DNA of 64,000 nucleotides from Gammaproteobacteria bacterium. Lineage in GTDB: Bacteria; Pseudomonadota; Gammaproteobacteria; Pseudomonadales; Pseudohongiellaceae. The notes under the pieces were generated by a model, which had not been told where the DNA came from, searched no databases, and saw nothing but the letters and a program-made list of their open reading frames with translations. Within the stretch, counting starts at the first letter, position 1, and each line of letters starts with the position of its first letter. Below are positions 1-64,000 of the stretch, piece after piece. The DNA lies in contig JAURCS010000003.1 of the NCBI GenBank assembly GCA_030828385.1, positions 43,560 through 107,559 of the forward strand. The letters are read 5' to 3'. The position numbers and the translations under genes are program-made.

Positions 1-32
1 AAAAAAAATCAGTAAAATGCTGGGAGAATGCG

Positions 33-944
33 TTGTCATTACCGGAAGATTTACGACAGGAATATCTGGAAACATTGGGAATAGTGAGTTATTTTCCGCG
101 TTTCATCCTGCCGGCAGCCCCGCATCCCCAAGCCTGTGAATGGCCTGAGTCATGGACGCAGGCACAGCCTGCCCAAAAGGATGCGATTCCAGATTACCCT
201 GATGAAGGGCAAAGCGCCGCAAGCGAAACGGCCAGGGTAATTAATCAGGATGTGCAGGTTTCCCCATCGCTTGCGCCACCTTCACCACAAGTCCGGCTAA
301 AGCCGGATTCAACCCCACCAGCCACATCAGCTCAAGTCGAGACATCGACAACACCCTCCAGTAAAAGAAAAGTCGCTGTGGAAGATGTCCGGCTGCAGTT
401 ACTTTGTATACGCGTTAATGACAATCTGGCTGTGTTGAATGCGATGCCGCATTTTGGCTCGGGGCAATTGTCACGTCAGCATTTGGCGCTTTTACACAAT
501 ATGCTGCAGGCCAGCGGAATGGATACACAAGATTTGTTAATAGACGAAAAGCCTTTTCACTGGCCTATGGTGCAAGGGGAACATGTGGATAACAGTAAGT
601 CGGCAGCGGCTACTGCACTGATTGCCTTTCTACAGCAAAAGCTGGTGGACTGGCAGTTCAGGAATTTACTGGTGATGGGGGAGCAGGTTGTCACCGGATT
701 ATTTGTTGCTCCCGATGAGGCAAATAGTGATGGCGACAATGGTGACAAGCAAAATCTGGGGCCTTCGCTGGATCCCGACATGTCCGCAAGTGACCCCACA
801 AAAGATTCAGGTCATGCCGTCAGTCGCCCCAAATTCGAATCACAGGCATGGCAGACATTTTATACCCGCAGTCTGGATGAAATCCTGCAAACGCCGTTCC
901 TGAAAAAAGAGATCTGGAGTATTACCAGAAAAATTCGTCACTAG
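33..944 (+). CDS. holD: HolD-like protein (putative DNA polymerase III psi subunit)
   Basis: This 303-residue protein is probably a divergent HolD, the psi subunit that links the clamp loader to single-strand binding protein. The N-terminus (YLETLGIVSYFPRF) resembles the conserved HolD start, and residues around 117-165 (VRLQLLCIRVND onwards, then a helix before a GMD turn) resemble the HolD core. A Pro/Ser/Thr-rich linker at about 40-110 makes it much longer than E. coli HolD (137 residues). rimI follows after 20 bases, as in the E. coli holD-rimI pair. The start is TTG at 33 with GGGAG just upstream. No in-frame stop precedes it in the window, so a start beyond the left edge cannot be excluded. 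The assignment rests on weak motif similarity plus synteny. Confidence 0.5.
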   Translation: MSLPEDLRQEYLETLGIVSYFPRFILPAAPHPQACEWPESWTQAQPAQKDAIPDYPDEGQSAASETARVINQDVQVSPSLAPPSPQVRLKPDSTPPATSAQVETSTTPSSKRKVAVEDVRLQLLCIRVNDNLAVLNAMPHFGSGQLSRQHLALLHNMLQASGMDTQDLLIDEKPFHWPMVQGEHVDNSKSAAATALIAFLQQKLVDWQFRNLLVMGEQVVTGLFVAPDEANSDGDNGDKQNLGPSLDPDMSASDPTKDSGHAVSRPKFESQAWQTFYTRSLDEILQTPFLKKEIWSITRKIRH

Positions 945-964
945 ACGGGATTTTCTGTTCCAAA

Positions 965-1453
965 ATGCATAATTTGCGAATCAGGAGAATGACCAAGGCA
1001 GATCTGCCTGTTGTTACAAAAATAGAAGCTGATTGCCAAACTCATCCCTGGACCCTGTTGCAATTCCTGGACGGATTCAATGCCGGGCATCAGGGCTGGG
1101 TAGTCTGCAGGCAGTATGAAGAACGTGAAATGATCGTCGGATTTGCCATTGTTACCAGTGTTCTGGAAGAAAGGACCTTGTTAAATATTTGTGTCAGGCC
1201 TGCATTTCAAAAACAGGGAGTAGGACGAACACTGCTGGAATTCCTTTTGCAGCAGGCTAAAGTTGAAAATATTGAAAAGATCTACCTTGAGGTGAGGGCG
1301 TCCAATAGCCCGGCAAAAAGTTTGTATGAAAGTTTTGGCTTTGAAAAAATCGCAGAAAGGAAAGATTATTATCCAGCAATTATTGGCAGGGAAGATGGCT
1401 ATGTATATTCACTCTCTCATTTTTCCTTGCTCTCGTTAATCCCCTCTGAATAA
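965..1453 (+). CDS. rimI: Ribosomal protein S18-alanine N-acetyltransferase RimI
   Basis: RimI is a cytoplasmic GNAT enzyme that acetylates the N-terminal alanine of ribosomal protein S18 using acetyl-CoA. The acetyl-CoA loop is QKQGVG (82-87). Glu109 in YLEVRASN and Tyr121 in SLYESFGF match the catalytic Glu and Tyr of RimI, and a late RKDYY motif (132-136) is also typical. At 162 residues it is slightly longer than E. coli RimI. Its last 37 bases overlap the convergent small membrane protein gene on the minus strand. It lies 20 bases behind the holD-like gene, so the two are probably co-transcribed. Confidence 0.92.
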   Translation: MHNLRIRRMTKADLPVVTKIEADCQTHPWTLLQFLDGFNAGHQGWVVCRQYEEREMIVGFAIVTSVLEERTLLNICVRPAFQKQGVGRTLLEFLLQQAKVENIEKIYLEVRASNSPAKSLYESFGFEKIAERKDYYPAIIGREDGYVYSLSHFSLLSLIPSE

Positions 1454-1740
1454 TCAGTCTCTTCGGATAAATTTTCAGCCAGATCATCTGTGTACTTGAG
1501 TTCGTCATCGACGTCAGATTTGAGCAGGCAGTTCTTTAGCCAGCCAATTAGTTTAAAGACAGTGACTGCCAGCAACGCCAGCAAGACTATTGCAATAAAA
1601 AAAATGACTGTAGAGAGAATAAAGCGTCCTACATCACTCGCTGGTATATCAGCAAAACTAATAACCGCAAAAATTGCAGCAATGCTGACCATAATGCCCG
1701 AAACTACATTCCGGGTTTTTTTGTTCATTTTTTTCTTCAT
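1417..1740 (-). CDS. Small membrane protein of unknown function
   Basis: This 107-residue protein has a basic N-terminus (MKKKMNKKTR), two hydrophobic segments at about 13-30 and 39-66, and an acidic C-terminal tail of about 35 residues (DVDDELKYTDD and on). A two-helix inner-membrane protein with a cytoplasmic tail is the simplest reading. It starts 6 bases after the hisC stop, so it is probably translated from the hisC transcript. Its 3' end overlaps rimI by 37 bases in convergent orientation. I do not recognise the family. A second Met at residue 5 is an alternative start. Confidence 0.6.
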   Translation of the reverse strand: MKKKMNKKTRNVVSGIMVSIAAIFAVISFADIPASDVGRFILSTVIFFIAIVLLALLAVTVFKLIGWLKNCLLKSDVDDELKYTDDLAENLSEETDYSEGINESKEK

Positions 1741-1746
1741 AAAAAG

Positions 1747-2826
1747 CTATGACATTTCCTGTAGCGCGGACATGGCTGACAACAGGCGTTTATTGTCTTG
1801 CGGGGTACCAATGGTTATGCGTAATTTATTTTCCAGGCGTTCTTCAGTGCTAAAATAACGCACCAGTATTCCCTGACCTTTTAGTGCCAGATAAATTTTT
1901 TCTGCCGAGGTGCCTGCGGGCATGGTGGCAAGCACAAAATTACTTTGACTCTCGGGTACCACACAGCCCATTTCGCGTAATGCCGCGGTTACTACCTGAC
2001 GTTCACTTCGTACATTTTTCCAGGTCTCACTGGCATACTCCTGATCTTCAATTGCTGCCCTGGCAAGGGACTGGGAAATCAGGTCAGTATTGTAACTATC
2101 CTTGGTTTTCATTAATGGAGAAATGACGGCGGGGTTACCCAGACCATAGGCCATGCGTAGCCCGGCCAGGGAATATCCCTTGCTAAAGGTACGCAGAATG
2201 AGCACGTTATCGAATTCCTCCAGCAGACGCTCGGATTGATAGGAAATCGCCGGGTCAACAAAATCAATATAGGCCTCGTCCAACAGTAAGACCCCCTGAA
2301 ACTCAGCTGCAAGCAAGGCTATTTGTTCAAGTGCGGTGAGCGTACCTGAAGGCGCATGCGGGTTTACCAGGAAGCATACTTTTGCACCGGATTTATTCAA
2401 TAAATCGGCATAGTGTTCCGGATGGGTCCAGTCTTCATTCAGTTCAAAATTGGTGAGCTTGCAACCATGGGCTGCTGCGAGAACCTGATAGAGGGTATAA
2501 GTAGGGCGGGCTACGGCAATGCTGTCATTCGTATCAGCAAAAGTGGCAATTGTCATCCGCAGAAGTTCGTCGCCGCCGTTGGTAACAATAACATTATCCG
2601 GAGAAAGCCCATGCCTGACGGCGATCGATTCCTGCAGGCTGCGGGCAGTAGGCGGAGGGTATTGTCGCAACCTGGCGACATCACACTTGCCAAGAGCAAC
2701 AGCGACCTTTGGACTTGGTGGATAGGGATTTTCGTTGGTATTGAGTTTCAGTATGCCGGGTGAGTCGATTTGCTCGCCAGGAATATAGGCCGCCATGTTT
2801 TCTATGTTTTTTCGCTCGTAAGCCAT
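1747..2826 (-). CDS. hisC: Histidinol-phosphate aminotransferase HisC
   Basis: HisC is a PLP enzyme that converts imidazole-acetol phosphate and glutamate to histidinol phosphate in histidine synthesis; it is cytoplasmic and dimeric. The 359 residues carry the LNTNENPYPPSP motif near 28-38, Asn155 in VNPHAPSG, Asp183 and Tyr186 in LLDEAYIDF, the Schiff-base Lys216 in RTFSKGYSLAGLR, and Arg224 for substrate phosphate. Length is normal. It is not in a his operon. A secreted protein gene lies 48 bases upstream and a small membrane protein gene 6 bases downstream, all on the same strand. Confidence 0.93.
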   Translation of the reverse strand: MAYERKNIENMAAYIPGEQIDSPGILKLNTNENPYPPSPKVAVALGKCDVARLRQYPPPTARSLQESIAVRHGLSPDNVIVTNGGDELLRMTIATFADTNDSIAVARPTYTLYQVLAAAHGCKLTNFELNEDWTHPEHYADLLNKSGAKVCFLVNPHAPSGTLTALEQIALLAAEFQGVLLLDEAYIDFVDPAISYQSERLLEEFDNVLILRTFSKGYSLAGLRMAYGLGNPAVISPLMKTKDSYNTDLISQSLARAAIEDQEYASETWKNVRSERQVVTAALREMGCVVPESQSNFVLATMPAGTSAEKIYLALKGQGILVRYFSTEERLENKLRITIGTPQDNKRLLSAMSALQEMS

Positions 2827-2874
2827 TTTTGTCTTAATCTCTTTGTTGGGTTGACCAATAGCATTGGCAACAGC

Positions 2875-3705
2875 TCAGGGTGAATAAGTATCCAGGCGAT
2901 TATTCCAGCCGGAAAGCCAGCGTTGTTCATTTCTTTCAGCAGGGGCGTGATTCACTCGCGCCTGAAGGGTGTCGCGCGCCGACTGAATAAATGCCTGGAT
3001 GGGGGGCAGATGATCATGGGTCGCCATACCCAGTAAAACCTGTTTCAAACCCCAACCCTGTGCCTGGTAAGTTTCTTGTTCTGAGGTGCCGGTGCCCTTG
3101 AAATTAACATAGTCAATCAATGCATATAAGCCATGAGGCGGAGAGGAATTGGCAACGGCATAAAAGTTTTCCTGTAACCGGGTTCTTGTTGTTATGGATG
3201 CTTCGGAGTCGAGTATTTTGTCCAGTGCAGAGTCGAAGCGATTAATAATAAAACGAGTTTGTTGCCTAGAATGTTGGGCTAAAAAACTTCTTAACTCCTG
3301 CATCTGTTCAGAGTCAATATCCGCCAGGAAAGCATCCCGGTTGTGCCAGGGAGAGTCTAAATTTACCGTGTCGATCCAGGTCGGTATTTTCACCCCTTCG
3401 GCAATGAAATAGCGTAACAGTTCGGGAAAACTTTCTTCGAAAATTTCTTCCTGCTTGGCCTGGAACCAGATGAAATGGCCAATACCAAGAGAAGGGAAGT
3501 TTTCTCCCTGGTTCCAGGCTGTCAGGCAGCCAGGTTGTCGATCGCATTCATTGTTAAAAATCTGATCGCCTATCCAGTCCACCTGCGCTGGAGCAAGGCT
3601 TGGATATTCAGCGCCATAAAATGTATTGGACACCAGCAAAAGTCCGGCACAGAGCTGAACTTTCAGTGAAGCGAACACGGTTCTTTGAAAACTAATCCGT
3701 ACCAA
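2875..3705 (-). CDS. Secreted protein of unknown function, possibly lysozyme-like
   Basis: This 276-residue protein has an N-terminal hydrophobic segment (VQLCAGLLLVSNTFYGAEY) that looks like a signal peptide cut near residue 31. The mature part begins with a conserved-looking block containing NNECD, LTAWNQGENFPSLGIGHFIW and several Trp residues. An acidic residue followed by a G-x-GH-x-I-W block recalls lysozyme-fold proteins, but no catalytic set can be shown, so no activity is assigned. The frame opens with TTG at 3705 without a clear ribosome site; GTG at 3678 is an alternative that still leaves a signal peptide. It precedes hisC on the same strand by 48 bases. Confidence 0.65.
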   Translation of the reverse strand: MVRISFQRTVFASLKVQLCAGLLLVSNTFYGAEYPSLAPAQVDWIGDQIFNNECDRQPGCLTAWNQGENFPSLGIGHFIWFQAKQEEIFEESFPELLRYFIAEGVKIPTWIDTVNLDSPWHNRDAFLADIDSEQMQELRSFLAQHSRQQTRFIINRFDSALDKILDSEASITTRTRLQENFYAVANSSPPHGLYALIDYVNFKGTGTSEQETYQAQGWGLKQVLLGMATHDHLPPIQAFIQSARDTLQARVNHAPAERNEQRWLSGWNNRLDTYSP

Positions 3706-4281
3706 TCTATGTAAATCTTTAGCAAATTAATGGATGCTTTCAGGATTCTAGCATAAAGTAATGAGAGCTCAGACTCTTATCCCATGTATTTAAAGACAAT
3801 TATTAAACTAATTCTGACTTAAATACTATCAAGAGGTAAGGGCATATTGCGTTATCGAATCTGTTACAGGTTCAGGCTTTCGGGCAAACTCAATTGGCCT
3901 TGTTGGCAAATTGAAGCAAAACGTGGAAGCTACAATTATTCGAAAATTTTAAGCAATATCAACATGAGTAAAGACAGTGAAAAATGGTAGAAGATACATC
4001 TACTGAAGACGTCATTTTTGAAGCTGGCTGGTATCTACAAAATCTTCAATGGCTTTACTGATTAAGAGCAACTCCTGATAGTTATTGCTGGATATCGGCA
4101 TTATTCTCGTTTGGTTGGCAGTCTTAATGGCTGCACTGTAATCAGACCAAAAGGCTGATTTTTCAAAAATGCGGGTTATTTCACATATTGTTCTGAATTC
4201 CTTGAATTTCAGAACAAGGCGTTAGTGTCCCTGTGTTAGTGGATTATCTGTCCCTACGAGCCATTTTTGGAGGTAATCCAC
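3706..4281. other. Long intergenic region without a recognised gene
   Basis: These 576 bases separate a minus-strand secreted protein gene from a plus-strand membrane protein gene, so promoters for both should lie here. I find no convincing ORF and no RNA gene. The only clear structure is an inverted repeat with arms GTTCTGAA and TTCAGAAC at 4190-4215, about 65 bases before the next start codon. Confidence 0.5.
4190..4215. repeat. Inverted repeat upstream of small membrane protein gene
   Basis: Eight-base arms GTTCTGAA and TTCAGAAC are separated by ten bases. No T-run follows, so it is not a typical terminator. Its place between the promoter region and the start at 4282 would suit an operator or a leader hairpin; no regulator is proposed. 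Confidence 0.4.
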
Positions 4282-4587
4282 ATGTTTAAAAGTATTGTTC
4301 TTGGATTTGTTCTGGTTGCCATGCTCCGAGTTGCCCTGGCAACCGAATTATTCTTGCGATTTGGTATCCAGCCTCAATTTTTTCTTTTATTTCTGTCCGG
4401 GCTGTTTATAGCAATGCTCCTGGTGCATCGCGTAATCACGGTTCTTTTCGCTGTAATTGTGCTGACTGTTTCAGTGTTACAGTCAGAGCAGATGTTAATA
4501 ACTAACGGATTTGACAAGGACTTGTTGATGGTTGCTTTGCTTTCTGTGGTTGTCTACCCCATCGTACACAAAGCAATGCATTCCTGA
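4282..4587 (+). CDS. Small three-helix membrane protein, paralogue of the broken gene at 7441
   Basis: This 101-residue hydrophobic protein has about three membrane segments and a polar loop (QSEQMLITNGFDKD) before a last helix ending VVVYPIVHKAMHS. The ATG at 4282 has GGAGG eight bases upstream, so I prefer it over the TTG at 4267. The minus-strand frame at 7441-7747 aligns with it almost without gaps: FG-[IV], a 22-residue stretch ending in R, a 30-residue stretch ending D-[KR]-D, then LMV and V[VF][YF]PI. The two genes flank an acidic protein gene and prfC in inverted orientation. Function is unknown. Confidence 0.75.
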   Translation: MFKSIVLGFVLVAMLRVALATELFLRFGIQPQFFLLFLSGLFIAMLLVHRVITVLFAVIVLTVSVLQSEQMLITNGFDKDLLMVALLSVVVYPIVHKAMHS

Positions 4588-4852
4588 GCTTTATCCGGTA
4601 ACTGTGCCTTTTGCTGGTGGAAGCAAGCCATAGCTGGAATGTTGCGATGCACAATAAATCCCCTGGATTTCTGTATCAGTGCAGACAATATGTGTATCAG
4701 CCATAATCAAAAACTTAGGCATATTTTTAGTAAAAAAAATTGTGACGAAAAGTGCTGTTTTTATAGGTACTTTTCGTTTCACTATTTTTTTTACTAAAAA
4801 AATGCCGAGAAATTATGCACAAAAATATTTCGCGGTCTAATCAGCCTTTAAA

Positions 4853-4878
4853 AACAGGGGTTTTATGAAGACCCTGTT
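4853..4878. repeat. Inverted repeat in AT-rich intergenic region
   Basis: Seven-base perfect arms AACAGGG and CCCTGTT are separated by 12 bases and followed by an AT-rich stretch. It could be a weak terminator of the preceding plus-strand gene, although it lies 265 bases past the stop, or part of a regulatory region. Confidence 0.35.
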
Positions 4879-4985
4879 AATTTAATTTGTAACTCATTGA
4901 AATATATAGATATTTAATTGATTAAAATTTAGACAATTTGTAAAAAAACGCCAAGTTGTGGGCAGTGCGCTAGTGTGACCATGGC

Positions 4986-5055
4986 TTATCCATAGACTTA
5001 TCCACAGATTCTGTGGAAAAAATAGTCTCACCAATCTTGCAAACCAGTTTCCACA
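4986..5055. promoter_or_regulatory. Cluster of DnaA-box-like 9-mers
   Basis: Four sites resemble the DnaA box TTATNCACA. TTATCCATA lies at 4986-4994 (one mismatch). TTATCCACA lies at 4998-5006 (perfect). TGTGGAAAA lies at 5012-5020 (reverse of TTTTCCACA, matching TTWTNCACA). GTTTCCACA lies at 5047-5055 (one mismatch). They follow a 250-base AT-rich stretch and precede the TATAAT of the acidic protein gene. DnaA control of that gene, DnaA titration, or an origin-like element are all possible. No dnaA, dnaN, gidA or rpmH gene is nearby, so a canonical oriC is not supported. Confidence 0.5.
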
Positions 5056-5137
5056 GGTTGTATCCCTGATTTCCCATCTGGTGATATAATTTTGTCTTTC
5101 CGGTTATCTTTTTCCGGACTCCTATCAGAGAGTATTA

Positions 5138-5773
5138 ATGATCGAAATAGATGAAAACATCCCTTTCCTCTGGCGTTTGAGGGCAGAGGAAGATGGTGAT
5201 GGGTTTTGTATTGTTTCCATGGTCGTGCCATTCAATGCAGGCGATAGAAACCTGGAGCACACTATTGAGACAGATATAGTGAGCCTTACCGCGGATTACA
5301 GTGGCGAAGAAGAAGATGAAATCCTTGAATGGAACGAGGATGACATCAGCCTGTTTTTGAAGTTGATTGCCAGCAGCCAGTTTGGCCAGTCAAACAACAC
5401 CGGCGGTACTATCAAGGTAGATCTGAATGATCCTGATACCATTGAAATTGTAAATATTGTCGCTGCAGCAGGTTTTGGTCTGGCACAGACCGGGGATAAT
5501 TACCTGATTGACTCAGATAATTCGCAAATAAGTTTTAGCTGCGAGATAGGCTCACAAATTTCCCTGAACACCGTTACCGGTTACAAGCGAGGTGTCGTTG
5601 TTGATATGGATGACGACCATGTTGTCTGCGTGATGCAGGAGCGTATCGAGCAGGTATCGTCGAACCAGGATGATGAAATTCTGCCTCATGATGTACTGCT
5701 GGTAAAACGTCACCAGGTACTGGACCCTCTATACACCCGCGATGAACCTTACAAGTCGGATGTTCTGCATTAG
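5138..5773 (+). CDS. Acidic protein of unknown function
   Basis: This 211-residue soluble protein is very rich in Asp and Glu (for example YSGEEEDEILEWNEDD at about 54-69) and has no signal peptide, membrane segment or familiar motif. The second half contains beta-strand-like stretches such as KRGVVVDMDDDHVVCVM. The start is ATG at 5138 behind AGAGAG, with a TATAAT at 5085-5090. It lies just downstream of a DnaA-box cluster and 67 bases before prfC on the same strand, so it may share a transcript with prfC. I do not recognise the family. Confidence 0.7.
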   Translation: MIEIDENIPFLWRLRAEEDGDGFCIVSMVVPFNAGDRNLEHTIETDIVSLTADYSGEEEDEILEWNEDDISLFLKLIASSQFGQSNNTGGTIKVDLNDPDTIEIVNIVAAAGFGLAQTGDNYLIDSDNSQISFSCEIGSQISLNTVTGYKRGVVVDMDDDHVVCVMQERIEQVSSNQDDEILPHDVLLVKRHQVLDPLYTRDEPYKSDVLH

Positions 5774-5840
5774 CTTTTCTCTTCAACTTTTTTCATTCGC
5801 CTTTCCTATTTCCTAACATTAGATAAAACAGTAGCCACCT

Positions 5841-7421
5841 ATGAGCAAGTTTGAAGCGGAAGTTTCCAAACGCCGCACTTTTGCCATCATTTCTCATCCC
5901 GATGCTGGTAAAACCACTATTACTGAAAAATTACTGCTGTGGGGAAAACTCATTCAGAAAGCCGGTACGGTTAAGGGCAGAAAATCTGACCGCATGGCCA
6001 CCTCTGACTGGATGACCATGGAGCAGGAGAGGGGGATTTCTGTGACTTCCTCGGTGATGCAGTTTCCCTATCATGATCGAATGGTCAATCTTCTGGACAC
6101 GCCGGGACATGAAGACTTTTCAGAGGACACCTACCGCACCCTGACGGCTGTGGATTCAGTGTTGATGGTCATTGATGGAGCCAAGGGGGTAGAGGCGCGC
6201 ACCATTAAACTTATGGAAGTTTGCCGCTTGCGTGATACGCCAATTCTGACCTTTATAAACAAGATGGATCGGGATATTCGCGATCCCATCGACTTACTTG
6301 ATGAAGTGGAAAATATTCTAAAGATTGAATGTGCTCCTATCTACTGGCCTTTAGGCATGGGCAAGGAATTCAAGGGAATTTATAACCTTTATACAGACAC
6401 CATTTACGTTTATGACCATAGCCATGCGGATGAGGTGAACGAAGTGCTGACCATAGATGGCCTGGACAGTGATGAGGCGGCAACATTACTGGGCAGCTAT
6501 GTGGAAGATTTCCGTGAAGAAATTGAACTAGTACGTGGCGCAAGTCATGAGTTTGACCTGCAGGCCTATCTGGAAGGCAGGCAGAGCCCGGTCTTTTTTG
6601 GTACAGCACTGGGTAATTTTGGCGTCGAGCAGATGCTCAATGATTTTGTTGAGTGGGCGCCAGCGCCTCAAAACAGGGAAGCTGCCAGTCGTGAAGTGGA
6701 TGCCATTGAGAAAGAATTTTCCGGATTTATTTTCAAGATCCAGGCCAACATGGATCCGCGTCATCGTGATCGAATTGCCTTTATGCGTATTTGTTCAGGC
6801 GCCTATGAACAGGGCATGAAAATGAAGCATGTGCGAACCGGAAAGGAAATTCGAATCAGTGACGCGGTGACTTTCCTGGCGGGGGAAAGAGAGCAGGCTG
6901 AGTATGCGGTATCCGGCGATATCGTTGGTTTGCATAATCACGGCACCATCCAGATTGGAGATACCTTCACTTCGGGAGAGGATCTGCAATATACCGGAAT
7001 CCCGCATTTTGCTCCGGAACTTTTCAAACGTATCCGCTTGAAGGATCCACTGAAGCTCAAGCAACTGTTAAAAGGTTTGCGACAGTTATCGGAGGAAGGA
7101 TCTACCCAGGTATTCATGCCTTTGAACAATAATGATCTGATTGTGGGCGCGGTAGGGGTGCTGCAGTTTGAAGTGGTGGCCTATCGACTCAAGGATGAAT
7201 ACAAGGTGGACTGTGTATATGAGCCGGTCAATGTGCACACCGCCCGCTGGGTCTACTCCAAGGATAGTGCAAAGCTTGAAGAATTCAGACGCAAGGCCGG
7301 TGACAATCTGGCAATTGACGGTGGCGATTACCTTACCTATCTTGCACCTACCCGCGTCAATCTGGAGCTGACCCGGGAGCGATGGCCGGCTATTGAATTC
7401 AAGGCGACTAGGGAGCATTAA
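5841..7421 (+). CDS. prfC: Peptide chain release factor 3 (RF3)
   Basis: RF3 is a translational GTPase that removes RF1 or RF2 from the ribosome after peptide release. The 526 residues have the expected length. The P-loop SHPDAGKTT is at 18-26, followed by the switch region with [15 protein letters not shown], the G3 motif [16 protein letters not shown] and the G4 motif NKMDRD, all specific to the PrfC family. The C-terminal part keeps [20 protein letters not shown] and [15 protein letters not shown]. The ATG at 5841 follows an AT-rich 67-base gap behind the acidic protein gene. Nothing is missing. Confidence 0.97.
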
Positions 7422-7440
7422 TTCCTCCATGCCAAAGGGA

Positions 7441-7747
7441 CTATTCCTTTACGACAAATTCCCGATAGCCTATAGGAAATACCACCATCAGAATTACATC
7501 GACCATTAGGGCGTCGCGATCTATATAATACTGTCTGAGGAAATCATCCGGCATATTTAACGCCAGACTCAAAAGAGCAATGATAATAATCAGCGCAATC
7601 CCTCGAAAGGCTACCATTCCTGTTATGGCAATGGCGCCAAGACAGATCAACAGGTAATTCTTTTCAACACCAAAGCTTTCCAGCAGGCTGGGAGAGGGTG
7701 ACACTGACGGTCATGAAAACGAAGAGGGCCAATAACAAGATCCTCAT
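7441..7747 (-). pseudogene. Frameshifted small membrane protein, paralogue of the 4282 gene
   Basis: On the minus strand an ATG at 7747, with AGGGAG upstream, opens a frame reading MRILLLALFVFMTVSVTLSQP that soon stops. The next frame (open from about 7704) continues SLLESFGVEKNYLLICLG to a stop at 7441. Together they match the intact 101-residue protein encoded at 4282-4587. The ATG-to-stop distance is 307 bases here against 306 there, so one extra base explains the break, probably near the CTCTCCCAGCC stretch at about 7695. A single-base sequencing error, a real pseudogene, or a programmed shift are all possible. The last is least likely, since no slippery site is evident. Confidence 0.65.
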
Positions 7748-7972
7748 AACACTATACGCTCCCTAAAAGGTAGACTAAGCAATGTTCTGATCAGGTCTGA
7801 AAATGGTTATTTAATTGACCTAAAGTTTATACAGATTATTCGCATCAGATCAGCAAACACATATCAGATAAATTTATATTCGTCGTCCCCGTCATCATGA
7901 TTGACAAGTGATTAACCACCAGTCCGATCTACTTTATCTTCAGTGCTTGTTGGTGTGCTTTCTTGGTCTTAA

Positions 7973-8983
7973 TTAGAATCGTTTTTCAGTGTACCACTTT
8001 ACCTCAACCGCGGAATCATGAAACATGTCCTGCACGCCCAGAGTCAGCACAAACAGCGCCATTCGAATTAATACGCCGTTGTCAGTCTGACGGAAAATGG
8101 CAAGACTGGGATGCTGATTCAGGTCTACATCCAATTCATTCGCTTCAGCCCGTGAATCACGGGGTAAAGGATGCATAATAACTGTGTTGGGTTTGCAGTG
8201 ACTAGTGTAAATAGCCTGGTTTAGGCGAAAGCGACCACGATAAATATCTGCTTCCTTGCGATCTTCAAAGCGCTCTTCCTGTATGCGCGTAAGGTAAACC
8301 GTATCGTTATCCTTCAGTCCGCTTTCCATGTCATCAGTTTCTATGACGGTGTTACCACGCTGACGAATTATTTCAACAATGTCTTCCGGCATTTTCAACT
8401 CGGCCGGTGAAATCAGCGTGAAAGTAATATTGTCATACAGATTTAATAATTTGGACAATGAATGCACGGTGCGGCCATATTTGAGATCCCCTACCATGGC
8501 AATGCGTATGCCATTCAGGTCCTCACCGATGCGTAGTTCTTTCTTAATGGTATACAGATCAAGTAAAGCCTGGGAGGGATGTTCAGCGGGCCCGTCACCG
8601 GCATTGATTACCGGAACCCGGCTGGCGCGGGAAAACTCTTCTACCGAGCCGGCAACCGGATGACGCATGGCAATGACATCACTATAGCCACTGATGACCC
8701 TTGCGGTGTCATACAGGGACTCTCCCTTGGTGATCGCAGAGGCTTTGATATCAGTAGTTTCGCGGACCTGACCACCCAGCAGGTTGAATGCGCAGCCAAA
8801 ACTGACACGGGTGCGGGTGCTGGGTTCGAAAAAGAGATTGCCAAGGATAGCGCCATCAAGTACGCGGGTATGTTTTTTACGTTGCGCGTAGGGCTCCATT
8901 TCATCGGCTACCCGAAATAGTTCTTTCACATCATTTTTTTCAAATTGACTGATGGAAAGTATGTGTGAGCCGAGGAAATTCAT
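7973..8983 (-). CDS. pyrB: Aspartate carbamoyltransferase
   Basis: PyrB joins carbamoyl phosphate and aspartate to form carbamoyl-aspartate, the first committed step of pyrimidine synthesis. The 336 residues carry the carbamoyl-phosphate site FFEPSTRTR at 51-59, the loop KASAITKGES at 80-89, HPSQALLDLYTI in the middle and MHPLPRDSRAEANELDVD near the end. It is somewhat longer than E. coli PyrB (311) because of a C-terminal extension. No pyrI or pyrC gene is adjacent; pyrC lies about 36 kb away in this window. The extended form may act without a regulatory chain, but that is inference. Confidence 0.93.
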   Translation of the reverse strand: MNFLGSHILSISQFEKNDVKELFRVADEMEPYAQRKKHTRVLDGAILGNLFFEPSTRTRVSFGCAFNLLGGQVRETTDIKASAITKGESLYDTARVISGYSDVIAMRHPVAGSVEEFSRASRVPVINAGDGPAEHPSQALLDLYTIKKELRIGEDLNGIRIAMVGDLKYGRTVHSLSKLLNLYDNITFTLISPAELKMPEDIVEIIRQRGNTVIETDDMESGLKDNDTVYLTRIQEERFEDRKEADIYRGRFRLNQAIYTSHCKPNTVIMHPLPRDSRAEANELDVDLNQHPSLAIFRQTDNGVLIRMALFVLTLGVQDMFHDSAVEVKWYTEKRF

Positions 8984-9009
8984 ACTAGAGATTATATGAC
9001 TAAATTTGA

Positions 9010-9028
9010 CATAAGTCTCAAGTTACAA
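9010..9028. repeat. Copy of a 19-base heptad-type repeat segment
   Basis: The sequence CATAAGTCTCAAGTTACAA occurs here, just upstream of pyrB, and identically at 13297-13315. It consists of 7-base units of the CAAGNNN type that form longer arrays at 14275-14351 and 32529-32605. Confidence 0.55.
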
Positions 9029-9136
9029 AGGGTTTAGATTCACCTTTTGTTATGTTTTCAAAGGATGGCGATGGGCACAGAGCTGCCAGTGAATTACTCG
9101 GCACGATGACTGCTAATACCCGGCATGAGATGGTCT

Positions 9137-10702
9137 TTAAAGGTCGATGTTTTGTACTAAAGTAGCTGACAAAAACGCTTCCAAAGCTGTGATTTCAGAG
9201 AGCAGGCAACGAAAGCCGATGTAGCCATCAGGTCGAATTAAATACATGATAGCTGTATGGTCAATTTTGAAAGTGGTCTGAAAAGCTTCTGAGTCCCTCA
9301 ATATATAATACTGGAGCGATTTAGCATAGGATCTTGCCAGGTCTTCACCTATATCGGCCATTGTCAGGTCTGCACCTGAGAGAAGCAGGGTATATTTTGT
9401 ATTTCCGATAATGCTGAATAATGATTGACCTGTTTCGAGGTCAACATCCGGTGCACGATCACCAATGGTGGGCCCTGGCAAGGGGGCAAGATCTGGAAAT
9501 TGCTCAATATAATCCTTGTAGGTATAGGATATACCCGAGCAACAGCCAACGACCTTTTTCAGAAACTCCGCATCTTCCATTTGCCCGCCACGTTCACTGA
9601 TATCTTTGCCGTGGTCCATAAATATTTCATGTAAGGAGGAGGCTGCCCATATAACCTGCTCGGCTATGGGTCTGCGCTCTGCTTCATAAGTATCGAGCAA
9701 TGAAGGCTTGGCCCGGCCTGATTCCACCAGGCCCAGTTTCCAGCCCAGATTCCAGGCATCCTGAATGCAGCAATTCATCCCCTGACCGCCGGTTGTGGAA
9801 TGCACATGTGCAGAATCACCGACCAGGAAGATTTGCTGGTTTCGATAGGCTTTTGCCAGACGTACCCAGCTTTCCCATTGTGAATGCCAGATTCTTTCGC
9901 CCATGCTGACGCCATCAAAATGCTGGTCCATGAGTTTTTGAATATTTTCTTCAGGTGTAGCATCCGGATCTGCTGATTCGCCCCTGTCACTGACCAGTAA
10001 ACGGTAAAAATCTCCAGGCAATTTGGCCACCATCATGAAATGATCTGTTCCTGCACAGTAGTGAATATGTTCATTGCTGTCCGGGAAATTATTCAGGCGA
10101 ATATCAAGATTCTGCAGTACAGTACCCTGATAATTACTTTCATCCTGCTCCACTTCCAGGCAGCGACGCACCTGGGAATTGATGCCATCACAGGCAATGA
10201 CATATTTCGATCGAATAATTTCTTCTGCGCCGGTTTCAGTATTGCGTACCACTGAAATAACACCGCTGCTGTCTTGCTCAACACTGATGAGCTTCATTCC
10301 CCATTCGGGACTTCGATTGAAATGCTGCTGCCAGTATTCCCGTAGTGCTTGTTCTGTTTCGTCTTGCCGATGCACCAACAGATAGGGATAACGACAATCT
10401 GTGGTAGTAAAATCAATGCCCATTTTCACAACATTACGTTTACCCTCGTTGACGTAGTGCAGGTCATAACCCTTATTTTTAATACCGCGTTGCAGGAAAT
10501 TTTCAGCCAGGTTTTGATCCAATAATTCAAATATTTCCAGCATTCTGGAATGCACGGTTATTGCGCGTGAAGCAAGAGATGGGGCAGGTAAGCGATCAAT
10601 AGTTCGAAAGGAAGCACCATAGCGAGATAATTGCAGAGATAACATGGTGCCAGAGGCACCTGCGCCAACAACAAGAATAGAATTTTCGGATTTTGTTGTC
10701 AT
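9137..10702 (-). CDS. FAD-dependent aromatic-type monooxygenase
   Basis: This 521-residue flavoprotein belongs to the UbiH/PheA/TfdB-like hydroxylase family, which uses NAD(P)H and oxygen to hydroxylate aromatic rings. The N-terminal Rossmann motif VVGAGASGTMLSLQLSRYG (about 12-30) binds FAD, and the second FAD motif is GDSAHVHSTTGGQGMN. A thioredoxin-like C-terminal domain begins near PGPTIGDRAPDVDLETG, as in phenol-hydroxylase-type members. The substrate cannot be told from sequence. It is transcribed away from the Rieske and quinoprotein genes across a 206-base region, so shared regulation is possible. No aromatic ring-cleavage genes are nearby. Confidence 0.8.
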   Translation of the reverse strand: MTTKSENSILVVGAGASGTMLSLQLSRYGASFRTIDRLPAPSLASRAITVHSRMLEIFELLDQNLAENFLQRGIKNKGYDLHYVNEGKRNVVKMGIDFTTTDCRYPYLLVHRQDETEQALREYWQQHFNRSPEWGMKLISVEQDSSGVISVVRNTETGAEEIIRSKYVIACDGINSQVRRCLEVEQDESNYQGTVLQNLDIRLNNFPDSNEHIHYCAGTDHFMMVAKLPGDFYRLLVSDRGESADPDATPEENIQKLMDQHFDGVSMGERIWHSQWESWVRLAKAYRNQQIFLVGDSAHVHSTTGGQGMNCCIQDAWNLGWKLGLVESGRAKPSLLDTYEAERRPIAEQVIWAASSLHEIFMDHGKDISERGGQMEDAEFLKKVVGCCSGISYTYKDYIEQFPDLAPLPGPTIGDRAPDVDLETGQSLFSIIGNTKYTLLLSGADLTMADIGEDLARSYAKSLQYYILRDSEAFQTTFKIDHTAIMYLIRPDGYIGFRCLLSEITALEAFLSATLVQNIDL

Positions 10703-10735
10703 GCTTATTTATATGAAACCCGGCGTTTAATTCGT

Positions 10736-10800
10736 AATGAGAATTTATGTTACCTTAAGCTTTTTTATGTTTATTATGCCAAAACTTAAGGCTTCTCATT
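10736..10800. promoter_or_regulatory. Nested inverted repeats in divergent promoter region
   Basis: Between the monooxygenase and Rieske genes two inverted pairs are nested. AATGAGAA (10736-10743) pairs with TTCTCATT (10793-10800), and CCTTAAG (10753-10759) with CTTAAGG (10785-10791). The spacing on the two sides differs, so this is better read as paired binding half-sites than as one simple hairpin. It is a candidate operator for both genes. Confidence 0.4.
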
Positions 10801-10908
10801 TAATGAATTAATATATGACTAAGAAACCAACTTGTCATATCCTAGCATAACAAATAGATCAATATTTTTGGTACTTGTTTGTACTACGAAACGGTAAGGA
10901 GTAAGTCT

Positions 10909-11514
10909 GTGGGGACTAAACAAAAAAATGAGAGGACATTGCCGCGCCGAGATGTTCTTGGAGGCTTGTGCGTGACTGGACTGGCTGTTCCTGTCGCCAG
11001 TACATCACAGATTCCTGATGAAGCCAGTCTTATACCACCCAAGGAAAATGATGTTCTGGTACATAGCTTTGGTGACGATTCGGGCAAGGTTATACGCATA
11101 GATGAGCTGGCAGCGGATACTAAACAAATTTTTGCCTGGGCCATGGACCCTCTCTCCGGCAATGTACGTAATGGCACCCGCCTGAATCAGGTAGTTCTTA
11201 TCCGGGTAGATGTTTCCCGCATGAGCGAAGCAACGGCAAGCAAGAGTATCAACGGACTGGTTGCTTATTCCGGAGTTTGCAGCCACACCGGCTGCGATGT
11301 AACAGACTGGAATAGCGAATTTCTGCGCTTTCAGTGTCCCTGTCACGAGTCCCAGTTTGACCCGGCAGATGGTGCGCGTGTTGTGGGGGGGCCGGCACCA
11401 TGGCAACTGGCAGCTTTGCCCTTGAAAGAGATTGAAGGCAATGTCGGGGTCGCTGGTGAATTTGAGGGCAGGGTAGGATTTCAGCAACCTGGCTTGTCAC
11501 CTTTTGGAATATAA
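10909..11514 (+). CDS. Rieske [2Fe-2S] protein with Tat signal
   Basis: This is a periplasmic or membrane-anchored electron carrier with one Rieske cluster. I place the start at GTG 10909, because TAAGGAG lies seven bases upstream; a longer frame from TTG 10879 has no ribosome site. The 201-residue product starts with a twin-arginine signal (LPRRDVLGGL then a hydrophobic stretch). CSHTGC and CPCHES supply ligands C124, H126, C143 and H146, with C129 and C145 for the disulfide, the pattern of high-potential bc1-type Rieske proteins. It sits 38 bases before the quinoprotein dehydrogenase, so it may accept or pass on its electrons. It lacks bc1 partners here. Confidence 0.82.
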   Translation: MGTKQKNERTLPRRDVLGGLCVTGLAVPVASTSQIPDEASLIPPKENDVLVHSFGDDSGKVIRIDELAADTKQIFAWAMDPLSGNVRNGTRLNQVVLIRVDVSRMSEATASKSINGLVAYSGVCSHTGCDVTDWNSEFLRFQCPCHESQFDPADGARVVGGPAPWQLAALPLKEIEGNVGVAGEFEGRVGFQQPGLSPFGI

Positions 11515-11552
11515 AAAGACATTTGTTAATTCATTATTAAAGGGGATAGCAC

Positions 11553-13295
11553 ATGAAAACAATAATTAGATTCGCGGGCCTTCTTGTCTTACCTTTTCTG
11601 CTAGCTGGCTGTGAAAGAGCCATACTTGAGAATGTTGCAGATGACAGTAGCAATATGAGTCAGGCCTATATGACGGTCACCGACGCCCGTTTGCAGAATC
11701 CGGAAGCCGAAAACTGGTTAATGTTTCGCCGCACTTACGACGGTTGGGGTTATTCACCGCTGGATGTTATCGATGCTAACAATGTTAGCAATCTTAAGCC
11801 GGTCTGGTCTCTTTCGACAGGCCTGACAGAAGGTCATCAGTCTCCTCCGATCGTCAATAACGGCATTATGTATATTACCACGCCTCTGAATCATGTGCTG
11901 GCTATTGATGCTGCCAGTGGTGACGGGCTATGGGAATACAGTCGCCAAATGCCTTTCGATATCAGTCTGATTCACCCGACTAACCGGGGTGTGGCCTTAT
12001 ATGGAGATAAGCTTTACATGGCGACTTCCGACGCCAGTGTGGTGGCACTGGATGCGATGACCGGAAAACTAGTATGGGAAAAAGCTGTGGCGAATTATCG
12101 TAACGGCTACTACATGACGTTGGCACCTCTGGTAGCCGATGGCAAAATTATGGTGGGTGTTTCTGGTGGTGAACGAGGAATCCGCGGCTTTATTACTGCT
12201 TTGGATGCTGAAAGCGGTGATGAACTTTGGAAAACCTATACGATTCCCGGTCCTGGTGAAATGGGCCATGACACCTGGACTGAAGATGCCTGGCAAACTG
12301 GTGGAGGTTCCGTCTGGGTAACAGGTAATTATGATCCGGAAATGAATCTCACTTTCTGGGGCATTGGTAATGCCGGTCCCTGGGCAGGAGAGGCCCGACC
12401 TGGAGATAATTTATTTGCCAATTCTGTGATTGCCCTTGATCTGGATAGTGGTGAGCTGAAGGGGTATCACCAGTATCACTGGAATGGTTCCTGGGACTGG
12501 GATGAAGTTTCTACACCACTTTTGATGGACGTGAAAAGGGATGGGCGCACTTTCAAGGGCCTTGTGCACCCCGGACGTAATGGTTTTCTGTGGGTACTGG
12601 AGAGAACGCAGGACAGTATTAATTTTGTCGATGCCGAGCCTTTTGTTTATCAAAATGTATTCACTGCTCTTGATTTGGAAACTGGCAGACCTACCTATGA
12701 CGAATCCCATAAACCGGGGCTGGGAAAAAACGCGTCTTATTGTCCATCTCTCTCCGGTGGTAAGAATTGGGTACCAGCTGCTTACAGTCCACAAACTGGC
12801 CTGTTGTATATTCCTGCTAATGACAACTACTGTTCTTCGTGGGAAGGCGTCGAGGCTGAATATCGTCCCGGTCAGGGATTTACCGGCACCGCCAATATAA
12901 GTGCCAGCATTGTCGAAGGTGCAGATCATATCGGTGAAATCCAGGCCTGGAATGTGAATACCGGAGAAGAAGTCTGGACCCGTAAATTTGAATTGGCCAA
13001 TTGGGGGCCGATTCTTGCAACGGGAGGTAACCTGATATTCAGTGGTGGTACGGCGGATCGTTATTTCCGCGCGCATAATGCAAGTACTGGTGAATTACTC
13101 TGGGAACAGCGTTTGAACTCGGGTATTACCGGTGTACCCACAACCTTTGCCGTAGATGGAAAACAGTACATTGCCGTGCAATCAGGCTGGGGTATTGATG
13201 CTGCCGGAATGCAAAGACGTCTGGATGCTCTCCAGGGCAGGAATACCATTGTGCCTCAAGGAGGCGTGCTTTGGGTTTTTGCGCTGGGGGAATAG
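11553..13295 (+). CDS. PQQ-dependent alcohol dehydrogenase-type quinoprotein, lipoprotein
   Basis: This 580-residue eight-bladed propeller of the methanol/ethanol dehydrogenase family should oxidise an alcohol or similar substrate in the periplasm with PQQ and a metal. A lipobox LLAGC (Cys20) ends the signal peptide. Repeated blade motifs such as ALDAMTGKLVWE and ALDAESGDELW are plain. Candidate metal ligands are E207 (GGERG), N273 (GIGNAGPW) and D315, with D317 two residues later in WDWDE. The Asp-x-Asp pattern is that of lanthanide-type enzymes. The usual vicinal Cys-Cys before NRG is absent (IHPTNRG at 140-146). The Rieske gene is upstream; no cytochrome c gene is adjacent. Confidence 0.85.
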   Translation: MKTIIRFAGLLVLPFLLAGCERAILENVADDSSNMSQAYMTVTDARLQNPEAENWLMFRRTYDGWGYSPLDVIDANNVSNLKPVWSLSTGLTEGHQSPPIVNNGIMYITTPLNHVLAIDAASGDGLWEYSRQMPFDISLIHPTNRGVALYGDKLYMATSDASVVALDAMTGKLVWEKAVANYRNGYYMTLAPLVADGKIMVGVSGGERGIRGFITALDAESGDELWKTYTIPGPGEMGHDTWTEDAWQTGGGSVWVTGNYDPEMNLTFWGIGNAGPWAGEARPGDNLFANSVIALDLDSGELKGYHQYHWNGSWDWDEVSTPLLMDVKRDGRTFKGLVHPGRNGFLWVLERTQDSINFVDAEPFVYQNVFTALDLETGRPTYDESHKPGLGKNASYCPSLSGGKNWVPAAYSPQTGLLYIPANDNYCSSWEGVEAEYRPGQGFTGTANISASIVEGADHIGEIQAWNVNTGEEVWTRKFELANWGPILATGGNLIFSGGTADRYFRAHNASTGELLWEQRLNSGITGVPTTFAVDGKQYIAVQSGWGIDAAGMQRRLDALQGRNTIVPQGGVLWVFALGE

Positions 13296-13296
13296 T

Positions 13297-13332
13297 CATA
13301 AGTCTCAAGTTACAAGTGACAAGAGGCAAGCA
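13297..13332. repeat. Short heptad repeat run
   Basis: About five 7-base units (TAAGTCT, CAAGTTA, CAAGTGA, CAAGAGG, CAAGCAA) follow the quinoprotein stop. The first 19 bases are identical to 9010-9028. An inverted version of the same motif (AAGACTTATAACTTG) lies at about 13421-13435 on the other side of a GC-rich core. Confidence 0.6.
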
Positions 13333-13398
13333 ACCACTCTCCTAGGCTTCTTTGGTTTTCTGGTAGTCGGACAAGGACCGCAGGGACGCATCCGACGG

Positions 13399-13415
13399 GG
13401 CGACCTTTGGTCGCC
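13399..13415. terminator. GC-rich hairpin between convergent genes
   Basis: GGCGACC TTT GGTCGCC is a perfect seven-base stem with a three-base loop between the convergent quinoprotein and DUF4159 genes. There is no T-run, so it is at best a weak intrinsic terminator. It may instead be part of a repeat element. Confidence 0.4.
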
Positions 13416-13435
13416 GACTTAAGACTTATAACTTG

Positions 13436-14173
13436 TTAATGCGTAAAGGAATAAATCACGGCATTGGTGCCTAGCCGGAAGGCGTCTGTTGAGGGCAGCA
13501 ATGGCATGGAGCCGTTTTCGTACCAGTCCCAGAAATTGGCCAGATCATTATTATGGCCGGCGAGGATGCCGAGCCGGCCGTGCTTGTCAAACAGGCCGTA
13601 ATAGGTGATGTCACCGCCAGGGACGCTGTCTGCCATGGCCTGTAAATTATCCAGTGGGGTATGGACGCTGAATACCACGTGGTCAATGGCCAGTGGTACA
13701 AAATCATTTTCGGGAAAGGCCCGTTTCACTTGCGAGCGCATCTGTCCCCACTGCACTGGGCCATCAAAATCATCCATTAAAATAAACCCACCGCGCATAA
13801 TAAATTCGCGCAGGTTGACGACTTCCTGATCAGTTAACTCCATTTCTCCCGGCTCGCTGACGTAGGCAAAGGGATAATCAAAGACATCGGGCTCGCCCAG
13901 CTCAATGATGCGATAGGAGTCAATGCTCATGTCTACCAGTGTGGCTCTTTCCAGGAACTCATTCAGGTTCATATCAGAGCTGGGATAATTATGTGACCAG
14001 CCCATATGGCCGATGTAGCCATTAGTACCAAAATGCCAGCGCGCTGCTGTGAATTCTCTGGCGGGAGGGTTGTTTTGCTGAATACGCCAGCCACGTCCTC
14101 CTCCGCCAAACTGTGCCAGGGCAGGTTCAGTAAGCAGCCAGATCAGCATTATCGAACACGCGATATGTTTCAT
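13436..14173 (-). CDS. DUF4159 domain protein, exported
   Basis: This 245-residue protein has a signal peptide (MKHIACSIMLIWLLTEPALAQ) and then a DUF4159-type domain. Features are REFTAARWHFGTNGYIG, a polar block with DMNLNEFLERAT, and the hallmark LREFIMRGGFILMDDFDG near 120-140. The domain has a class I glutamine amidotransferase-like fold in known members, with no proven enzyme activity. In other bacteria DUF4159 proteins often accompany MoxR/von Willebrand-type gene sets, but none is present here. It is convergent with the quinoprotein gene. Confidence 0.75.
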   Translation of the reverse strand: MKHIACSIMLIWLLTEPALAQFGGGGRGWRIQQNNPPAREFTAARWHFGTNGYIGHMGWSHNYPSSDMNLNEFLERATLVDMSIDSYRIIELGEPDVFDYPFAYVSEPGEMELTDQEVVNLREFIMRGGFILMDDFDGPVQWGQMRSQVKRAFPENDFVPLAIDHVVFSVHTPLDNLQAMADSVPGGDITYYGLFDKHGRLGILAGHNNDLANFWDWYENGSMPLLPSTDAFRLGTNAVIYSFTH

Positions 14174-14473
14174 GCTGGTAATTTAAAGGTCCGGATGAAA
14201 GGAGGCAAGAGGTAAGTGATTGGATAAAAGAAAAAGGATAAAGGATAAAGGTGGGCGGTGCAGGGAGGCGGCAGGAGACACGAGACAAGAGGCAAGAGAC
14301 AAGAGACAAGAGGGAAGAGGCTAGAGACAAGGGGCAAGGGGCAAAAGGCAAGAAAGGGGGATAGAAGCGGATTCATGGGGATATTTTTTCTTGTTGGGAT
14401 AATTCCCTTTAATGGCAGGGTGGATTATGGGATGCTTGAATACAGCCATGCGTAATTCAGGAAGTCACAGGCA
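14174..14473. other. Intergenic region carrying a heptad array
   Basis: This 300-base gap lies between two divergent genes and must hold both promoters. Its centre is the 77-base heptad array at 14275-14351, preceded by a looser purine-rich stretch (about 14197-14250). No gene is seen. Confidence 0.6.
14275..14351. repeat. Heptad tandem array, 11 units
   Basis: Eleven consecutive 7-base units follow the pattern GAGACAA with variants (GAGGCAA, GAGGGAA, GGGGCAA and others). Shifted by two bases the unit reads CAAGAGA or CAAGGGG, the same CAAGNNN register as the array at 32529-32605. Units are degenerate rather than identical and there are no spacers, so it is not a CRISPR. It resembles the short tandemly repeated heptamers known from cyanobacterial and other genomes. 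Confidence 0.75.
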
Positions 14474-15919
14474 TTGACCCACCAAAACACCATTTTCTGG
14501 CACGATTATGAGACCTGGGGTAGTAATCCGCGTGAGGATAGACCGTGCCAGTTTGCCGGCATCAGGACAGATGAAGATCTCAATATAGTTGATGACCCGG
14601 TAGAGTTTTATTGTCGTCCGACACCGGACTTCCTGCCTCATCCGGAGGCCTGTGTGGTCACGGGCATCAGCCCGGAAGTCGCCCTTGAAAAAGGGGTGAG
14701 TGAAGCTGAGTTCAGTGCTCTTATCGCCGAACAATTTATGCAGCCCAATACCTGCGTCAGTGGCTATAACAGCATTTGTTTTGATGATGAAGTGACCAGG
14801 CATCTGTTTTATCGGTGTTTTTATGATCCCTATGAGCGGGAATGGAAACACGGGAATTCGCGCTGGGATATTATAGATTTGTTACGCACTACCCATGCTT
14901 TGCGACCGGATTGCATTAATTGGCCACAAAAAGAAGATGGCAGTCCGAGTTTCAAACTGGAAAATCTGACAGCGGCGAATGGTATTGAGCATTCAGGGGC
15001 CCATGATGCCCTGGCGGATGTCATTGCCACCATTGAAATGGCAAAACTGGTGAAAACGCAGCAACCCAGACTGTATGACTGGCTGTATCAGTTAAGAAAG
15101 AAAAACCGGGTCATTCCCTTGCTGGATTTAAAAAGCAGGGACATGCTGTTACATGTGTCGGGTATGTTTCCGGCAAGCCGTGGTTGCCTGGCAGTTATTA
15201 TGCCGCTGCTTATGGATCCAACTAATAGCAATGGCATTATTGTGCTCGATCTGGCACAGGACCCAGGTGAGTGGCTGGACCTGGAGCCAGAGGAAATCAG
15301 GCATCGATTGTTCACTCGCAGTGAGGATCTGGGCGGCCTTGTACGGGTGCCACTAAAAACCATTCATGTTAACAAGTGTCCGTCCATAGCCCCTATGTCG
15401 GTGCTCAGTGATGTCACCCGCAAGCGCTTTTCAATTGATCTGGAGTCCTGTCAGAGACATCGGCAAAAAATTCTGGCCCATCCCTCCATACTGAAAAAGC
15501 TGCTCCAAGTTTTTACTGAAGTTGATTTTGAAGCCACCAGCGATCCTGACTTGATGTTATATAGCGGTGGTTTTTTTAATGACCAGGACAGAAAAATGAT
15601 GAACGAGGTTCGGCTGGCCAGTAGCGATAAACTGTCTGGTCTGAACCTGCCATTTCAGGATCTTCGCCTGCCGGAGATGCTGTTTCGTTACCGGGCACGA
15701 AATTTTACGGAGACCTTGAATAAGGAGGAAACTGCCCGTTGGCAGGGCTGGTGTGCAGAGCAACTGACAAATGGTGCGGGGATGCATGGCCTTTCTGCAA
15801 GTGACTTTTTTGTGCGTCTGAATGAGCTGGTCAGGGAAATGCCTGATAATAAGCTATTGTTTGATTCTCTGGAAAACTACGCCAGAGAGCTATGTAAACG
15901 ACTGGGAGTCAAGGTTTGA
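14474..15919 (+). CDS. sbcB: Exodeoxyribonuclease I
   Basis: ExoI degrades single-stranded DNA from 3' to 5' and acts in recombination and mismatch repair. The 481 residues are the usual length. DEDD exonuclease motifs are visible: HDYETWG with Asp11 and Glu13, GYNSICFDDEVTRH (ExoII), and SGAHDALADVIATIEMAK (ExoIII). The C-terminal half follows the SbcB SH3-like and helical domains (SRGCLAVIMPLL, YRARNFTETL). The start is TTG at 14474 with AGGAAG nine bases upstream. The stop overlaps the start of the Nramp-like gene by four bases, which suggests translational coupling. Confidence 0.93.
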   Translation: MTHQNTIFWHDYETWGSNPREDRPCQFAGIRTDEDLNIVDDPVEFYCRPTPDFLPHPEACVVTGISPEVALEKGVSEAEFSALIAEQFMQPNTCVSGYNSICFDDEVTRHLFYRCFYDPYEREWKHGNSRWDIIDLLRTTHALRPDCINWPQKEDGSPSFKLENLTAANGIEHSGAHDALADVIATIEMAKLVKTQQPRLYDWLYQLRKKNRVIPLLDLKSRDMLLHVSGMFPASRGCLAVIMPLLMDPTNSNGIIVLDLAQDPGEWLDLEPEEIRHRLFTRSEDLGGLVRVPLKTIHVNKCPSIAPMSVLSDVTRKRFSIDLESCQRHRQKILAHPSILKKLLQVFTEVDFEATSDPDLMLYSGGFFNDQDRKMMNEVRLASSDKLSGLNLPFQDLRLPEMLFRYRARNFTETLNKEETARWQGWCAEQLTNGAGMHGLSASDFFVRLNELVREMPDNKLLFDSLENYARELCKRLGVKV

Positions 15920-17142
15920 GCGGGTTTAATATTCTTAAAAAAACAGGACCGGGAATAATCGTGGCAGCCACCGGACTGGGCGCCGGCGATATTGTCGCTG
16001 CCTCGGCAGCTGGCGCACAGGCAGGTACTGTTTTGCTATGGGCGGTAGTCTTTGGCGGTCTGTTGAAATACGGCTTGACCGAAGGAATAGGGCGCTGGCA
16101 ACTGGCCACCGGTACCACCTTGCTGGAAGGATGGATAGAGAAACTGCCGAAATTTTTCAGCTGGTATTTCATGGTCTACATGTTCCTGTGGACCTTCATG
16201 GTAGCGGCGGCCATGATGGCGGCCTGCGGGCTGGCAGCCTACGCCTTCTTTCCCGCATTATCTGTTACCCAGTGGGGGATAATCCATGCATTGCTTGCCC
16301 TGGTCATAGTCTGGTTTGGCGCCTACAAGGTGCTCGAGACAGCAATGAAGTTTTTTATTGGCCTGATGTTTCTTACCGTTCTTTATTGCGCGATAAGGGT
16401 AATGCCGGATATAAGGATTATTGCCAGTGGCATGTTTATTCCCCGCGTACCGGAGTTCGGTATGGCTTATGTGCTAAGTGTGATTGGTGGCGTCGGGGGC
16501 AGCATTACCATCATGAGTTATGGCTACTGGATGCGTGAAGCAGGCTGGAAAGGCAAGGAAATGATGTCTACCATGCGCTGGGATCTTGGCATAGCCTATG
16601 GACTTACAGCGCTGTTTGGTGTTGCCATCATTATCGTTTCTGCCGGTGTTCAACCGGAAGTCGTATCCGGGAATAATATGGCACTTGCGGTAGCCGATCA
16701 GTTGGTTCCGGTGATGGGGGAAACCGGGAAATGGGTATTTCTGTTTGGTTTTTGGGGTGCAGTGTTCAGCTCCATGATAGGTGTCTGGCATGGAGTGCCT
16801 TTTCTTTTTGCGAACTTTTTTATTCACTATCGCAAACATACCCACCTGATAGAAACCCGGGGCAGTATTTCAAAGTCGTGGGCTTATCGAGCCTATCTTG
16901 TTTATCTGGCTATCCTGCCTATGACCCTGCTAAGACTCGAAAGGCCGGTATGGATTGTGATTATTTACACCATTACCGGCGCCTTCTTCATGCCCTTGCT
17001 GGCAGCACTGCTACTGTATATGAATAATAGTAGACTCTGGCTTGAGAGTGCCGCTAATACCTGGGTTAGTAAAAGTCTGCTGATTGCCTGTATGCTAGTG
17101 TTTGGCTATTTGCTGGTAGTGCAGGTACAGGGCCAGTTTTAA
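15916..17142 (+). CDS. Nramp-family transporter with non-canonical metal site
   Basis: This 408-residue protein has about ten to eleven membrane helices and the Nramp hallmark GPGIIVAATGLGAGDIVAAS in helix 1 (11-30), followed by AGAQAGTVLLW. Canonical Nramp proteins have DPGN where this has GAGD (22-25), and the helix 6 MPH motif is replaced (TIMSYGYW). The usual manganese/iron ligands are therefore missing, and the substrate may be another metal or something else. The TTG start at 15916 overlaps the sbcB stop, with GGGAG seven bases upstream. The functional link to sbcB is unclear. Confidence 0.8.
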   Translation: MSGFNILKKTGPGIIVAATGLGAGDIVAASAAGAQAGTVLLWAVVFGGLLKYGLTEGIGRWQLATGTTLLEGWIEKLPKFFSWYFMVYMFLWTFMVAAAMMAACGLAAYAFFPALSVTQWGIIHALLALVIVWFGAYKVLETAMKFFIGLMFLTVLYCAIRVMPDIRIIASGMFIPRVPEFGMAYVLSVIGGVGGSITIMSYGYWMREAGWKGKEMMSTMRWDLGIAYGLTALFGVAIIIVSAGVQPEVVSGNNMALAVADQLVPVMGETGKWVFLFGFWGAVFSSMIGVWHGVPFLFANFFIHYRKHTHLIETRGSISKSWAYRAYLVYLAILPMTLLRLERPVWIVIIYTITGAFFMPLLAALLLYMNNSRLWLESAANTWVSKSLLIACMLVFGYLLVVQVQGQF

Positions 17143-17274
17143 TAGCACGTTATAATAAACAACTGATTCTCAGATCAGGTAAAAAGCGCAGATAATTTTC
17201 CAATTTTGGGGCTATGCCTTTAAAATCACATTGTTTTTAGATAACAAGAATTAATCTCAGGTAAACACCTTTAT

Positions 17275-18441
17275 ATGGAAGATTTTGATGATATCAGGCC
17301 TTATCGTGATGATGAGGTCAGGCCTGTAATTGAAAGGTTGCTGGACGATCCGGCCCTGTCCAGAGCGCTAGCCAAGTTTGAACACCCTTTGCTATTTAAA
17401 TTTATACCTGGCTGGATAAGCAACAAGGTTCAGGACAGCCTTGGCGAGGATCTGGCTCATGTTCAGACTATCCATGATGTTCAACTGGTCATTGAAAAAT
17501 ATCTCGACAAGTTAATCGAGAGTACCACTGATGGATTGACCTCAGAGGGGCTGGATCAACTTGATGCTGATGAGCCTTATCTATTTATCAGTAATCACCG
17601 GGATATTTCCATGGATCCGGCCCTGGTAAATTACATGATTTATCATCACGGCCTGGACACACTGCAGATAGCCATTGGTGACAATTTGCTGAAACGACCT
17701 TTTCTTTCCGATCTGATGCGCTTGAATAAAAGTTTTCTGGTTAAACGTTCCGTACAAGGGCGTGATTTGCTCAGGGCCAGTAAACAACTGTCAGCCTATA
17801 TACACCATTGCATCAAGAGTGGAGAGAATGTCTGGATAGCCCAGCGTGAAGGCCGCGCAAAAGATGGAATTGATAAAACAGAAACTGCAATTATCAAAAT
17901 GCTGCACATGGCCGATCGGGAGTCTCTGTTGAAACTGACATTGCAGGAATCCATCAATTCCCTGAATATTGTGCCCGTGTCCATTTCCTATGAATTCGAT
18001 CCCTGCGATCGCTTCAAAGCTGAAGAACTTCATACCATCGAAACTGATGGTAAATTTGAAAAAGATGAGAATTCAGATGTGCGCAGCATCCTTACCGGCA
18101 TTGTTGGTAACAAGGGCGCTGTTCATGTGGCCTTTGGCGAAAAAATTGTCTTTAATGATGCCGTCACTGCTGAAGGTGTAGCAAGGCATATTGATGAGGA
18201 GATCATCCGTAACTACAAGCTACATGCCCTTAATTATCTGGCCATGGAAGTCTTGCAGAAAGATTATATAGATTTCTCAAGTCTGCCAGAATTGCTAGGT
18301 TTGTCCGCTGCCGAGATAAATCACAAACGAAAAATATTTCGTAAAAGACTCAATAGCATGCCAAAAAAACTACAGCCCTATGTTGTCAATATGTATGCCA
18401 ACCCGGTTATTCGGAAAGCGGAAATTATCGCTCAAAAGTGA
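17275..18441 (+). CDS. PlsC-like glycerophospholipid acyltransferase
   Basis: This 388-residue protein contains a 1-acylglycerol-3-phosphate acyltransferase-type domain at about 90-250. The acyl-transfer motif is ISNHRDISMDP, in which His and Asp are separated by five residues rather than the usual four of HX4D. The glycerophosphate-binding region is SFLVKRS and the FPEGTR-equivalent is AQREGRAKDG. No clear transmembrane helix is seen, so it is probably cytoplasmic or peripheral. It likely transfers an acyl chain to a lysophospholipid or related acceptor. It stands alone, 132 bases after the Nramp-like gene and 84 before dinG. Confidence 0.75.
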   Translation: MEDFDDIRPYRDDEVRPVIERLLDDPALSRALAKFEHPLLFKFIPGWISNKVQDSLGEDLAHVQTIHDVQLVIEKYLDKLIESTTDGLTSEGLDQLDADEPYLFISNHRDISMDPALVNYMIYHHGLDTLQIAIGDNLLKRPFLSDLMRLNKSFLVKRSVQGRDLLRASKQLSAYIHHCIKSGENVWIAQREGRAKDGIDKTETAIIKMLHMADRESLLKLTLQESINSLNIVPVSISYEFDPCDRFKAEELHTIETDGKFEKDENSDVRSILTGIVGNKGAVHVAFGEKIVFNDAVTAEGVARHIDEEIIRNYKLHALNYLAMEVLQKDYIDFSSLPELLGLSAAEINHKRKIFRKRLNSMPKKLQPYVVNMYANPVIRKAEIIAQK

Positions 18442-18525
18442 ATACTGTCTTTATAGCTTGGCAATTTTTTCTTATCTGCACTAGAGTGAATTAACTCCGA
18501 ACCTGTCCCGGAGTGAAGCCTGCCA

Positions 18526-20694
18526 ATGTTATCTGACGAACTCAAGCAAACCATTCAGCAAAATTACTCTACGCTGGTAAAAAACAAGAACCTGCAAAAC
18601 CGTCTTGGCCAGAAGCAGATGATTGCTGAAATAGCCAACTGCCTGACAAGCGTAGAAGTTGATGAAGAGGGCATGCGTCTCTCACCTCTGCCTCCCATCT
18701 GCGTTATAGAAGCGGGAACCGGGATCGGTAAAACCATCGCCTATTTACTATCGGTTATTCCTGTTGCCCAGGCTATGGGTAAAAAGGTTGTGCTCGCCAC
18801 TGCGACAGTAGCTCTGCAGGAACAGGTGATGAACAAGGATATCCCTGATCTGCTTCAACACAGTGAAATGAAATTCACCTATTCTCTGGCCAAGGGCAGA
18901 GGGCGCTATCTATGCCTGTCCAAACTGGACAATGTGCTCAAATCAAGTAGCAGTCAGGATGCGATGCTGGATCTCTATGGGCTTGAGCTGGATGATCCGG
19001 CTGTTGCAGATAAAGCGCTGTATCAGGATATGCTCGACGCCCTGATCGATAATAAGTGGAAGGGTGATCGCGATGACTGGAAGACAGTTCTAAACGATAA
19101 TCAATGGCGCGGCGTCGCTGTTGAAAAAGGACAGTGCTCGGGAAATCGCTGTTCCAACTTCAGTAACTGCTGTTTTTTCAGGAGCCGCAACAATATGCAG
19201 AAAGCAGATTGTATTGTGGCAAATCATGATCTGGTACTGGCCGACCTGAGTCTTGGGGGTGGAGTCATTCTGCCGGCACCGGAAGACTGTATTTACATTT
19301 TCGATGAAGCCCATCATTTACCCCTGAAGGGAATATCCCATTTTTCCCATTTTATTCGCCTGCGTTCCACGCTGACCTGGCTGGATCGCATCACAAGCGT
19401 TTTTAAAGCCATGACAGTGGAGCTGGGAAAAGACAGCGACATCGTCAGACAACTGGAAAAAGCCAGGGAGGCAGCAGATAAGACGCGAGCTGTGCTGCAG
19501 GAATCTCTGCCGGTTTTTCAGGCATTTTCTGAACATGCAGAATCAGCCAATAGCAGCGGTGATATTACCCAGCACACCTTTGCACAGGGGGTGGTCAGTG
19601 GAAAAATTCGTGAAACCAGTCATTCGATATTACTGGAGTTTCGTGATCTGGAAGATCGTCTGAACAGGATTACAGAACGCCTTAAGGACTTCATGGAAAA
19701 TGACACGGGAGAAATCGATCGCCAGACTGCCGAGAACTGGTATCCCGTAATCGGAATCATGCAGTCGCGAGCCGAAGGGGCAATACAATGTTGGCGTGCA
19801 TTTTCCATTGAAGATCATGGTGGTTATGCGCCCAATGCGCGCTGGCTGAGTTTTCGGCAAATCGGCGCAGAAACAGAAATAACCCTGTCATCAAGCCCGG
19901 TCATTGCTGCAGATGCGCTAAACGATTATTTATGGAATGACTGCTTTGCTGCCGTACTGACCTCCGCAACGTTGAGCGCACTGGGCACTTTTGACTTTCT
20001 CAGGATGCGCGCTGGCCTGCATGAAGAAACGCTTTTCAAACAGATAGGCAGCCCCTTTGATTTTTTTAACAACGGGCTCCTGCAAATACCGGCCCGGGGT
20101 TTTGAGCCGTCAGATAGCGAGGCGCATACCCAGGCCATTGTGGAGGTATTACCGCAATTAATAGAGCCAGAGAAGGGTTCCTTAGTGCTGTTTTCTTCAC
20201 GACGCCAGATGCAGTCAGTACTGCAGGGAATCAGTGAAGAGCTGAAGCTGAAAACCCTGTCTCAGGATGATCATTCAAAACAGGAACTGATCAGGTTGCA
20301 TCGTGACAGGGTAGACAATGGGCAAACCAGTGTTATTTTTGGCCTCGCCAGTCTTACAGAAGGCATTGATTTACCCGGTAACTATTGTTGTCATGTGATT
20401 ATCGCTAAAATTCCTTTTTCGGTACCCAATGACCCGGTGGAAAAGACCCTTGGGGAATGGATCAAGGATCAGGGCAAGAATCCTTTTAGTGAAATTTCTG
20501 TGCCTGAGGCTTCCATGCGTTTGATTCAGGCATCGGGGCGTCTATTACGAACAGAAAAAGATACAGGTACCATTACGATTCTTGATCAGAGACTGCTGAA
20601 TAAATTCTATGGCAAGGGTATTGTGAATTCATTACCCCCTTATCGTCTGGAAACTTTTGTAGCTTCACTCAATCAGCCTGCAACAGAAATATAA
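18526..20694 (+). CDS. dinG: ATP-dependent DNA helicase DinG
   Basis: DinG is an iron-sulfur XPD-like 5'-to-3' helicase that unwinds R-loops and D-loops. The 722 residues include Walker A EAGTGIGKT at 62-70, the Fe-S cysteines beginning at GRGRYLCL and continuing in QCSGNRCSNFSNCC, the DEAH box FDEAHHLP, and late motifs SLTEGIDLPG and QASGRLLRTEKDTGTI (Q..GR..R). Length matches E. coli DinG. No LexA box (CTG-N10-CAG with SOS spacing) was found upstream, so SOS control is not supported. Confidence 0.92.
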   Translation: MLSDELKQTIQQNYSTLVKNKNLQNRLGQKQMIAEIANCLTSVEVDEEGMRLSPLPPICVIEAGTGIGKTIAYLLSVIPVAQAMGKKVVLATATVALQEQVMNKDIPDLLQHSEMKFTYSLAKGRGRYLCLSKLDNVLKSSSSQDAMLDLYGLELDDPAVADKALYQDMLDALIDNKWKGDRDDWKTVLNDNQWRGVAVEKGQCSGNRCSNFSNCCFFRSRNNMQKADCIVANHDLVLADLSLGGGVILPAPEDCIYIFDEAHHLPLKGISHFSHFIRLRSTLTWLDRITSVFKAMTVELGKDSDIVRQLEKAREAADKTRAVLQESLPVFQAFSEHAESANSSGDITQHTFAQGVVSGKIRETSHSILLEFRDLEDRLNRITERLKDFMENDTGEIDRQTAENWYPVIGIMQSRAEGAIQCWRAFSIEDHGGYAPNARWLSFRQIGAETEITLSSSPVIAADALNDYLWNDCFAAVLTSATLSALGTFDFLRMRAGLHEETLFKQIGSPFDFFNNGLLQIPARGFEPSDSEAHTQAIVEVLPQLIEPEKGSLVLFSSRRQMQSVLQGISEELKLKTLSQDDHSKQELIRLHRDRVDNGQTSVIFGLASLTEGIDLPGNYCCHVIIAKIPFSVPNDPVEKTLGEWIKDQGKNPFSEISVPEASMRLIQASGRLLRTEKDTGTITILDQRLLNKFYGKGIVNSLPPYRLETFVASLNQPATEI

Positions 20695-20733
20695 TCTACA
20701 AACCCACACCTTCTATTAGTAAAGAGAAACTCT

Positions 20734-21633
20734 ATGAGTGATTCAGATAAAAACCAGCCTCCCGGCTACGAACCCCCTAAAGTCTGGCGCTGGGATGCTG
20801 ACAATGGCGGTGAATGGTCAAGTATCAACCGGCCAATCTCGGGGGCAACCCGGGAACAGCCTTTGCCCACAGGGGAGCATCCAATGCAACTTTACTCGCT
20901 CGGTACGCCCAACGGGGTCAAGGTGACCATTATGCTGGAGGAGTTGCTGGCACTCGGTCATGAAGGCGCGGAATATGATGCCTGGCTGATTAATATTGGC
21001 AAGGGCGATCAGTTCGGCAGTGGTTTTGTGGAAATCAATCCCAATTCAAAAATTCCTGCACTGGCTGATCATTCAACATCACCGGTGACCCGTGTTTTTG
21101 AAAGCGGTTCCATCCTGTTTTATCTGGCAGAAAAGTTTGATGCGTTTTTTCCCAAAGAACATTATCGTCGCACCCAAACCATGAATTGGCTGATGTGGCA
21201 GATGGGCTCAGCGCCTTTTGTCGGTGGCGGTTTTGGCCATTTCTATGCCTATGCTCCTTTTAAAATCGAATATGCCATTGATCGTTATGCCATGGAAACC
21301 AAACGCCAGTTACATCTGCTGGACACCCATCTTGCGGACAATGAATACCTGGCGGGGGATCTCTATACCATAGCGGATATGGCTGTATGGCCCTGGTATG
21401 GTTCATTGATGAATGATGCCTATGATGCGGCAGAGTTTTTATCGGTACATGAATACATCAATGTGCAGCGCTGGGAGAAGTTGATTGCCAACCGTGATGC
21501 GGTAAAACGTGGTCGTATGGTTAATAAAGGCATAGGGCCATTGGAAGAGCAATTACTTGAAAGGCACGCGCCGAATGATTTTATCGATAATACCGAAGAT
21601 AAAGTTCAGGCTAGAGGGGGAAAAAGACTTTAG
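20734..21633 (+). CDS. yghU: Glutathione-dependent disulfide-bond oxidoreductase YghU
   Basis: YghU is a cytoplasmic Nu-class glutathione transferase with disulfide-bond reductase activity. The 299 residues follow E. coli YghU closely: KVWRWDADNGGEWSSINRP near the N-terminus, MQLYSLGTPNGVKVTIMLEE of the thioredoxin-like domain, NPNSKIPAL, RVFESGSIL for glutathione binding, and APFVGGGFGHFYAYAPFKIEYA in the helical domain. The C-terminus with NTEDK also matches. It follows dinG by 39 bases and faces cysC. Confidence 0.93.
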   Translation: MSDSDKNQPPGYEPPKVWRWDADNGGEWSSINRPISGATREQPLPTGEHPMQLYSLGTPNGVKVTIMLEELLALGHEGAEYDAWLINIGKGDQFGSGFVEINPNSKIPALADHSTSPVTRVFESGSILFYLAEKFDAFFPKEHYRRTQTMNWLMWQMGSAPFVGGGFGHFYAYAPFKIEYAIDRYAMETKRQLHLLDTHLADNEYLAGDLYTIADMAVWPWYGSLMNDAYDAAEFLSVHEYINVQRWEKLIANRDAVKRGRMVNKGIGPLEEQLLERHAPNDFIDNTEDKVQARGGKRL

Positions 21634-21726
21634 CAGACGCGGGTACAAGTGCCCGCATCGAAAAAAGTCATCGCCACTTACTTTCAACTGGGCAACAAGG
21701 CCTTCAACTGGTTATCAATGTTTTGC

Positions 21727-22347
21727 TTACTCTGGCAGATCGAGTATCTGCTTATCCACGAGGTAGTCAAAAATAGTGTTGGCACTCACTTCAGGCGAAT
21801 TCGCGGGTGAAACAATCAGCTCCGGATTTGTCGGCACTTCATAGGGAGAATCGATACCGGTGAAGTTTTTTATTTCTCCACGCCGGGCTTTGGCATAGAG
21901 GTTCTTGGGGTCTCTTTCTTCGCAGGTTGAAAGGGGAGTATCCAGGTATATTTCGATAAACGGTAACTCATTTTTCTCATGAATCTCTCTAACCAGCTGC
22001 CGGTCCTGGCTAAATGGAGAAATAAAACTGGACAATATAATAGTGCCGCTGTCGGCGAATAATTTTGATACCTCGCCAACACGACGAATATTTTCTTCCC
22101 TGTCACTATCGGAAAATCCCAGATTACTATTCAGGCCATGGCGAATATTGTCGCCATCCAGCACATAGCTGTTATAGCCCTTGTGGATCAACAGATGTTC
22201 CAGAGTAAAGGCCAGCGTGCTTTTTCCGGAGCCGCTTAAGCCGGTAAACCAGAGGGTAGCGCCGGTTTGCTTGAAGATTTCACCACGGGTTTTTCTGTCG
22301 ACACGACTCTCATGCCAGACGATATTCTTGCTCTTGTTTTCGGTCAT
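21727..22347 (-). CDS. cysC: Adenylylsulfate (APS) kinase
   Basis: CysC phosphorylates APS to PAPS in sulfate assimilation, or for sulfotransferases. The 206 residues have the P-loop FTGLSGSGKST near 34-44, the LDGDNIRHGLNSNLGFSDSDREENIRR block that binds APS, SSFISPF, and DPKNLYAKARRGEIKNFTGIDSPYE, all CysC-specific. No cysN, cysD or cysH gene is adjacent, so the gene is detached from the usual operon. It is 17 bases downstream of the cyclophilin gene and probably shares its transcript. Confidence 0.95.
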   Translation of the reverse strand: MTENKSKNIVWHESRVDRKTRGEIFKQTGATLWFTGLSGSGKSTLAFTLEHLLIHKGYNSYVLDGDNIRHGLNSNLGFSDSDREENIRRVGEVSKLFADSGTIILSSFISPFSQDRQLVREIHEKNELPFIEIYLDTPLSTCEERDPKNLYAKARRGEIKNFTGIDSPYEVPTNPELIVSPANSPEVSANTIFDYLVDKQILDLPE

Positions 22348-22364
22348 TGTTTCAGCCTTTTTTG

Positions 22365-23411
22365 CTAAAGTGGCAGTTGTCGTATAGACAGGATCTCTAC
22401 ATCCCGTAATGGCCGTCCCTCGTTGTCCACGGATACCGCACCAATGGCATCAAGGACTTCCAGACCGGCTCTTACCTTGCCAAATACCGTATGTTTACCG
22501 GCTAACCAGTCGGTATCAACAAGATTGATAAAAAACTGGGAGCCATTGCTGTTGGGGCCACTGTTTGCCATGGCAATTACCCCTCTTACCGGCATGCGGG
22601 AAATAACGCGCTCCGTGTACTGGTAGCCCAGGTTCTCAAAACTTTCCTTAACCGTCATGTTGCGCAGTCGCCTATCCACCAGATCAATATTTAGCTCCAG
22701 TTCTTCCTGGCTGTTTATATCCAGTTGCTGATAAAGCGGGATGAGGATGTTCTGTTGAAAGTCGTTCTGATCATTGATCGCTAAAATCGGATGTGGCACC
22801 CCGGAATCATTGATCACCTCCATTTTATCCAGCCCGAGACTGCGGGCATTAATCTCATCCCTGAACTGATAACCTGGCGTGCCGTCCCCCAGCCCGGTTG
22901 GGCTGCCCCCCTGAATCATGAAGCCCTCAATCACGCGATGAAAAACCGTACCATCGTATAGAGGACGCATCACCCGTTGACCGCTTTCAGGCTCTATCCA
23001 GGTTTTTGTGCCTTCTGCCAGGCCAATAAAATTTGAGACGGCCAGGGGGGCTTCATCAGGAAATAATTCAAGGATCATAGAGCCCAGAGTGGTGCGAATT
23101 TCAACTACCGGGTTGTCAAAATCCTCGCGGCTGAAATTAATGGAAAGGGTGGGGCTGCTGGAACTACGGTCCAGTGTGCCAGCTATTGGTGTTGCTGCGT
23201 TGATATTTGCTGTGCTGGAAAGTGGCTGGGAATTAAAAAATGTGGCGCTGTTTTCTGCTTCTAAAACACTTGTTGATGCTGAGCCTGAAGTTGCCAGCGG
23301 ATCTGCGCCAGTAGTGTCTTGTGCTGGATCAAATTCATCAGCAAAGCCAGTACATGCAAATAGCAGGGCTGCAAGGAAGTAAAAGACAGTGAGTCGGGAA
23401 GGAGCTTTCAT
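22365..23411 (-). CDS. Exported cyclophilin-type peptidyl-prolyl isomerase with insertion
   Basis: Cyclophilins speed cis-trans isomerisation of prolyl bonds. This 348-residue protein has a signal sequence (ends near AC or GFA at 20-24; a lipoprotein form through Cys20 is possible), a Ser/Ala-rich linker to about 95, and then the catalytic domain. TTLGSMILELFPDEAP, FHRVIEGFMIQGGSP and MANSGPNSNGSQFFINLVDTDWLAGKHTVFGKV carry the usual Arg, Phe, Gln and His residues. Between PGYQFRDEI and RGVIAMANSG an insert of roughly 80 residues separates two halves that normally adjoin. It is likely periplasmic. Confidence 0.87.
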   Translation of the reverse strand: MKAPSRLTVFYFLAALLFACTGFADEFDPAQDTTGADPLATSGSASTSVLEAENSATFFNSQPLSSTANINAATPIAGTLDRSSSSPTLSINFSREDFDNPVVEIRTTLGSMILELFPDEAPLAVSNFIGLAEGTKTWIEPESGQRVMRPLYDGTVFHRVIEGFMIQGGSPTGLGDGTPGYQFRDEINARSLGLDKMEVINDSGVPHPILAINDQNDFQQNILIPLYQQLDINSQEELELNIDLVDRRLRNMTVKESFENLGYQYTERVISRMPVRGVIAMANSGPNSNGSQFFINLVDTDWLAGKHTVFGKVRAGLEVLDAIGAVSVDNEGRPLRDVEILSIRQLPL

Positions 23412-23436
23412 TCAACTTATTTCAGCAAGTGTGGCA

Positions 23437-23706
23437 TTAATCGGCTTTTAATGGGTGATCGGCCGGAAGTTGTCGTTCTATCCATAGAGCAAGTTTATGC
23501 TTCATATGAATAACGTCTTCCTGGCCTTTTGCCAGGGGCTGTATCAGCTGATCTTTAACAAGCAGGGTATAGATCGCCCGGATTTTTAAATCAGCATGAT
23601 CATCAGGGTCAAATTTGCCAGCCCCCCGTTTCTCAAAATAGACGGTGCCTACACGAACTGCTTCGTGTACCAACTCTTTTTCATGCTTGATTTTCTTTAT
23701 TGCCAT
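23437..23706 (-). CDS. DUF5062 family protein
   Basis: This is an 89-residue soluble protein with a mostly helical pattern. The block GKFDPDDHADLKIRAIYTLL and the end MKHKLALWIERQLPADHPLK match the small DUF5062 family of gammaproteobacteria. No enzymatic motif is seen and the role is unknown. It lies 25 bases upstream of the cyclophilin gene on the same strand, so a cotranscript with the cyclophilin and cysC genes is likely. Confidence 0.75.
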   Translation of the reverse strand: MAIKKIKHEKELVHEAVRVGTVYFEKRGAGKFDPDDHADLKIRAIYTLLVKDQLIQPLAKGQEDVIHMKHKLALWIERQLPADHPLKAD

Positions 23707-23799
23707 GGCGAAATTCTACCATAAGTAAATGCCATCAAGTCATGGTAATGCAGGTTGCTATGGTTATAGACAATACAACTAGCGCATAATTCAAATCCC

Positions 23800-23836
23800 A
23801 AAAAAAACCGGAAACGTCTCTCTTGAACGTTCCCGG
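23800..23836 (-). terminator. Intrinsic terminator of the 97-residue protein gene
   Basis: Read on the minus strand, CCGGGAACGT and ACGTTTCCGG form a ten-base stem with one G-T pair and a nine-base loop, directly followed by eight T. It lies 89 bases past the stop of the 23925-24218 gene and separates it, and probably the nrd transcript, from the DUF5062 gene. Confidence 0.85.
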
Positions 23837-23924
23837 CTATCCGGTCTCAATCGTTGATCCTTATCGCCACTTCCTTTCCTTTACGCTTTTTTACTGCGCG
23901 TGAATAAGGGCTGCTGACTGAAGG

Positions 23925-24218
23925 CTAGTGAATAATTTTTTTGTTGGGGTCGCTGCCTTCCTCCAGTTCTTTCTGACTGATTTCTACCACGAAACTTTCC
24001 TGCTGTAGCTGGCTGCTGGCATTGGCACGTTCTTCGGCTTCTGCTTTTGCCAGTTTTGCTTCGTCCTGAAACAATTCTGCATTAAGCGACATCTGGCGGG
24101 TCAGATGTTGCTTGAGGCGATCTACCACACAGGTCATTACTTCCAGTGTCTGGCTTAACTGATCCAGCGTAATGAGCGTCTGTTCCGAATTTTGTTCTAC
24201 ATCTTTCTTGTCGGCCAT
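23925..24218 (-). CDS. Small coiled-coil protein of unknown function
   Basis: This 97-residue hydrophilic protein is predicted by eye to be mainly helical. Heptad-like hydrophobic spacing runs at about 17-50 (LDQLSQTLEVMTCVVDRLKQ), then an Ala/Glu-rich stretch. It has no signal or membrane segment. It lies 106 bases downstream of nrdB with no terminator between, so it may be the last gene of the nrdAB transcript, which ends at the terminator at 23800. I do not recognise the family. Confidence 0.6.
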   Translation of the reverse strand: MADKKDVEQNSEQTLITLDQLSQTLEVMTCVVDRLKQHLTRQMSLNAELFQDEAKLAKAEAEERANASSQLQQESFVVEISQKELEEGSDPNKKIIH

Positions 24219-24324
24219 AGGAATGAGTCCTTGTGTTGCCCGAATGAGTTTACAGCTTGCCCTGTTGTTTTTTTTATTTTCCGTTAATTCTTTCTGACAT
24301 GAGTTGAGCCGAACGCTTTTGGCT

Positions 24325-25671
24325 TCAGTCCCAATTCAATGCTCCACCAGTCTGGTATTCAATAACCCTGGTTTCGAAAAAGTTTTTCTCCTTACGCAGA
24401 TCCATAATTTCACTCATCCATGGAAATGGATTCTGAACACCGGGGAACTGTTCCGTCAGTCCGATCTGGGCAAGGCGACGATTGGCAATAAACTTGAGAT
24501 ACTCTTCCATCATCGGGGCATTCATGCCCAGTACGCCGCGCGGCATGGTGTCACGAGCATATTCAATTTCCAGTTGTGTGGCTTCCAGAATCATCTGGGT
24601 AGCATCCTGTTTCATTTGCTCATCCCACAATTGCGGGTTTTCCATTTTGATCTGGTTGATCATGTCGATGCCGAAATTAAGGTGCATTGATTCATCGCGC
24701 AAAATGTACTGAAACTGCTCGGAAGTACCGGTCATCTTGTTACGTCGACCCATGGAAAGAATCTGGGTAAAACCGCAATAGAAAAAGATACCTTCCAGAC
24801 AGCAATAAAATGCAATCAGGTTTTTCAGCAGTTGCTGGTCAGTTTCTGTGGTACCGGTGTTGAAGGTTGGATCAGAGATCTCCTTGGTGTACTTCAGTCC
24901 CCAGGACGCTTTCTTGGCGACAGAGGGAATCTCGTGATACATGTTAAAAATTTCACCTTCGTCCATACCCAGAGATTCAATACAGTACTGATAGGCATGG
25001 GTATGAATGGCTTCTTCAAATGCCTGACGCAAAATGTACTGGCGACACTCAGGATTGGTGACCAGTCGATAAATGGCCAGCACCAGGTTATTGGCTACCA
25101 GAGAATCTGCGGTGGAAAAGAAGCCCAGGTTACGCTTGACGATGATGCGCTCGTCTTCGGTCAGGCCGTCCGCTTTTTTCCACAGGGCGATATCAGCCGT
25201 CATATTGATTTCCTGGGGCATCCAGTGATTGGCGCAACCATCCTGGTATTTCTGCCATGCCCATTCATACTTGAAAGGCACCAGCTGATTCAGGTCAGCA
25301 CGGCAGTTAATCATCCGTTTCTGGTCAACAGTAACGCGCTCTGCGGCTCCGGCAAGCTCTTCCTGACCATCGGTATAATCCATTTCAGCAACAGCTTTTT
25401 GCGCCAGTTCGACAGCACTTAGCTCGCTGTCATCGGAAGCAGACTCAGTGCCGGACATGGGCGCCGCTGCGGCTGCTTCACTGCCTGGGCTGGCGTCAGC
25501 AACTGTTGCCTGAGCAGGTGATTCCGGCGCGGCAAACGAAGCTTCATCCTGAAAAGGCACGGCTGAATCGGCTTTTTGTTCTGCCAATTCATTTGCTGCT
25601 GGCGCCTCAGGCTGCATCGTTGCTACTGCCGGTGTGGCTTCTTCGTTATTAAATTCATCCCATGACAACAT
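24325..25671 (-). CDS. nrdB: Class Ia ribonucleotide reductase, beta subunit
   Basis: NrdB holds the diiron-tyrosyl radical used by NrdA to make deoxynucleotides in the presence of oxygen. The 448 residues begin with about 110 Ala/Glu/Pro-rich residues not found in E. coli NrdB but similar in kind to the extension in Pseudomonas NrdB, and here longer. Diiron ligands are D189 ([10 protein letters not shown]), E220, H223, E293 (CCLEG), E327 and H330 ([10 protein letters not shown]). The radical tyrosine is Y227 in EEAIHTHAY. It lies 88 bases behind nrdA in the same operon. Confidence 0.95.
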
Positions 25672-25759
25672 GTTGCTTACCTCTGTTTAGATACTCTTTA
25701 TTTCTATGTTTCTATCTGTCTGTGGTTACTATTTACTTCTGGTCTTTATCGTTTTTTCC

Positions 25760-28642
25760 TTACTGACATGCTTCACAATCCGGATCATCCAGTGAGCAGG
25801 CCTGAGGGACCTCTGCAGGCCCTGCAGCTACCGTTGGGGCATCCATGTTGGCTGATACTGCATTTAAGGTACCTGAGCTGACAGTGGATTTTTCGGTGCT
25901 GGTTGCCGCCATTGCGCGCAGGTAATAAGTGGTTTTCAGACCGCGATACCATGCCATGCGGTAAGTCACATCCAGCTTTTTGCCGTTTGCTTCATTGATA
26001 TACAGATTCAACGATTGCGCCTGGTCAATCCATTTTTGTCGGCGACTGGCGGCATCGACTATCCAGCGCGGGTTGATTTCAAAAGCGGTTGCGTACAGGG
26101 TCTTCAAGCGCTGCGGAATACGATCTATTTTTTGCACGCTGCCATCGTAATATTTCAGGTCATTGATCATGACGCTGTCCCATAAACCTTCTGCCTTCAA
26201 ATCACGAATCAGGTAGGGATTCACCACGGTGAACTCGCCGGAAAGATTCGATTTCACATACAGGTTCTGATAGGTCGGTTCAATGGACTGTGATACGCCA
26301 GTGATATTGGCAATAGTGGCTGTTGGTGCAATGGCCATCACGTTTGAATTACGCATGCCTGTCTGTTTGACGCGTGCACGCATGCCGTCCCAGTCCAGGG
26401 TGCTGCTGAAGTCCACTTCCAGAAACTGCTCGCCTCTTTCCTCTTGCAGTTTCTTCAGGGAATCAATTGGCAGGATGCCCTGGCTCCACAATGAACCCTC
26501 ATAGGTCTCATAAGCCCCACGTTCTTCTGCCAGCATGGTGGAGGCTTCAATAGCGTAATAACTAATGGCTTCCATGGAATTATCAGCAAACTGTACAGCC
26601 GCTTCAGAGCTGTATGGAATCTGCTGGATGTACAGGGAATCCTGGAATCCCATCAGGCCAAGGCCCACCGGGCGGTGTTTCATGTTGGATGTTTTTGCCT
26701 GGGGTACAGAGTAGTAGTTAATGTCGATTACGTTATCCAGCATACGTACGGCGGTATGGATGGTTTTGCGCAATTTATCTGTATTCAGACCCGTTTCTGT
26801 AACATGGTTGACCATGTTGATAGAGCCCAGATTACAGACAGCGATTTCATCCTTGTTGGTGTTCAGGGTGATCTCTGTACACAGGTTGGATGAATGGACG
26901 GTACCCACATGCTGCTGGGGAGAGCGTACATTGCAGGAATCCTTGAAGGTAATCCAGGGATGGCCTGTTTCAAATAGCATGGAAAGCATTTTTCGCCAGA
27001 GGTCCGCAGCCCGCACAGTCTTGTGCACATAGAGCGCGCCTTCCCTGGCCTTATTTTCGTAGTGCTCATAGCGTTCTTCGAAGGCCTTACCATGAAGTTC
27101 ATGCAGGTCGGGGACCTCGTTTGGCGAAAAAAGCGTCCATTCTTTATCTTCGAACACTCGCTTCATGAACAGGTCTGGTACCCAGTTGGCCGTATTCATA
27201 TCATGGGCACGACGTCGGTCATCACCCGTATTTTTGCGAAGTTCAAGAAATTCTTCTATATCAAGGTGCCAGGTTTCCAGATAGGAACAAACCGCGCCTT
27301 TACGTTTACCGCCCTGGTTGACTGCTACCGCGGTATCGTTGACCACTTTCAGGAAGGGGACAACGCCTTGCGACTTACCATTGGTGCCTTTGATGTAGGC
27401 ACCCAAAGCACGCACGGGAGTCCAGTCGTTGCCCAGGCCGCCGGCCCACTTGGAGAGCATGGCATTGTCGTGAATGGCACCGTAAATGCCACTCAGGTCG
27501 TCAGGTACCGTAGTGAGGAAGCAAGAAGACAATTGTGGACGCAGAGTGCCGGAGTTAAATAGTTGCGGTGTGGATACCATGTAATCAAAACTGGATAACA
27601 GGTTATAGAATTCGATAGCCCGCTCTTCCCGGTTTTCCTCGTTGGATGCCAGGCCCATGGCGACACGCATATAGAATATTTGCGGCAGTTCAAAGCGGGT
27701 GTTTTCGCTATGAATAAAGTAACGGTCGTACAGGGTCTGCAGGCCGAGATAGGTAAACTGTTCATCGCGCTCAGCCTTCAGGGCTTCACCCAGCCTGTCC
27801 AGATCATATTCCAGCAGGTGAGGTGAGAGTAATTCCAGCTCAACGCCTTTTTCGATATAAGGGCGCAGGGTGGCGGCATACTTGTAATGCATTTCGGACT
27901 GGGTAGCATTCTCTGCGACGCCGAGGAATGTCAGTGCCTCGCTGCGCAGATTGTCCAGCAGCAGACGTGCAGCCACGAACGAGTAATTGGGCTCCTGTTC
28001 AACCAGCGTGCGGGCTGTCATAACCAGAGTAATCTGAACATCGGTGAATTTGACACCTGAATAGAGGTTTTTCAGGGTTTCCTGATAGATTGCATCGCCA
28101 TTAACGTCATCAAGCCCCTGGCATGCTTCAGCAATAATAGTGCGAATACGCGCGGTATCCAGCGGCACACTGGAGCCATCATCCAGTGTAACCATGAGGT
28201 CCGACTTGTCTTCGCTGGCAGGAACTACCTGTTTTACCTCGCGTTCACGGGCACGTTCAGCCCGGTAAATAACGTAGCTCCTGGCCACCTTGTGCTCACC
28301 AGAGCGCATCAACATCAGCTCTACCTGGTCCTGAATCTCTTCGATGTGAATACTGCCGCCTGAAGGCATACGACGCTTGAAGGTTTCACTGATTTCAAGA
28401 ATCATTTTTTCCACGGTTTCATGGATACGCGAAGAGGCGGCAGCGGTACCACCTTCCTCAGCTATATAGGCCTTGGTGATGGCTACGGCAATTTTAGAGG
28501 CGTCATACCCGACAACCGCGCCATTGCGTTTGATAACACGCAAGGTACCCGGAGCCATTGCGCTTATTGAATGGTCTGATGTGTCCTGTGCTGGTGTGGC
28601 GGTCGGGGAAGGAGAGGTGGCTGATTCGACTTCTGTGTGCAT
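25760..28642 (-). CDS. nrdA: Class Ia ribonucleotide reductase, alpha subunit
   Basis: NrdA reduces ribonucleoside diphosphates. At 960 residues it is the long Pseudomonas-type enzyme. Two ATP-cone domains stand in tandem at about 33-130 (LRVIKRNGAVVGYDASKIA) and 145-240 (MVTLDDGSSVPLDTARIR). The catalytic part has FNSGTLRPQLSSCFLTT, SNLCTEITLNTN with its Cys and Glu residues, GLGLMGFQDSLY and PTATIANITGVSQSIEP. The C-terminus ends CSLDDPDCEACQ, supplying the redox-shuttle cysteines. Two cones suggest overall activity control by ATP and dATP. nrdB follows. Confidence 0.96.
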   Translation of the reverse strand: MHTEVESATSPSPTATPAQDTSDHSISAMAPGTLRVIKRNGAVVGYDASKIAVAITKAYIAEEGGTAAASSRIHETVEKMILEISETFKRRMPSGGSIHIEEIQDQVELMLMRSGEHKVARSYVIYRAERAREREVKQVVPASEDKSDLMVTLDDGSSVPLDTARIRTIIAEACQGLDDVNGDAIYQETLKNLYSGVKFTDVQITLVMTARTLVEQEPNYSFVAARLLLDNLRSEALTFLGVAENATQSEMHYKYAATLRPYIEKGVELELLSPHLLEYDLDRLGEALKAERDEQFTYLGLQTLYDRYFIHSENTRFELPQIFYMRVAMGLASNEENREERAIEFYNLLSSFDYMVSTPQLFNSGTLRPQLSSCFLTTVPDDLSGIYGAIHDNAMLSKWAGGLGNDWTPVRALGAYIKGTNGKSQGVVPFLKVVNDTAVAVNQGGKRKGAVCSYLETWHLDIEEFLELRKNTGDDRRRAHDMNTANWVPDLFMKRVFEDKEWTLFSPNEVPDLHELHGKAFEERYEHYENKAREGALYVHKTVRAADLWRKMLSMLFETGHPWITFKDSCNVRSPQQHVGTVHSSNLCTEITLNTNKDEIAVCNLGSINMVNHVTETGLNTDKLRKTIHTAVRMLDNVIDINYYSVPQAKTSNMKHRPVGLGLMGFQDSLYIQQIPYSSEAAVQFADNSMEAISYYAIEASTMLAEERGAYETYEGSLWSQGILPIDSLKKLQEERGEQFLEVDFSSTLDWDGMRARVKQTGMRNSNVMAIAPTATIANITGVSQSIEPTYQNLYVKSNLSGEFTVVNPYLIRDLKAEGLWDSVMINDLKYYDGSVQKIDRIPQRLKTLYATAFEINPRWIVDAASRRQKWIDQAQSLNLYINEANGKKLDVTYRMAWYRGLKTTYYLRAMAATSTEKSTVSSGTLNAVSANMDAPTVAAGPAEVPQACSLDDPDCEACQ

Positions 28643-28863
28643 TGATGGCTCCGGATGTTCTTTCTCGTTATTTATTTTTTTGTGTTTTATCTTTTAGCGT
28701 TATTGCGCGTTTTATTGTTTCTGTGTTTTTCGTACTCTCGTACTTACTAGTAGCAATTGACTTTTACCGGCATGATTTACCTTAAAAGGGGCTGGTTTAG
28801 CCCGGATTTCCCAAACACAAGATGTAGTGGTTGAGCGAAATCCCCGAAATCCCGTTTTTGGCT

Positions 28864-28872
28864 TGTGGATAA
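28864..28872 (-). promoter_or_regulatory. DnaA box upstream of nrdA
   Basis: The minus strand reads TTATCCACA, the consensus DnaA box, 222 bases before the nrdA start. Two one-mismatch copies, rc TTATCCCCA (29230-29238) and rc CTATGCACA (29241-29249), lie further upstream. Confidence 0.6.
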
Positions 28873-29436
28873 GCTTTGACGGGTACGTGAGAGATGGTCA
28901 GATAGCCGGTTTTCAGGGCGTTTTTTGGGTTTTATGTGAGTAAAACCCTGGATTACTTCCCCCTGATGGCCGTGCCAGCTTAACGTGTTCATCCCCTCTT
29001 TTTCTGCCTACTTGCTGCGTATTGCTGCCTAAATAGGACTAAAATTCGTCAATTTTCTTCAAACTATTCTTAACTTATCTGGCTAACCTGCGGATCCTGC
29101 TGGTTTTTCGACACCGAGTCAGTTTAGCCAAACAAAAGTTAAAGCACAATATGGGTTATGGAAAAAAATTGTTAATGCACTATATCAGGTATATTTTCCC
29201 CTATGCAAGCCAATAATGTGTGAAATTCATGGGGATAAGCTGTGCATAGAGTGGGTATTGTCGGGTATGGTTTTGAAGTTATACAGAGGCCCTTGTGACA
29301 TTGCACCAGCAGGGGGCAAAATTGAGAATTATCAGCCTGAAAGGAAAAAATCGGGAAAGTCTGTAAAAATAGGAGCCAGAGAAGGTTCATGGCGTGGAGG
29401 CGCACCAGATCGGGGCAAAAGTAGGTAAATCATCAA

Positions 29437-29452
29437 ACACTACATATAGTGT
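29437..29452. promoter_or_regulatory. NrdR box
   Basis: ACACTACATATAGTGT differs from the NrdR consensus ACACTATATATAGTGT at one base and is part of a longer palindrome (29435-29454) with eight-base perfect arms. It lies about 795 bases before nrdA. NrdR sites usually come in pairs 31-32 bases apart; no good second copy is found at that distance. Confidence 0.7.
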
Positions 29453-29509
29453 TTTGGCTTTTTGATTTCAGCGGAAATAATACTCAGAATTTGCAGCCAG
29501 TATCGGCCT

Positions 29510-30235
29510 TTATTGTTGCCGGTCAATAAAGCGGGAAACAAATTCATTGGCAGGGGATTCACGTAACTGTTGCGCGCTTCCCCATTGCTGCAGAGCTCCT
29601 TCCAGCATAACCCCTGTTTCATCGGCAACAGTAAAAGCTTCTTCCTGATCATGGGTGACCAGGATTGCACTTATTTTGCGTTCAATCAGAATATCCCTGA
29701 CTTCACGACTGAGGTTGCGGCGCATTTCACTGTCCAGGTTGGAAAAGGGTTCGTCCATGAGCAGGAGTTTGGGGTCAGGGGCCAGGGCTCTGGCCAGAGC
29801 GACCCGCTGTTGCTGCCCTCCGGACAACTGGTGAGGATACTTGTCTGCATGCTTTTCCAGATGAACCAGATTCAGCAGGGAATGGACAATAGTGTCCTTT
29901 TCGGCCTTGTCTCTGCCATGCAGACCAAAGGCGATGTTTTTGCTGACACTGAGATGGGGAAACAGCGCGTAATCCTGAAACACCATGCCAATTTGCCTTT
30001 GCTCTGGAGGCAATACATTGCCGGTGCTACTCAGGCATACACCATCCAGCAGGATTTGCCCCGCGAAAATATTTTCCAGACCGGCGATGGCGCGCAGGGC
30101 GGTAGTTTTTCCGCAGCCGCTGGGGCCGAGCAAACTGACAATCTGATGCTGAGCTACATTAAAGCTCAGGTCATCAATGATTACCTGGTCATCATAGCGA
30201 CAATTGATATTGTGAATTTCCAGCAGGGCTGTCAT
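29510..30235 (-). CDS. ABC transporter ATP-binding protein, iron/polyamine type
   Basis: This 241-residue ATPase energises an importer. It has Walker A LLGPSGCGKTTAL (about 35-47), a Q-loop in MVFQDYALFPHLSV, the signature LSGGQQQRVALARAL, Walker B LLLMDEPFSNLD and the switch His in LVTHDQEEAF. The FQDYALFPHL pattern is typical of the ferric iron (FbpC), polyamine and sulfate group. It lacks the C-terminal TOBE domain of longer members. No permease or binding protein gene is adjacent, so its partners are encoded elsewhere. Confidence 0.82.
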   Translation of the reverse strand: MTALLEIHNINCRYDDQVIIDDLSFNVAQHQIVSLLGPSGCGKTTALRAIAGLENIFAGQILLDGVCLSSTGNVLPPEQRQIGMVFQDYALFPHLSVSKNIAFGLHGRDKAEKDTIVHSLLNLVHLEKHADKYPHQLSGGQQQRVALARALAPDPKLLLMDEPFSNLDSEMRRNLSREVRDILIERKISAILVTHDQEEAFTVADETGVMLEGALQQWGSAQQLRESPANEFVSRFIDRQQ

Positions 30236-30310
30236 CTCAGGCCACCAGACCTGTAAGCCGCCCCATCACCAGGGCAGAGGGCAAATCAATCCTTATTGGA
30301 CGCGGTGCTT

Positions 30311-31213
30311 TTAGCACAACAGGAATTCCAGCAGCGCTTTTTGCGCATGAAGGCGATTTCCAGCCTGTTCCCAGACTACTGAGTCCGGGGCATCTATCAC
30401 ATCCGCACTGACTTCTTCACCGCGATGGGCTGGCAGACAATGCATAAACAGCGCATTCTCATCAGCAAGACTCATCAACTCCAGTGTCACTTCAAAGCCT
30501 TCGAAGTCCTTCATGCGGCGGACTCTTTCATCCTCCTGCCCCATGGAGGCCCAGACGTCCGTGCTGACAAGTGATGAGCCAGGTAAAGCCTGTTCCGGGG
30601 TGCGGACGATTTTTACACGATCAGAGTTGGCAGCAACCAGCTCAGGGTTTGGATCATAGCCTTCGGGACAGGCGACTATCAGTTCGAAATCCAGCAAGCG
30701 GGCGGCATTGATATAGGAATGACACATATTATTGCCATCGCCTATCCAGGTAACGGTCTTACCCTGAATGCTGCCGCGATGCTGGACATAGGTTTGCATA
30801 TCAGCCAGTAACTGACAGGGGTGATAGTCATCAGTGAGGGCATTAATCACCGGGACCGACGAGAAGTCAGCCATACGCTCGATTTTTTCATGCTCAAAGG
30901 TGCGGACCATAATGGCATCTACCATGCATGAAAGCACGCGTGCTGTATCTTCCACCGGCTCACCCCGGCCCAACTGGGTATCCTGGGGAGACAGAAAAAT
31001 GGCAGAACCGCCCATTTGGTTCATCCCTGCTTCAAATGATACGCGGGTACGGGTAGACGACTTTTCGAATACCATCGCCAGCACCCTGTTTCTTAACAGT
31101 TCATGGGGGGCGCCCTGTGCAAGCATTGCTTTCAGTTCGCAGGCACGGTCAATAATGTCTTTAAATTCCTGCCCGCTCAGGTCAAGCAAGGTCAGGAAAT
31201 GTCTGGGTCTCAT
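30311..31213 (-). CDS. argF: Ornithine carbamoyltransferase
   Basis: ArgF makes citrulline from ornithine and carbamoyl phosphate. The 300 residues include the carbamoyl-phosphate motif [13 protein letters not shown] near 49-61, [14 protein letters not shown], the ornithine-side [11 protein letters not shown] and the catalytic [14 protein letters not shown]. The start overlaps the argD stop by four bases, so the genes form an argD-argF unit. Length and motifs are normal for the Pseudomonas type. Confidence 0.96.
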
Positions 31214-32388
31214 TTTCCAAAATCCTCAATCAGTTCACTGACTGTGTCTATGATTAAATCACTTTCTGTTTCTGTAAGGGTCAACGGTGGCACCAGTCGC
31301 ACCACGTTTCCTGAGGCGACATTAATTAGCAGTGCTTTTTCCCGGGCCAGCGCAACCAGCTCGGCACAGGGTTGATCCAGTTCGACACCAATCATCAATC
31401 CATTACCTCGAATTGCCACCACATGAGGGCAGTTTTGCAGTCGCATGCTCAGGCCAAACTTAATCCTGTCACCCTGCACGCTGGCATTTTCCAGCAAGCC
31501 TTCTGTCAGCAATGCCTCGTTGACCGCCAGGGCGGCAGCACAGGCGAGCGGGCTTCCGCCAAAGGTAGTAGCGTGATGCCCCGGGTGAAATATGTCTGCT
31601 GCGCGGCCACTGGCCAGACAGGCGCCGATAGGAAAACCATTGCCCAGGCCCTTTGCGGTGGAGACCACATCGGGCAGGATGCCACTGTGCTGGTAAGCGA
31701 AATATTTCCCGGTACGGCCGTTACCCGTCTGCACTTCATCAAGCATCAACAGCATGTCATTGGCATCACAGAGGCTACGCAATTTGTTCAGGTAATCAGA
31801 GGCAGGAATACAGATGCCGCCTTCACCCTGTATGGGCTCCACCAGAACAGCAACAATATTCGGATGCTTCTTCACGCATTCCTCGATGGCAGGAATATCA
31901 TTGAAAGGCACGCGATAGAAACCGTCCAGAAAAGGAGCGAAGCCGCCCTGATGGCGACTACTATAGGTAGCTGTCAGTGCGCCCATGGTGCGGCCATGGA
32001 AAGCGCCTTCCATGACAATAATTCCGGGTAAATCAATGCCCTTGTTATGACCAAACATTCGTGCCATTTTGATGGCGGCCTCATTACCTTCAGCACCGGA
32101 ATTACAGAAGAAGACACTGCTCATACCCGATGCCTGACATAACTTTTCGGCAAGCTCTTCCTGCAATGGTACGCCATAGAGATTGGAGGTATGAACCAGG
32201 GTCGCTACCTGCTGCTGTACTGCCGTGATAAAGCCTGGATGATTATGGCCAAGGGCGCATACGGCAATCCCGCTAATGGCATCAAGATAGCGATTATTCT
32301 CACTGTCAAAGAGCCATGACCCTTCCCCGCGCACAAAATCTACCGGGATTCGATTGTAGGTCTTCATCAAGGCGTCTGAGTTGGCCAT
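31210..32388 (-). CDS. argD: Acetylornithine aminotransferase
   Basis: ArgD is a PLP class III aminotransferase that makes N-acetylornithine from its semialdehyde in arginine synthesis; it can also serve in lysine synthesis. The 392 residues have [46 protein letters not shown], the PLP lysine in [14 protein letters not shown], and the late [16 protein letters not shown]. argF follows with a four-base overlap. Confidence 0.95.
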
Positions 32389-32528
32389 TTACTGCTTCCT
32401 GATAATAAAGTTCTAAAACTGAAAAATTGTGAGCTCGGGATTTTGCCAGTCGGTTTTCTAATCCCAAGAAAAGCAAAAGGGCAGCAAGCGCCACCCCCAA
32501 GGAGAAGCGATTTTAATGAAAGCATTGC

Positions 32529-32605
32529 CAAGTCACAAGTCTCCAGTTGGAAGTCGCAGTTTATTAGTAGCAAGTCACAAGTCACAAGTTACAGGGCGCA
32601 AGTGA
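32529..32605. repeat. Heptad tandem array, 11 units
   Basis: Eleven consecutive 7-base units, mostly CAAGTCA (with CAAGTCT, CAAGTTA, CAAGTGA and degenerate copies), cover 77 bases. This is the same unit number and length as the array at 14275-14351, with a related CAAGNNN consensus. No spacers and no palindromic units, so this is not a CRISPR. Confidence 0.75.
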
Positions 32606-32756
32606 AATACTGAGTATTTATGGTTTCATCGGAATACTTTACGAAACAAAATCAGGTATCGACTTGCTTGTCCAGAGTTTTTGGTACCTGAAATAAAAAT
32701 GACTTAACTGAGACCGGTGCAGACTAATTTTTCTTCGCTCCCGGGCCTGGCGTCTT

Positions 32757-32762
32757 TATAAT
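32757..32762 (+). promoter_or_regulatory. TATAAT box next to hydantoinase B start
   Basis: A perfect -10 hexamer ends eight bases before the ATG at 32771 and no Shine-Dalgarno sequence is present. Transcription would start at or within about two bases of the ATG, so the mRNA may be leaderless. The -35 region is weak. Confidence 0.5.
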
Positions 32763-32770
32763 TGCGTGCC

Positions 32771-34312
32771 ATGAATGCCATCGAATTAAGTCTTTTTGCC
32801 TCCCGCATGGAAGCCGTCTGCGACGAAATGGGGGCGGTACTGCAACGCTCCGCGTTTTCGCCCAATATCAAAGACCGCCTCGATTTTTCCTGCGCACTGT
32901 TTGATAGAAGGGGGCTGCTGTGCGCACAGGCTGCTCATATTCCCGTTCATCTGGGCAGTATGGCCTATGCCATGGCGGACATCGTCGGGCAATTTGACTG
33001 GCATGCTGATGATATCCTGGTTCTGAATGATCCTTATCTGGGAGGCACTCATCTGCCGGATGTCACCATCGTCGCGCCGGTCTTTGTTAATCAGGAGTTA
33101 TCGGCTTTTGCTGTAAACCGCGCACATCATGCCAATATTGGCTCCGAGTCTCCTGGTTCCATGCCAATAACGAGCGAACTGGCGGAGGAGGGCATCATCA
33201 TTTCACCGCAGTTGCTGTTAAAGCAGGGACAATTAAATCGTCAACTCTGGCAATCACTGGAAGCCATCCATGGCCAACAGGGTGACTATAAACTCGATGG
33301 TGATATGGCAGCTCAGGTGAGCTCGGTAAAAACCGGTGTACTGCGAATGCAGGAACTGATAAGCCAGCTTGGACCTGAAATTTTCCAGTCTGGGTTGACT
33401 GAGCTGAATGAATACGGAACACGTGTTGCGCTTGCCTGTCTGGCGGATATCCCCAAGGGGGTCTATAAGTTTACCGATGTCATGGACGATGATGGTCTGG
33501 GGCTGCTTGATATCCCGATACAGGTCACACTGGAGATTGCAGACGCCAGCATTACGGTGGATTTTGACGGTACCAGTGCGCAAGTGGCGGGAAACATCAA
33601 CTGCCCATTACCCGTCGTTGCAGCGGCTGTATTTTATGTGTTTCGCTGTCTGATGCCTGATTATGCTCCGGCCTGTGCAGGTCTGTTCAGCCCGATCCAG
33701 ATAAAAGCCCCACAGGCATCGCTGGTAAACGCCTGCCATCCCGCGGCTGTGGCCGCCGGTAATGTGGAAACGTCGACCCGTATTGTGGATGTGGTGCTCG
33801 GGGCGCTGGAACAGGCGCTGCCAAATAGAATTGCGGCTGCCAGTCAGGGCAGCATGAATAATATTGCCATGGGCCAGCGCGGCACGAATGGCAGCTGGGA
33901 CTACTATGAAACGCTGGCGGGCGGTCATGGTGGTGGGCCGGATTTTGATGGGCTTAGTGGCAGACATTCACATATGACCAATACCCTGAACACCCCGGTG
34001 GAAAGCCTGGAGATGCATTACCCGATTCGGGTCAGGCAGTATGCGATCCGCGGATCCAGTGGGGGCGCCGGAAAACACCCCGGCGGTAATGGTCTGGTGC
34101 GCGAATACGAATTTCTTGAGCCGGCCCAGGTAAGCCTGTTAACGGAAAGACGGCGTCATTGCCCCTGGGGGCTGCAGAGAGGGGAGGCCGGCCAGGCAGG
34201 TGAAAATTCTCTCAACGGAAAAACCTTGCCCGGTAAAATAGCAATCACAGTACAGGCCGGAGACTGCCTGGCCATCAAAACCCCTGGTGGCGGAGGTTGG
34301 GGTAAACCGTAG
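32771..34312 (+). CDS. Hydantoinase B/oxoprolinase family protein
   Basis: Proteins of this family form the B subunit of ATP-dependent N-methylhydantoinase, acetophenone carboxylase or 5-oxoprolinase-type enzymes. The 513 residues have SRMEAVCDEMGAVLQRSAFSPNI, ILVLNDPYLGGTHLPDVT, RAHHANIG, and the late YETLAGGHGGGPDFDG and YPIRVRQYAIRGSSGGAGK blocks typical of HyuB. I choose ATG 32771; a TTG nine bases upstream lies inside the -10 box. The partner A subunit is not adjacent, so it is an orphan whose activity cannot be named. Confidence 0.85.
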   Translation: MNAIELSLFASRMEAVCDEMGAVLQRSAFSPNIKDRLDFSCALFDRRGLLCAQAAHIPVHLGSMAYAMADIVGQFDWHADDILVLNDPYLGGTHLPDVTIVAPVFVNQELSAFAVNRAHHANIGSESPGSMPITSELAEEGIIISPQLLLKQGQLNRQLWQSLEAIHGQQGDYKLDGDMAAQVSSVKTGVLRMQELISQLGPEIFQSGLTELNEYGTRVALACLADIPKGVYKFTDVMDDDGLGLLDIPIQVTLEIADASITVDFDGTSAQVAGNINCPLPVVAAAVFYVFRCLMPDYAPACAGLFSPIQIKAPQASLVNACHPAAVAAGNVETSTRIVDVVLGALEQALPNRIAAASQGSMNNIAMGQRGTNGSWDYYETLAGGHGGGPDFDGLSGRHSHMTNTLNTPVESLEMHYPIRVRQYAIRGSSGGAGKHPGGNGLVREYEFLEPAQVSLLTERRRHCPWGLQRGEAGQAGENSLNGKTLPGKIAITVQAGDCLAIKTPGGGGWGKP

Positions 34313-34447
34313 CAGTATTCACTACGTATTGACTTGAAATACAGTAAAATGGTCCCACTTAGCTGTTACACCATTTATTACTTTGAAAACTTGATCTAAT
34401 ACTAATTACAGTCATCAGTATTAAATCCCCAAACCTCAGGAATTCTC

Positions 34448-34801
34448 ATGAGCACTGAAAACAACATCGAAAGCGTTATCAAAGACCAGATTGATAATAA
34501 TCCAATCATTCTTTACATGAAGGGTAACCCCAATCAGCCACAGTGTGGCTTTTCTGCCCAGGCTACGCAGATGTTAATGGCCTGTGGCCAGAAATTTGCC
34601 TATGTCGATATCCTTAGCAATCCAGATGTTCGTGCCAATCTGCCCAAAGTCTCTGACTGGCCAACCTTCCCCCAGCTGTTTGTCGACGGCGAATTGGTTG
34701 GCGGTTGTGACATCATGACCGATATGTATCAGAAGGGTGAGCTCAAAACCCTGCTTGATGATTCTGCCGCGGCCAGAGAACAGCAGGATCAGCAAGCCTG
34801 A
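34448..34801 (+). CDS. grxD: Monothiol glutaredoxin GrxD
   Basis: GrxD is a cytoplasmic CGFS-type glutaredoxin that binds a bridging [2Fe-2S] cluster with glutathione and takes part in iron-sulfur trafficking. The 117 residues have the active site QPQCGFSAQA with Cys33, preceded by ILYMKG, then WPTFPQLFVDGELVGGCDI for glutathione binding. The Gln-rich tail (EQQDQQA) is an extra. It is a single-gene unit with its own intrinsic terminator at 34830-34854. Confidence 0.96.
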   Translation: MSTENNIESVIKDQIDNNPIILYMKGNPNQPQCGFSAQATQMLMACGQKFAYVDILSNPDVRANLPKVSDWPTFPQLFVDGELVGGCDIMTDMYQKGELKTLLDDSAAAREQQDQQA

Positions 34802-34829
34802 TAGCATGAGCGCAAATGGCCAGAAAATC

Positions 34830-34854
34830 GGGAGCAGTGATGCTCCCTTTTTTT
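34830..34854 (+). terminator. Intrinsic terminator of grxD
   Basis: GGGAGCA GTGA TGCTCCC is a perfect seven-base stem with a four-base loop followed by seven T, 28 bases past the grxD stop. Confidence 0.9.
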
Positions 34855-34995
34855 GCCATTGATTTAGTGATCGATCAAATGATGCATAGAGTCGAAATAT
34901 TACCGGACCTCAGCCCTGACTGAGTTGGTACAGATTCACCCGGCGTTCGCAGGAACTCTGATTTGCTTTTCTAAACTGAATAACTTTGCCTGCGG

Positions 34996-35028
34996 AAGGC
35001 GGGTTACGTACAATCCGCCTTTCTTTTT
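34996..35028 (+). terminator. Terminator-like hairpin in leader of EamA gene
   Basis: AAGGCGG and CCGCCTT form a seven-base stem followed by TTCTTTTT, ending 19 bases before the EamA transporter start. It may stop readthrough, or act as an attenuator if the promoter lies upstream of it (34855-34995). Confidence 0.6.
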
Positions 35029-35046
35029 CCGCCAAGAAATCCACTT

Positions 35047-35931
35047 ATGTCTGATAATGCCCGTGGCGTCTGGTACATGGCTCTGGCCACTTTTGTGTTT
35101 GGGCTGATGACTGTTTTCGTCAAACTGGTGCCGTCCATTCCGCCCCTGGAAATCATTTTTTTTCGGGCCGTTATCGCACTGATCCTCTGCTATTGGGGGT
35201 TAAAGCGGGCGCGAGTATCAATGTGGGGCAATAACAAGGCCATGCTGATTATGCGGGGTGTTGCCGGCGTCATGGCGCTGTCTCTTAACTTCTGGCTGGT
35301 GCAGGAAATACCTCTGGCAACCGCCTCTACCTTGACCTACCTGGCCCCGATATCGACAACCTTGATCGGTATCTGGTTTGTGAAAGAGAAAGTCAGCCCG
35401 ATCCAGGGGCTGTTTTTCATCACCAGTTTTGCCGGCATTCTGGTGATTCAGGGATTTGATGCCAGAGTCTCATTATTTCATCTCGGTGTGGGTTTGGTGA
35501 CCTGTCTGTTTATGGGTATTGCCTATAACTGTGTACGCAAACTATCTACCAGCGAGCATCCCTTGGTCATTATTTTTTACTTTCCAGCGGTCTGTCTTCC
35601 GGTGACTGCCGTCGCCTGCCTGTTATTCTGGGTGCAACCGCAAGGCTGGGAATGGTTTTATTTATTCATGGTCGGGATTACCAGCCAGGTGGCCCAGTAT
35701 TTCATGACGCGCTCCTATCAACTGGCGGAAATCTCAACCGTATCAATCGTTAATTACACGGGTATTATTTATGCCATCGTTCTGGGCTACATCATTTTCG
35801 GTGAAGGCTTTAATCTGCTGACCTATCTGGGGATGGCCCTGGTAATTGTCGGTGTGATATTAAATATCGTATGGAAACAACACAATAAAAAGCCGGTGGT
35901 TAGCGATCCATCATCCGTAGTAATTAAATAG
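35047..35931 (+). CDS. EamA (DMT) family transporter
   Basis: This 294-residue inner-membrane protein has about ten hydrophobic helices arranged as two EamA repeats (about 5-135 and 148-283). Repeat hallmarks are IIFFRAVIALILCYWGL, ATASTLTYLAPISTTLIGIWFVKEKVS in the first half and ISTVSIVNYTGIIYAIVLGYIIFGEG in the second. Members export or exchange small metabolites; the substrate cannot be named. The start ATG 35047 lacks a strong ribosome site and lies just after a terminator-like hairpin. It ends with a short basic tail. Confidence 0.85.
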   Translation: MSDNARGVWYMALATFVFGLMTVFVKLVPSIPPLEIIFFRAVIALILCYWGLKRARVSMWGNNKAMLIMRGVAGVMALSLNFWLVQEIPLATASTLTYLAPISTTLIGIWFVKEKVSPIQGLFFITSFAGILVIQGFDARVSLFHLGVGLVTCLFMGIAYNCVRKLSTSEHPLVIIFYFPAVCLPVTAVACLLFWVQPQGWEWFYLFMVGITSQVAQYFMTRSYQLAEISTVSIVNYTGIIYAIVLGYIIFGEGFNLLTYLGMALVIVGVILNIVWKQHNKKPVVSDPSSVVIK

Positions 35932-35988
35932 GAGCCCTTGTAGACTTTCCCCATACTAATAACAATATTCACTTACCAGGGAGGCAGT

Positions 35989-37020
35989 ATGAGGGGGATT
36001 ATTCGTCTATTGGCGCTTGCCATTTTAATTTCAAATGCGTTTTATGTTTCCGCCCATCACAGTACAGTGGCTATCTATGATGCGTCGAAACGAATTGAAG
36101 TCACTGGTACGGTCACATCAGTATCCTGGCGTAACCCTCACGGGCGAATTGTTCTGGATGTCAAGGATGACGAGGGCAATGTGATGGAGTGGGAAGCCGA
36201 GGTAGCCTCCATTAGCGTGCTTCGTAATAGGGGAGTCAGATCGGATTTGATCAATGTGGGTGATGTGATCACTATTGCCGGTCAGCCCTCGCGTCGTAAT
36301 CTACCGATTATTTTTGGCACCAATGCCTTGCTGCCCAGCGGCTATGAATTTGATTTTGGCTCCCGCACAGCCTATTTTCCTGAAGGTAAGAACGGCAATA
36401 TCGTCGGTTATGAAACGCCGGATGTGGATGTCTCGAATGCTATTGCTGCAGCTGAGGGCATATTTCGCGTCTGGAGTACCATCATGAGTGATCCTGCTGC
36501 CTTTCCTATTTTCAAAGGTGGCTATCCTTTTAATGAAGCTGGACAACAGGCTCTTGATGATTGGGATCCCAATAGCAATTCCCTGTTTCAGTGTGGTAAC
36601 AAGGGGACGCCGTTGATTATGATCAGCCCTATCCCCATGGATTTCGTCCATCAGGGTGAAGACATTCTCATGCGCCTGGAAGAGTACGATGCGCGTCGCC
36701 TGATTCACATGTCAGCGGATGCCCGCGCGCCTGAAGAACATAGCCTGTTTGGTTTTTCCCGCGGGCATTGGGAAAACGACACGCTGGTGGTGACAACTGA
36801 TCATATCGCTGCGGGTTATTTTGACCATATGGGAGCGAAACAAAGTGACCAGATTTCCATCGTTGAACGTTTCATTCCGAATACAGATTACTCGCGTCTG
36901 GATTATGAAATGACAGTAACTGACCCGGTTTATTTTACTGAACCTTTTACCCTGAAACGCTATTTTGTCTGGTATCCGGAAATGAGCGTGCATGATTATG
37001 AATGTCTGGAACGTTACTAA
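35989..37020 (+). CDS. Exported DUF6152-type protein
   Basis: This 343-residue protein starts with a signal peptide (MRGIIRLLALAILISNAFYVSAHHS). The mature N-terminus matches the DUF6152 pattern: AHHSTVAIYDASKRIEVTGTVTSVSWRNPHGRI, followed by WEAEVASISVLRNRGV and ITIAGQPSRR. The second half, with FGFSRGHWENDTLVVTTDH and VERFIPN, resembles the C-terminal region common to these secreted proteins of unknown role. A nucleic-acid-binding-like beta barrel is likely for the first part. It is 57 bases downstream of the EamA gene. Confidence 0.75.
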   Translation: MRGIIRLLALAILISNAFYVSAHHSTVAIYDASKRIEVTGTVTSVSWRNPHGRIVLDVKDDEGNVMEWEAEVASISVLRNRGVRSDLINVGDVITIAGQPSRRNLPIIFGTNALLPSGYEFDFGSRTAYFPEGKNGNIVGYETPDVDVSNAIAAAEGIFRVWSTIMSDPAAFPIFKGGYPFNEAGQQALDDWDPNSNSLFQCGNKGTPLIMISPIPMDFVHQGEDILMRLEEYDARRLIHMSADARAPEEHSLFGFSRGHWENDTLVVTTDHIAAGYFDHMGAKQSDQISIVERFIPNTDYSRLDYEMTVTDPVYFTEPFTLKRYFVWYPEMSVHDYECLERY

Positions 37021-37178
37021 GCTATGGTGCGAAGAAGCGCCAATGCAGAACCGGGTACGACCGGCTTTTGCTGATTAAGACAAGTCTGGCAATGAGGTTT
37101 TGCACATCGGCATGGCTCTCACTACAATCGCCTGATCAGTGCGATCATCGGGATCGCTTTCCGGGGGAACTTTTACTA

Positions 37179-38561
37179 ATGCGTACACTACAATTTTTTA
37201 CCGTGTTGATACTTATGTCGGCGCCAATTGTGCAGGCACAGGACTTCTGGAGTGCCGCTGATCTGGATGACTTGAGTAATAGTCTATCGAGCCAGGTTGG
37301 GTCGAATAATGCGGCCATCCTTAACAATATCATTAACGAGGGCGGTTACTACGCTGCCATGGTCCACCGTGAGGCAGGGCCAGGTTTTTCAGAGCTGCAT
37401 GACGAATGGGCTGATATCTATTTTGTGACTAATGGCAGTGCCACTATTTTTACCGGTGGCAGTATTGTCGATGTAACGGAATCCTCCCCGGGGGAATTTC
37501 GTGGCAGCAGCATTGAAGGGGGAGTGTCGCGCCCGATAAGTGCAGGAGACATTGTTCATATCCCGGCAGGTTTACCCCATTACGTCCTTGTTGGGGAGGG
37601 TCAGGAAATCACCTATTTCATATTAAAGGCGAAAGGGCTGCTGCCCGGTGAAAAGCGAGTCGAGATTACGGCTATCCCGGGTGTGGTGAATGAGGGCGCA
37701 CGGTGGCAGCAAGTCTGGTCAGATTATGTCACTGCAGATGGCATCCTGGGAACCGCTGATGGCGGTGTTATGTTTGCCCAGGAACAGACCGATAGCATCA
37801 AGAAGCTGATTAATGGGAATGAATATACTGTTTTTGAAAATACCAATGGTGGCGGTTCAGTCTCCCTGGACAATGAAGGCCGGCTATTTATTGCCGAGCG
37901 CGCCTGCAGTGAGCCTATGAATGACGAATTCGCCGGCTGTAATGAGTTGACCCGTATTGCCCAACTGGCGCCGGAATATCGTCTGCTGGCAAATAGTTTT
38001 GCTGATGGTTCACCCCTGGGCAGAGTGAATGACCTTATCGCTGATGGCAGAGGCGGAGCATTTTTTACTTCTCGTGGCGCGTGGCATGTCAGTGCTGATG
38101 GTGATATCAGTGTGGTGGCGGACGAAAATATTTCTTCCAACGGCATTATGCTTAACCGCGCTGGCGATGTACTTTATGTCACCAATAATACTGAAGTGCT
38201 GGCTTTTGATGTGCGCCGGGATGGCAGCACTCGCAACCGCCGGGTGTTTGCCAGCCTCGATGGTGACAATGGTGGTGATGGCATGGCCATTGATAATGAC
38301 GGGCGACTTTATGTCACGGGCAATCAAGGGGTTCATGTAATTGAAGAAGGGGGTGAATACCTTGGTCTTATCCCGACACCGCGGCGGCCAATTACCATTG
38401 CCTTTTCCGGGCCGGACAAAAAAACACTTTATGCGCCGTCGATGGGTGCTATTGGCGCTGATGGCAAGCAATGGACAACGCCTGCGGGCGTTCGCAATAT
38501 CGCCATGACTATTTACACCCTGGACATGGAAACGGCAGGTTTCCTCGGCAGACCCAAATAA
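37179..38561 (+). CDS. Exported cupin plus SMP-30/gluconolactonase-like propeller protein
   Basis: I start at ATG 37179, with GGGGGAA nine bases upstream, giving 460 residues and a signal peptide (MRTLQFFTVLILMSAPIVQAQ); a longer frame from 37002 would overlap the previous gene. Residues about 40-150 are a cupin (ELHDEWADIYFVTNGSATI, then GDIVHIPAGLPHYV with metal-binding-type His residues). The rest is a six-bladed propeller with SMP-30-like motifs GRVNDLIADGRGGAFFTS, SSNGIMLN and GGDGMAIDNDGRLYVT. A periplasmic lactonase or hydrolase is plausible but unproven. The two-domain order is unusual. Confidence 0.75.
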   Translation: MRTLQFFTVLILMSAPIVQAQDFWSAADLDDLSNSLSSQVGSNNAAILNNIINEGGYYAAMVHREAGPGFSELHDEWADIYFVTNGSATIFTGGSIVDVTESSPGEFRGSSIEGGVSRPISAGDIVHIPAGLPHYVLVGEGQEITYFILKAKGLLPGEKRVEITAIPGVVNEGARWQQVWSDYVTADGILGTADGGVMFAQEQTDSIKKLINGNEYTVFENTNGGGSVSLDNEGRLFIAERACSEPMNDEFAGCNELTRIAQLAPEYRLLANSFADGSPLGRVNDLIADGRGGAFFTSRGAWHVSADGDISVVADENISSNGIMLNRAGDVLYVTNNTEVLAFDVRRDGSTRNRRVFASLDGDNGGDGMAIDNDGRLYVTGNQGVHVIEEGGEYLGLIPTPRRPITIAFSGPDKKTLYAPSMGAIGADGKQWTTPAGVRNIAMTIYTLDMETAGFLGRPK

Positions 38562-38585
38562 AACATTAACAGTCGGAAACAGAGT

Positions 38586-38834
38586 ATGCAGATAACCGTA
38601 GAACTGAGTATGTATCCGTTCAAGGAAGATTATAAAACCCATATCAAGGATTTTATTGATGAAATCAACAAGCGCAGTGGCATGGTGATCAATACCTTCC
38701 CAACCGCAACGCTGGTGCATGGGGAATACGGCCTTGTCATGGATACTTTAAAGAAAATGATTGCCTGGAGTTATGACACTCATGGCAGGCAGGTATTCGT
38801 GGCAAAGTTTATTCCGGGGCATGAGCTGGACTAA
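38586..38834 (+). CDS. YkoF-like/thiamine-binding superfamily small protein
   Basis: This 82-residue protein has the alternating beta-alpha pattern of the YkoF and MTH1187-type thiamine/HMP-binding superfamily: QITVELSMYPFKEDYKTHIKDFIDEINKR, then VHGEYGLVMDTLKKM and a last strand RQVFVAKFI. Members bind thiamine or its precursor, or are of unknown role. It is directly followed, three bases after the stop, by a PnuC-type transporter gene, which supports a role in vitamin uptake. No TPP riboswitch was seen upstream. Confidence 0.65.
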   Translation: MQITVELSMYPFKEDYKTHIKDFIDEINKRSGMVINTFPTATLVHGEYGLVMDTLKKMIAWSYDTHGRQVFVAKFIPGHELD

Positions 38835-38837
38835 TTG

Positions 38838-39413
38838 ATGGCAAGCCCTGAAATAGTCGCCGTCGTCCTGGCTATAGCCTATCTGTTACTGGCTGCCAGA
38901 GAACACATCGCATGTTGGGCCTGTGCTTTTATCAGTTCTGCCATTTACACCTTTGTGTTCTGGGATGTCAGTCTGCTGATGGAATCGATGCTCAATATCT
39001 TTTACGCGGTGATGGCTGTTGTAGGCTGGTATGAGTGGCGCTACGGGGGCAGCAAGCGTGGTGGATTATCGATTGGCAGGCTGGCGTATTGGCAGCACAT
39101 CTGTATCATTCTTGGTGCCCTGGTTCTGGCCGGCCTAAATGGTTGGTTAATGCAACGATTCACTTCCGCCGCCTGGCCTTTCCTGGATGCTTTTACTACC
39201 TGGGCCAGTGTGCTGACCACGTTTTTGGTGATATGGAAAATCCTGGAAAACTGGCTTTACTGGTTGGTCATAGATTCCATTTCAATCTATCTCTATCTTG
39301 ATCGCGGCTTGTATCTTACCGCGCTGCTTTTTGCTGTTTACCTGGTGATTGCCATTTTTGGCTATCTCCACTGGCGAAAACTCTGGCTTGAGAACAAGCA
39401 AAACAGTGTTTAA
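38838..39413 (+). CDS. PnuC-family vitamin transporter, possibly thiamine (PnuT)
   Basis: This 191-residue membrane protein with about seven helices has PnuC hallmarks: WACAFISSAIYTFVFWDVSLLMESMLNIFYAVMAVVGWYEWRYG, and the late ENWLYWLVIDSISIYLYLDRGLYLTALLF with a GYLHWRK end. PnuC carriers import nicotinamide riboside, riboflavin (RibM/PnuX) or thiamine (PnuT) by facilitated diffusion with intracellular trapping. The preceding YkoF-like gene makes thiamine the best guess. I start at ATG 38838, not the in-frame TTG three bases earlier. A strong bidirectional terminator follows. Confidence 0.78.
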   Translation: MASPEIVAVVLAIAYLLLAAREHIACWACAFISSAIYTFVFWDVSLLMESMLNIFYAVMAVVGWYEWRYGGSKRGGLSIGRLAYWQHICIILGALVLAGLNGWLMQRFTSAAWPFLDAFTTWASVLTTFLVIWKILENWLYWLVIDSISIYLYLDRGLYLTALLFAVYLVIAIFGYLHWRKLWLENKQNSV

Positions 39414-39445
39414 CTGTTCAGAATAAAATCAGAAAAATAAGAATA

Positions 39446-39473
39446 AAAAAAGGCAGCTTCAAGCTGCCTTTTT
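39446..39473. terminator. Bidirectional intrinsic terminator between pnuC-type gene and bfr
   Basis: AAAAAGGCAGC TTCAA GCTGCCTTTTT forms an 11-base stem flanked by A-run and T-run. It can end both the plus-strand transporter transcript and the minus-strand bfr transcript. Confidence 0.92.
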
Positions 39474-39499
39474 CGTTTGATTGTTTGGTAAAGCAGAAA

Positions 39500-39979
39500 T
39501 TAATTTCCGCCTTCGTCCATTTTTTCCGACAGATAATTCTGAATACCCATATTTTCGATCAGGTAGAGCTGTGCTTCGATCCAGTCCACATGTTTTTCTT
39601 CATCATCCAGAATAGTTCGGAACAGATCGCGGCTGACATAATCCTGTACGCTCTCACTATAAGCAATGGCGGCACGCAGATCGGGGATGGCGCGCATCTC
39701 CAGATCCAGATCACAACGCAGCATTTCCTCGGTATGTTCTCCAATATGGAGTTTGCCCAGATCCTGCAGATTAGGCAGTCCCTCGAGAAATAAAATTCGA
39801 TCAATAATATGATCGGCATGTTTCATTTCATCAATGGATTCTTCTCGGGTGTACTCTGCCAGTTCTTTCAGGCCCCAGTCTTCAAACATTTTTGCGTGGA
39901 GAAAGTACTGATTGATAGCTACCAGTTCATTGCCCAGTATTGTGTTCAGATGTTCGATTACCTTGCTGTCGCCTTTCAT
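39500..39979 (-). CDS. bfr: Bacterioferritin
   Basis: Bacterioferritin is a 24-subunit iron-storage shell with ferroxidase centres and haem between subunits. I start at ATG 39979 ([12 protein letters not shown]), matching known Bfr starts, which gives 159 residues; a longer frame to 40072 has no family support. Ferroxidase residues Glu18, Glu51 and His54 and the haem ligand Met52 ([11 protein letters not shown]) are present, with the later DEEKHVDW block. [14 protein letters not shown] is a hallmark. bfd lies 230 bases upstream on the same strand. Confidence 0.96.
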
Positions 39980-40209
39980 AGATTCTTCCTGCTGTCTTGT
40001 TAAAAAGTGGAGAAAATGGCTGTGCCATAGAGGTTGCCATTGTGGCGTTATGAAGCATATTTGTCCAGCCAAAGGGAGCTTAAGTGCTTAATTTTTATGA
40101 ATAAAGAGAGAATACGAATGCTTATTGATCGTATTTTTATTCAGTAAAAGTATAAAGGGTGCGGTGGGTAAGTGCGGGGTCGGCTAGCGTGCAGGTTTAA
40201 CTTCCAGTT

Positions 40210-40398
40210 TCACATAGCCGGTTCAAAAGGGGCTTTCTTTACGCTGGTTTCCACGATGCTCTGGGCAAGCTGGCTACATCGGCCGCACTGACTGGCAACG
40301 CCCAGTTCCCTGCACACTTCTTCAAATGAACCGGCGCCAGCATTCACAAATTCCTTGATCTGGCGGTCTGTTACAGCTTTGCAAAGGCATACGTACAT
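40210..40398 (-). CDS. bfd: Bacterioferritin-associated ferredoxin
   Basis: Bfd is a small [2Fe-2S] protein that passes electrons to bacterioferritin to release stored iron. The 62 residues have all four ligands: Cys4 and Cys6 in MYVCLCK and Cys38 and Cys41 in CGRC. A Fur-type box at 40477-40495, about 80 bases upstream of the start, predicts induction under iron starvation. bfr follows downstream; the 230-base gap between them may contain a separate bfr promoter. Confidence 0.96.
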   Translation of the reverse strand: MYVCLCKAVTDRQIKEFVNAGAGSFEEVCRELGVASQCGRCSQLAQSIVETSVKKAPFEPAM

Positions 40399-40476
40399 GG
40401 CGTTTACGAATTTCCCTGAAGTTGGTTGGCTGAGTTCTACACTCTGGTTTTCTTGGGACTTGTTGAGAATGCTAAG

Positions 40477-40495
40477 CTAAATGAGAATCATTGTC
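40477..40495. promoter_or_regulatory. Fur box upstream of bfd
   Basis: CTAAATGAGAATCATTGTC matches the 19-base Fur consensus at 14 positions, with the core ATGA-AATCATT intact. It is placed 79-97 bases before the bfd ATG, in the promoter region. Confidence 0.72.
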
Positions 40496-40596
40496 AAAAA
40501 GAAAATCTACTATTTTCCACCCTTTTTTCGAGCTGTGGGTATTGTGCTTCGCGACGTGCTCAAGCAGCTATGATTTGAATCAAATGGCAGTGAGAC

Positions 40597-42264
40597 TCAG
40601 GCGCTTCTGCTGAAAATCGCCTGACGGGCAACTTCTTTTGCGGTGGCAAAATCAGCTTTGCCAGATCCCAGTTTTGGTAAGTCATCAACGGCGATGTAGG
40701 CAGCGGGCAAGGAAAGATTATTGAGTCCACCAGCCAGCAATTTGGGACGTAATTCCCGTTCTTCAAGTTCATGGGTAGTGAGGATGACAATCATTTCGCC
40801 TTTTTTCGGGTCTGGTACGTTTATCGCAAGAATTTCAATTTCCTCATCATTCAGCACTTCACGCAGGATACGTTCAACGGTTCCCAGGCCAATCATTTCG
40901 CCACTTATTTTTGCGAAGCGGGCATAACGATCTTCTATATGAAGAAAGTTGTCTTCATCTACAGAGCCTTTATCACCGGTGACATACCAGCGTTTGCCAT
41001 CAATCTCTTTAATGACACTGTCTGTTAATTCCTGATTACCAAGATAGCCCTTCATGACCTGGGGACCTGCCACCATTATCATGCCTGCAGTGCCCAGAGC
41101 TAATGGTTCCAGTGAATCGGGATCTGCGATACGCAGCAATGTCCCCGGAATAGGTTTGCCAACACTACCTGGCTTGTTATTGTCTTTGAGATGGTCACTT
41201 TCCAGATTGGGAAAGGGAGTATTTACCGTGGCTACCGGCGATAGTTCGGTGCAACCATAACCTTCGTAAATAATCTTGTTGAAACGCTTGAAAAAGGCAG
41301 CGCTGACTTCTGACTGCAGTTTTTCTGCGCCCGCCACTGTAAGCCTGATAGTCGCAAGATCTTCTGCCTTGACCTTGGGATTTTTGATATAGAGGCGGAA
41401 GAAGCTTGAGGTGCCAAATAATAGTGTTGCTTTGTTTTGTCGCACCGTTTTGGCAATTATGACGACGTCAGTGGGATCGGGATGACAGATCACTCTTATT
41501 CTTTCCAGCAAGGGTAGAAAAAGGCAGGCCGTCATACCAAAGGAATGGAAAATAGGCAGATTGGCCAGGATGATATCGCCGTCATGGGCATTTAATATTT
41601 TGCTGACCTGTTTAACATTGGCAAGAATATTTTTATGACTGAGCATGACCCCTTTGGGATCACCTTCGCTACCACTTGAAAAGAGAATCACTGCAGTACT
41701 GTCAAGATCGGGCTTTGCGCAATAATGACGTTTGATCGCCTTCGCGGAAAAAAGTTTACAACTCAGCAGTGTCAGTACTTTTTCCCATGTCGGGATGCTG
41801 GCATTAACATCTTCCAGCATTATCAGTTTGACCTTGTCTGCCAGAGGCGTCAGGTCGATACCACGGGCATTACATTTTTCCAGAAATTTCGATGAGGTGT
41901 ATACGGTCTTGAGATCGGCCTGTTCAATGGCGGATATCATGCCATCAAGAGGGGCTGTGTAATTCAGTGGCACCAGGGTTTTGCCCAGAATCATAACCGC
42001 CATACCGGACAGTAAGCCACCGGCTGTGGTGGGCAATAGCAAGCCAATATTTTGTTCGGGGCTTAGTTTGGCAATGCGTTTGGAGAGTAGCAGGGAGCCG
42101 GTCAATGCCGTTTTGGCTTTTAGATTTGCTCCCAGCGTGTCAGCCAGAACTACCGGATTCCCCCTGGACTTGGAGGTGTCTACCCAATGTTCGCCGAGTG
42201 AAGGCAGGGTATCCAGATATTCCATCCAGGAGGGCATTGAATTGTCTTCGGGCAATGGAATCAT
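40597..42264 (-). CDS. AMP-forming acyl-CoA/acyl-ACP synthetase family enzyme
   Basis: This protein activates a carboxylic acid with ATP as acyl-adenylate. Motifs are the P-loop ILFSSGSEGDPKGVMLSHKN, YEGYGCTELSPV, the hinge-region YVTGDKGSVDEDNFLHIEDR and the late catalytic lysine in PKLGSGKADF. The sequence resembles the synthetase half of Aas, the acyl-ACP synthetase/lysophospholipid acyltransferase, but no acyltransferase domain is attached; the PlsC-like gene at 17275 is far away. The start is uncertain: I prefer ATG 42264 with AAGAAG upstream (555 residues); GTG 42330 gives 577. It stands alone. Confidence 0.8.
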   Translation of the reverse strand: MIPLPEDNSMPSWMEYLDTLPSLGEHWVDTSKSRGNPVVLADTLGANLKAKTALTGSLLLSKRIAKLSPEQNIGLLLPTTAGGLLSGMAVMILGKTLVPLNYTAPLDGMISAIEQADLKTVYTSSKFLEKCNARGIDLTPLADKVKLIMLEDVNASIPTWEKVLTLLSCKLFSAKAIKRHYCAKPDLDSTAVILFSSGSEGDPKGVMLSHKNILANVKQVSKILNAHDGDIILANLPIFHSFGMTACLFLPLLERIRVICHPDPTDVVIIAKTVRQNKATLLFGTSSFFRLYIKNPKVKAEDLATIRLTVAGAEKLQSEVSAAFFKRFNKIIYEGYGCTELSPVATVNTPFPNLESDHLKDNNKPGSVGKPIPGTLLRIADPDSLEPLALGTAGMIMVAGPQVMKGYLGNQELTDSVIKEIDGKRWYVTGDKGSVDEDNFLHIEDRYARFAKISGEMIGLGTVERILREVLNDEEIEILAINVPDPKKGEMIVILTTHELEERELRPKLLAGGLNNLSLPAAYIAVDDLPKLGSGKADFATAKEVARQAIFSRSA

Positions 42265-42481
42265 TCGGCTAATTCTTCTTATTCTTGCGCTGGATTTTTT
42301 GATTCTTGTTGTTATGGGTACCAGAATCACTGAGACCAGGTTAACTGAACAGTAATAATAGACTGTAAGCGGCTAAAGATTCCAGTCGCTGGCAAAGAAA
42401 GCGGTAAAGAAAAGGTTAGACAGGCCGATGGCAGCGTCTATTTGCCTTGCTGATTTAGAAAGAAAAAGCGGATAAAAAGCA

Positions 42482-42511
42482 AAACCGGGGTAAATAACTA
42501 TACCCCGGTTT
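42482..42511 (-). terminator. Intrinsic terminator of universal stress protein gene
   Basis: AAACCGGGGTA and TACCCCGGTTT form an 11-base stem with an eight-base loop. On the minus strand it is followed by TGCTTTTTATC, and it lies 35 bases past the stop of the 42546-43355 gene. Confidence 0.85.
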
Positions 42512-42545
42512 CATTTTAAAGCGTGAAGACAAGTCGCCTGAATTA

Positions 42546-43355
42546 TCAGGAAAAGGCAATCACATCCAGCCCTTCAAGTTTGCTCAACACTTTTTCTGAT
42601 GTATTGCCTTTCATAAGGGCTTTGGTCCCCTGTCTTGCCAACGTACCGATGAGTACTGTGTCGGCATCGATTTCTTTTGCGTAACGGGAAATCACTGTCG
42701 CGGGATCACCTTCTTCGGCATGAACCCGATCAGTTGGCAGGCCCGAGATTTTCATTATCCTCTGGCGATCAGGGAAGTGCATGCTGTCTTTGTAGGCATT
42801 GACCACAAAAAAATCTGTATCATAGTGCTTCGCAATGTTCTGGCCTTCGATGAGAATTTTTTCGTTCAGCCTGGCGTATTCCGCTTCGTCCTGCTTTTGA
42901 ATATTAATGGCCGCCAGAATTTTCTTGCGCGGTTTAATGTCACTGGAACGCACAATAGTGACCGGAGCCACGGATGTTCGTAACAGAGCCCACTGCTGAT
43001 TGCTGAACAGGCCTTTCTTGCTGTCCTGGGAATCCGGCATAAAAATATGGTCAGGCTGGAAACGTTGGGCACTGGCCAGAACTGCCTTCTGCCATTCATT
43101 TGACCAGCAAAGTTCAAAACTGAATGAGGCGCCGGCATTTTTCAGCTTATCTGTAATAGCGTTGAGCCAAACATCATCACGGTACAGGTCATCATTGTCG
43201 GCAGAAAGTTTTGTGTTTTCATTATCCACGCTGATAAAAAGATGGACATGGGAGCCTGGCTCCTTGATCTCTGAGGTGATTACAGCACGTTCCAATGCCA
43301 GGTGTTGATTCTGGGTTGCTTCTATAATAACTAATACTTTTCTACCATCTGCCAT
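42546..43355 (-). CDS. Universal stress protein, tandem UspA domains
   Basis: This 269-residue protein has two UspA-like halves. The first is KVLVIIEATQNQHLALERAV to TIVRSSDIKP. The second, from KKILAAINIQK, ends with DADTVLIGTLARQGTKALMKGNTSEKVLSKLEGLDVIAF, which has the G-x2-G-x9-G-[ST] nucleotide-binding pattern only partly. It resembles the UspE type. An Fnr/Anr-type site at 43419-43432 with a -10 box at the right distance predicts induction when oxygen is low. A strong terminator follows, so it is a single-gene unit. Confidence 0.88.
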   Translation of the reverse strand: MADGRKVLVIIEATQNQHLALERAVITSEIKEPGSHVHLFISVDNENTKLSADNDDLYRDDVWLNAITDKLKNAGASFSFELCWSNEWQKAVLASAQRFQPDHIFMPDSQDSKKGLFSNQQWALLRTSVAPVTIVRSSDIKPRKKILAAINIQKQDEAEYARLNEKILIEGQNIAKHYDTDFFVVNAYKDSMHFPDRQRIMKISGLPTDRVHAEEGDPATVISRYAKEIDADTVLIGTLARQGTKALMKGNTSEKVLSKLEGLDVIAFS

Positions 43356-43392
43356 GCTTAACTCCTGAAAAAAATATAGATAACTGATTTGA

Positions 43393-43432
43393 CTATAAAG
43401 CCATGACAGGAAATCACCTTGACTTTAATCAA
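43393..43432 (-). promoter_or_regulatory. Fnr/Anr box and -10 box of universal stress gene
   Basis: TTGACTTTAATCAA at 43419-43432 matches the Fnr/Anr consensus TTGAT-N4-ATCAA at nine of ten positions. On the minus strand TATAGT at 43398-43393 lies about 30 bases downstream of its centre, as expected for a class II activated promoter. Transcription would start about 30 bases before the gene. Confidence 0.75.
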
Positions 43433-43549
43433 GTGCAGACTAGTGTCGGGAAAGGGGGGTTCTACCTTGAACTGCAATGGTTATTCTGTTGGCCGGGAAT
43501 GCAGTAATCTAACTTGAAGTACTTTTTCAGGTTATTTGGCAGATATATT

Positions 43550-44194
43550 TCAGGATAATGGCCAGCCACCAAGCTTTTGCCATCGATTGATTATAAAACA
43601 AAACAGTTCAGCGGTTTTCTCAGCATCATATCGCGCTGAATGGGCTTCTTCATTATTGAAGTCTATGCCCGCACATTCACATGCCCGTGACAGTACCGTT
43701 TGACCAAAAGCGACAGCACTCATGGATGCCGTATCGAGGCTGGAAAAGGGATGAAATGGATTGCGCTTAAGGGTATTTCGTTCTGCGGCGGCATTCACAA
43801 AGCCATGATCAAAATGCGCATTATGCCCTACCAGGATGGCGCGAGTGCAAAGTTCTTCCTTCATTTTTTTGCGAATATTCTTGAACAGTTCCCTGAATAC
43901 GTCCGGTTCCTTGTGGGCAATTCTTAGCGGATGATGCGGGTCGATACCGGTAAACTTTAATGCAGACTCTTCAAGGTTGGCGCCGGGAAAAGGTTCGACC
44001 CTGAAAAACCAGGTGTCCTCAGGTTCAAGAATGCCGTTCTCGTCCATGCCCACTGTGACTGCGGCAATCTCAAGAAGGGCATCTGTTGCACTGTTAAAAC
44101 CGCCACATTCAACATCGATCACTACCGGTAAAAATCCGCGAAAGCGACCGGCGAGTTGGGACTCGGGTTTGCTTGGTGTTTCTGGTGTATTCAT
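43550..44194 (-). CDS. rnt: Ribonuclease T
   Basis: RNase T trims the 3' ends of tRNAs and other stable RNAs. I start at ATG 44194 (MNTPETPSK), seven bases after the pyrC stop, giving 214 residues, the length of E. coli RNase T; the upstream ATG at 44242 would overlap pyrC. DEDD motifs are [11 protein letters not shown] (Asp, Glu), [16 protein letters not shown] and the ending [30 protein letters not shown] is also typical. pyrC-rnt form one transcription unit, as in Pseudomonas. Confidence 0.95.
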
Positions 44195-44201
44195 GTGTAT
44201 T

Positions 44202-45239
44202 TTATTCGTTGACGATTGACCAGGAAAGTTGATTGTCGGCAAACAGAGGGATGACCTGTTCAGTACCGATGGAGTAGCTGGACGGTATTGTCCAGCTTTC
44301 CTTGCGCAGGGTTATTTTTTCCTGGTTCCTGGGCAGACCATAAAAATCCGGACCGTGGAAACTGGCAAAGGCTTCCAGTTTGTCCAGGCTGTTCAGCTGT
44401 TCAAAGATCTCCGCATACATTTCCAGTGCGGCAAAGGCTGAAAAGCAGCCGGCACAGCCGCAGGCAGCTTCTTTTTTACCAACCCCATGGGGGGCGGAAT
44501 CTGTTCCGAGGAATAACTTTGGTGAGCCACTGGCTACGGCGTCCAGTAAAGCCTGCTGATGAACATTTCTTTTCAATACCGGCAAGCAGTAATAATGCGG
44601 ACGGATGCCACCAGCGAGCATATGGTTGCGATTGAACAGCAGATGCTGGGGAGTCACGGTGGCAGCAATGTGTTGGTCGCCAGCAAGGACAAATTCTACC
44701 GCATCTTGGGTAGTTATATGTTCAAACACTATCTTAAGTGCTGGATACCTGGCACGTAGTGGCGCCAATACTTCGTCAATAAAGACTTTTTCACGGTCAT
44801 AAATGTCCACTTCATGCCGGGTAACTTCTCCATGGATGAGCAAGGGTAAGTCCAGCTCGATCATTTTTTCCAGCGCAGCGTAAGTCTTGCTGATATCTGT
44901 CACGCCCTGATCGGAGTTTGTTGTAGCGCCGGCGGGATAAAGTTTTACCCCAAACACAATGCCACTTTCTTTTGCCCTGGATATTTCTTCCGGGGTCGTC
45001 ACATCGGTGAGATAAAGGGTCATCAGGGGCTGAAAAGGACTGTCTTTGGGGACGAGGGCCATAATCCTTTCGCGGTAGGCCAGTGCATCAGCCGAAGTGG
45101 TAACAGGAGGAACCAGATTGGGCATGATGATTGCTCGCCCCATAGTGCGGGCGGTATGGGCAACGGTGTCAGGCAGTGCGGCACCGTCGCGCAGATGAAG
45201 ATGCCAGTCATCTGGTCTGGCCAGTGTAATTTCCTGCAT
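44202..45239 (-). CDS. pyrC: Dihydroorotase
   Basis: PyrC closes carbamoyl-aspartate to dihydroorotate in pyrimidine synthesis. The 345 residues begin with the zinc-binding [10 protein letters not shown] (His-x-His), followed by [10 protein letters not shown], the lysine to be carboxylated in [17 protein letters not shown], His in LLIHGE and FEHITT, and the catalytic aspartate in [10 protein letters not shown]. This is the short E. coli-type enzyme. rnt follows. It is divergent from argG across a 273-base region. Confidence 0.96.
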
Positions 45240-45512
45240 TACCGGGTGCTTCCTGTAAATTTGAGAGTGTTGGCCTTATTTGACCTGATCCGGAAATTAT
45301 AACAGCTCTTCCAGCTTAACGATGCTCCCTGACCTCATAAGCTTGTTGGTTCCATGCTGCTGCCGTACACAGATTAATATTAGCCTTAATTCCTCACCAA
45401 TAGTGACGATTCATTTCGCAAATGACTCTGGCAGCGGTACAATACCCGCCTTTTTTTCATCATGGGCAAATTTACTCGCCCTCTGGTTTAGTTGTCACAT
45501 CAGGAGAGTTTG

Positions 45513-46727
45513 ATGTCGGATATCAAGAAAGTTGTACTGGCCTATTCAGGTGGCCTGGATACTTCAGTAATCGCCAAATGGTTGATGGATGTATATCAAT
45601 GTGAAGTAGTGACCTTTACTGCTGATGTGGGGCAGGGCAAGGAAGTAGAGCCTGCGCGTGCCAAGGCAGAGGCATTGGGTATCAAGGAAATCTATATTGA
45701 TGATATTCGCGAAGAGTTCGTACGCGATTTTGTTTATCCAATGTTTCGTGCCAACACGATATATGAGGGCGAATACCTGCTGGGCACTTCCATTGCACGG
45801 CCACTGATTGCCAAACGGCTGGTGGAAATAGCCGAGGAAACCGGTGCCGATGCGATTTCCCATGGCGCTACCGGCAAAGGTAATGACCAGGTTCGTTTTG
45901 AGCTGGGTGCCTATGCGCTGAAACCAGGAATCAAGATAATTGCTCCCTGGCGGGAATGGGATTTGAATTCCCGTGAAAAACTGATGGCCTATTGCGAGCA
46001 GCATAGTATTTCTGTGGAGCAGAAACGTGGTAATGAATCACCGTATTCCATGGACGCCAACCTGCTACATATCTCCTATGAAGGCGGCATTCTGGAGGAT
46101 CCCTCTGCAGAACCTGAAGAAAGCATGTGGTTGTGGTCAGTATCTCCACAGAACGCGCCTGATGAGCCTAGCTATATTGATCTTGAGTTTGCCCAGGGCG
46201 ATATTATTGCGCTTAATGGCGAGAAATTATCACCGGCGACAATACTGGAGGAGTTGAACAGGATAGGCGGGGCCAATGGTATTGGCCGTACGGATATTGT
46301 CGAAAACCGTTATGTGGGCATGAAGGCCAGGGGCTGTTATGAAACCCCGGGCGGTACCATTATGTTGAAAGCACACCGGGCCATTGAGTCATTAACACTG
46401 GACCGGGAAGCTGCCCACTTGAAAGATGAATTGATGCCACGTTATGCCTCGCTCATTTACAACGGCTACTGGTGGTCTCCAGAGCGTGAGGCGCTGCAGG
46501 CACTGATTGATAAAACCCAGGAACATGTCAACGGCTCGGTTCGACTCAAGCTATACAAGGGTAATGTTATCGTCGTCGGTCGTCAGTCAGAAGAGTCGCT
46601 TTATGATGACATGGTGGCGTCGTTCGAGGATGATGCTGGCGCCTATGATCAGCATGATGCCGAGGGCTTCATTAAACTTAATGCCTTACGCTTGCGCACA
46701 CTGGCCAGTAAACGCAAGAAATCGTAA
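45513..46727 (+). CDS. argG: Argininosuccinate synthase
   Basis: ArgG joins citrulline and aspartate with ATP in arginine synthesis. I start at ATG 45513 ([14 protein letters not shown]), with AGGAGA five bases upstream, rather than TTG 45492. The 404 residues carry the PP-loop AYSGGLDTS, the block [18 protein letters not shown], and [20 protein letters not shown] for substrate binding. Together with argD and argF in this window it covers three steps of arginine synthesis, but the genes are scattered. Confidence 0.97.
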
Positions 46728-46788
46728 AACCTGGCAAGAGCTTCCGGCTGGGTTAGTGTTTTTATGCTGGCAGGTTCAGGGTTTTTCA

Positions 46789-46811
46789 GGGCGAACGTTC
46801 CAAGTTCGCCC
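46789..46811. terminator. Hairpin between convergent argG and nth
   Basis: GGGCGAAC and GTTCGCCC form a perfect eight-base stem with a seven-base loop, 61 bases past argG and just before the nth stop. There is no T-run, so termination is uncertain. Confidence 0.45.
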
Positions 46812-46818
46812 AGGCTGC

Positions 46819-47454
46819 CTAGTCCAGTTCTTTCTTTTTATATTCACACAGGTCTGAAATAACACAGGAACCACAACGTGGTTTGCGTGCGATGCAGGTA
46901 TATCTGCCGTGGAGAATAAGCCAGTGGTGAGCATCGAGAATAAATTCTTCCGGGATAAACTTCATCAGTTTCTTCTCCACTTCCAGTACATTTTTTCCCG
47001 GCGCAATCCCGGTGCGGTTGGATACCCTGAAGATATGGGTGTCTACCGCCATGGCGGCTTTGCGGAAAGCCGTATTGAGTACGACATTGGCTGTTTTGCG
47101 GCCCACCCCAGGCAGAGCTTCAAGGGCTTCCCGGGTATTAGGCACTTGTGAATCATGTTGTTCGACAAGAATTTTGCAGGTCTTGATGACATTCGCCGCC
47201 TTGGTGTTAAACAGGCCGATAGTCTTGATGTAATTTCTCACTTTGCTCTCACCCAGCGCGACAATGGCCTCCGGTGAATTGGCCACCGGGAACAGTTTCT
47301 CTGTTGCCTTGTTTACGCTGACATCGGTGGCCTGGGCTGAAAGCATCACGGCGATCAGCAATTCAAAGGTTGAAGCGTATTTCAGCTCCGTCGTAGGGCT
47401 AGGGTTTTCGTTGCGCAGGCGCGTAAAAATTTCGGTACGCTTGGTTTTATTCAT
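46819..47454 (-). CDS. nth: Endonuclease III
   Basis: Nth is a DNA glycosylase/AP lyase that removes oxidised pyrimidines. The 211 residues match E. coli Nth nearly position for position. The helix-hairpin-helix LPGVGRKTANVV has catalytic Lys120, VDTHIFRV has Asp138, and the [4Fe-4S] cysteines are 187, 194, 197 and 203. The start overlaps the rnfE stop by four bases, the usual rnf-nth arrangement. Confidence 0.97.
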   Translation of the reverse strand: MNKTKRTEIFTRLRNENPSPTTELKYASTFELLIAVMLSAQATDVSVNKATEKLFPVANSPEAIVALGESKVRNYIKTIGLFNTKAANVIKTCKILVEQHDSQVPNTREALEALPGVGRKTANVVLNTAFRKAAMAVDTHIFRVSNRTGIAPGKNVLEVEKKLMKFIPEEFILDAHHWLILHGRYTCIARKPRCGSCVISDLCEYKKKELD

Positions 47455-48173
47455 CCGGTCACCCTGACACGTTTGCCCGGCGTTGGCTGCTGTTTGACGG
47501 GAGACTGATTGGTCCGTTTCTTATCGAGTATATTTTTAAGGGCTATGAGGCCTCCCATAAAAAGGAAGGCGCCAGGTGGCAGGATGGCCAGCAGAAAAGG
47601 CTTGTAGCCGGAGGCTACCTGCAGGGTCCAGTTGCCAGCAAAAGGCAGCAGACGATCCATGTTGGCAAATACCGCGCCGGTTCCTGCCAACTCCCTGAGC
47701 ATGCCCAGTACCAGCAGAACAGCGGCAAAGCCCAGGCCGGTCATCAGGCCATCCAGCAGGGACGGGCCCAGGGTATTTTTCGAGGCAAAGCTTTCGGCGC
47801 GGCCGAGGATGGTGCAATTGGTGACGATAAGAGGAATAAAGATACCCAATGCCTGATAAAGTTCGATGGCAAATGCCCGCAATAGCAGTTCGGCGCAGGT
47901 AGTAAAGGTCGCAATAATCAGGACAAATATCGGCAGACGAATAGCAGGAGTCAGCCGATGCCGACTCAGGGAGACGATGCCATTGGAACCCAGTAACACG
48001 CCGATTGTCGCCAGTCCCAAACCTGCTGCATTGACCACAGAATTGCTTACCGCCAACAGCGGGCACAGGCCAAGTAGCTGAACCAGGGCGGCGTTATTCG
48101 ACCACAATCCCTGGCTAACAATATCCCGAGTTTGAGGTGAAATGGAACTAGATTCGGACTTGGATAGGGGCAT
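47451..48173 (-). CDS. rnfE: Rnf electron-transport complex subunit RnfE
   Basis: RnfE is an integral membrane subunit of the Rnf/Rsx complex, which couples electron transfer to ion transport or reduces SoxR. The 240 residues contain six hydrophobic helices, the start ISPQTRDIVSQGLWSNNAALVQLLGLCPLLAVSNSV and ITLG-type blocks such as LGIFIPLIVTNCTILGRAESFASKN, with a conserved Cys in each half for the membrane iron-sulfur centre. It starts two bases after the rnfG stop. Confidence 0.95.
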   Translation of the reverse strand: MPLSKSESSSISPQTRDIVSQGLWSNNAALVQLLGLCPLLAVSNSVVNAAGLGLATIGVLLGSNGIVSLSRHRLTPAIRLPIFVLIIATFTTCAELLLRAFAIELYQALGIFIPLIVTNCTILGRAESFASKNTLGPSLLDGLMTGLGFAAVLLVLGMLRELAGTGAVFANMDRLLPFAGNWTLQVASGYKPFLLAILPPGAFLFMGGLIALKNILDKKRTNQSPVKQQPTPGKRVRVTG

Positions 48174-48175
48174 TA

Positions 48176-48844
48176 TTAAAACTGATTTGTAGCGTTCGTA
48201 AGTTTGTTCTGGTTTAACTGAAAAAATGCCAGTGCTCTTTCTACCGCATCAACCACGGCTCGAGTGGTAATGGTAGCGCCGACCAGTTGATCGAATTCGC
48301 CACCGTCCTTAATTACTTTCCAACGTGATTGTGTCGGATTAAGCAATGATTTGCCATCGAAGCCGAGAATCCAGTCCGAAACAGTTGCCTCTATCTTGTC
48401 CCCCAGCCCCGGCGTTTCTTTATGCGCCAGTACGCGCACAGCCGAAACCTGACCATTCGCCAGAACCCCTACCATAATCAATATATCGCCGCTGTAGGCA
48501 TCATGGGCTTCAACCGGAAGAATAGTGCCTGAAAACAAGCCATTGAGTAGGCCTGTGTAGGCCTGACGTGAAGTGGAGAGTTGCAGCAACTCTGGCTGGC
48601 TAAACGCAGGATCCTCAGGAGCCAGCGTAAATGTATCCAGCAACAGGTCATTGTCGTGAAGGTGTTCGGGAAAAACTTCGGCGAGCGCGCGACGCTCGGC
48701 AACTCTCTGTTGCTCCTGGATTCTGTCTGCGGTTACCAGATTGACGATGCCCAGTAGCAGGGCGGCGATCAGACCAAATAAACCAAGAACGACACTAGCT
48801 TTAGTGCTGGAGGCGAGCAGGGACTTTTTAGAATCATTGTCCAT
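48176..48844 (-). CDS. rnfG: Rnf complex subunit RnfG
   Basis: RnfG is a periplasmic-facing, membrane-anchored flavoprotein with covalent FMN. I start at ATG 48844, which overlaps the rnfD stop by 11 bases and gives 222 residues. A longer frame to 48931 has no support. One N-terminal membrane segment (SVVLGLFGLIAALLLGIVNLV) precedes the FMN_bind domain. The flavinylation motif is VGATITTRAVVDAV, where a threonine takes the FMN, and ETPGLGDKIE is a hallmark. Confidence 0.93.
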   Translation of the reverse strand: MDNDSKKSLLASSTKASVVLGLFGLIAALLLGIVNLVTADRIQEQQRVAERRALAEVFPEHLHDNDLLLDTFTLAPEDPAFSQPELLQLSTSRQAYTGLLNGLFSGTILPVEAHDAYSGDILIMVGVLANGQVSAVRVLAHKETPGLGDKIEATVSDWILGFDGKSLLNPTQSRWKVIKDGGEFDQLVGATITTRAVVDAVERALAFFQLNQNKLTNATNQF

Positions 48845-49865
48845 AGCTGCTTCCGTTTTGCTGCAGGCGGACGAAATAATCCATAGCCGGGGCGGCAAAG
48901 TTTGCCAGTAGCACGGCAAAGGCGACGCCATCAGGATAGGCTCCCCAGATGCGAATAGAGTAAATCAATATGCCAATGAGCAGGCCATAAATCAGTTTCG
49001 CCTGATTGGTAGCGGGTCCTGACACAGGGTCTGTGGCGATGAAGAAGGCGCCAAACATGGCAGCACCACCAAACAGGTGAAAAAACGGGGAGCCATGACT
49101 GGCAGAACTGCCGCCGTCATAGAAAACAAGGGCCAGCATGCCTATGGCGCCCAGCACGGCAACAGGAATATGCCAGGTGATAATCCTGCAATAAAGCAGG
49201 TATAGACCGCCAATCAGAAAGCCGGCGTTAATCCATTCCCAGCCAGTACCGGAAAGCCGTCCAAACAGAGGGTTGCCGGTCCAGTATTCTTCTATGGTCA
49301 AGCCGCCGCGATCGAGCTTGAACTGATCCAGGGCCGTAGCGCCGACGAAGGCATCCATGGACTCGGGAGCAAAGCCAAGAAACTGGTCCACCTGAGTCAT
49401 TAAGGCGGGCAACTGATGAGTCGCTGTTCCAGGAAAAAGCCAGCGCGTCATTTCCAGCGGGTAGGCGATCAGGAGTACAGCATAGCCCACCATGGCAGGA
49501 TTAAACGGGTTGTAGCCGAGGCCGCCATATAAGTGCTTGGCAACAACGATGGCGAAAAATATCCCTGTCAGACCAAGCCACCAGGGCGCAGCGGGTGGTA
49601 ACGAAAGCGCAAGCAACAGCGCGGTAACCGCTGCGCTGAAATCGGATAAAGATGCAGTAACAGGTTTATGGCGAATGCTTAAAACTGCCGCCTCCAGCGC
49701 AAGTGCGCACAGGACCAGCCAGATGATATTGATCAGAACGCCGGCACCAAAAAAAATCACCATGGCGGCAATGCCGGGAATGCAGGCCAACAACACCAAC
49801 AGCATTATCTGCGCGGTGGTCAGTCGGTGCTGGCGGGAATTAAACAGGAGGGTAGTCAATGTCAT
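48834..49865 (-). CDS. rnfD: Rnf complex subunit RnfD
   Basis: RnfD is a membrane subunit with covalent FMN. The 343 residues have about nine hydrophobic segments, the block LYGGLGYNPFNPAMVGYAVLLIAYP, the probable flavinylation site FVGATALDQFK with threonine, and LFGGAAMFGAFFIATDPVSGP. All are typical. Upstream it normally follows rnfC; here the next 2.6 kb carries genes on the opposite strand, so rnfD must have its own promoter in 49866-50057 or be transcribed from elsewhere. Confidence 0.94.
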   Translation of the reverse strand: MTLTTLLFNSRQHRLTTAQIMLLVLLACIPGIAAMVIFFGAGVLINIIWLVLCALALEAAVLSIRHKPVTASLSDFSAAVTALLLALSLPPAAPWWLGLTGIFFAIVVAKHLYGGLGYNPFNPAMVGYAVLLIAYPLEMTRWLFPGTATHQLPALMTQVDQFLGFAPESMDAFVGATALDQFKLDRGGLTIEEYWTGNPLFGRLSGTGWEWINAGFLIGGLYLLYCRIITWHIPVAVLGAIGMLALVFYDGGSSASHGSPFFHLFGGAAMFGAFFIATDPVSGPATNQAKLIYGLLIGILIYSIRIWGAYPDGVAFAVLLANFAAPAMDYFVRLQQNGSSYGQ

Positions 49866-50057
49866 GAGCGGGCATGTTGCCAGCTTGCCCTGTTGGCATC
49901 AAGTGTTTGATTGGCGGAAAGGGGTTATCAATGATCCCCAAGGCTTTTGCCTGTAATAAACTTGTTCCAGTAATATGATGGGAGTGATTTGGCAAGTGCT
50001 ATAAAGTACAAGTCAGAAAACTAATTGAAAAATAATTCATAAAGGGAAAAAGGGTCC

Positions 50058-50945
50058 ATGAAAAAGTCCATAAAAAAGGCATTGAGCAAATGCCAGCAGC
50101 TAGCGTTATTGCTTTTGCTTTGCAGCAACCTTGGTGCGCAGGAGTATCAGGGATTTTCCTCCCACAAACTGGTTTCTGCCGGCGTTGATCGGGAATTTAT
50201 TCTCTATGTTCCTGAAGTTGATCATGATAATGGTCTGGCGCTTGTTTTTAGTCTGCATGGCTCTGGAAGCATTCCCCAAACCCAGGTGGATGTCAGTCAC
50301 TTTGATATATTGGCGGAGCGTCATGGCTTTGCGGTTGTGTTCCCAGCCGGGGCCTTCACCAACTCCATTACCGCTCGAAGCTGGAATGCTAACAAAGAAG
50401 AGGGCGTCGATGATATACAGTTTGTTCGGGACATGATTAAGGCGGTCTCAGGGATGCTGAATATTGATCAATCCCGTATCTATACCTCCGGGTATTCCGG
50501 TGGCGCTCGCATGAGCAGTCGTCTTGCCTGTGAATTATCTGATGTGTTGGCGGCAGCTGCTCCGGTTGCCGGCTTGCAGTACCCGGATGATTGCATCCCG
50601 ACACGCGCTATTCCCATCATTGCCTTCCATGCCAGAGACGATCAGGTAAACAACTATGTCCTTGGAAAAGAATCGAGGCCCTATTGGCGTATGGGCGTGG
50701 AAACCGCATTGGACAAGTGGCGCCAGGCCAATTCCTGCTCTCTTGCCAATGCGGATGCGCAATTGAGCGGCAATGTAAGCCGTTATATCTGGGCTGACTG
50801 CGAAGACTCTGCAGAGATTAATTACTATTTAAGTGAAAAGGGTGGGCATACCTGGCCGGGAGCTGATAACAGTGGCGTTAATAATGATATCAATAGTACA
50901 GCGCTGATTTGGGAGTTCTTCAGCCGTCATCAACTGCCGGAATAA
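50058..50945 (+). CDS. Exported esterase of the LpqC/PHB depolymerase-like family
   Basis: This 295-residue alpha/beta hydrolase has a signal peptide (basic start then LALLLLLCSNLGAQ). The catalytic triad is visible: Ser in SGYSGGARMSS, Asp in AFHARDDQVN and His in GGHTWPGADN. The oxyanion region is LVFSLHGSG. Members of this group hydrolyse polyhydroxyalkanoates, feruloyl or acetyl esters; the substrate is unknown. Its base composition looks like the rest of the genome, unlike the AT-rich genes after it. It is divergent from rnfD and lies between the rnf gene groups. Confidence 0.82.
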   Translation: MKKSIKKALSKCQQLALLLLLCSNLGAQEYQGFSSHKLVSAGVDREFILYVPEVDHDNGLALVFSLHGSGSIPQTQVDVSHFDILAERHGFAVVFPAGAFTNSITARSWNANKEEGVDDIQFVRDMIKAVSGMLNIDQSRIYTSGYSGGARMSSRLACELSDVLAAAAPVAGLQYPDDCIPTRAIPIIAFHARDDQVNNYVLGKESRPYWRMGVETALDKWRQANSCSLANADAQLSGNVSRYIWADCEDSAEINYYLSEKGGHTWPGADNSGVNNDINSTALIWEFFSRHQLPE

Positions 50946-51021
50946 AAAATGGCGAAAATGAAAAAACTGATCTACAACTATGGGTGCAATACTGCATAAC
51001 TATGACATGGAGGTTGGAAAA

Positions 51022-51231
51022 ATGAGAGAGCTCGCTATTAACGAGTTGGAGGAAGTCAGTGGGGCTGGTGTGAGTGAAGCTATGGCTTTATGGGGCACTT
51101 CATTAGGTATTGGTACCGTATCATTTGGGAGTAGCTGGGGGGCAGTAACAGCGTTTGGTATAGCTCCTGTTACTGCGTTAGCTATGGTTGGCTTAGCATT
51201 TGCTGGTGGTTATCAATTGCTACAAGAGTAA
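51022..51231 (+). CDS. Bacteriocin/microcin-like peptide with double-glycine-type leader
   Basis: This 69-residue peptide begins MRELAINELEEVSGAG, the pattern of double-glycine-type leaders (ELx2-[EV]-x-V-S-G-[AG]) removed by C39-peptidase ABC exporters. Cleavage after Gly-Ala would leave about 53 residues that are hydrophobic and rich in Gly and Ala (TSLGIGTVSFGSSWGAVTAF). I start at ATG 51022, with GGAGG eight bases upstream, not at the ATG 42 bases earlier. No peptidase/exporter gene is in the window. A 45-residue membrane peptide and an interrupted rhomboid gene follow. A secreted antimicrobial or signalling peptide is the best reading. Confidence 0.7.
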   Translation: MRELAINELEEVSGAGVSEAMALWGTSLGIGTVSFGSSWGAVTAFGIAPVTALAMVGLAFAGGYQLLQE

Positions 51232-51240
51232 AGAAAAAAT

Positions 51241-51274
51241 CCAGAAGGGGCTCTTGCAAAAAAGCCTCTTCTGG
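51241..51274. terminator. Strong hairpin after bacteriocin-like gene
   Basis: CCAGAAGGGGCT and AGCCTCTTCTGG form a 12-base stem with one G-T pair and a ten-base loop. On the plus strand no T-run follows, so it may partly stop or stabilise the peptide mRNA. On the minus strand it is followed by ATTTTTTCTTT, a good terminator, although no minus-strand gene is recognised upstream of it. Confidence 0.6.
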
Positions 51275-51308
51275 CTTAGATAAAAGATGTTTATCTGAGG
51301 TGACTTTT

Positions 51309-51446
51309 ATGGAGTTCGATTTTAACGTTGGTAAAGCTAGACAGGCGATATATTCATTAATCACTCTGGTTATATTGTTTCTGTTTGTTATAGAGATAAC
51401 GAATAATGGAATTTCCAGCTTACTCAATGGAAACTATTTATTTTAA
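51309..51446 (+). CDS. 45-residue single-helix membrane peptide, possible immunity protein
   Basis: ATG 51309 with GAGGTG seven bases upstream opens a 45-codon frame. The product has a polar start (MEFDFNVGKARQA), one membrane helix (IYSLITLVILFLFVIEI) and a short tail ending GNYLF. It ends two bases before the rhomboid ATG, so the two are probably translationally coupled. Small one-helix proteins next to bacteriocin genes are often immunity factors; this is inference from position only. It could also be the first helix of the rhomboid protein separated by a frameshift. Confidence 0.5.
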   Translation: MEFDFNVGKARQAIYSLITLVILFLFVIEITNNGISSLLNGNYLF

Positions 51447-51448
51447 TT

Positions 51449-52495
51449 ATGCTGTTAATTGTACTTTTTGGATTCATATTTATTTTTAGTAGGCGTATAT
51501 ATAATTCATATCACAGCCCAAATAAAATCATTCTTTCTGAAGATGCTCTTAATGTCCCTACTTTTTACCTTGGTATATCGAAAATAAAACTTTCTGATAT
51601 TTATTCAATTGAAGATTTGGTAATAAAAAACAGTGAACTACTCCTTTCAGGGGTAAAAGGTAAAGGCGGTCAATTGATTGATTGTTTAAGATTCGTTTCA
51701 ATGAGTGATTATTATCTGTTCAAGAGTGCGCATAAAAATCGTGCAAGAAATAATTTTGATTGTAAAGCTAGTGAAATAATCAATTTGATAATTTCAAAGA
51801 AGTCTATAAGGGTGCCTGGTTTTACATATATTGTTTTGATTATTTGTTTAATATTTTTTTTCATGAATTATTACAGTTCTTTAGATTTAGAAATGGACAG
51901 TATTTTTCTTAATCTTGGCGTTGGCACAAAATCAGTTTTGCAAGGTAAAGATTTTCATAGAATATTTTCATCCTCATTGCTACATGTAAATTTTTTACAT
52001 CTTTCAGTAAATATATTTGCATTTAGTATTCTTGGGGAATTGTTAGAAAAAGCATTTGGTCATTTGCGAATGATTAATGTTTTCGTTATATCAACATTTC
52101 TTGGATATATTTTTTTCGCTTTGTTTAGCGGATTTGATTACGGTGTAGGCTTGTCAGGAAGTGTATTTGGCCTCTCTGGTGCTTATATTGCATTCAGACT
52201 GCGTTATGAAAAGTATCTTCCAGGTAGTTTGACTATGATGCCTTTGCCTAAGGTATTGACTCTAGTAGTAATTGAAATTTTAGTCTAATATTTCTTTTTA
52301 GAAAATATAGATCACTATAATCATATCGGTGGTTTTATAGCAGGTTTCATATATCTTTACTTTGCGCCCCTGGGGGCAACACTGGAAACTATTGATCAAC
52401 CTGTGTTGGTCGAGAAAATTCTTTGTGGCGGACTGGTGCTGTGTTTCTCGACAGGCCTGGCTTATTTCCTGAGTCTTTATTACGGATTGATTTGA
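51449..52495 (+). pseudogene. Rhomboid-family protease gene interrupted by an in-frame stop
   Basis: The first frame (51449-52288) encodes 279 residues: a membrane helix, a soluble domain at about 25-120 and a rhomboid domain with HVNFLHLSVNIF (His179, His184, Asn188) and GLSGSVFGLSGAY (catalytic Ser236). A TAA at 52286-52288 then interrupts. The same frame continues for 68 codons with NHIGGFIAGF, the H-x-GG motif carrying the catalytic histidine, to TGA at 52493-52495. As read, the shorter protein lacks its catalytic His. A sequencing error, a nonsense mutation or readthrough could explain this. The gene is strongly AT-rich up to about 52360, suggesting foreign origin. Confidence 0.75.
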
Positions 52496-53479
52496 TCAGT
52501 TCGGCTTTTTTTTCGATTTAACCCGTTCCAATGCGGCCAGGATGGTGTCTTTGGTCTGTGATTGAGGGCCTTTTTTCGCCAGTTCGGCGCGTTTTTGCCG
52601 TCGTTGCTCTTCTTCTATTTTGAGGGTTTCCATCCGTTGCTGATGTAATTCAAACCGCTGTTTTGCATTGCCCGCCTGCACTTTTTCAGTTTGTTGCGTG
52701 TTAAGGGATTGCATGGCTGCCTGATAGTATTCCACCAGGGGAATGCTGCTGGGACAAACCCGGTCACATTTGCCACATTCAATACAATGCATCAGCTTCA
52801 GCGTTTCAGCGCCAGCAAGATCATTGCCGCGACAGGCCCAGTACAATTCGTGGGGCAGAATATCAACCGGGCATTCATCGACACATAAAGCGCAATTTAT
52901 GCAGGCCAGTATTTCTTCGTTATTCAGTTCCTCAACAGTTTTAATGGGAGTGGTATAGGGTTCCAGCGGCATCAGATCAATGCAGTCCACCGGGCAAGGT
53001 TCAATGCAAAGGTCGCAGCCGGTGCATTCGCTTTCGATAACCGTGTGCATATATTTTGGCGCCCCCAATATGGCATCCACGGGGCAGGCGGGTATGCATT
53101 TGGCACAGCCAATACATTCGGCTTCCCGAATAAAAGCCACTTTTTTTACTCCAGGCTGCCCGTAACTTTCATCCAGTGGCAAGGCAGGAATATTGAGCAG
53201 GTCAGCAAGCTGACTAATGGTGGATTCACCACCGGGGGGGCATTTGTTGATGACATCTCCCGCTGCGATGGCTTCAGCATAGGGTTTGCAGCCAGGATAA
53301 CCACATTGCCCACATTGTGTTTGTGGTAGCAGGTCATTGATTCTTGTCACGACCGGGTCGCTCTCAAGACGAAACTTTTTCGCTACAAAACCTAATACCG
53401 CGCCAATAGCTAATCCCAGTCCAAGCAGTGCCAGTACTGGGGTTAACAGGGAAGTCAGCATGGGGAGCGATAAGGGCAT
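52496..53479 (-). CDS. rnfB: RnfB-RnfC fusion: RnfB joined to C-terminal ferredoxin domain of RnfC
   Basis: This 327-residue protein starts as RnfB: a membrane anchor (about 8-32), the cluster motif [10 protein letters not shown] with C56, C59, C64, C80, then two ferredoxin clusters (C122-C132 and C152-C162). Instead of ending near 190 it continues with the RnfC C-terminus: two more [4Fe-4S] motifs (C193, C196, C199, C203; C232, C235, C238, C242), [23 protein letters not shown] and a Lys/Glu/Gln-rich tail. The NADH/FMN and SLBB domains of RnfC are absent. It overlaps the rnfA stop (ATGA) and its own stop abuts the rhomboid frame. An in-frame deletion or an assembly join could explain it. Confidence 0.88.
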
Positions 53480-54054
53480 CAGACCATGCCGCTAAAACCC
53501 ATGAATGCCAGGGACATCAGTCCGGCAGTAATCATGGCAATAGCGGCACCCTGAAACGGTTCGGGGATGTCGCAAAGGGCGAGCTTTTCCCGCAAGGCAG
53601 AAAAAAGAATCAACACCAGTGAGAAACCCAGAGCAGCGCCAAAACCATAGAATACCGATTGGGCAAAGCTGTGTGACTGGTTGATGTTGAGCAGGGCGAC
53701 CCCCAGGACTGCACAATTGGAGGTGATCAATGGCAGAAATATCCCCAGAATGCGGTACAGCAGCGGGCTGGTTTTATGCATGATTATTTCTGTCATGCTC
53801 ACTACCGCTGCAATAACGACAATAAAGGAAATGGTTTTCAGGTATTCAAGGCCAAGAGGCACCAGCAGGTATTGAAAAACCAGATAGCTACAGGCAGAAG
53901 CAAGCGTGAGCACAAACAAGGTGGCTGCCGACATACCGACGGCAGTTTCCACCTTGCCTGAAACGCCCATGAAGGGACACAGACCCAGAAACTGGGTCAG
54001 GACAAAATTGTTAACGAGGATGGCGCCAACAAGAATAAGAATAATATCGGTCAT
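53479..54054 (-). CDS. rnfA: Rnf complex subunit RnfA
   Basis: RnfA is a six-helix membrane subunit, homologous to RnfE with inverted topology; each contributes cysteines to a membrane [2Fe-2S] centre. The 191 residues begin [32 protein letters not shown] and contain [21 protein letters not shown], both hallmarks. It is the first gene of the rnf set, with rnfB-C overlapping it by one base. gloA lies 44 bases upstream on the same strand. Confidence 0.96.
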
Positions 54055-54098
54055 GTGGAGGCTGGTTCAGAACAATGTTGTCCGGGGCCAGCTAGCGC

Positions 54099-54482
54099 CT
54101 ATTTTCCTTCGATGAGCTCAACCATATAGCCATCTGGATCCTTCACAAAGGCTATCACTGTTGTTGAGTGTTTCATGGGACCGGCAGGGCGCACGACATC
54201 ACCGCCTTTAGCCTCAATTTCAGCACAGGCCTTGTAAGCATCATCGACGCCGATGGCGATATGACCATAGGCGTTACCAAGATCATAGCTGTGGGTTTCC
54301 CAGTTATGGGTCAATTCAAGTACTGTGTTTTCCTCTTCACTGCCGTAGCCGATAAACGCCAGGGTGAATTTACCTTCGGGAAAATCCATTTTTCGTATTA
54401 ATTTCATGTCAAAAATATTGGTGTAGAAGTCAATTGATTTTTCCAGATCAGTGACGCGCAACATGGTGTGTAAAAGTCTCAT
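54099..54482 (-). CDS. gloA: Lactoylglutathione lyase (glyoxalase I)
   Basis: GloA isomerises the methylglyoxal-glutathione hemithioacetal to lactoylglutathione. I start at ATG 54482 ([20 protein letters not shown]), the standard start, with GGAA upstream; the frame remains open to 54566 but without support. The 127 residues keep the nickel-type metal ligands His5, Glu56, His74 and Glu122. It lies upstream of rnfA on the same strand and is divergent from the PPTase gene across 64 bases. Confidence 0.96.
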
Positions 54483-54546
54483 AATTAATTTCCGTTGAAT
54501 GTGGCTTTGAGTAGCGGAATTATGCCAATAATGAGAGACTCCCGCC

Positions 54547-55314
54547 ATGCTGAAAGCTGCTCGCAACGATATTGATCTCTGGCTGGTGAATTATCAGCAA
54601 ATTCAGGACCCTGCTCTTCTGGAGCAATATGCACAATTCCTCAGTCCCGAAGAAGTAAAGCGACATGAACGCTTTGCTTTTACCCGCGATAAACAACAGT
54701 TTCTTGTTACCAGAGCCCTGATACGCTGGGTACTGTCACAATACCTTGGCCTGGATGATCCCGGCAGCCTTGAATTTGGCGCAAGCAGCAATGGCAAACC
54801 TGAGCTGCTTATTGAAACCACCCTGCAATTTAATCTGACCCATACCAGGGGGCTGATAGCTCTTGCAGTCATGCAGGTGGAGCCGGTAGGAATAGATGTT
54901 GAGTTCCTGAGCAGGCAAGCAGACATTGTTAACCTTGCCGAACGCTACTTCGCGCGCAAGGAGGCAGAAGAACTGCTGGCATTACCGGTTGAGCAATGGA
55001 ACGAGAGATTCTATGACCTGTGGACCCTGAAGGAAGCTTATCTGAAGGCCTGTGGCACGGGCTTGCGCACGCCGCTGTCTGAATTCTGTTTCTCTTTTAA
55101 TGGGGAAACACTGGATATCAGTTTCTCTGACTTGCTCGGTGGAGATTCTACCGCCTGGAAATTCTGGCAACTGGATATTGATAAAGCCTTTCGGCTATCA
55201 CTGGCGGTGAATGACAGGAAGGGCCATGATTATCGACTGCGGGTAAAAAAAGGCTTACCTGTCGCCGGTTTTAGTGATATTTCGCCGGCAATCATTCGCA
55301 CCAGTATCAGGTGA
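54547..55314 (+). CDS. Sfp-type 4'-phosphopantetheinyl transferase
   Basis: This 255-residue enzyme attaches the phosphopantetheine arm of CoA to carrier proteins. Motifs are [14 protein letters not shown] and the N-terminal [30 protein letters not shown] (magnesium ligands Asp117 and Glu119) and [16 protein letters not shown] (W-x2-KEA, Lys162). It is the long Sfp/Gsp type used for non-ribosomal peptide or polyketide carriers or lysine-related pathways. No such synthase is in the window. Its last eight bases overlap the end of metG on the other strand. Confidence 0.9.
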
Positions 55315-57379
55315 CTCGAGTACCGGGTTCTGCGCCTTCATGGGGTTCCAGCAGAAAGACCTTGTCAGCTTCTCCGCTGGCTAGAATCATGCCCTCGGAC
55401 AAGCCGAACTTCATTTGCCGTGGTTTCAGGTTGGCCACCATAACAGTGTGCATGCCAATCAGTTTCTGTGGGTCATAGGCGGCCTTGATGCCGGAGAACA
55501 CGGTACGGGTTTCCTCTTCGCCAGCGGCATTTTGTCCCAGGCTAAGGGTCAGTTTGAGAAGCTTGTTAGCGCCTTCAACGTGTTCGGCATTTATTACCTT
55601 GACGATACGCAGGTCTACTTTTGCGAATTCGGGGAATTCAATTTCTGTACTGATGGGGTCTTTGCCCAGCGCTGTCCTGGCATCAGTATTAGCGGCAGCA
55701 TCAGCGGGATTTTCTATTTTTTCTTCAGCCACGAGGCTCTCCTTGCTGGCTTCCACCATGTCTTCAACTCTTGAAAGTTCTATGCGCGTCATCAGTGGCT
55801 CAAAGCGGCCAATTTCATGATTGGTCAGTAAAGACCGGGCATCTTCCCAAAGCAGGGGTTTCACCTGCAGAAAGGCTTCGCCTTTTTCAGCAATAACGGG
55901 CAACACCGGCTTCAGGTAAATCAACAGGAGGCGGAACAGGTTCAGACCAGTTGAACAGATAGTTTGTACTTCCTCTGCCTGTGGGTTTTCTTTTGCGATC
56001 ACCCAGGGCTGCTGCTCGGCAATATACTGGTTGGCCTTGTCAGCAAGGGACATGATTAGTCGTATAGCCTTGGAAAACTCGCGAGCTTCAAACAATGCCG
56101 CTATCTCATCACCGGTATTCTGGAACTCGGCTATCAGTTCAGGCACCGCTAGGCTAGCTCCCAGGTTGCCGGAAAAATTCTTGTTGATAAACCCGGCGCA
56201 ACGGCTGGCGATATTAACCACTTTGCCAACCACATCGGAATTTACCCGTTGGGCAAAGTCTTCCAGGTTCAAGTCGAGATCTTCAGGGGTGCTACTGAGT
56301 TTGGCGGCAAAATAATAGCGCAGATATTCCGGATTCAGATAATCCAGATAGGTTTGGGCCATAATGAAAGTGCCGCGAGACTTGGACATCTTCTGACCAT
56401 TCACTGTAAGGAAACCGTTAACACTTATCAGGTCCGGTTTTTTAAAGTTGGCAGTTTCCAGCATGGCAGGCCAGAACAGGGCATGGAAATTAATAATGTC
56501 CTTGCCAATGAAATGGTATAGCTCGCTACTGGCATCCTTGCTCCAGTAGTCATCAAACGTCAGATCATCGCGTGACTCGCAGAGTTTTTTGAAGCTCGCC
56601 ATATAACCAATAGGGGCATCAAGCCAGACATAAAAATACTTGCCGCTTTCCCCGGGTATTTCGAAGCCAAAATAGGGCGCGTCCCGGCTGATATCCCATT
56701 CCTGCAGACCAGCATCAAGCCACTCCGCTAATTTATTGGCAACCTGTGGAGCGAGAACACCGCTGCGTGTCCAATCTTTCAACATGTCGGAGAATTCGGG
56801 TAGTTTAAAAAAGAAATGCGTACTTTCTTTTTCTACCGGCGTGGCTCCCGAGATGGTGGAGTAGGGATTTTTCAGATCTGTGGCATCATAGGTTGATGAG
56901 CAGGATTCACAGTTATCCCCATACTGATCCGGCGTGCCACACCTGGGGCACTCGCCCTTGATAAAACGATCCGAGAGAAACATTTCCTTTTCCGGATCAT
57001 ATAACTGGGTAATGGAGCGCTGGGCAATTTTGTCGGCATCTTTCAGGCGCTGGTAAATCAACTCAGCCTGTTCCCGATTTTCATCGGAATGGGTGGTGTA
57101 GTAGATATCGAAGTCAACATGGAAGCCGGCGAAGTCACGGGCATGCTCCTGGTTGACTCTGGCAATCAGTTCTTCGGGAGGAATGCCCTCTCTTTCAGCA
57201 CTCAGCATGATGGCTGTGCCATGGGTATCGTCAGCACAGACATAGGAAACCTTGTTGCCAGCCATGCGTTGAAAGCGCACCCAGATATCAGCCTGGATAT
57301 AACCCAGCAGATGACCCAGGTGGATCGGACCATTGGCAAAGGGCAGGGCGTTTGTGACGAGGATTTTGCGGTTGCTCAA
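55307..57379 (-). CDS. metG: Methionyl-tRNA synthetase
   Basis: MetG charges tRNA-Met. The 690 residues have the class I signature [15 protein letters not shown] (HLGH at 20-23), the zinc knuckle [17 protein letters not shown], the KMSKS loop in [12 protein letters not shown], and a C-terminal tRNA-binding/dimerisation domain ([26 protein letters not shown] ... [15 protein letters not shown]). A linker rich in Glu and Ala lies before that domain. Length is normal. Its 3' end overlaps the PPTase gene by eight bases. Confidence 0.97.
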
Positions 57380-57579
57380 TTTGAATCCTGATTGTAAAAA
57401 AATAGCGAATAATTGAGGCGCGAATGATACTTGCTATGCTTTCAGGTCACAACCGCAGAGAGGAGATCTGCCGGTTTCGTTCTTACACTGATGCTGGCCA
57501 AAACCTTTCCCTGACCGGTCCAGTAGCAGGAAGGGAAAGGCTTTACCTTGTTCATGTCTTGAAACAGTAGTGCTTAAGG

Positions 57580-59061
57580 TTAATTTTTACCTTTGCTGAT
57601 GACAAAGGTCTCGTCGTTAAACCAAAGCCCACCATGCTTGTTAAGGATTTTTGCGGTCGCATCAAGATAACTTCCCCCTTTGATGACTTCCTCGACCCGC
57701 TCATCTTCAATCTGATTGACATAAACGGAAGCATTCCAGGCCGCAAACAGTGTAGATGTTCCAATGTTGGCACCGCCAATTTCAGACGGCAGGGCATGCA
57801 TCCGGTACTTGACCAGAGAACGGGCGTCTGACATTTCCTTGATATTGTAATCACGGGCATCACGACCAAGCGCTTTTTTGGTTTCTTTCAGAATGTCATG
57901 GCGGGTAACCGGAAACGGATTCAGGTCAGGCCAAAACTGTTTTACCAGTTCTGCTGCCGGATCTTTGCCGCAGGATTGAATTGCCAGCAGTCGGCCGCCG
58001 GGTGCCAGTGAGCGGGCCAGTGGCGCAATAATTTTTTCTGCCTTGAACTTGGCCGAGGTAGTGGCGCGCCAGGGTTGAGAGGCGAGGATGAAGTCATAAT
58101 CCCAGTTCTGAATGCCGGGGCGTGGAATCACTGCATCCAGCAATATTCGATGATCTTCCCTATAGATGACAACGACCGAAGGGCGCTTGAATACCGGATT
58201 ACCGGAAATCTTGCTGGTTTGTGTTTCCCAGCCTTCGGTAAACATATCATGCAGGCTTTCCAGCTGCTCACGATAATTGTAGGCGTTAGTGCCCTCCAGT
58301 TTGACTTCGCGCCAGTTCATCGCATTGGCGGTAAGGACGTCGCGTGGCATCAATTTGGGGGCTTCTGCATAATTAAGATTGGTCAGCACAAGGATCGTAG
58401 CGGGATGTTCGCTGAAACGATCAATCATTTTATCCAGGCCAATGCGCACATCTTCCATGCTGATTTCCTTGGCAACAATAAAGTGCGGTACCGTCGGATG
58501 TTTGTGATGCAGATAGCGCATACAGTTTGATAAAACCGTAGCATCACCCATTCCGGCATCGAACATGCGGAAAGCCGGCGGGCTGGGCTGTACGTATTGA
58601 AATTCCTTGGCGATACGCTGCGAAATAGCGGATTTTTCATTGCAGGTGTTGATAAATGCAAGGTAGTTCTGGCGATTATCATAAAAGCGGAAAGGAGTTT
58701 TATCGTCAGATTTCTTCTTCTTTTTCGCGCTGACTGGCCTGGCTTTTGCGGGACTTGATTTCGCTTTTGTTGCTTTCGTTTTTGCTTTGGCCTTTTTTGC
58801 AACTGCCATATTATTCCCCCCTAGTTTATTATCATTATCAGTTTTTTCTTTTCTGCTCTTTTGAGTGAGGTCTTGAGCAGTATTTTTGTCCAGGTAGTCC
58901 TGAATTCGAGTAATGGTTTTTAGTGTGATTCCCTTGCCGTCCCTGAGTCTGTTGACGAGCTTTCCGTCATTAACCACATGCAGCCCAAAGGTGGATTTGG
59001 AGATTTTCCGTTGCTTGCAGAAAGTATCTATTTCCCCCAAAAGCTTTTGGATAGCAGTCAC
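57580..59061 (-). CDS. HTH domain plus SAM-dependent methyltransferase-like protein
   Basis: The 493-residue frame has three parts. Residues 1-62 form a small helix-turn-helix domain (STFGLHVVNDGKLVNRLRDGKG) like short DNA-binding proteins common in alphaproteobacteria. Residues about 63-120 are Lys/Ala-rich and histone H1-like. From 125 on is a Rossmann-type methyltransferase-like domain with FDAGMGDATVL as motif I and LARSLAPGGRLLAIQSCG later. The long frame starts at GTG 59061. A strong ribosome site (GGGGGGAA, 58814-58821) precedes an in-frame ATG at 58809, so a 409-residue form without HTH may also, or only, be made. The target is unknown. Confidence 0.7.
   Translation of the reverse strand: MTAIQKLLGEIDTFCKQRKISKSTFGLHVVNDGKLVNRLRDGKGITLKTITRIQDYLDKNTAQDLTQKSRKEKTDNDNKLGGNNMAVAKKAKAKTKATKAKSSPAKARPVSAKKKKKSDDKTPFRFYDNRQNYLAFINTCNEKSAISQRIAKEFQYVQPSPPAFRMFDAGMGDATVLSNCMRYLHHKHPTVPHFIVAKEISMEDVRIGLDKMIDRFSEHPATILVLTNLNYAEAPKLMPRDVLTANAMNWREVKLEGTNAYNYREQLESLHDMFTEGWETQTSKISGNPVFKRPSVVVIYREDHRILLDAVIPRPGIQNWDYDFILASQPWRATTSAKFKAEKIIAPLARSLAPGGRLLAIQSCGKDPAAELVKQFWPDLNPFPVTRHDILKETKKALGRDARDYNIKEMSDARSLVKYRMHALPSEIGGANIGTSTLFAAWNASVYVNQIEDERVEEVIKGGSYLDATAKILNKHGGLWFNDETFVISKGKN
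58811..58821 (-). promoter_or_regulatory. Strong internal ribosome binding site
   Basis: On the minus strand GGGGGGAATAAT directly precedes an ATG at 58809-58807 inside the HTH-methyltransferase frame. It decides between a 493-residue protein and a 409-residue form lacking the HTH domain, or supports both being made. Confidence 0.55.
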
Positions 59062-59162
59062 GTGTTTTCCCTGCTGATTTTATTTTTTATATTTTGGAAC
59101 AGTTAAGCAAAGGGGGCTACAAGTGTCAACAATGATAACTGATAAACTTTTGTGTCACTGAT

Positions 59163-59180
59163 GTTGGGAAATATCCCAAC
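59163..59180. promoter_or_regulatory. Palindrome upstream of HTH-methyltransferase gene
   Basis: GTTGGGA and TCCCAAC are perfect seven-base arms with four bases between, 102-119 bases before the GTG start. It is a possible operator, perhaps for the HTH domain of the adjacent gene. Confidence 0.45.
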
Positions 59181-59210
59181 CCTGAATATATAGAAATACG
59201 CAGACATAAA

Positions 59211-59236
59211 AAAACCGGCGCATTGGCGCCGGTTTT
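59211..59236 (-). terminator. Intrinsic terminator of fhs
   Basis: AAAACCGGCGC ATTG GCGCCGGTTTT has an 11-base stem and four-base loop. On the minus strand it is followed by a run of T, 21 bases past the fhs stop. Confidence 0.93.
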
Positions 59237-59256
59237 ATACTGCTCAAGCAATCAGA

Positions 59257-60930
59257 TCAGAACAGACCTTCGATCTGCCCTTCAGCGTTGACAGAAATAC
59301 CTTCTGCCGCAGGGACTTTTGGCAGTCCTGGCATAATCATGATGTCACCGCATACGGCGACTACAAACTCGGCACCGGCTGAAAGTCGCAGTTCACGAAC
59401 ACCAACAACGTGGCCACTTGGCGCACCGATAAGAGCGGGGTCAGTGGAGAAGCTGTACTGGGTTTTTGCCATACAAACAGGGAAGTTCGGATACAGGGCT
59501 TGCAGATGATCGTACTGCTTGCGAACTTTGTCGTCAGCAATAATGTCATCAGCGCCATAAATTTCTTTGGCAATAGTGCGTGTTTTTTCCCAAAGAGACA
59601 TGTCATCCGGATAAAGCGTGGTGAAGTTGCTTTCCTGGTTATCAACGATGTCGACAATAGCATTAGCCAGGTCAACGGTTCCTTCGCCACCGTCAGACCA
59701 GTGAGTACAGGCGATTACTTTGGCGCCAAGTCCTTCACAGGTTGAACGAATCAGTTCGATTTCGGCATCTGTATCATCGGTAAAGCGATTGATAGCTACA
59801 ACGGCAGGGACGCCATATTTGCCGACATTGCTGATATGGCGTTCAAGGTTGCACATGCCTTTGGCCAGTGCTACCAGGTTTTCACCTTTAAGTTCAGTTT
59901 TCGCCACACCGCCATGCATTTTTAAGGCGCGGACAGTAGCAACAATGGCAACGGCATCGGGTTTCAGACCAGTCTTGCGGCATTTGATGTCGAAGAATTT
60001 CTGCGCACCCAGATCAGCACCAAAGCCTGCTTCTGTTACCACATAATCAGCCAGCTTCAGGCCGGCAGTGGTTGCCATAACTGAGTTACAACCATGAGCG
60101 ATATTGGCGAATGGACCGCCGTGAACAAACGCAGGTGTGCCTTCAAGCGTCTGTACCAGGTTTGGCATCATGGCGTCTTTTAACAAAGCGGTCATGGCGC
60201 CATCGGCCTTGATATCTTTAGCGGTAATGGGTTTCAAGTCACGGGTTGTGCCGACAACAATTTTGCCAATACGATTACGCAGATCTTCCAGGTCAGTGGC
60301 GAGGCAGAAAATAGCCATAATTTCAGAAGCCACGGTGATGTCAAAACCACTCTGACGCGGGAAGCCATTACCCGGGCCACCCAGAGCCAGGGCAATATCA
60401 CGCAGAGCGCGATCATTCATATCAACAACACGGCGCCAGCTAACTCGACGCACATCAATGCCGAGTTCATTGGAATGATGGATGTGGTTATCCAGCATGG
60501 CAGAGAGCAGGTTATGCGCTGCACCGATGGCATGAAAATCGCCGGTAAAATGCAGGTTAATGTCTTCCATGGGCACTACCTGGGCGTAACCGCCGCCGGC
60601 GGCACCACCTTTCATACCGAAGCAGGGGCCAAGACTTGGTTCACGCAGGCAGATTGCGGTTTTCTTGCCGATCTTGCTAAGTGCATCACCCAGGCCAACA
60701 GTAGTCGTGGTTTTGCCTTCACCGGCAGGTGTTGGTGAAATAGCTGTCACCAGGATCAGTTTGCCGTTGGGGTTATCTTTTTTGGTGCGCAGAAAGCCGT
60801 AATCAATTTTGGCCTTGAAGGGGCCATACTGTAGCAGTGCGTCTTGTGGGATTTCGAGTTTTTCGCCAATTTCGCCAATGGGCTGGGGAGTGGCTTGCTG
60901 TGCAATTTCTATATCTGAGGGTTGCGACAT
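59257..60930 (-). CDS. fhs: Formate-tetrahydrofolate ligase
   Basis: Fhs makes 10-formyltetrahydrofolate from formate, THF and ATP for one-carbon metabolism. I start at ATG 60930 ([12 protein letters not shown]), with AAGGAA eight bases upstream; the frame stays open to 61023 but lacks a ribosome site. The 557 residues include the P-loop [52 protein letters not shown] and [11 protein letters not shown]. No folD is adjacent. The terminator at 59211 ends the single-gene unit. Confidence 0.96.
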
Positions 60931-61140
60931 GGGGGATGGTTCCTTAGTTACTTTTGCTGAAAAAACGAGAAAATACAGCCTATTGCTGACTTGCTTGGTG
61001 TCAAAGGCCGGCGATTTTAGCACCTTTAGCGGGGAAAATTAACTATCCCGAGGGCTTGCGGGGTGATTATTTTTTAATACCTGGAGCGTACTGGAGCGTA
61101 TAAGGTGGGCAGTAAAGTCCAAATGTTTTGCGGAACACCC

Positions 61141-61146
61141 TATAAT
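61141..61146 (+). promoter_or_regulatory. TATAAT box next to monoheme protein start
   Basis: A perfect -10 hexamer ends six bases before the ATG at 61153, so transcription would begin at about the start codon and the mRNA may be leaderless. No clear -35 is seen. Confidence 0.5.
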
Positions 61147-61152
61147 AGAGCC

Positions 61153-62478
61153 ATGAGTAAACACTTGAGAAATGGCTGGCCGGCACTGGCAGCAACAAAA
61201 ATAACCCCTCAGTTCAGTCAACTTGGCCTGCCTGTGTTGCTGTTGGCACTTGTTCTATCGCTTTTGCCAGGGTCGCTAATGGCCCAGGCTTTTTCATATG
61301 CACAGGCGTATCCGGGAGTAAATTATGCCAGCGCGCCCCTCAGTGACAGGGTAACGCGGTTAATGGCTGATATTGAAAGCGGGGACGTAAGCCTTGTTTA
61401 TGATGCCGAGGGTAGGGGCTACCTGGATTCACTTCTGCAGGCGCTGGATATTGATCCTTCTTCCCAGGCACTGGTGTTTTCCAAAACCGCCCTGAAAACC
61501 CGTTTTGTCACGGCAGCAACACCGCGCGCAATCTACTTCAATGACGATACCTACATCGCATTTATTCAAAATAGTCGATCCCTTGAGATTTCTACCATGG
61601 ATCCAAACCTGGGGCCGGTTTTCATGGTTTTTTCCCAGGATCCGGAAGGCCCGGTTGTGGAAAGAGAAATGAACCGTTGCCTGCGCTGTCATGATTCCTA
61701 CTCCATGACCGGCGGCGGCGTTCCGCGTTTTTTGCTGAGTTCAGTATTGGCGAACGAGAAGGGTGAAATTGTCACTCATGAAGTCAGTATCATCACTGAT
61801 ACAAGTACGCCATTGAACCGGCGCTGGGGCGGTTTTTATGTCAGTGGCAGTCATGGCAGCCAGGAAATTATGGGTAATTTCGTGATAGATGACCTTGCCA
61901 AGCTCAGAAATCTGGATTTAAGCGTTAATGGCAACAAAACGGATCTGTCAGAATTCCTGGACACTTCACCCTACATAAGTAGTGGTAGCGATATAGTGGC
62001 GCTGTTGGTACTGGAGCACCAGGTTGAAGTGCAAAACAAACTCTCGCGATTGAATTTTGAAAGTCTAACCAGAATTCATGAGCAGGGCGATATTAGTGAC
62101 AGTGAGCTTGAAGAGTTTGTAACACCGCTGGTTGAGTCGCTATTTATGCTGCATGAAGTGCCTTTAACGGATACCGTAGTGGGGAGTTCCGGATTTACTG
62201 AGTATTTTCAGTCGCTGGGACCGGAAGATAGCGAAGGACGTTCTCTGCGCGAGCTCGATTTAAAAAAACGTACATTCAAATACCCGCTGAGCTATCTGAT
62301 ATATTCAGATGCCATTGCAGCCTTGCCTGAGAAGGTAAAAAAATTCCTTTACCAAAAGATTCGTCTGATACTTGCCGGTGAGGCAAATGAAGAGGTCTTT
62401 AGCGCGCTATCCGAGACAGACCGGGCAGCCATAACGGCCATTCTTCGTGATACCAAGGCTGAAATATTCCAACCCTGA
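61153..62478 (+). CDS. Exported protein with single c-type haem motif
   Basis: I start at ATG 61153, giving 441 residues and a signal anchor (LGLPVLLLALVLSLLPGSLMAQA). GTG 61105 lies upstream of the TATAAT box and is rejected. The mature part has ALVFSKTALKTRFVTAATPRAIYFND, then one haem-binding motif NRCLRCHDS (Cys176, Cys179, His180) and STPLNRRWGGFYVSGSHG, which together fit an uncharacterised family of periplasmic cytochrome-like proteins. A role in electron transfer is possible, but no partner is adjacent. Function is unknown. Confidence 0.75.
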   Translation: MSKHLRNGWPALAATKITPQFSQLGLPVLLLALVLSLLPGSLMAQAFSYAQAYPGVNYASAPLSDRVTRLMADIESGDVSLVYDAEGRGYLDSLLQALDIDPSSQALVFSKTALKTRFVTAATPRAIYFNDDTYIAFIQNSRSLEISTMDPNLGPVFMVFSQDPEGPVVEREMNRCLRCHDSYSMTGGGVPRFLLSSVLANEKGEIVTHEVSIITDTSTPLNRRWGGFYVSGSHGSQEIMGNFVIDDLAKLRNLDLSVNGNKTDLSEFLDTSPYISSGSDIVALLVLEHQVEVQNKLSRLNFESLTRIHEQGDISDSELEEFVTPLVESLFMLHEVPLTDTVVGSSGFTEYFQSLGPEDSEGRSLRELDLKKRTFKYPLSYLIYSDAIAALPEKVKKFLYQKIRLILAGEANEEVFSALSETDRAAITAILRDTKAEIFQP

Positions 62479-62519
62479 AAGTAACTGATACTTACTTTCC
62501 TTATACTGCGAAATTTTTT

Positions 62520-63230
62520 ATGACTGAGAAACCCGTTATATTTCTACTGCCCGGCTTGATGTGTGATGAGGCCGTCTGGATAGATCAACAAAAAACCTTG
62601 TCATCTTATGCCAATGTAATCATTCCGGTATTTCGTGGATTTGATTCATTAACTGACATGGCTGCCTATGTGCTTGAGCAGGCACCGCAGCGATTTTCAG
62701 TGGCCGGTCATTCAATGGGTGGAAGGGTAGCCTGGGAATTAATGGAAATGGCGGGGAATAGAATTGATAAATTTGCGGTCTTGGACTCCGGAGTGCATCC
62801 AGTAAAGGCTGATGAGCCGCAAAAACGTCAGATACTGTTGGACAAGGCCACTGAGCTGGGTTTACAGGCGGTAGCAGATGCCTGGACTTTACCAATGGTG
62901 CATCCGTCAAGACATCAGGATAAAAAGCTGATTGAAGAAATTCATGCGATGATTCTTCGCAATAGTGTCGATGATTTTTTCGGGCAGGTGAAAGCACTGT
63001 TGGGAAGAAAGGATCAGACTGGAATCCTTGCCCAAATCGAGCAGGAAGTACTGCTCGTTGCGGGCGATGGGGATTCCTGGAGTCCGCCGCAACAACATCA
63101 GCAGATGGCAGAGCAGTTAAAACGCTACCGTCTGGAGATAGTCCCTGATGCAGGTCACATGGTTACCATGGAAAAGCCGGAGGAAGTAAGTAAAGTTCTG
63201 CTTCAATGGTTTACAGGAAAAGAAAATTAA
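62520..63230 (+). CDS. Alpha/beta hydrolase
   Basis: This 236-residue cytoplasmic protein has the alpha/beta hydrolase fold. The oxyanion region is FLLPGLMCDEAVW, the nucleophile is Ser65 in VAGHSMGGRVAW, the acid is in VAGDGDSWSPP, and the catalytic His in VPDAGHMVTMEKPEEV. The size fits small esterases or lactonases; the substrate is unknown. It is 41 bases after the monoheme protein gene and its stop is one base before the ATG of the DsbD-family gene, so the last two are probably coupled. Confidence 0.85.
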   Translation: MTEKPVIFLLPGLMCDEAVWIDQQKTLSSYANVIIPVFRGFDSLTDMAAYVLEQAPQRFSVAGHSMGGRVAWELMEMAGNRIDKFAVLDSGVHPVKADEPQKRQILLDKATELGLQAVADAWTLPMVHPSRHQDKKLIEEIHAMILRNSVDDFFGQVKALLGRKDQTGILAQIEQEVLLVAGDGDSWSPPQQHQQMAEQLKRYRLEIVPDAGHMVTMEKPEEVSKVLLQWFTGKEN

Positions 63231-63231
63231 A

Positions 63232-64000
63232 ATGTTTTTAAAGACAGTTTTGTCAGGCAAAAGTTTTATTCGTCATGTCATCGCGTTGTTATTCATCACG
63301 CTGTCAGGCCATGTGTTTGCCCAAGGTGTTTCGTCGCTTGTTCAGGGTGAGCATGTGGATGCACAGCTGGTTGCTGAAAATGACGTCGCGGTTCCAGGGC
63401 AGTCGCTTTGGGTTGCACTCAGACTCGTGCACATGGACAAGTGGCATACCTATTGGAAAAATCCCGGTGATGCCGGCAAGCCAACATTAATTAACTGGCA
63501 ACTGCCGCAAGGTGTCAGCGCGGGGGAAATCGTCTGGCCCTTACCCGAGCGTTTTGAATTACCTGCTGATCTGGTTGATTTTGGCTATACCGAAGAAATT
63601 TTCCTGCTGACAGAATTAAGCATTGCGGATGATTTCTCTGCCAGCTCCCTTACTATTGGCGCCGAGGCTGTGTGGCTGGAATGTGAAGAGATTTGTATTC
63701 CCGGTGGTGCGACTGTCAGTCTGGCCATCCCGGTTTCCAGCACCGGGCTTGCAACAACAGATTCACGCTGGGTGGATGGCTTTGCCCGCACTCGGGCCAG
63801 CCTGCCACGAGTTGATATCGCTCTTGACGCTACCTATTCTTTTGCTGATGGCAATCTCAACCTGCTGGTGCAGGCTACCGACCCAATTTTTGAAGATGCC
63901 CGCAATATTACTTTCATCCCTGATACTCACCGCATGGTGGATTATATTGCTGAGCAGGACATTACCTCCCAGATGTCCAGTATGCAGTTATCACAGAAAG
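63232..64000 (+). CDS. DsbD/ScsB-family thiol:disulfide interchange protein, N-terminal part
   Basis: The gene starts at ATG 63232 and runs off the window after 256 codons. A signal peptide (about 1-28, ending VFAQG) precedes a periplasmic N-terminal DsbD/ScsB-type domain. Its hallmarks are VALRLVHMDKWHTYWKNPGDAGKPT, WPLPERF and GAEAVWLECEEICIPGG, whose cysteine pair is the redox site that passes electrons to periplasmic targets. The full protein should continue with a membrane domain and a C-terminal thioredoxin domain. It follows the alpha/beta hydrolase gene directly. Confidence 0.82.
   Translation, partial: MFLKTVLSGKSFIRHVIALLFITLSGHVFAQGVSSLVQGEHVDAQLVAENDVAVPGQSLWVALRLVHMDKWHTYWKNPGDAGKPTLINWQLPQGVSAGEIVWPLPERFELPADLVDFGYTEEIFLLTELSIADDFSASSLTIGAEAVWLECEEICIPGGATVSLAIPVSSTGLATTDSRWVDGFARTRASLPRVDIALDATYSFADGNLNLLVQATDPIFEDARNITFIPDTHRMVDYIAEQDITSQMSSMQLSQK

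Follow-up and report, generated by a model that had tools for sequence, protein, structure and literature searches.

A putative variant Rnf locus in gammaproteobacteria, with the ferredoxin domain of RnfC fused to RnfB and no NADH/FMN module of RnfC

The rnf locus

The window, meaning here the whole 64-kb stretch of DNA that was analysed, contains an rnf locus with the following features, the basis for each being given in brackets.

46819..47454, minus strand: nth-like gene (endonuclease III), 211 aa, bordering the locus downstream (own profile)
47451..48173, minus strand: rnfE, 240 aa, both [2Fe-2S] cysteine motifs present, LGLCPL and TNCTIL (profile, motif)
48176..48931, minus strand: rnfG, a 251-aa frame whose true start is uncertain, flavinylation motif VGATITT (profile, motif)
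48834..49865, minus strand: rnfD, 343 aa, with the flavinylation motif VGAT but without the terminal arm motifs (profile, motif)
52496..53479, minus strand: rnfB::rnfC(C-terminal) fusion gene, 327 aa (profiles; the one-frame order is also found in relatives)
52499..52693, minus strand: charged C-terminal helix of RnfC, aa 263-327 of the fusion (AF2 helices)
52694..52909, minus strand: ferredoxin domain of RnfC, aa 191-262, two [4Fe-4S] motifs (C-terminal matches to PRK05035 and TIGR01945; PDB 8ahx_C)
52910..52963, minus strand: linker, aa 173-190, weakly conserved (dN)
52964..53479, minus strand: RnfB part, aa 1-172, with membrane helix, FeS domain (C56/59/64/80) and two-cluster ferredoxin domain (TIGR01944, AF2)
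53479..54054, minus strand: rnfA, 191 aa, both [2Fe-2S] cysteine motifs present (profile, motif)
55307..57379, minus strand: metG-like gene, bordering the locus upstream in many relatives (own profile)

The rnfA, rnfD, rnfG and rnfE genes all score above the cut-offs of their models. The first of these lies directly upstream of the fusion, and the other three lie downstream, past genes on the opposite strand at 50058-52288 that split rnfBC from rnfD and were absent from an earlier reading of this DNA made from the sequence alone. Their products are an esterase resembling PHB depolymerases, a peptide of 83 aa in which the stretch ELEEVSGAG looks leader-like, and a rhomboid-like protease. Other genes are found between rnfBC and rnfD in six of the seven genomes of the genus, the contig ending at this point in two (G003 and G004). 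The gap looks like an insertion hot spot, because its content varies from one congener to the next, G001 having none of it. A promoter scan returned 4 promoter-like sites, against 11.7 expected.

The fused protein

In the ORF analysis of the window, the fusion is a single unbroken frame of 327 aa with an ATG start (52496-53479, minus strand). Its residues 10-174 match the RsxB profile PRK05113 of NCBIfam with 258 bits, above the cut-off, and residues 13-173 match the RnfB profile TIGR01944 with 249.9 bits against a cut-off of 68.7. Residues 186-325 match positions 362-501 of the 556 in the RsxC profile PRK05035 (NCBIfam) with 142 bits; this is under the cut-off of 345, as expected, because the front of RnfC is missing. 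The match to the RnfC profile TIGR01945 is limited to the last 82 positions, 353-434 of 435. A search of PDB sequences gives A. vinelandii RnfB as the top match (E 4e-36, residues 14-174), the best RnfC chain for residues 183-306 being A. vinelandii 8ahx_C, residues 360-478 (E 8.9e-18). The PRK05113 and PRK05035 matches bear out what the sequence-only reading had proposed, namely that RnfB and the ferredoxin end of RnfC stand in one 327-residue frame.

The same reading had counted five cluster motifs on the single chain, and the 20 cysteines concerned could all be located. Assigned to [4Fe-4S] clusters by motif, they are 56, 59, 64 and 80; 122, 125, 128 and 132; and 152, 155, 158 and 162 in the RnfB part, which thus has all three of its motifs and scores over the family cut-off in the window; and 193, 196, 199 and 203, with 232, 235, 238 and 242, in the RnfC part.

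The AF2 model of the fusion has a pLDDT of 80.6, falling below 50 in parts of 125-162, and a pTM of 0.46, at which the relative placement of the two ferredoxin domains is not determinable. It contains helices at 6-35 (the RnfB membrane helix) and at 248-302 and 304-324 (the RnfC end), and so supports the predicted RnfC domain and its long helix; the nearest chains in Foldseek are again RnfB and RnfC. The RnfC of A. vinelandii is described as having an elongated C-terminal helix that touches RnfB and RnfH (PMC12174285), and that of C. tetanomorphum as an N-terminal arm followed by three domains with FMN (31-358) and, at 359-435, a ferredoxin domain with two clusters (PMC9588780). The RnfC part retained in the fusion corresponds to this last domain.

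No NADH/FMN module found in the genome

The NADH/FMN module of RnfC was not found within the 64-kb window, in agreement with the sequence-only reading, which had advised a search of the genome for a separate rnfC. In the genome to which the window belongs (2.62 Mb in 149 contigs, with completeness listed as 100), that search found no RnfC over the TIGR01945 cut-off, the best of four matches reaching 76 bits of the 245.95 needed. The four are the fusion, a NuoF (contig C64), a NuoF-like frame (C56) and a GlcF (C74); nuoG adjoins the NuoF on C64, which is that of complex I. A full rnfC elsewhere in the genome was thus not found. In other members of the family, the RnfC model also matches frames of ~450 aa which we take to be NqrA; no such ~450-aa match was found with this model in the window's own genome. 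Because the part of RnfC that handles NADH is missing, the partner of the complex on the RnfC side is probably something other than NADH.

Distribution of the fusion among relatives

The fusion was found in at least 29 genomes across seven family codes, one of them a suspect bin. Within the family of the window it is present in 7/7 genomes of the genus, in 5/5 of genus g2, in 2/11 of genus g8 and in G016 of g4. Outside it, the fusion occurs in families f15 (G299, G429, G480), f40 (G369, G176, G311, G350, G474), f47 (G383), f139 (G602, G722), f156 (G619, G735) and f181 (G644). The wider survey covered 390 genomes sampled from the order and 369 sampled from the class, and the counts from it are minimum values. 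RnfC over the cut-off was found in 0/29 of these genomes, among which G040, G480, G429 and G039 are incomplete drafts (73%, 78%, 82% and 88%). The fusion contig of G383 (C155, locus L203) is 5.3 kb long, the bin being of 6.4 Mb and 6% contaminated, and its RnfA and RnfB group with f40; it was probably mis-binned, and no weight is put on it.

As controls, RnfC matches over the cut-off are found in 55/138 genomes of the family, and among the best 80 of 583 confirmed named records RnfC is separate in 79, with a match that starts before profile position 60; the fusion occurs in one of these 80 (JABIPQ010000048.1, Gammaproteobacteria bacterium SI072_bin121). In the genome G018, of the same family, rnfB and rnfC stand at this locus as two separate genes, each full-length. 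The sequence-only reading would have given up the fusion had relatives shown separate genes here and no independent assembly the fusion; loci of the G018 type in fact exist beside many independent fusion genomes. Among the titles and opening lines of abstracts listed in searches of open-access literature, we found no RnfB-RnfC fusion or Rnf free of the NADH module.

The same domain order together with all of rnfA, rnfD, rnfG and rnfE, which the earlier reading had taken as the sign of a real variant, is found in 23/29 fusion genomes (7 of g1, 5 of g2, 2 of g8, 3 of f15, G369, G176, G311, G474 and 2 of f139); in G003 and G004 rnfD, rnfG and rnfE are on a separate contig, and in G176 the contig ends within rnfE. 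As to the six exceptions, rnfD, rnfG and rnfE were not found in the 6.5 kb (G350), 3.2 kb (G383), 7.0 kb (G619) and 2.1 kb (G644) that follow rnfBC. In G735 rnfD lies 3 kb off, behind an ATPase-like gene, with no rnfG or rnfE between it and nth, and in G016 rnfG was not found in the locus and RnfE is without its cysteines. The missing genes may lie elsewhere in these genomes. The first cysteine of RnfA is replaced by His in G619 and G735. Some fusion lineages look further reduced, given that rnfG or more was not found nearby in 6/29 genomes and that three of these six are also without RnfA or RnfE cysteines.

Apparent repeated origin, and where the retained RnfC part starts

Three trees were made, all by quick tree searches. 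On the MetG tree (62 rows, MetG being unavailable for 19 of the 81 loci) the fused state has to change four times, and starred branches force every one of these changes; on the RnfA+RnfB tree (81 rows) seven changes are needed, five of them forced; and on the MetG+RnfA+RnfB tree (84 rows) eight, six of them forced. The last of these omits 18 divergent, partial or suspect loci (L157-L163, L202, L203, L208, L211, L218, L219, L226-L228, L232 and L233). In genus g22 of f15, three fused genomes are nested among full-RnfC ones on both the RnfA+RnfB and the 84-row trees. The fused state thus seems to have arisen several times, with a minimum of four to six forced changes depending on the tree. A single transfer of the fused operon is not favoured as the sole cause, because fused and full loci mostly share their place on the metG side and the trees force several changes.

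In all of the 24 aligned fusions, homology to RnfC starts at profile position 364-379 of 517, and in the five found later at 353-375, the match beginning shortly before the first RnfC cluster. Linker length differs among fusions. Measured start-to-start, the last RnfB motif and the first RnfC cluster motif are 35-51 residues apart in 23/24 aligned fusions, G069 with its unread residue (X) being the other one.

Cofactor residues and selection

The cluster cysteines of the fusion are kept, 20/20, in 24/24 aligned fusions, except for one unread residue (X) in G069; for the ferredoxin domain of RnfC the count is 8/8 cysteines in 24/24. The five later-found fusions have the same four CxxCxxCxxxC motifs. 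For the partner subunits, the counts are drawn from the 24 fused loci that were found first, together with the contigs of G003 and G004 that carry rnfD, rnfG and rnfE. Over these, the first [2Fe-2S] cysteine of RnfA is present in 23/23 rows and the second in 22/23 (G040 is without it), each RnfE cysteine is present in 20/21 aligned rows, RnfG has GAT in all 20 rows that are not cut there, and RnfD has AT in 19/20 rows and AS in one. In the window itself, the [2Fe-2S] cysteines of RnfA and RnfE and the flavinylation threonines of RnfG and RnfD are all present. The flavins of RnfG and RnfD are attached by ApbE, which is found in 7/7 genomes of the genus.

Substitution rates were compared between the window and G002 and G003 respectively; beyond distances of this type, dS is saturated or undefined. 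The RnfB ferredoxin domain gives dN 0.014 and 0.046 with dS 0.75 and 0.85, the RnfC domain dN 0.024 and 0.055 with dS 0.20 and 0.59, and the 18-codon linker dN 0.13 and 0.32 with dS 1.13 and 0.82. Over 12-18 codons the linker dN ranges from 0.13 to 1.17, and it is above that of both flanking ferredoxin domains in five of five comparisons.

The RnfD arms

In solved Rnf complexes both ends of RnfD are described as reaching into RnfC (PMC9588780, PMC11889175). An SP[H-like] motif at the N-terminus of RnfD is found in 83/94 full-RnfC loci, as against 0/21 fused loci, 0/4 with a separate RnfC remnant and 0/7 with an eroded RnfC, and a PRxYGH-like motif at the C-terminus in 81/94 full-RnfC loci, as against 0/21 fused. 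These patterns were chosen post hoc, a first, stricter one having matched 54/94 full rows. With looser patterns, on another set, the counts are 43/50 full against 0/21 fused (N-terminal) and 45/50 against 2/21 (C-terminal). Sign tests on independent pairs did not reach significance (median p of 0.25 and 0.5; 0.125 and 0.125 for the looser set); such pairs are few, and on average none is opposite in direction. Loss of the arm motifs as a second sign accompanying the fusion is therefore suggestive only. The N-terminal motif is also missing from several full-RnfC genomes of f15 and f40 (g93), so that in some lineages loss of the arm may have come ahead of loss of the module. An NPFNP pattern in RnfD did not separate fused from full loci.

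Comparison with known systems

Like the gammaproteobacterial Rnf/Rsx system (A. vinelandii Rnf1, PDB 8ahx), the locus has RnfA, B, D, G and E in the order metG-rnfA...E-nth, and keeps both [4Fe-4S] motifs and the C-terminal helix of RnfC. Unlike it, RnfC is absent up to the ferredoxin domain, the remainder is fused to RnfB, and the RnfD arm motifs are missing. The core subunits are also those of the Rnf of Acetobacterium woodii and Clostridium tetanomorphum (PDB 9eri, 7zc6), where RnfB has several ferredoxin modules; there, however, the extra clusters are described as RnfB's own modules, and RnfC as a separate NADH-binding subunit (PMC9588780, PMC11889175). Na+-NQR is another relative that lost the RnfC-type NADH site, NqrA being the counterpart of RnfC. 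NqrA is described as keeping the fold without cofactors (PMC12174285), whereas the fusion has lost the fold and kept the clusters, which makes the fused complexes a counterpart to NqrA.

An ordinary Rnf has rnfA, B, C, D, G and E in one locus and an RnfC with an NADH/FMN module over the cut-off. Here there are five genes, RnfC being a domain of the RnfB chain, and no such module. Judged by every gene it has, the locus is thus best read as coding for a derived Rnf complex, though for a variant and no ordinary member.

Proposed function

The NADH site of RnfC is described as a defined end of the electron path through Rnf, and its apparently repeated loss, with the RnfC clusters kept, separates two roles of RnfC. 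We lean slightly towards the view that the locus codes for a working Rnf-type membrane complex which has lost the NADH/FMN module of RnfC, has joined the two-cluster domain and helix to RnfB, and would have a one-electron partner other than NADH. The route described for Rnf is U-shaped, from the RnfB clusters to the [2Fe-2S] cluster of RnfA/E, the FMN of RnfG, the FMN and riboflavin of RnfD, the RnfC clusters and finally FMN and NAD (PMC9588780, PMC11889175, PMC12174285). The window codes for every step of this route as far as the RnfC clusters, but for neither the FMN nor the NAD site that follows them. Electrons would keep to the U-shaped route through RnfB, RnfA/E, RnfG and RnfD to the RnfC clusters. 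At that end a one-electron carrier or partner (ferredoxin, flavodoxin or flavoprotein) would exchange electrons with the exposed clusters, replacing FMN and NAD(H); such a partner is the simplest inference from the genes present. That would make the complex a carrier:ferredoxin oxidoreductase coupled to an ion gradient, instead of an NADH:ferredoxin one.

The wider proposal, in which our confidence falls somewhat short of even, is that these loci represent a class of NADH-independent Rnf pumps, in which both cytoplasmic ends are FeS wires on one polypeptide working between two one-electron carriers, and which has arisen repeatedly in gammaproteobacteria through loss of the same module. The variant makes testable the role of Rnf/Rsx in such gammaproteobacteria, and whether NADH is the real partner there.

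An unlikely alternative is slow decay, in which the NADH module was among the first things to go as genes were lost, and what is left is a remnant whose role is residual or structural. It is strengthened by the six exceptions among the 29 genomes, in which rnfG or more is missing near the fusion, and finds further support in the absent RnfE or RnfA cysteines of G016, G619 and G735, in family members that have separate RnfC remnants of 174-224 aa and no rnfG found, and in the RnfC of 352-488 aa in f40. A remnant would fit poorly, however, with the presence of all of rnfA, rnfD, rnfG and rnfE, with their cofactor residues, in the window's genus and g2, the cluster cysteines kept in every aligned fusion, the low dN, and the retained RnfC part starting at the same place in independent lineages.

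Much the same low probability is given to an NADH module supplied in trans, where a NuoF-like protein (the complex I NuoF or that on C56) docks on the RnfC clusters and the complex is still linked to NADH. The genome does have two NuoF-family proteins, and the RnfC module is itself described as NuoF-like (PMC9588780). One of the two is nevertheless the complex I NuoF, with nuoG adjoining, and in G644 a search with the RnfC model at E 0.001 matches only the fusion, so that by this test there is no general NuoF-like partner; the missing RnfD arm motifs of fused loci, although not significant, point the same way.

An internal shortcut is improbable. Here electrons would pass directly between RnfB and RnfC clusters, bypassing the membrane path and making RnfBC an electron hub on the cytoplasmic side, which would suit both the spacing of the motifs (35-51 residues in 23/24) and the genomes without rnfD, rnfG and rnfE nearby. 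The cofactor residues of RnfA/E, RnfG and RnfD would then be unneeded, yet they are kept in most, and RnfB and RnfC clusters are described as 25 to >30 angstrom apart in solved complexes (PMC9588780, PMC11889175).

It is very improbable that this is an E. coli-like Rsx system keeping SoxR reduced, as Rsx of E. coli is described as doing (PMC12174285): a SoxR model matched 0/7 genus genomes at E 1e-10, with E. coli positive in the same search, and such a role is accordingly disfavoured in the genus. A chimeric assembly or sequencing error, for which one could cite that the genome is a draft in 149 contigs, has a negligible chance and was rejected, because all congeners carry the same fusion and it recurs in 29 genomes of several families, several times on contigs of >50 kb.

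Other reduced or variant loci

The fusion loci L201 (G350), L240 (G619), L241 (G644) and L260 (G735) are without rnfG and rnfE, and mostly without rnfD, in the DNA covered downstream of rnfBC. L201 runs on into transposase-like frames, and an ATPase-like insert is common to L240 and L260, these frames having been named by eye. Several full-RnfC rows have RnfA or RnfE without the [2Fe-2S] cysteines. In L211 (G008) and L226-L228 (G121, G098, G088) RnfC is full and rnfG was not found in the locus; full-RnfC loci of this kind are possibly a different Rnf variant.

Six loci between metG and nth, L158-L161 (G046, G049, G050, G054) and L162-L163 (G009, G021), have rnfB and a separate RnfC remnant of 174-224 aa; rnfG and rnfE were not found in them with our own profiles, and RnfD is of 275-282 aa in L158-L161. 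In f40, the loci L204-L208, L225 and L229 have an RnfC of 352-488 aa with an eroded N-terminus, in some without the ECEP motif, and could be intermediate stages. One of them, L208 of G505, has RnfB and the eroded RnfC in one 697-aa frame.
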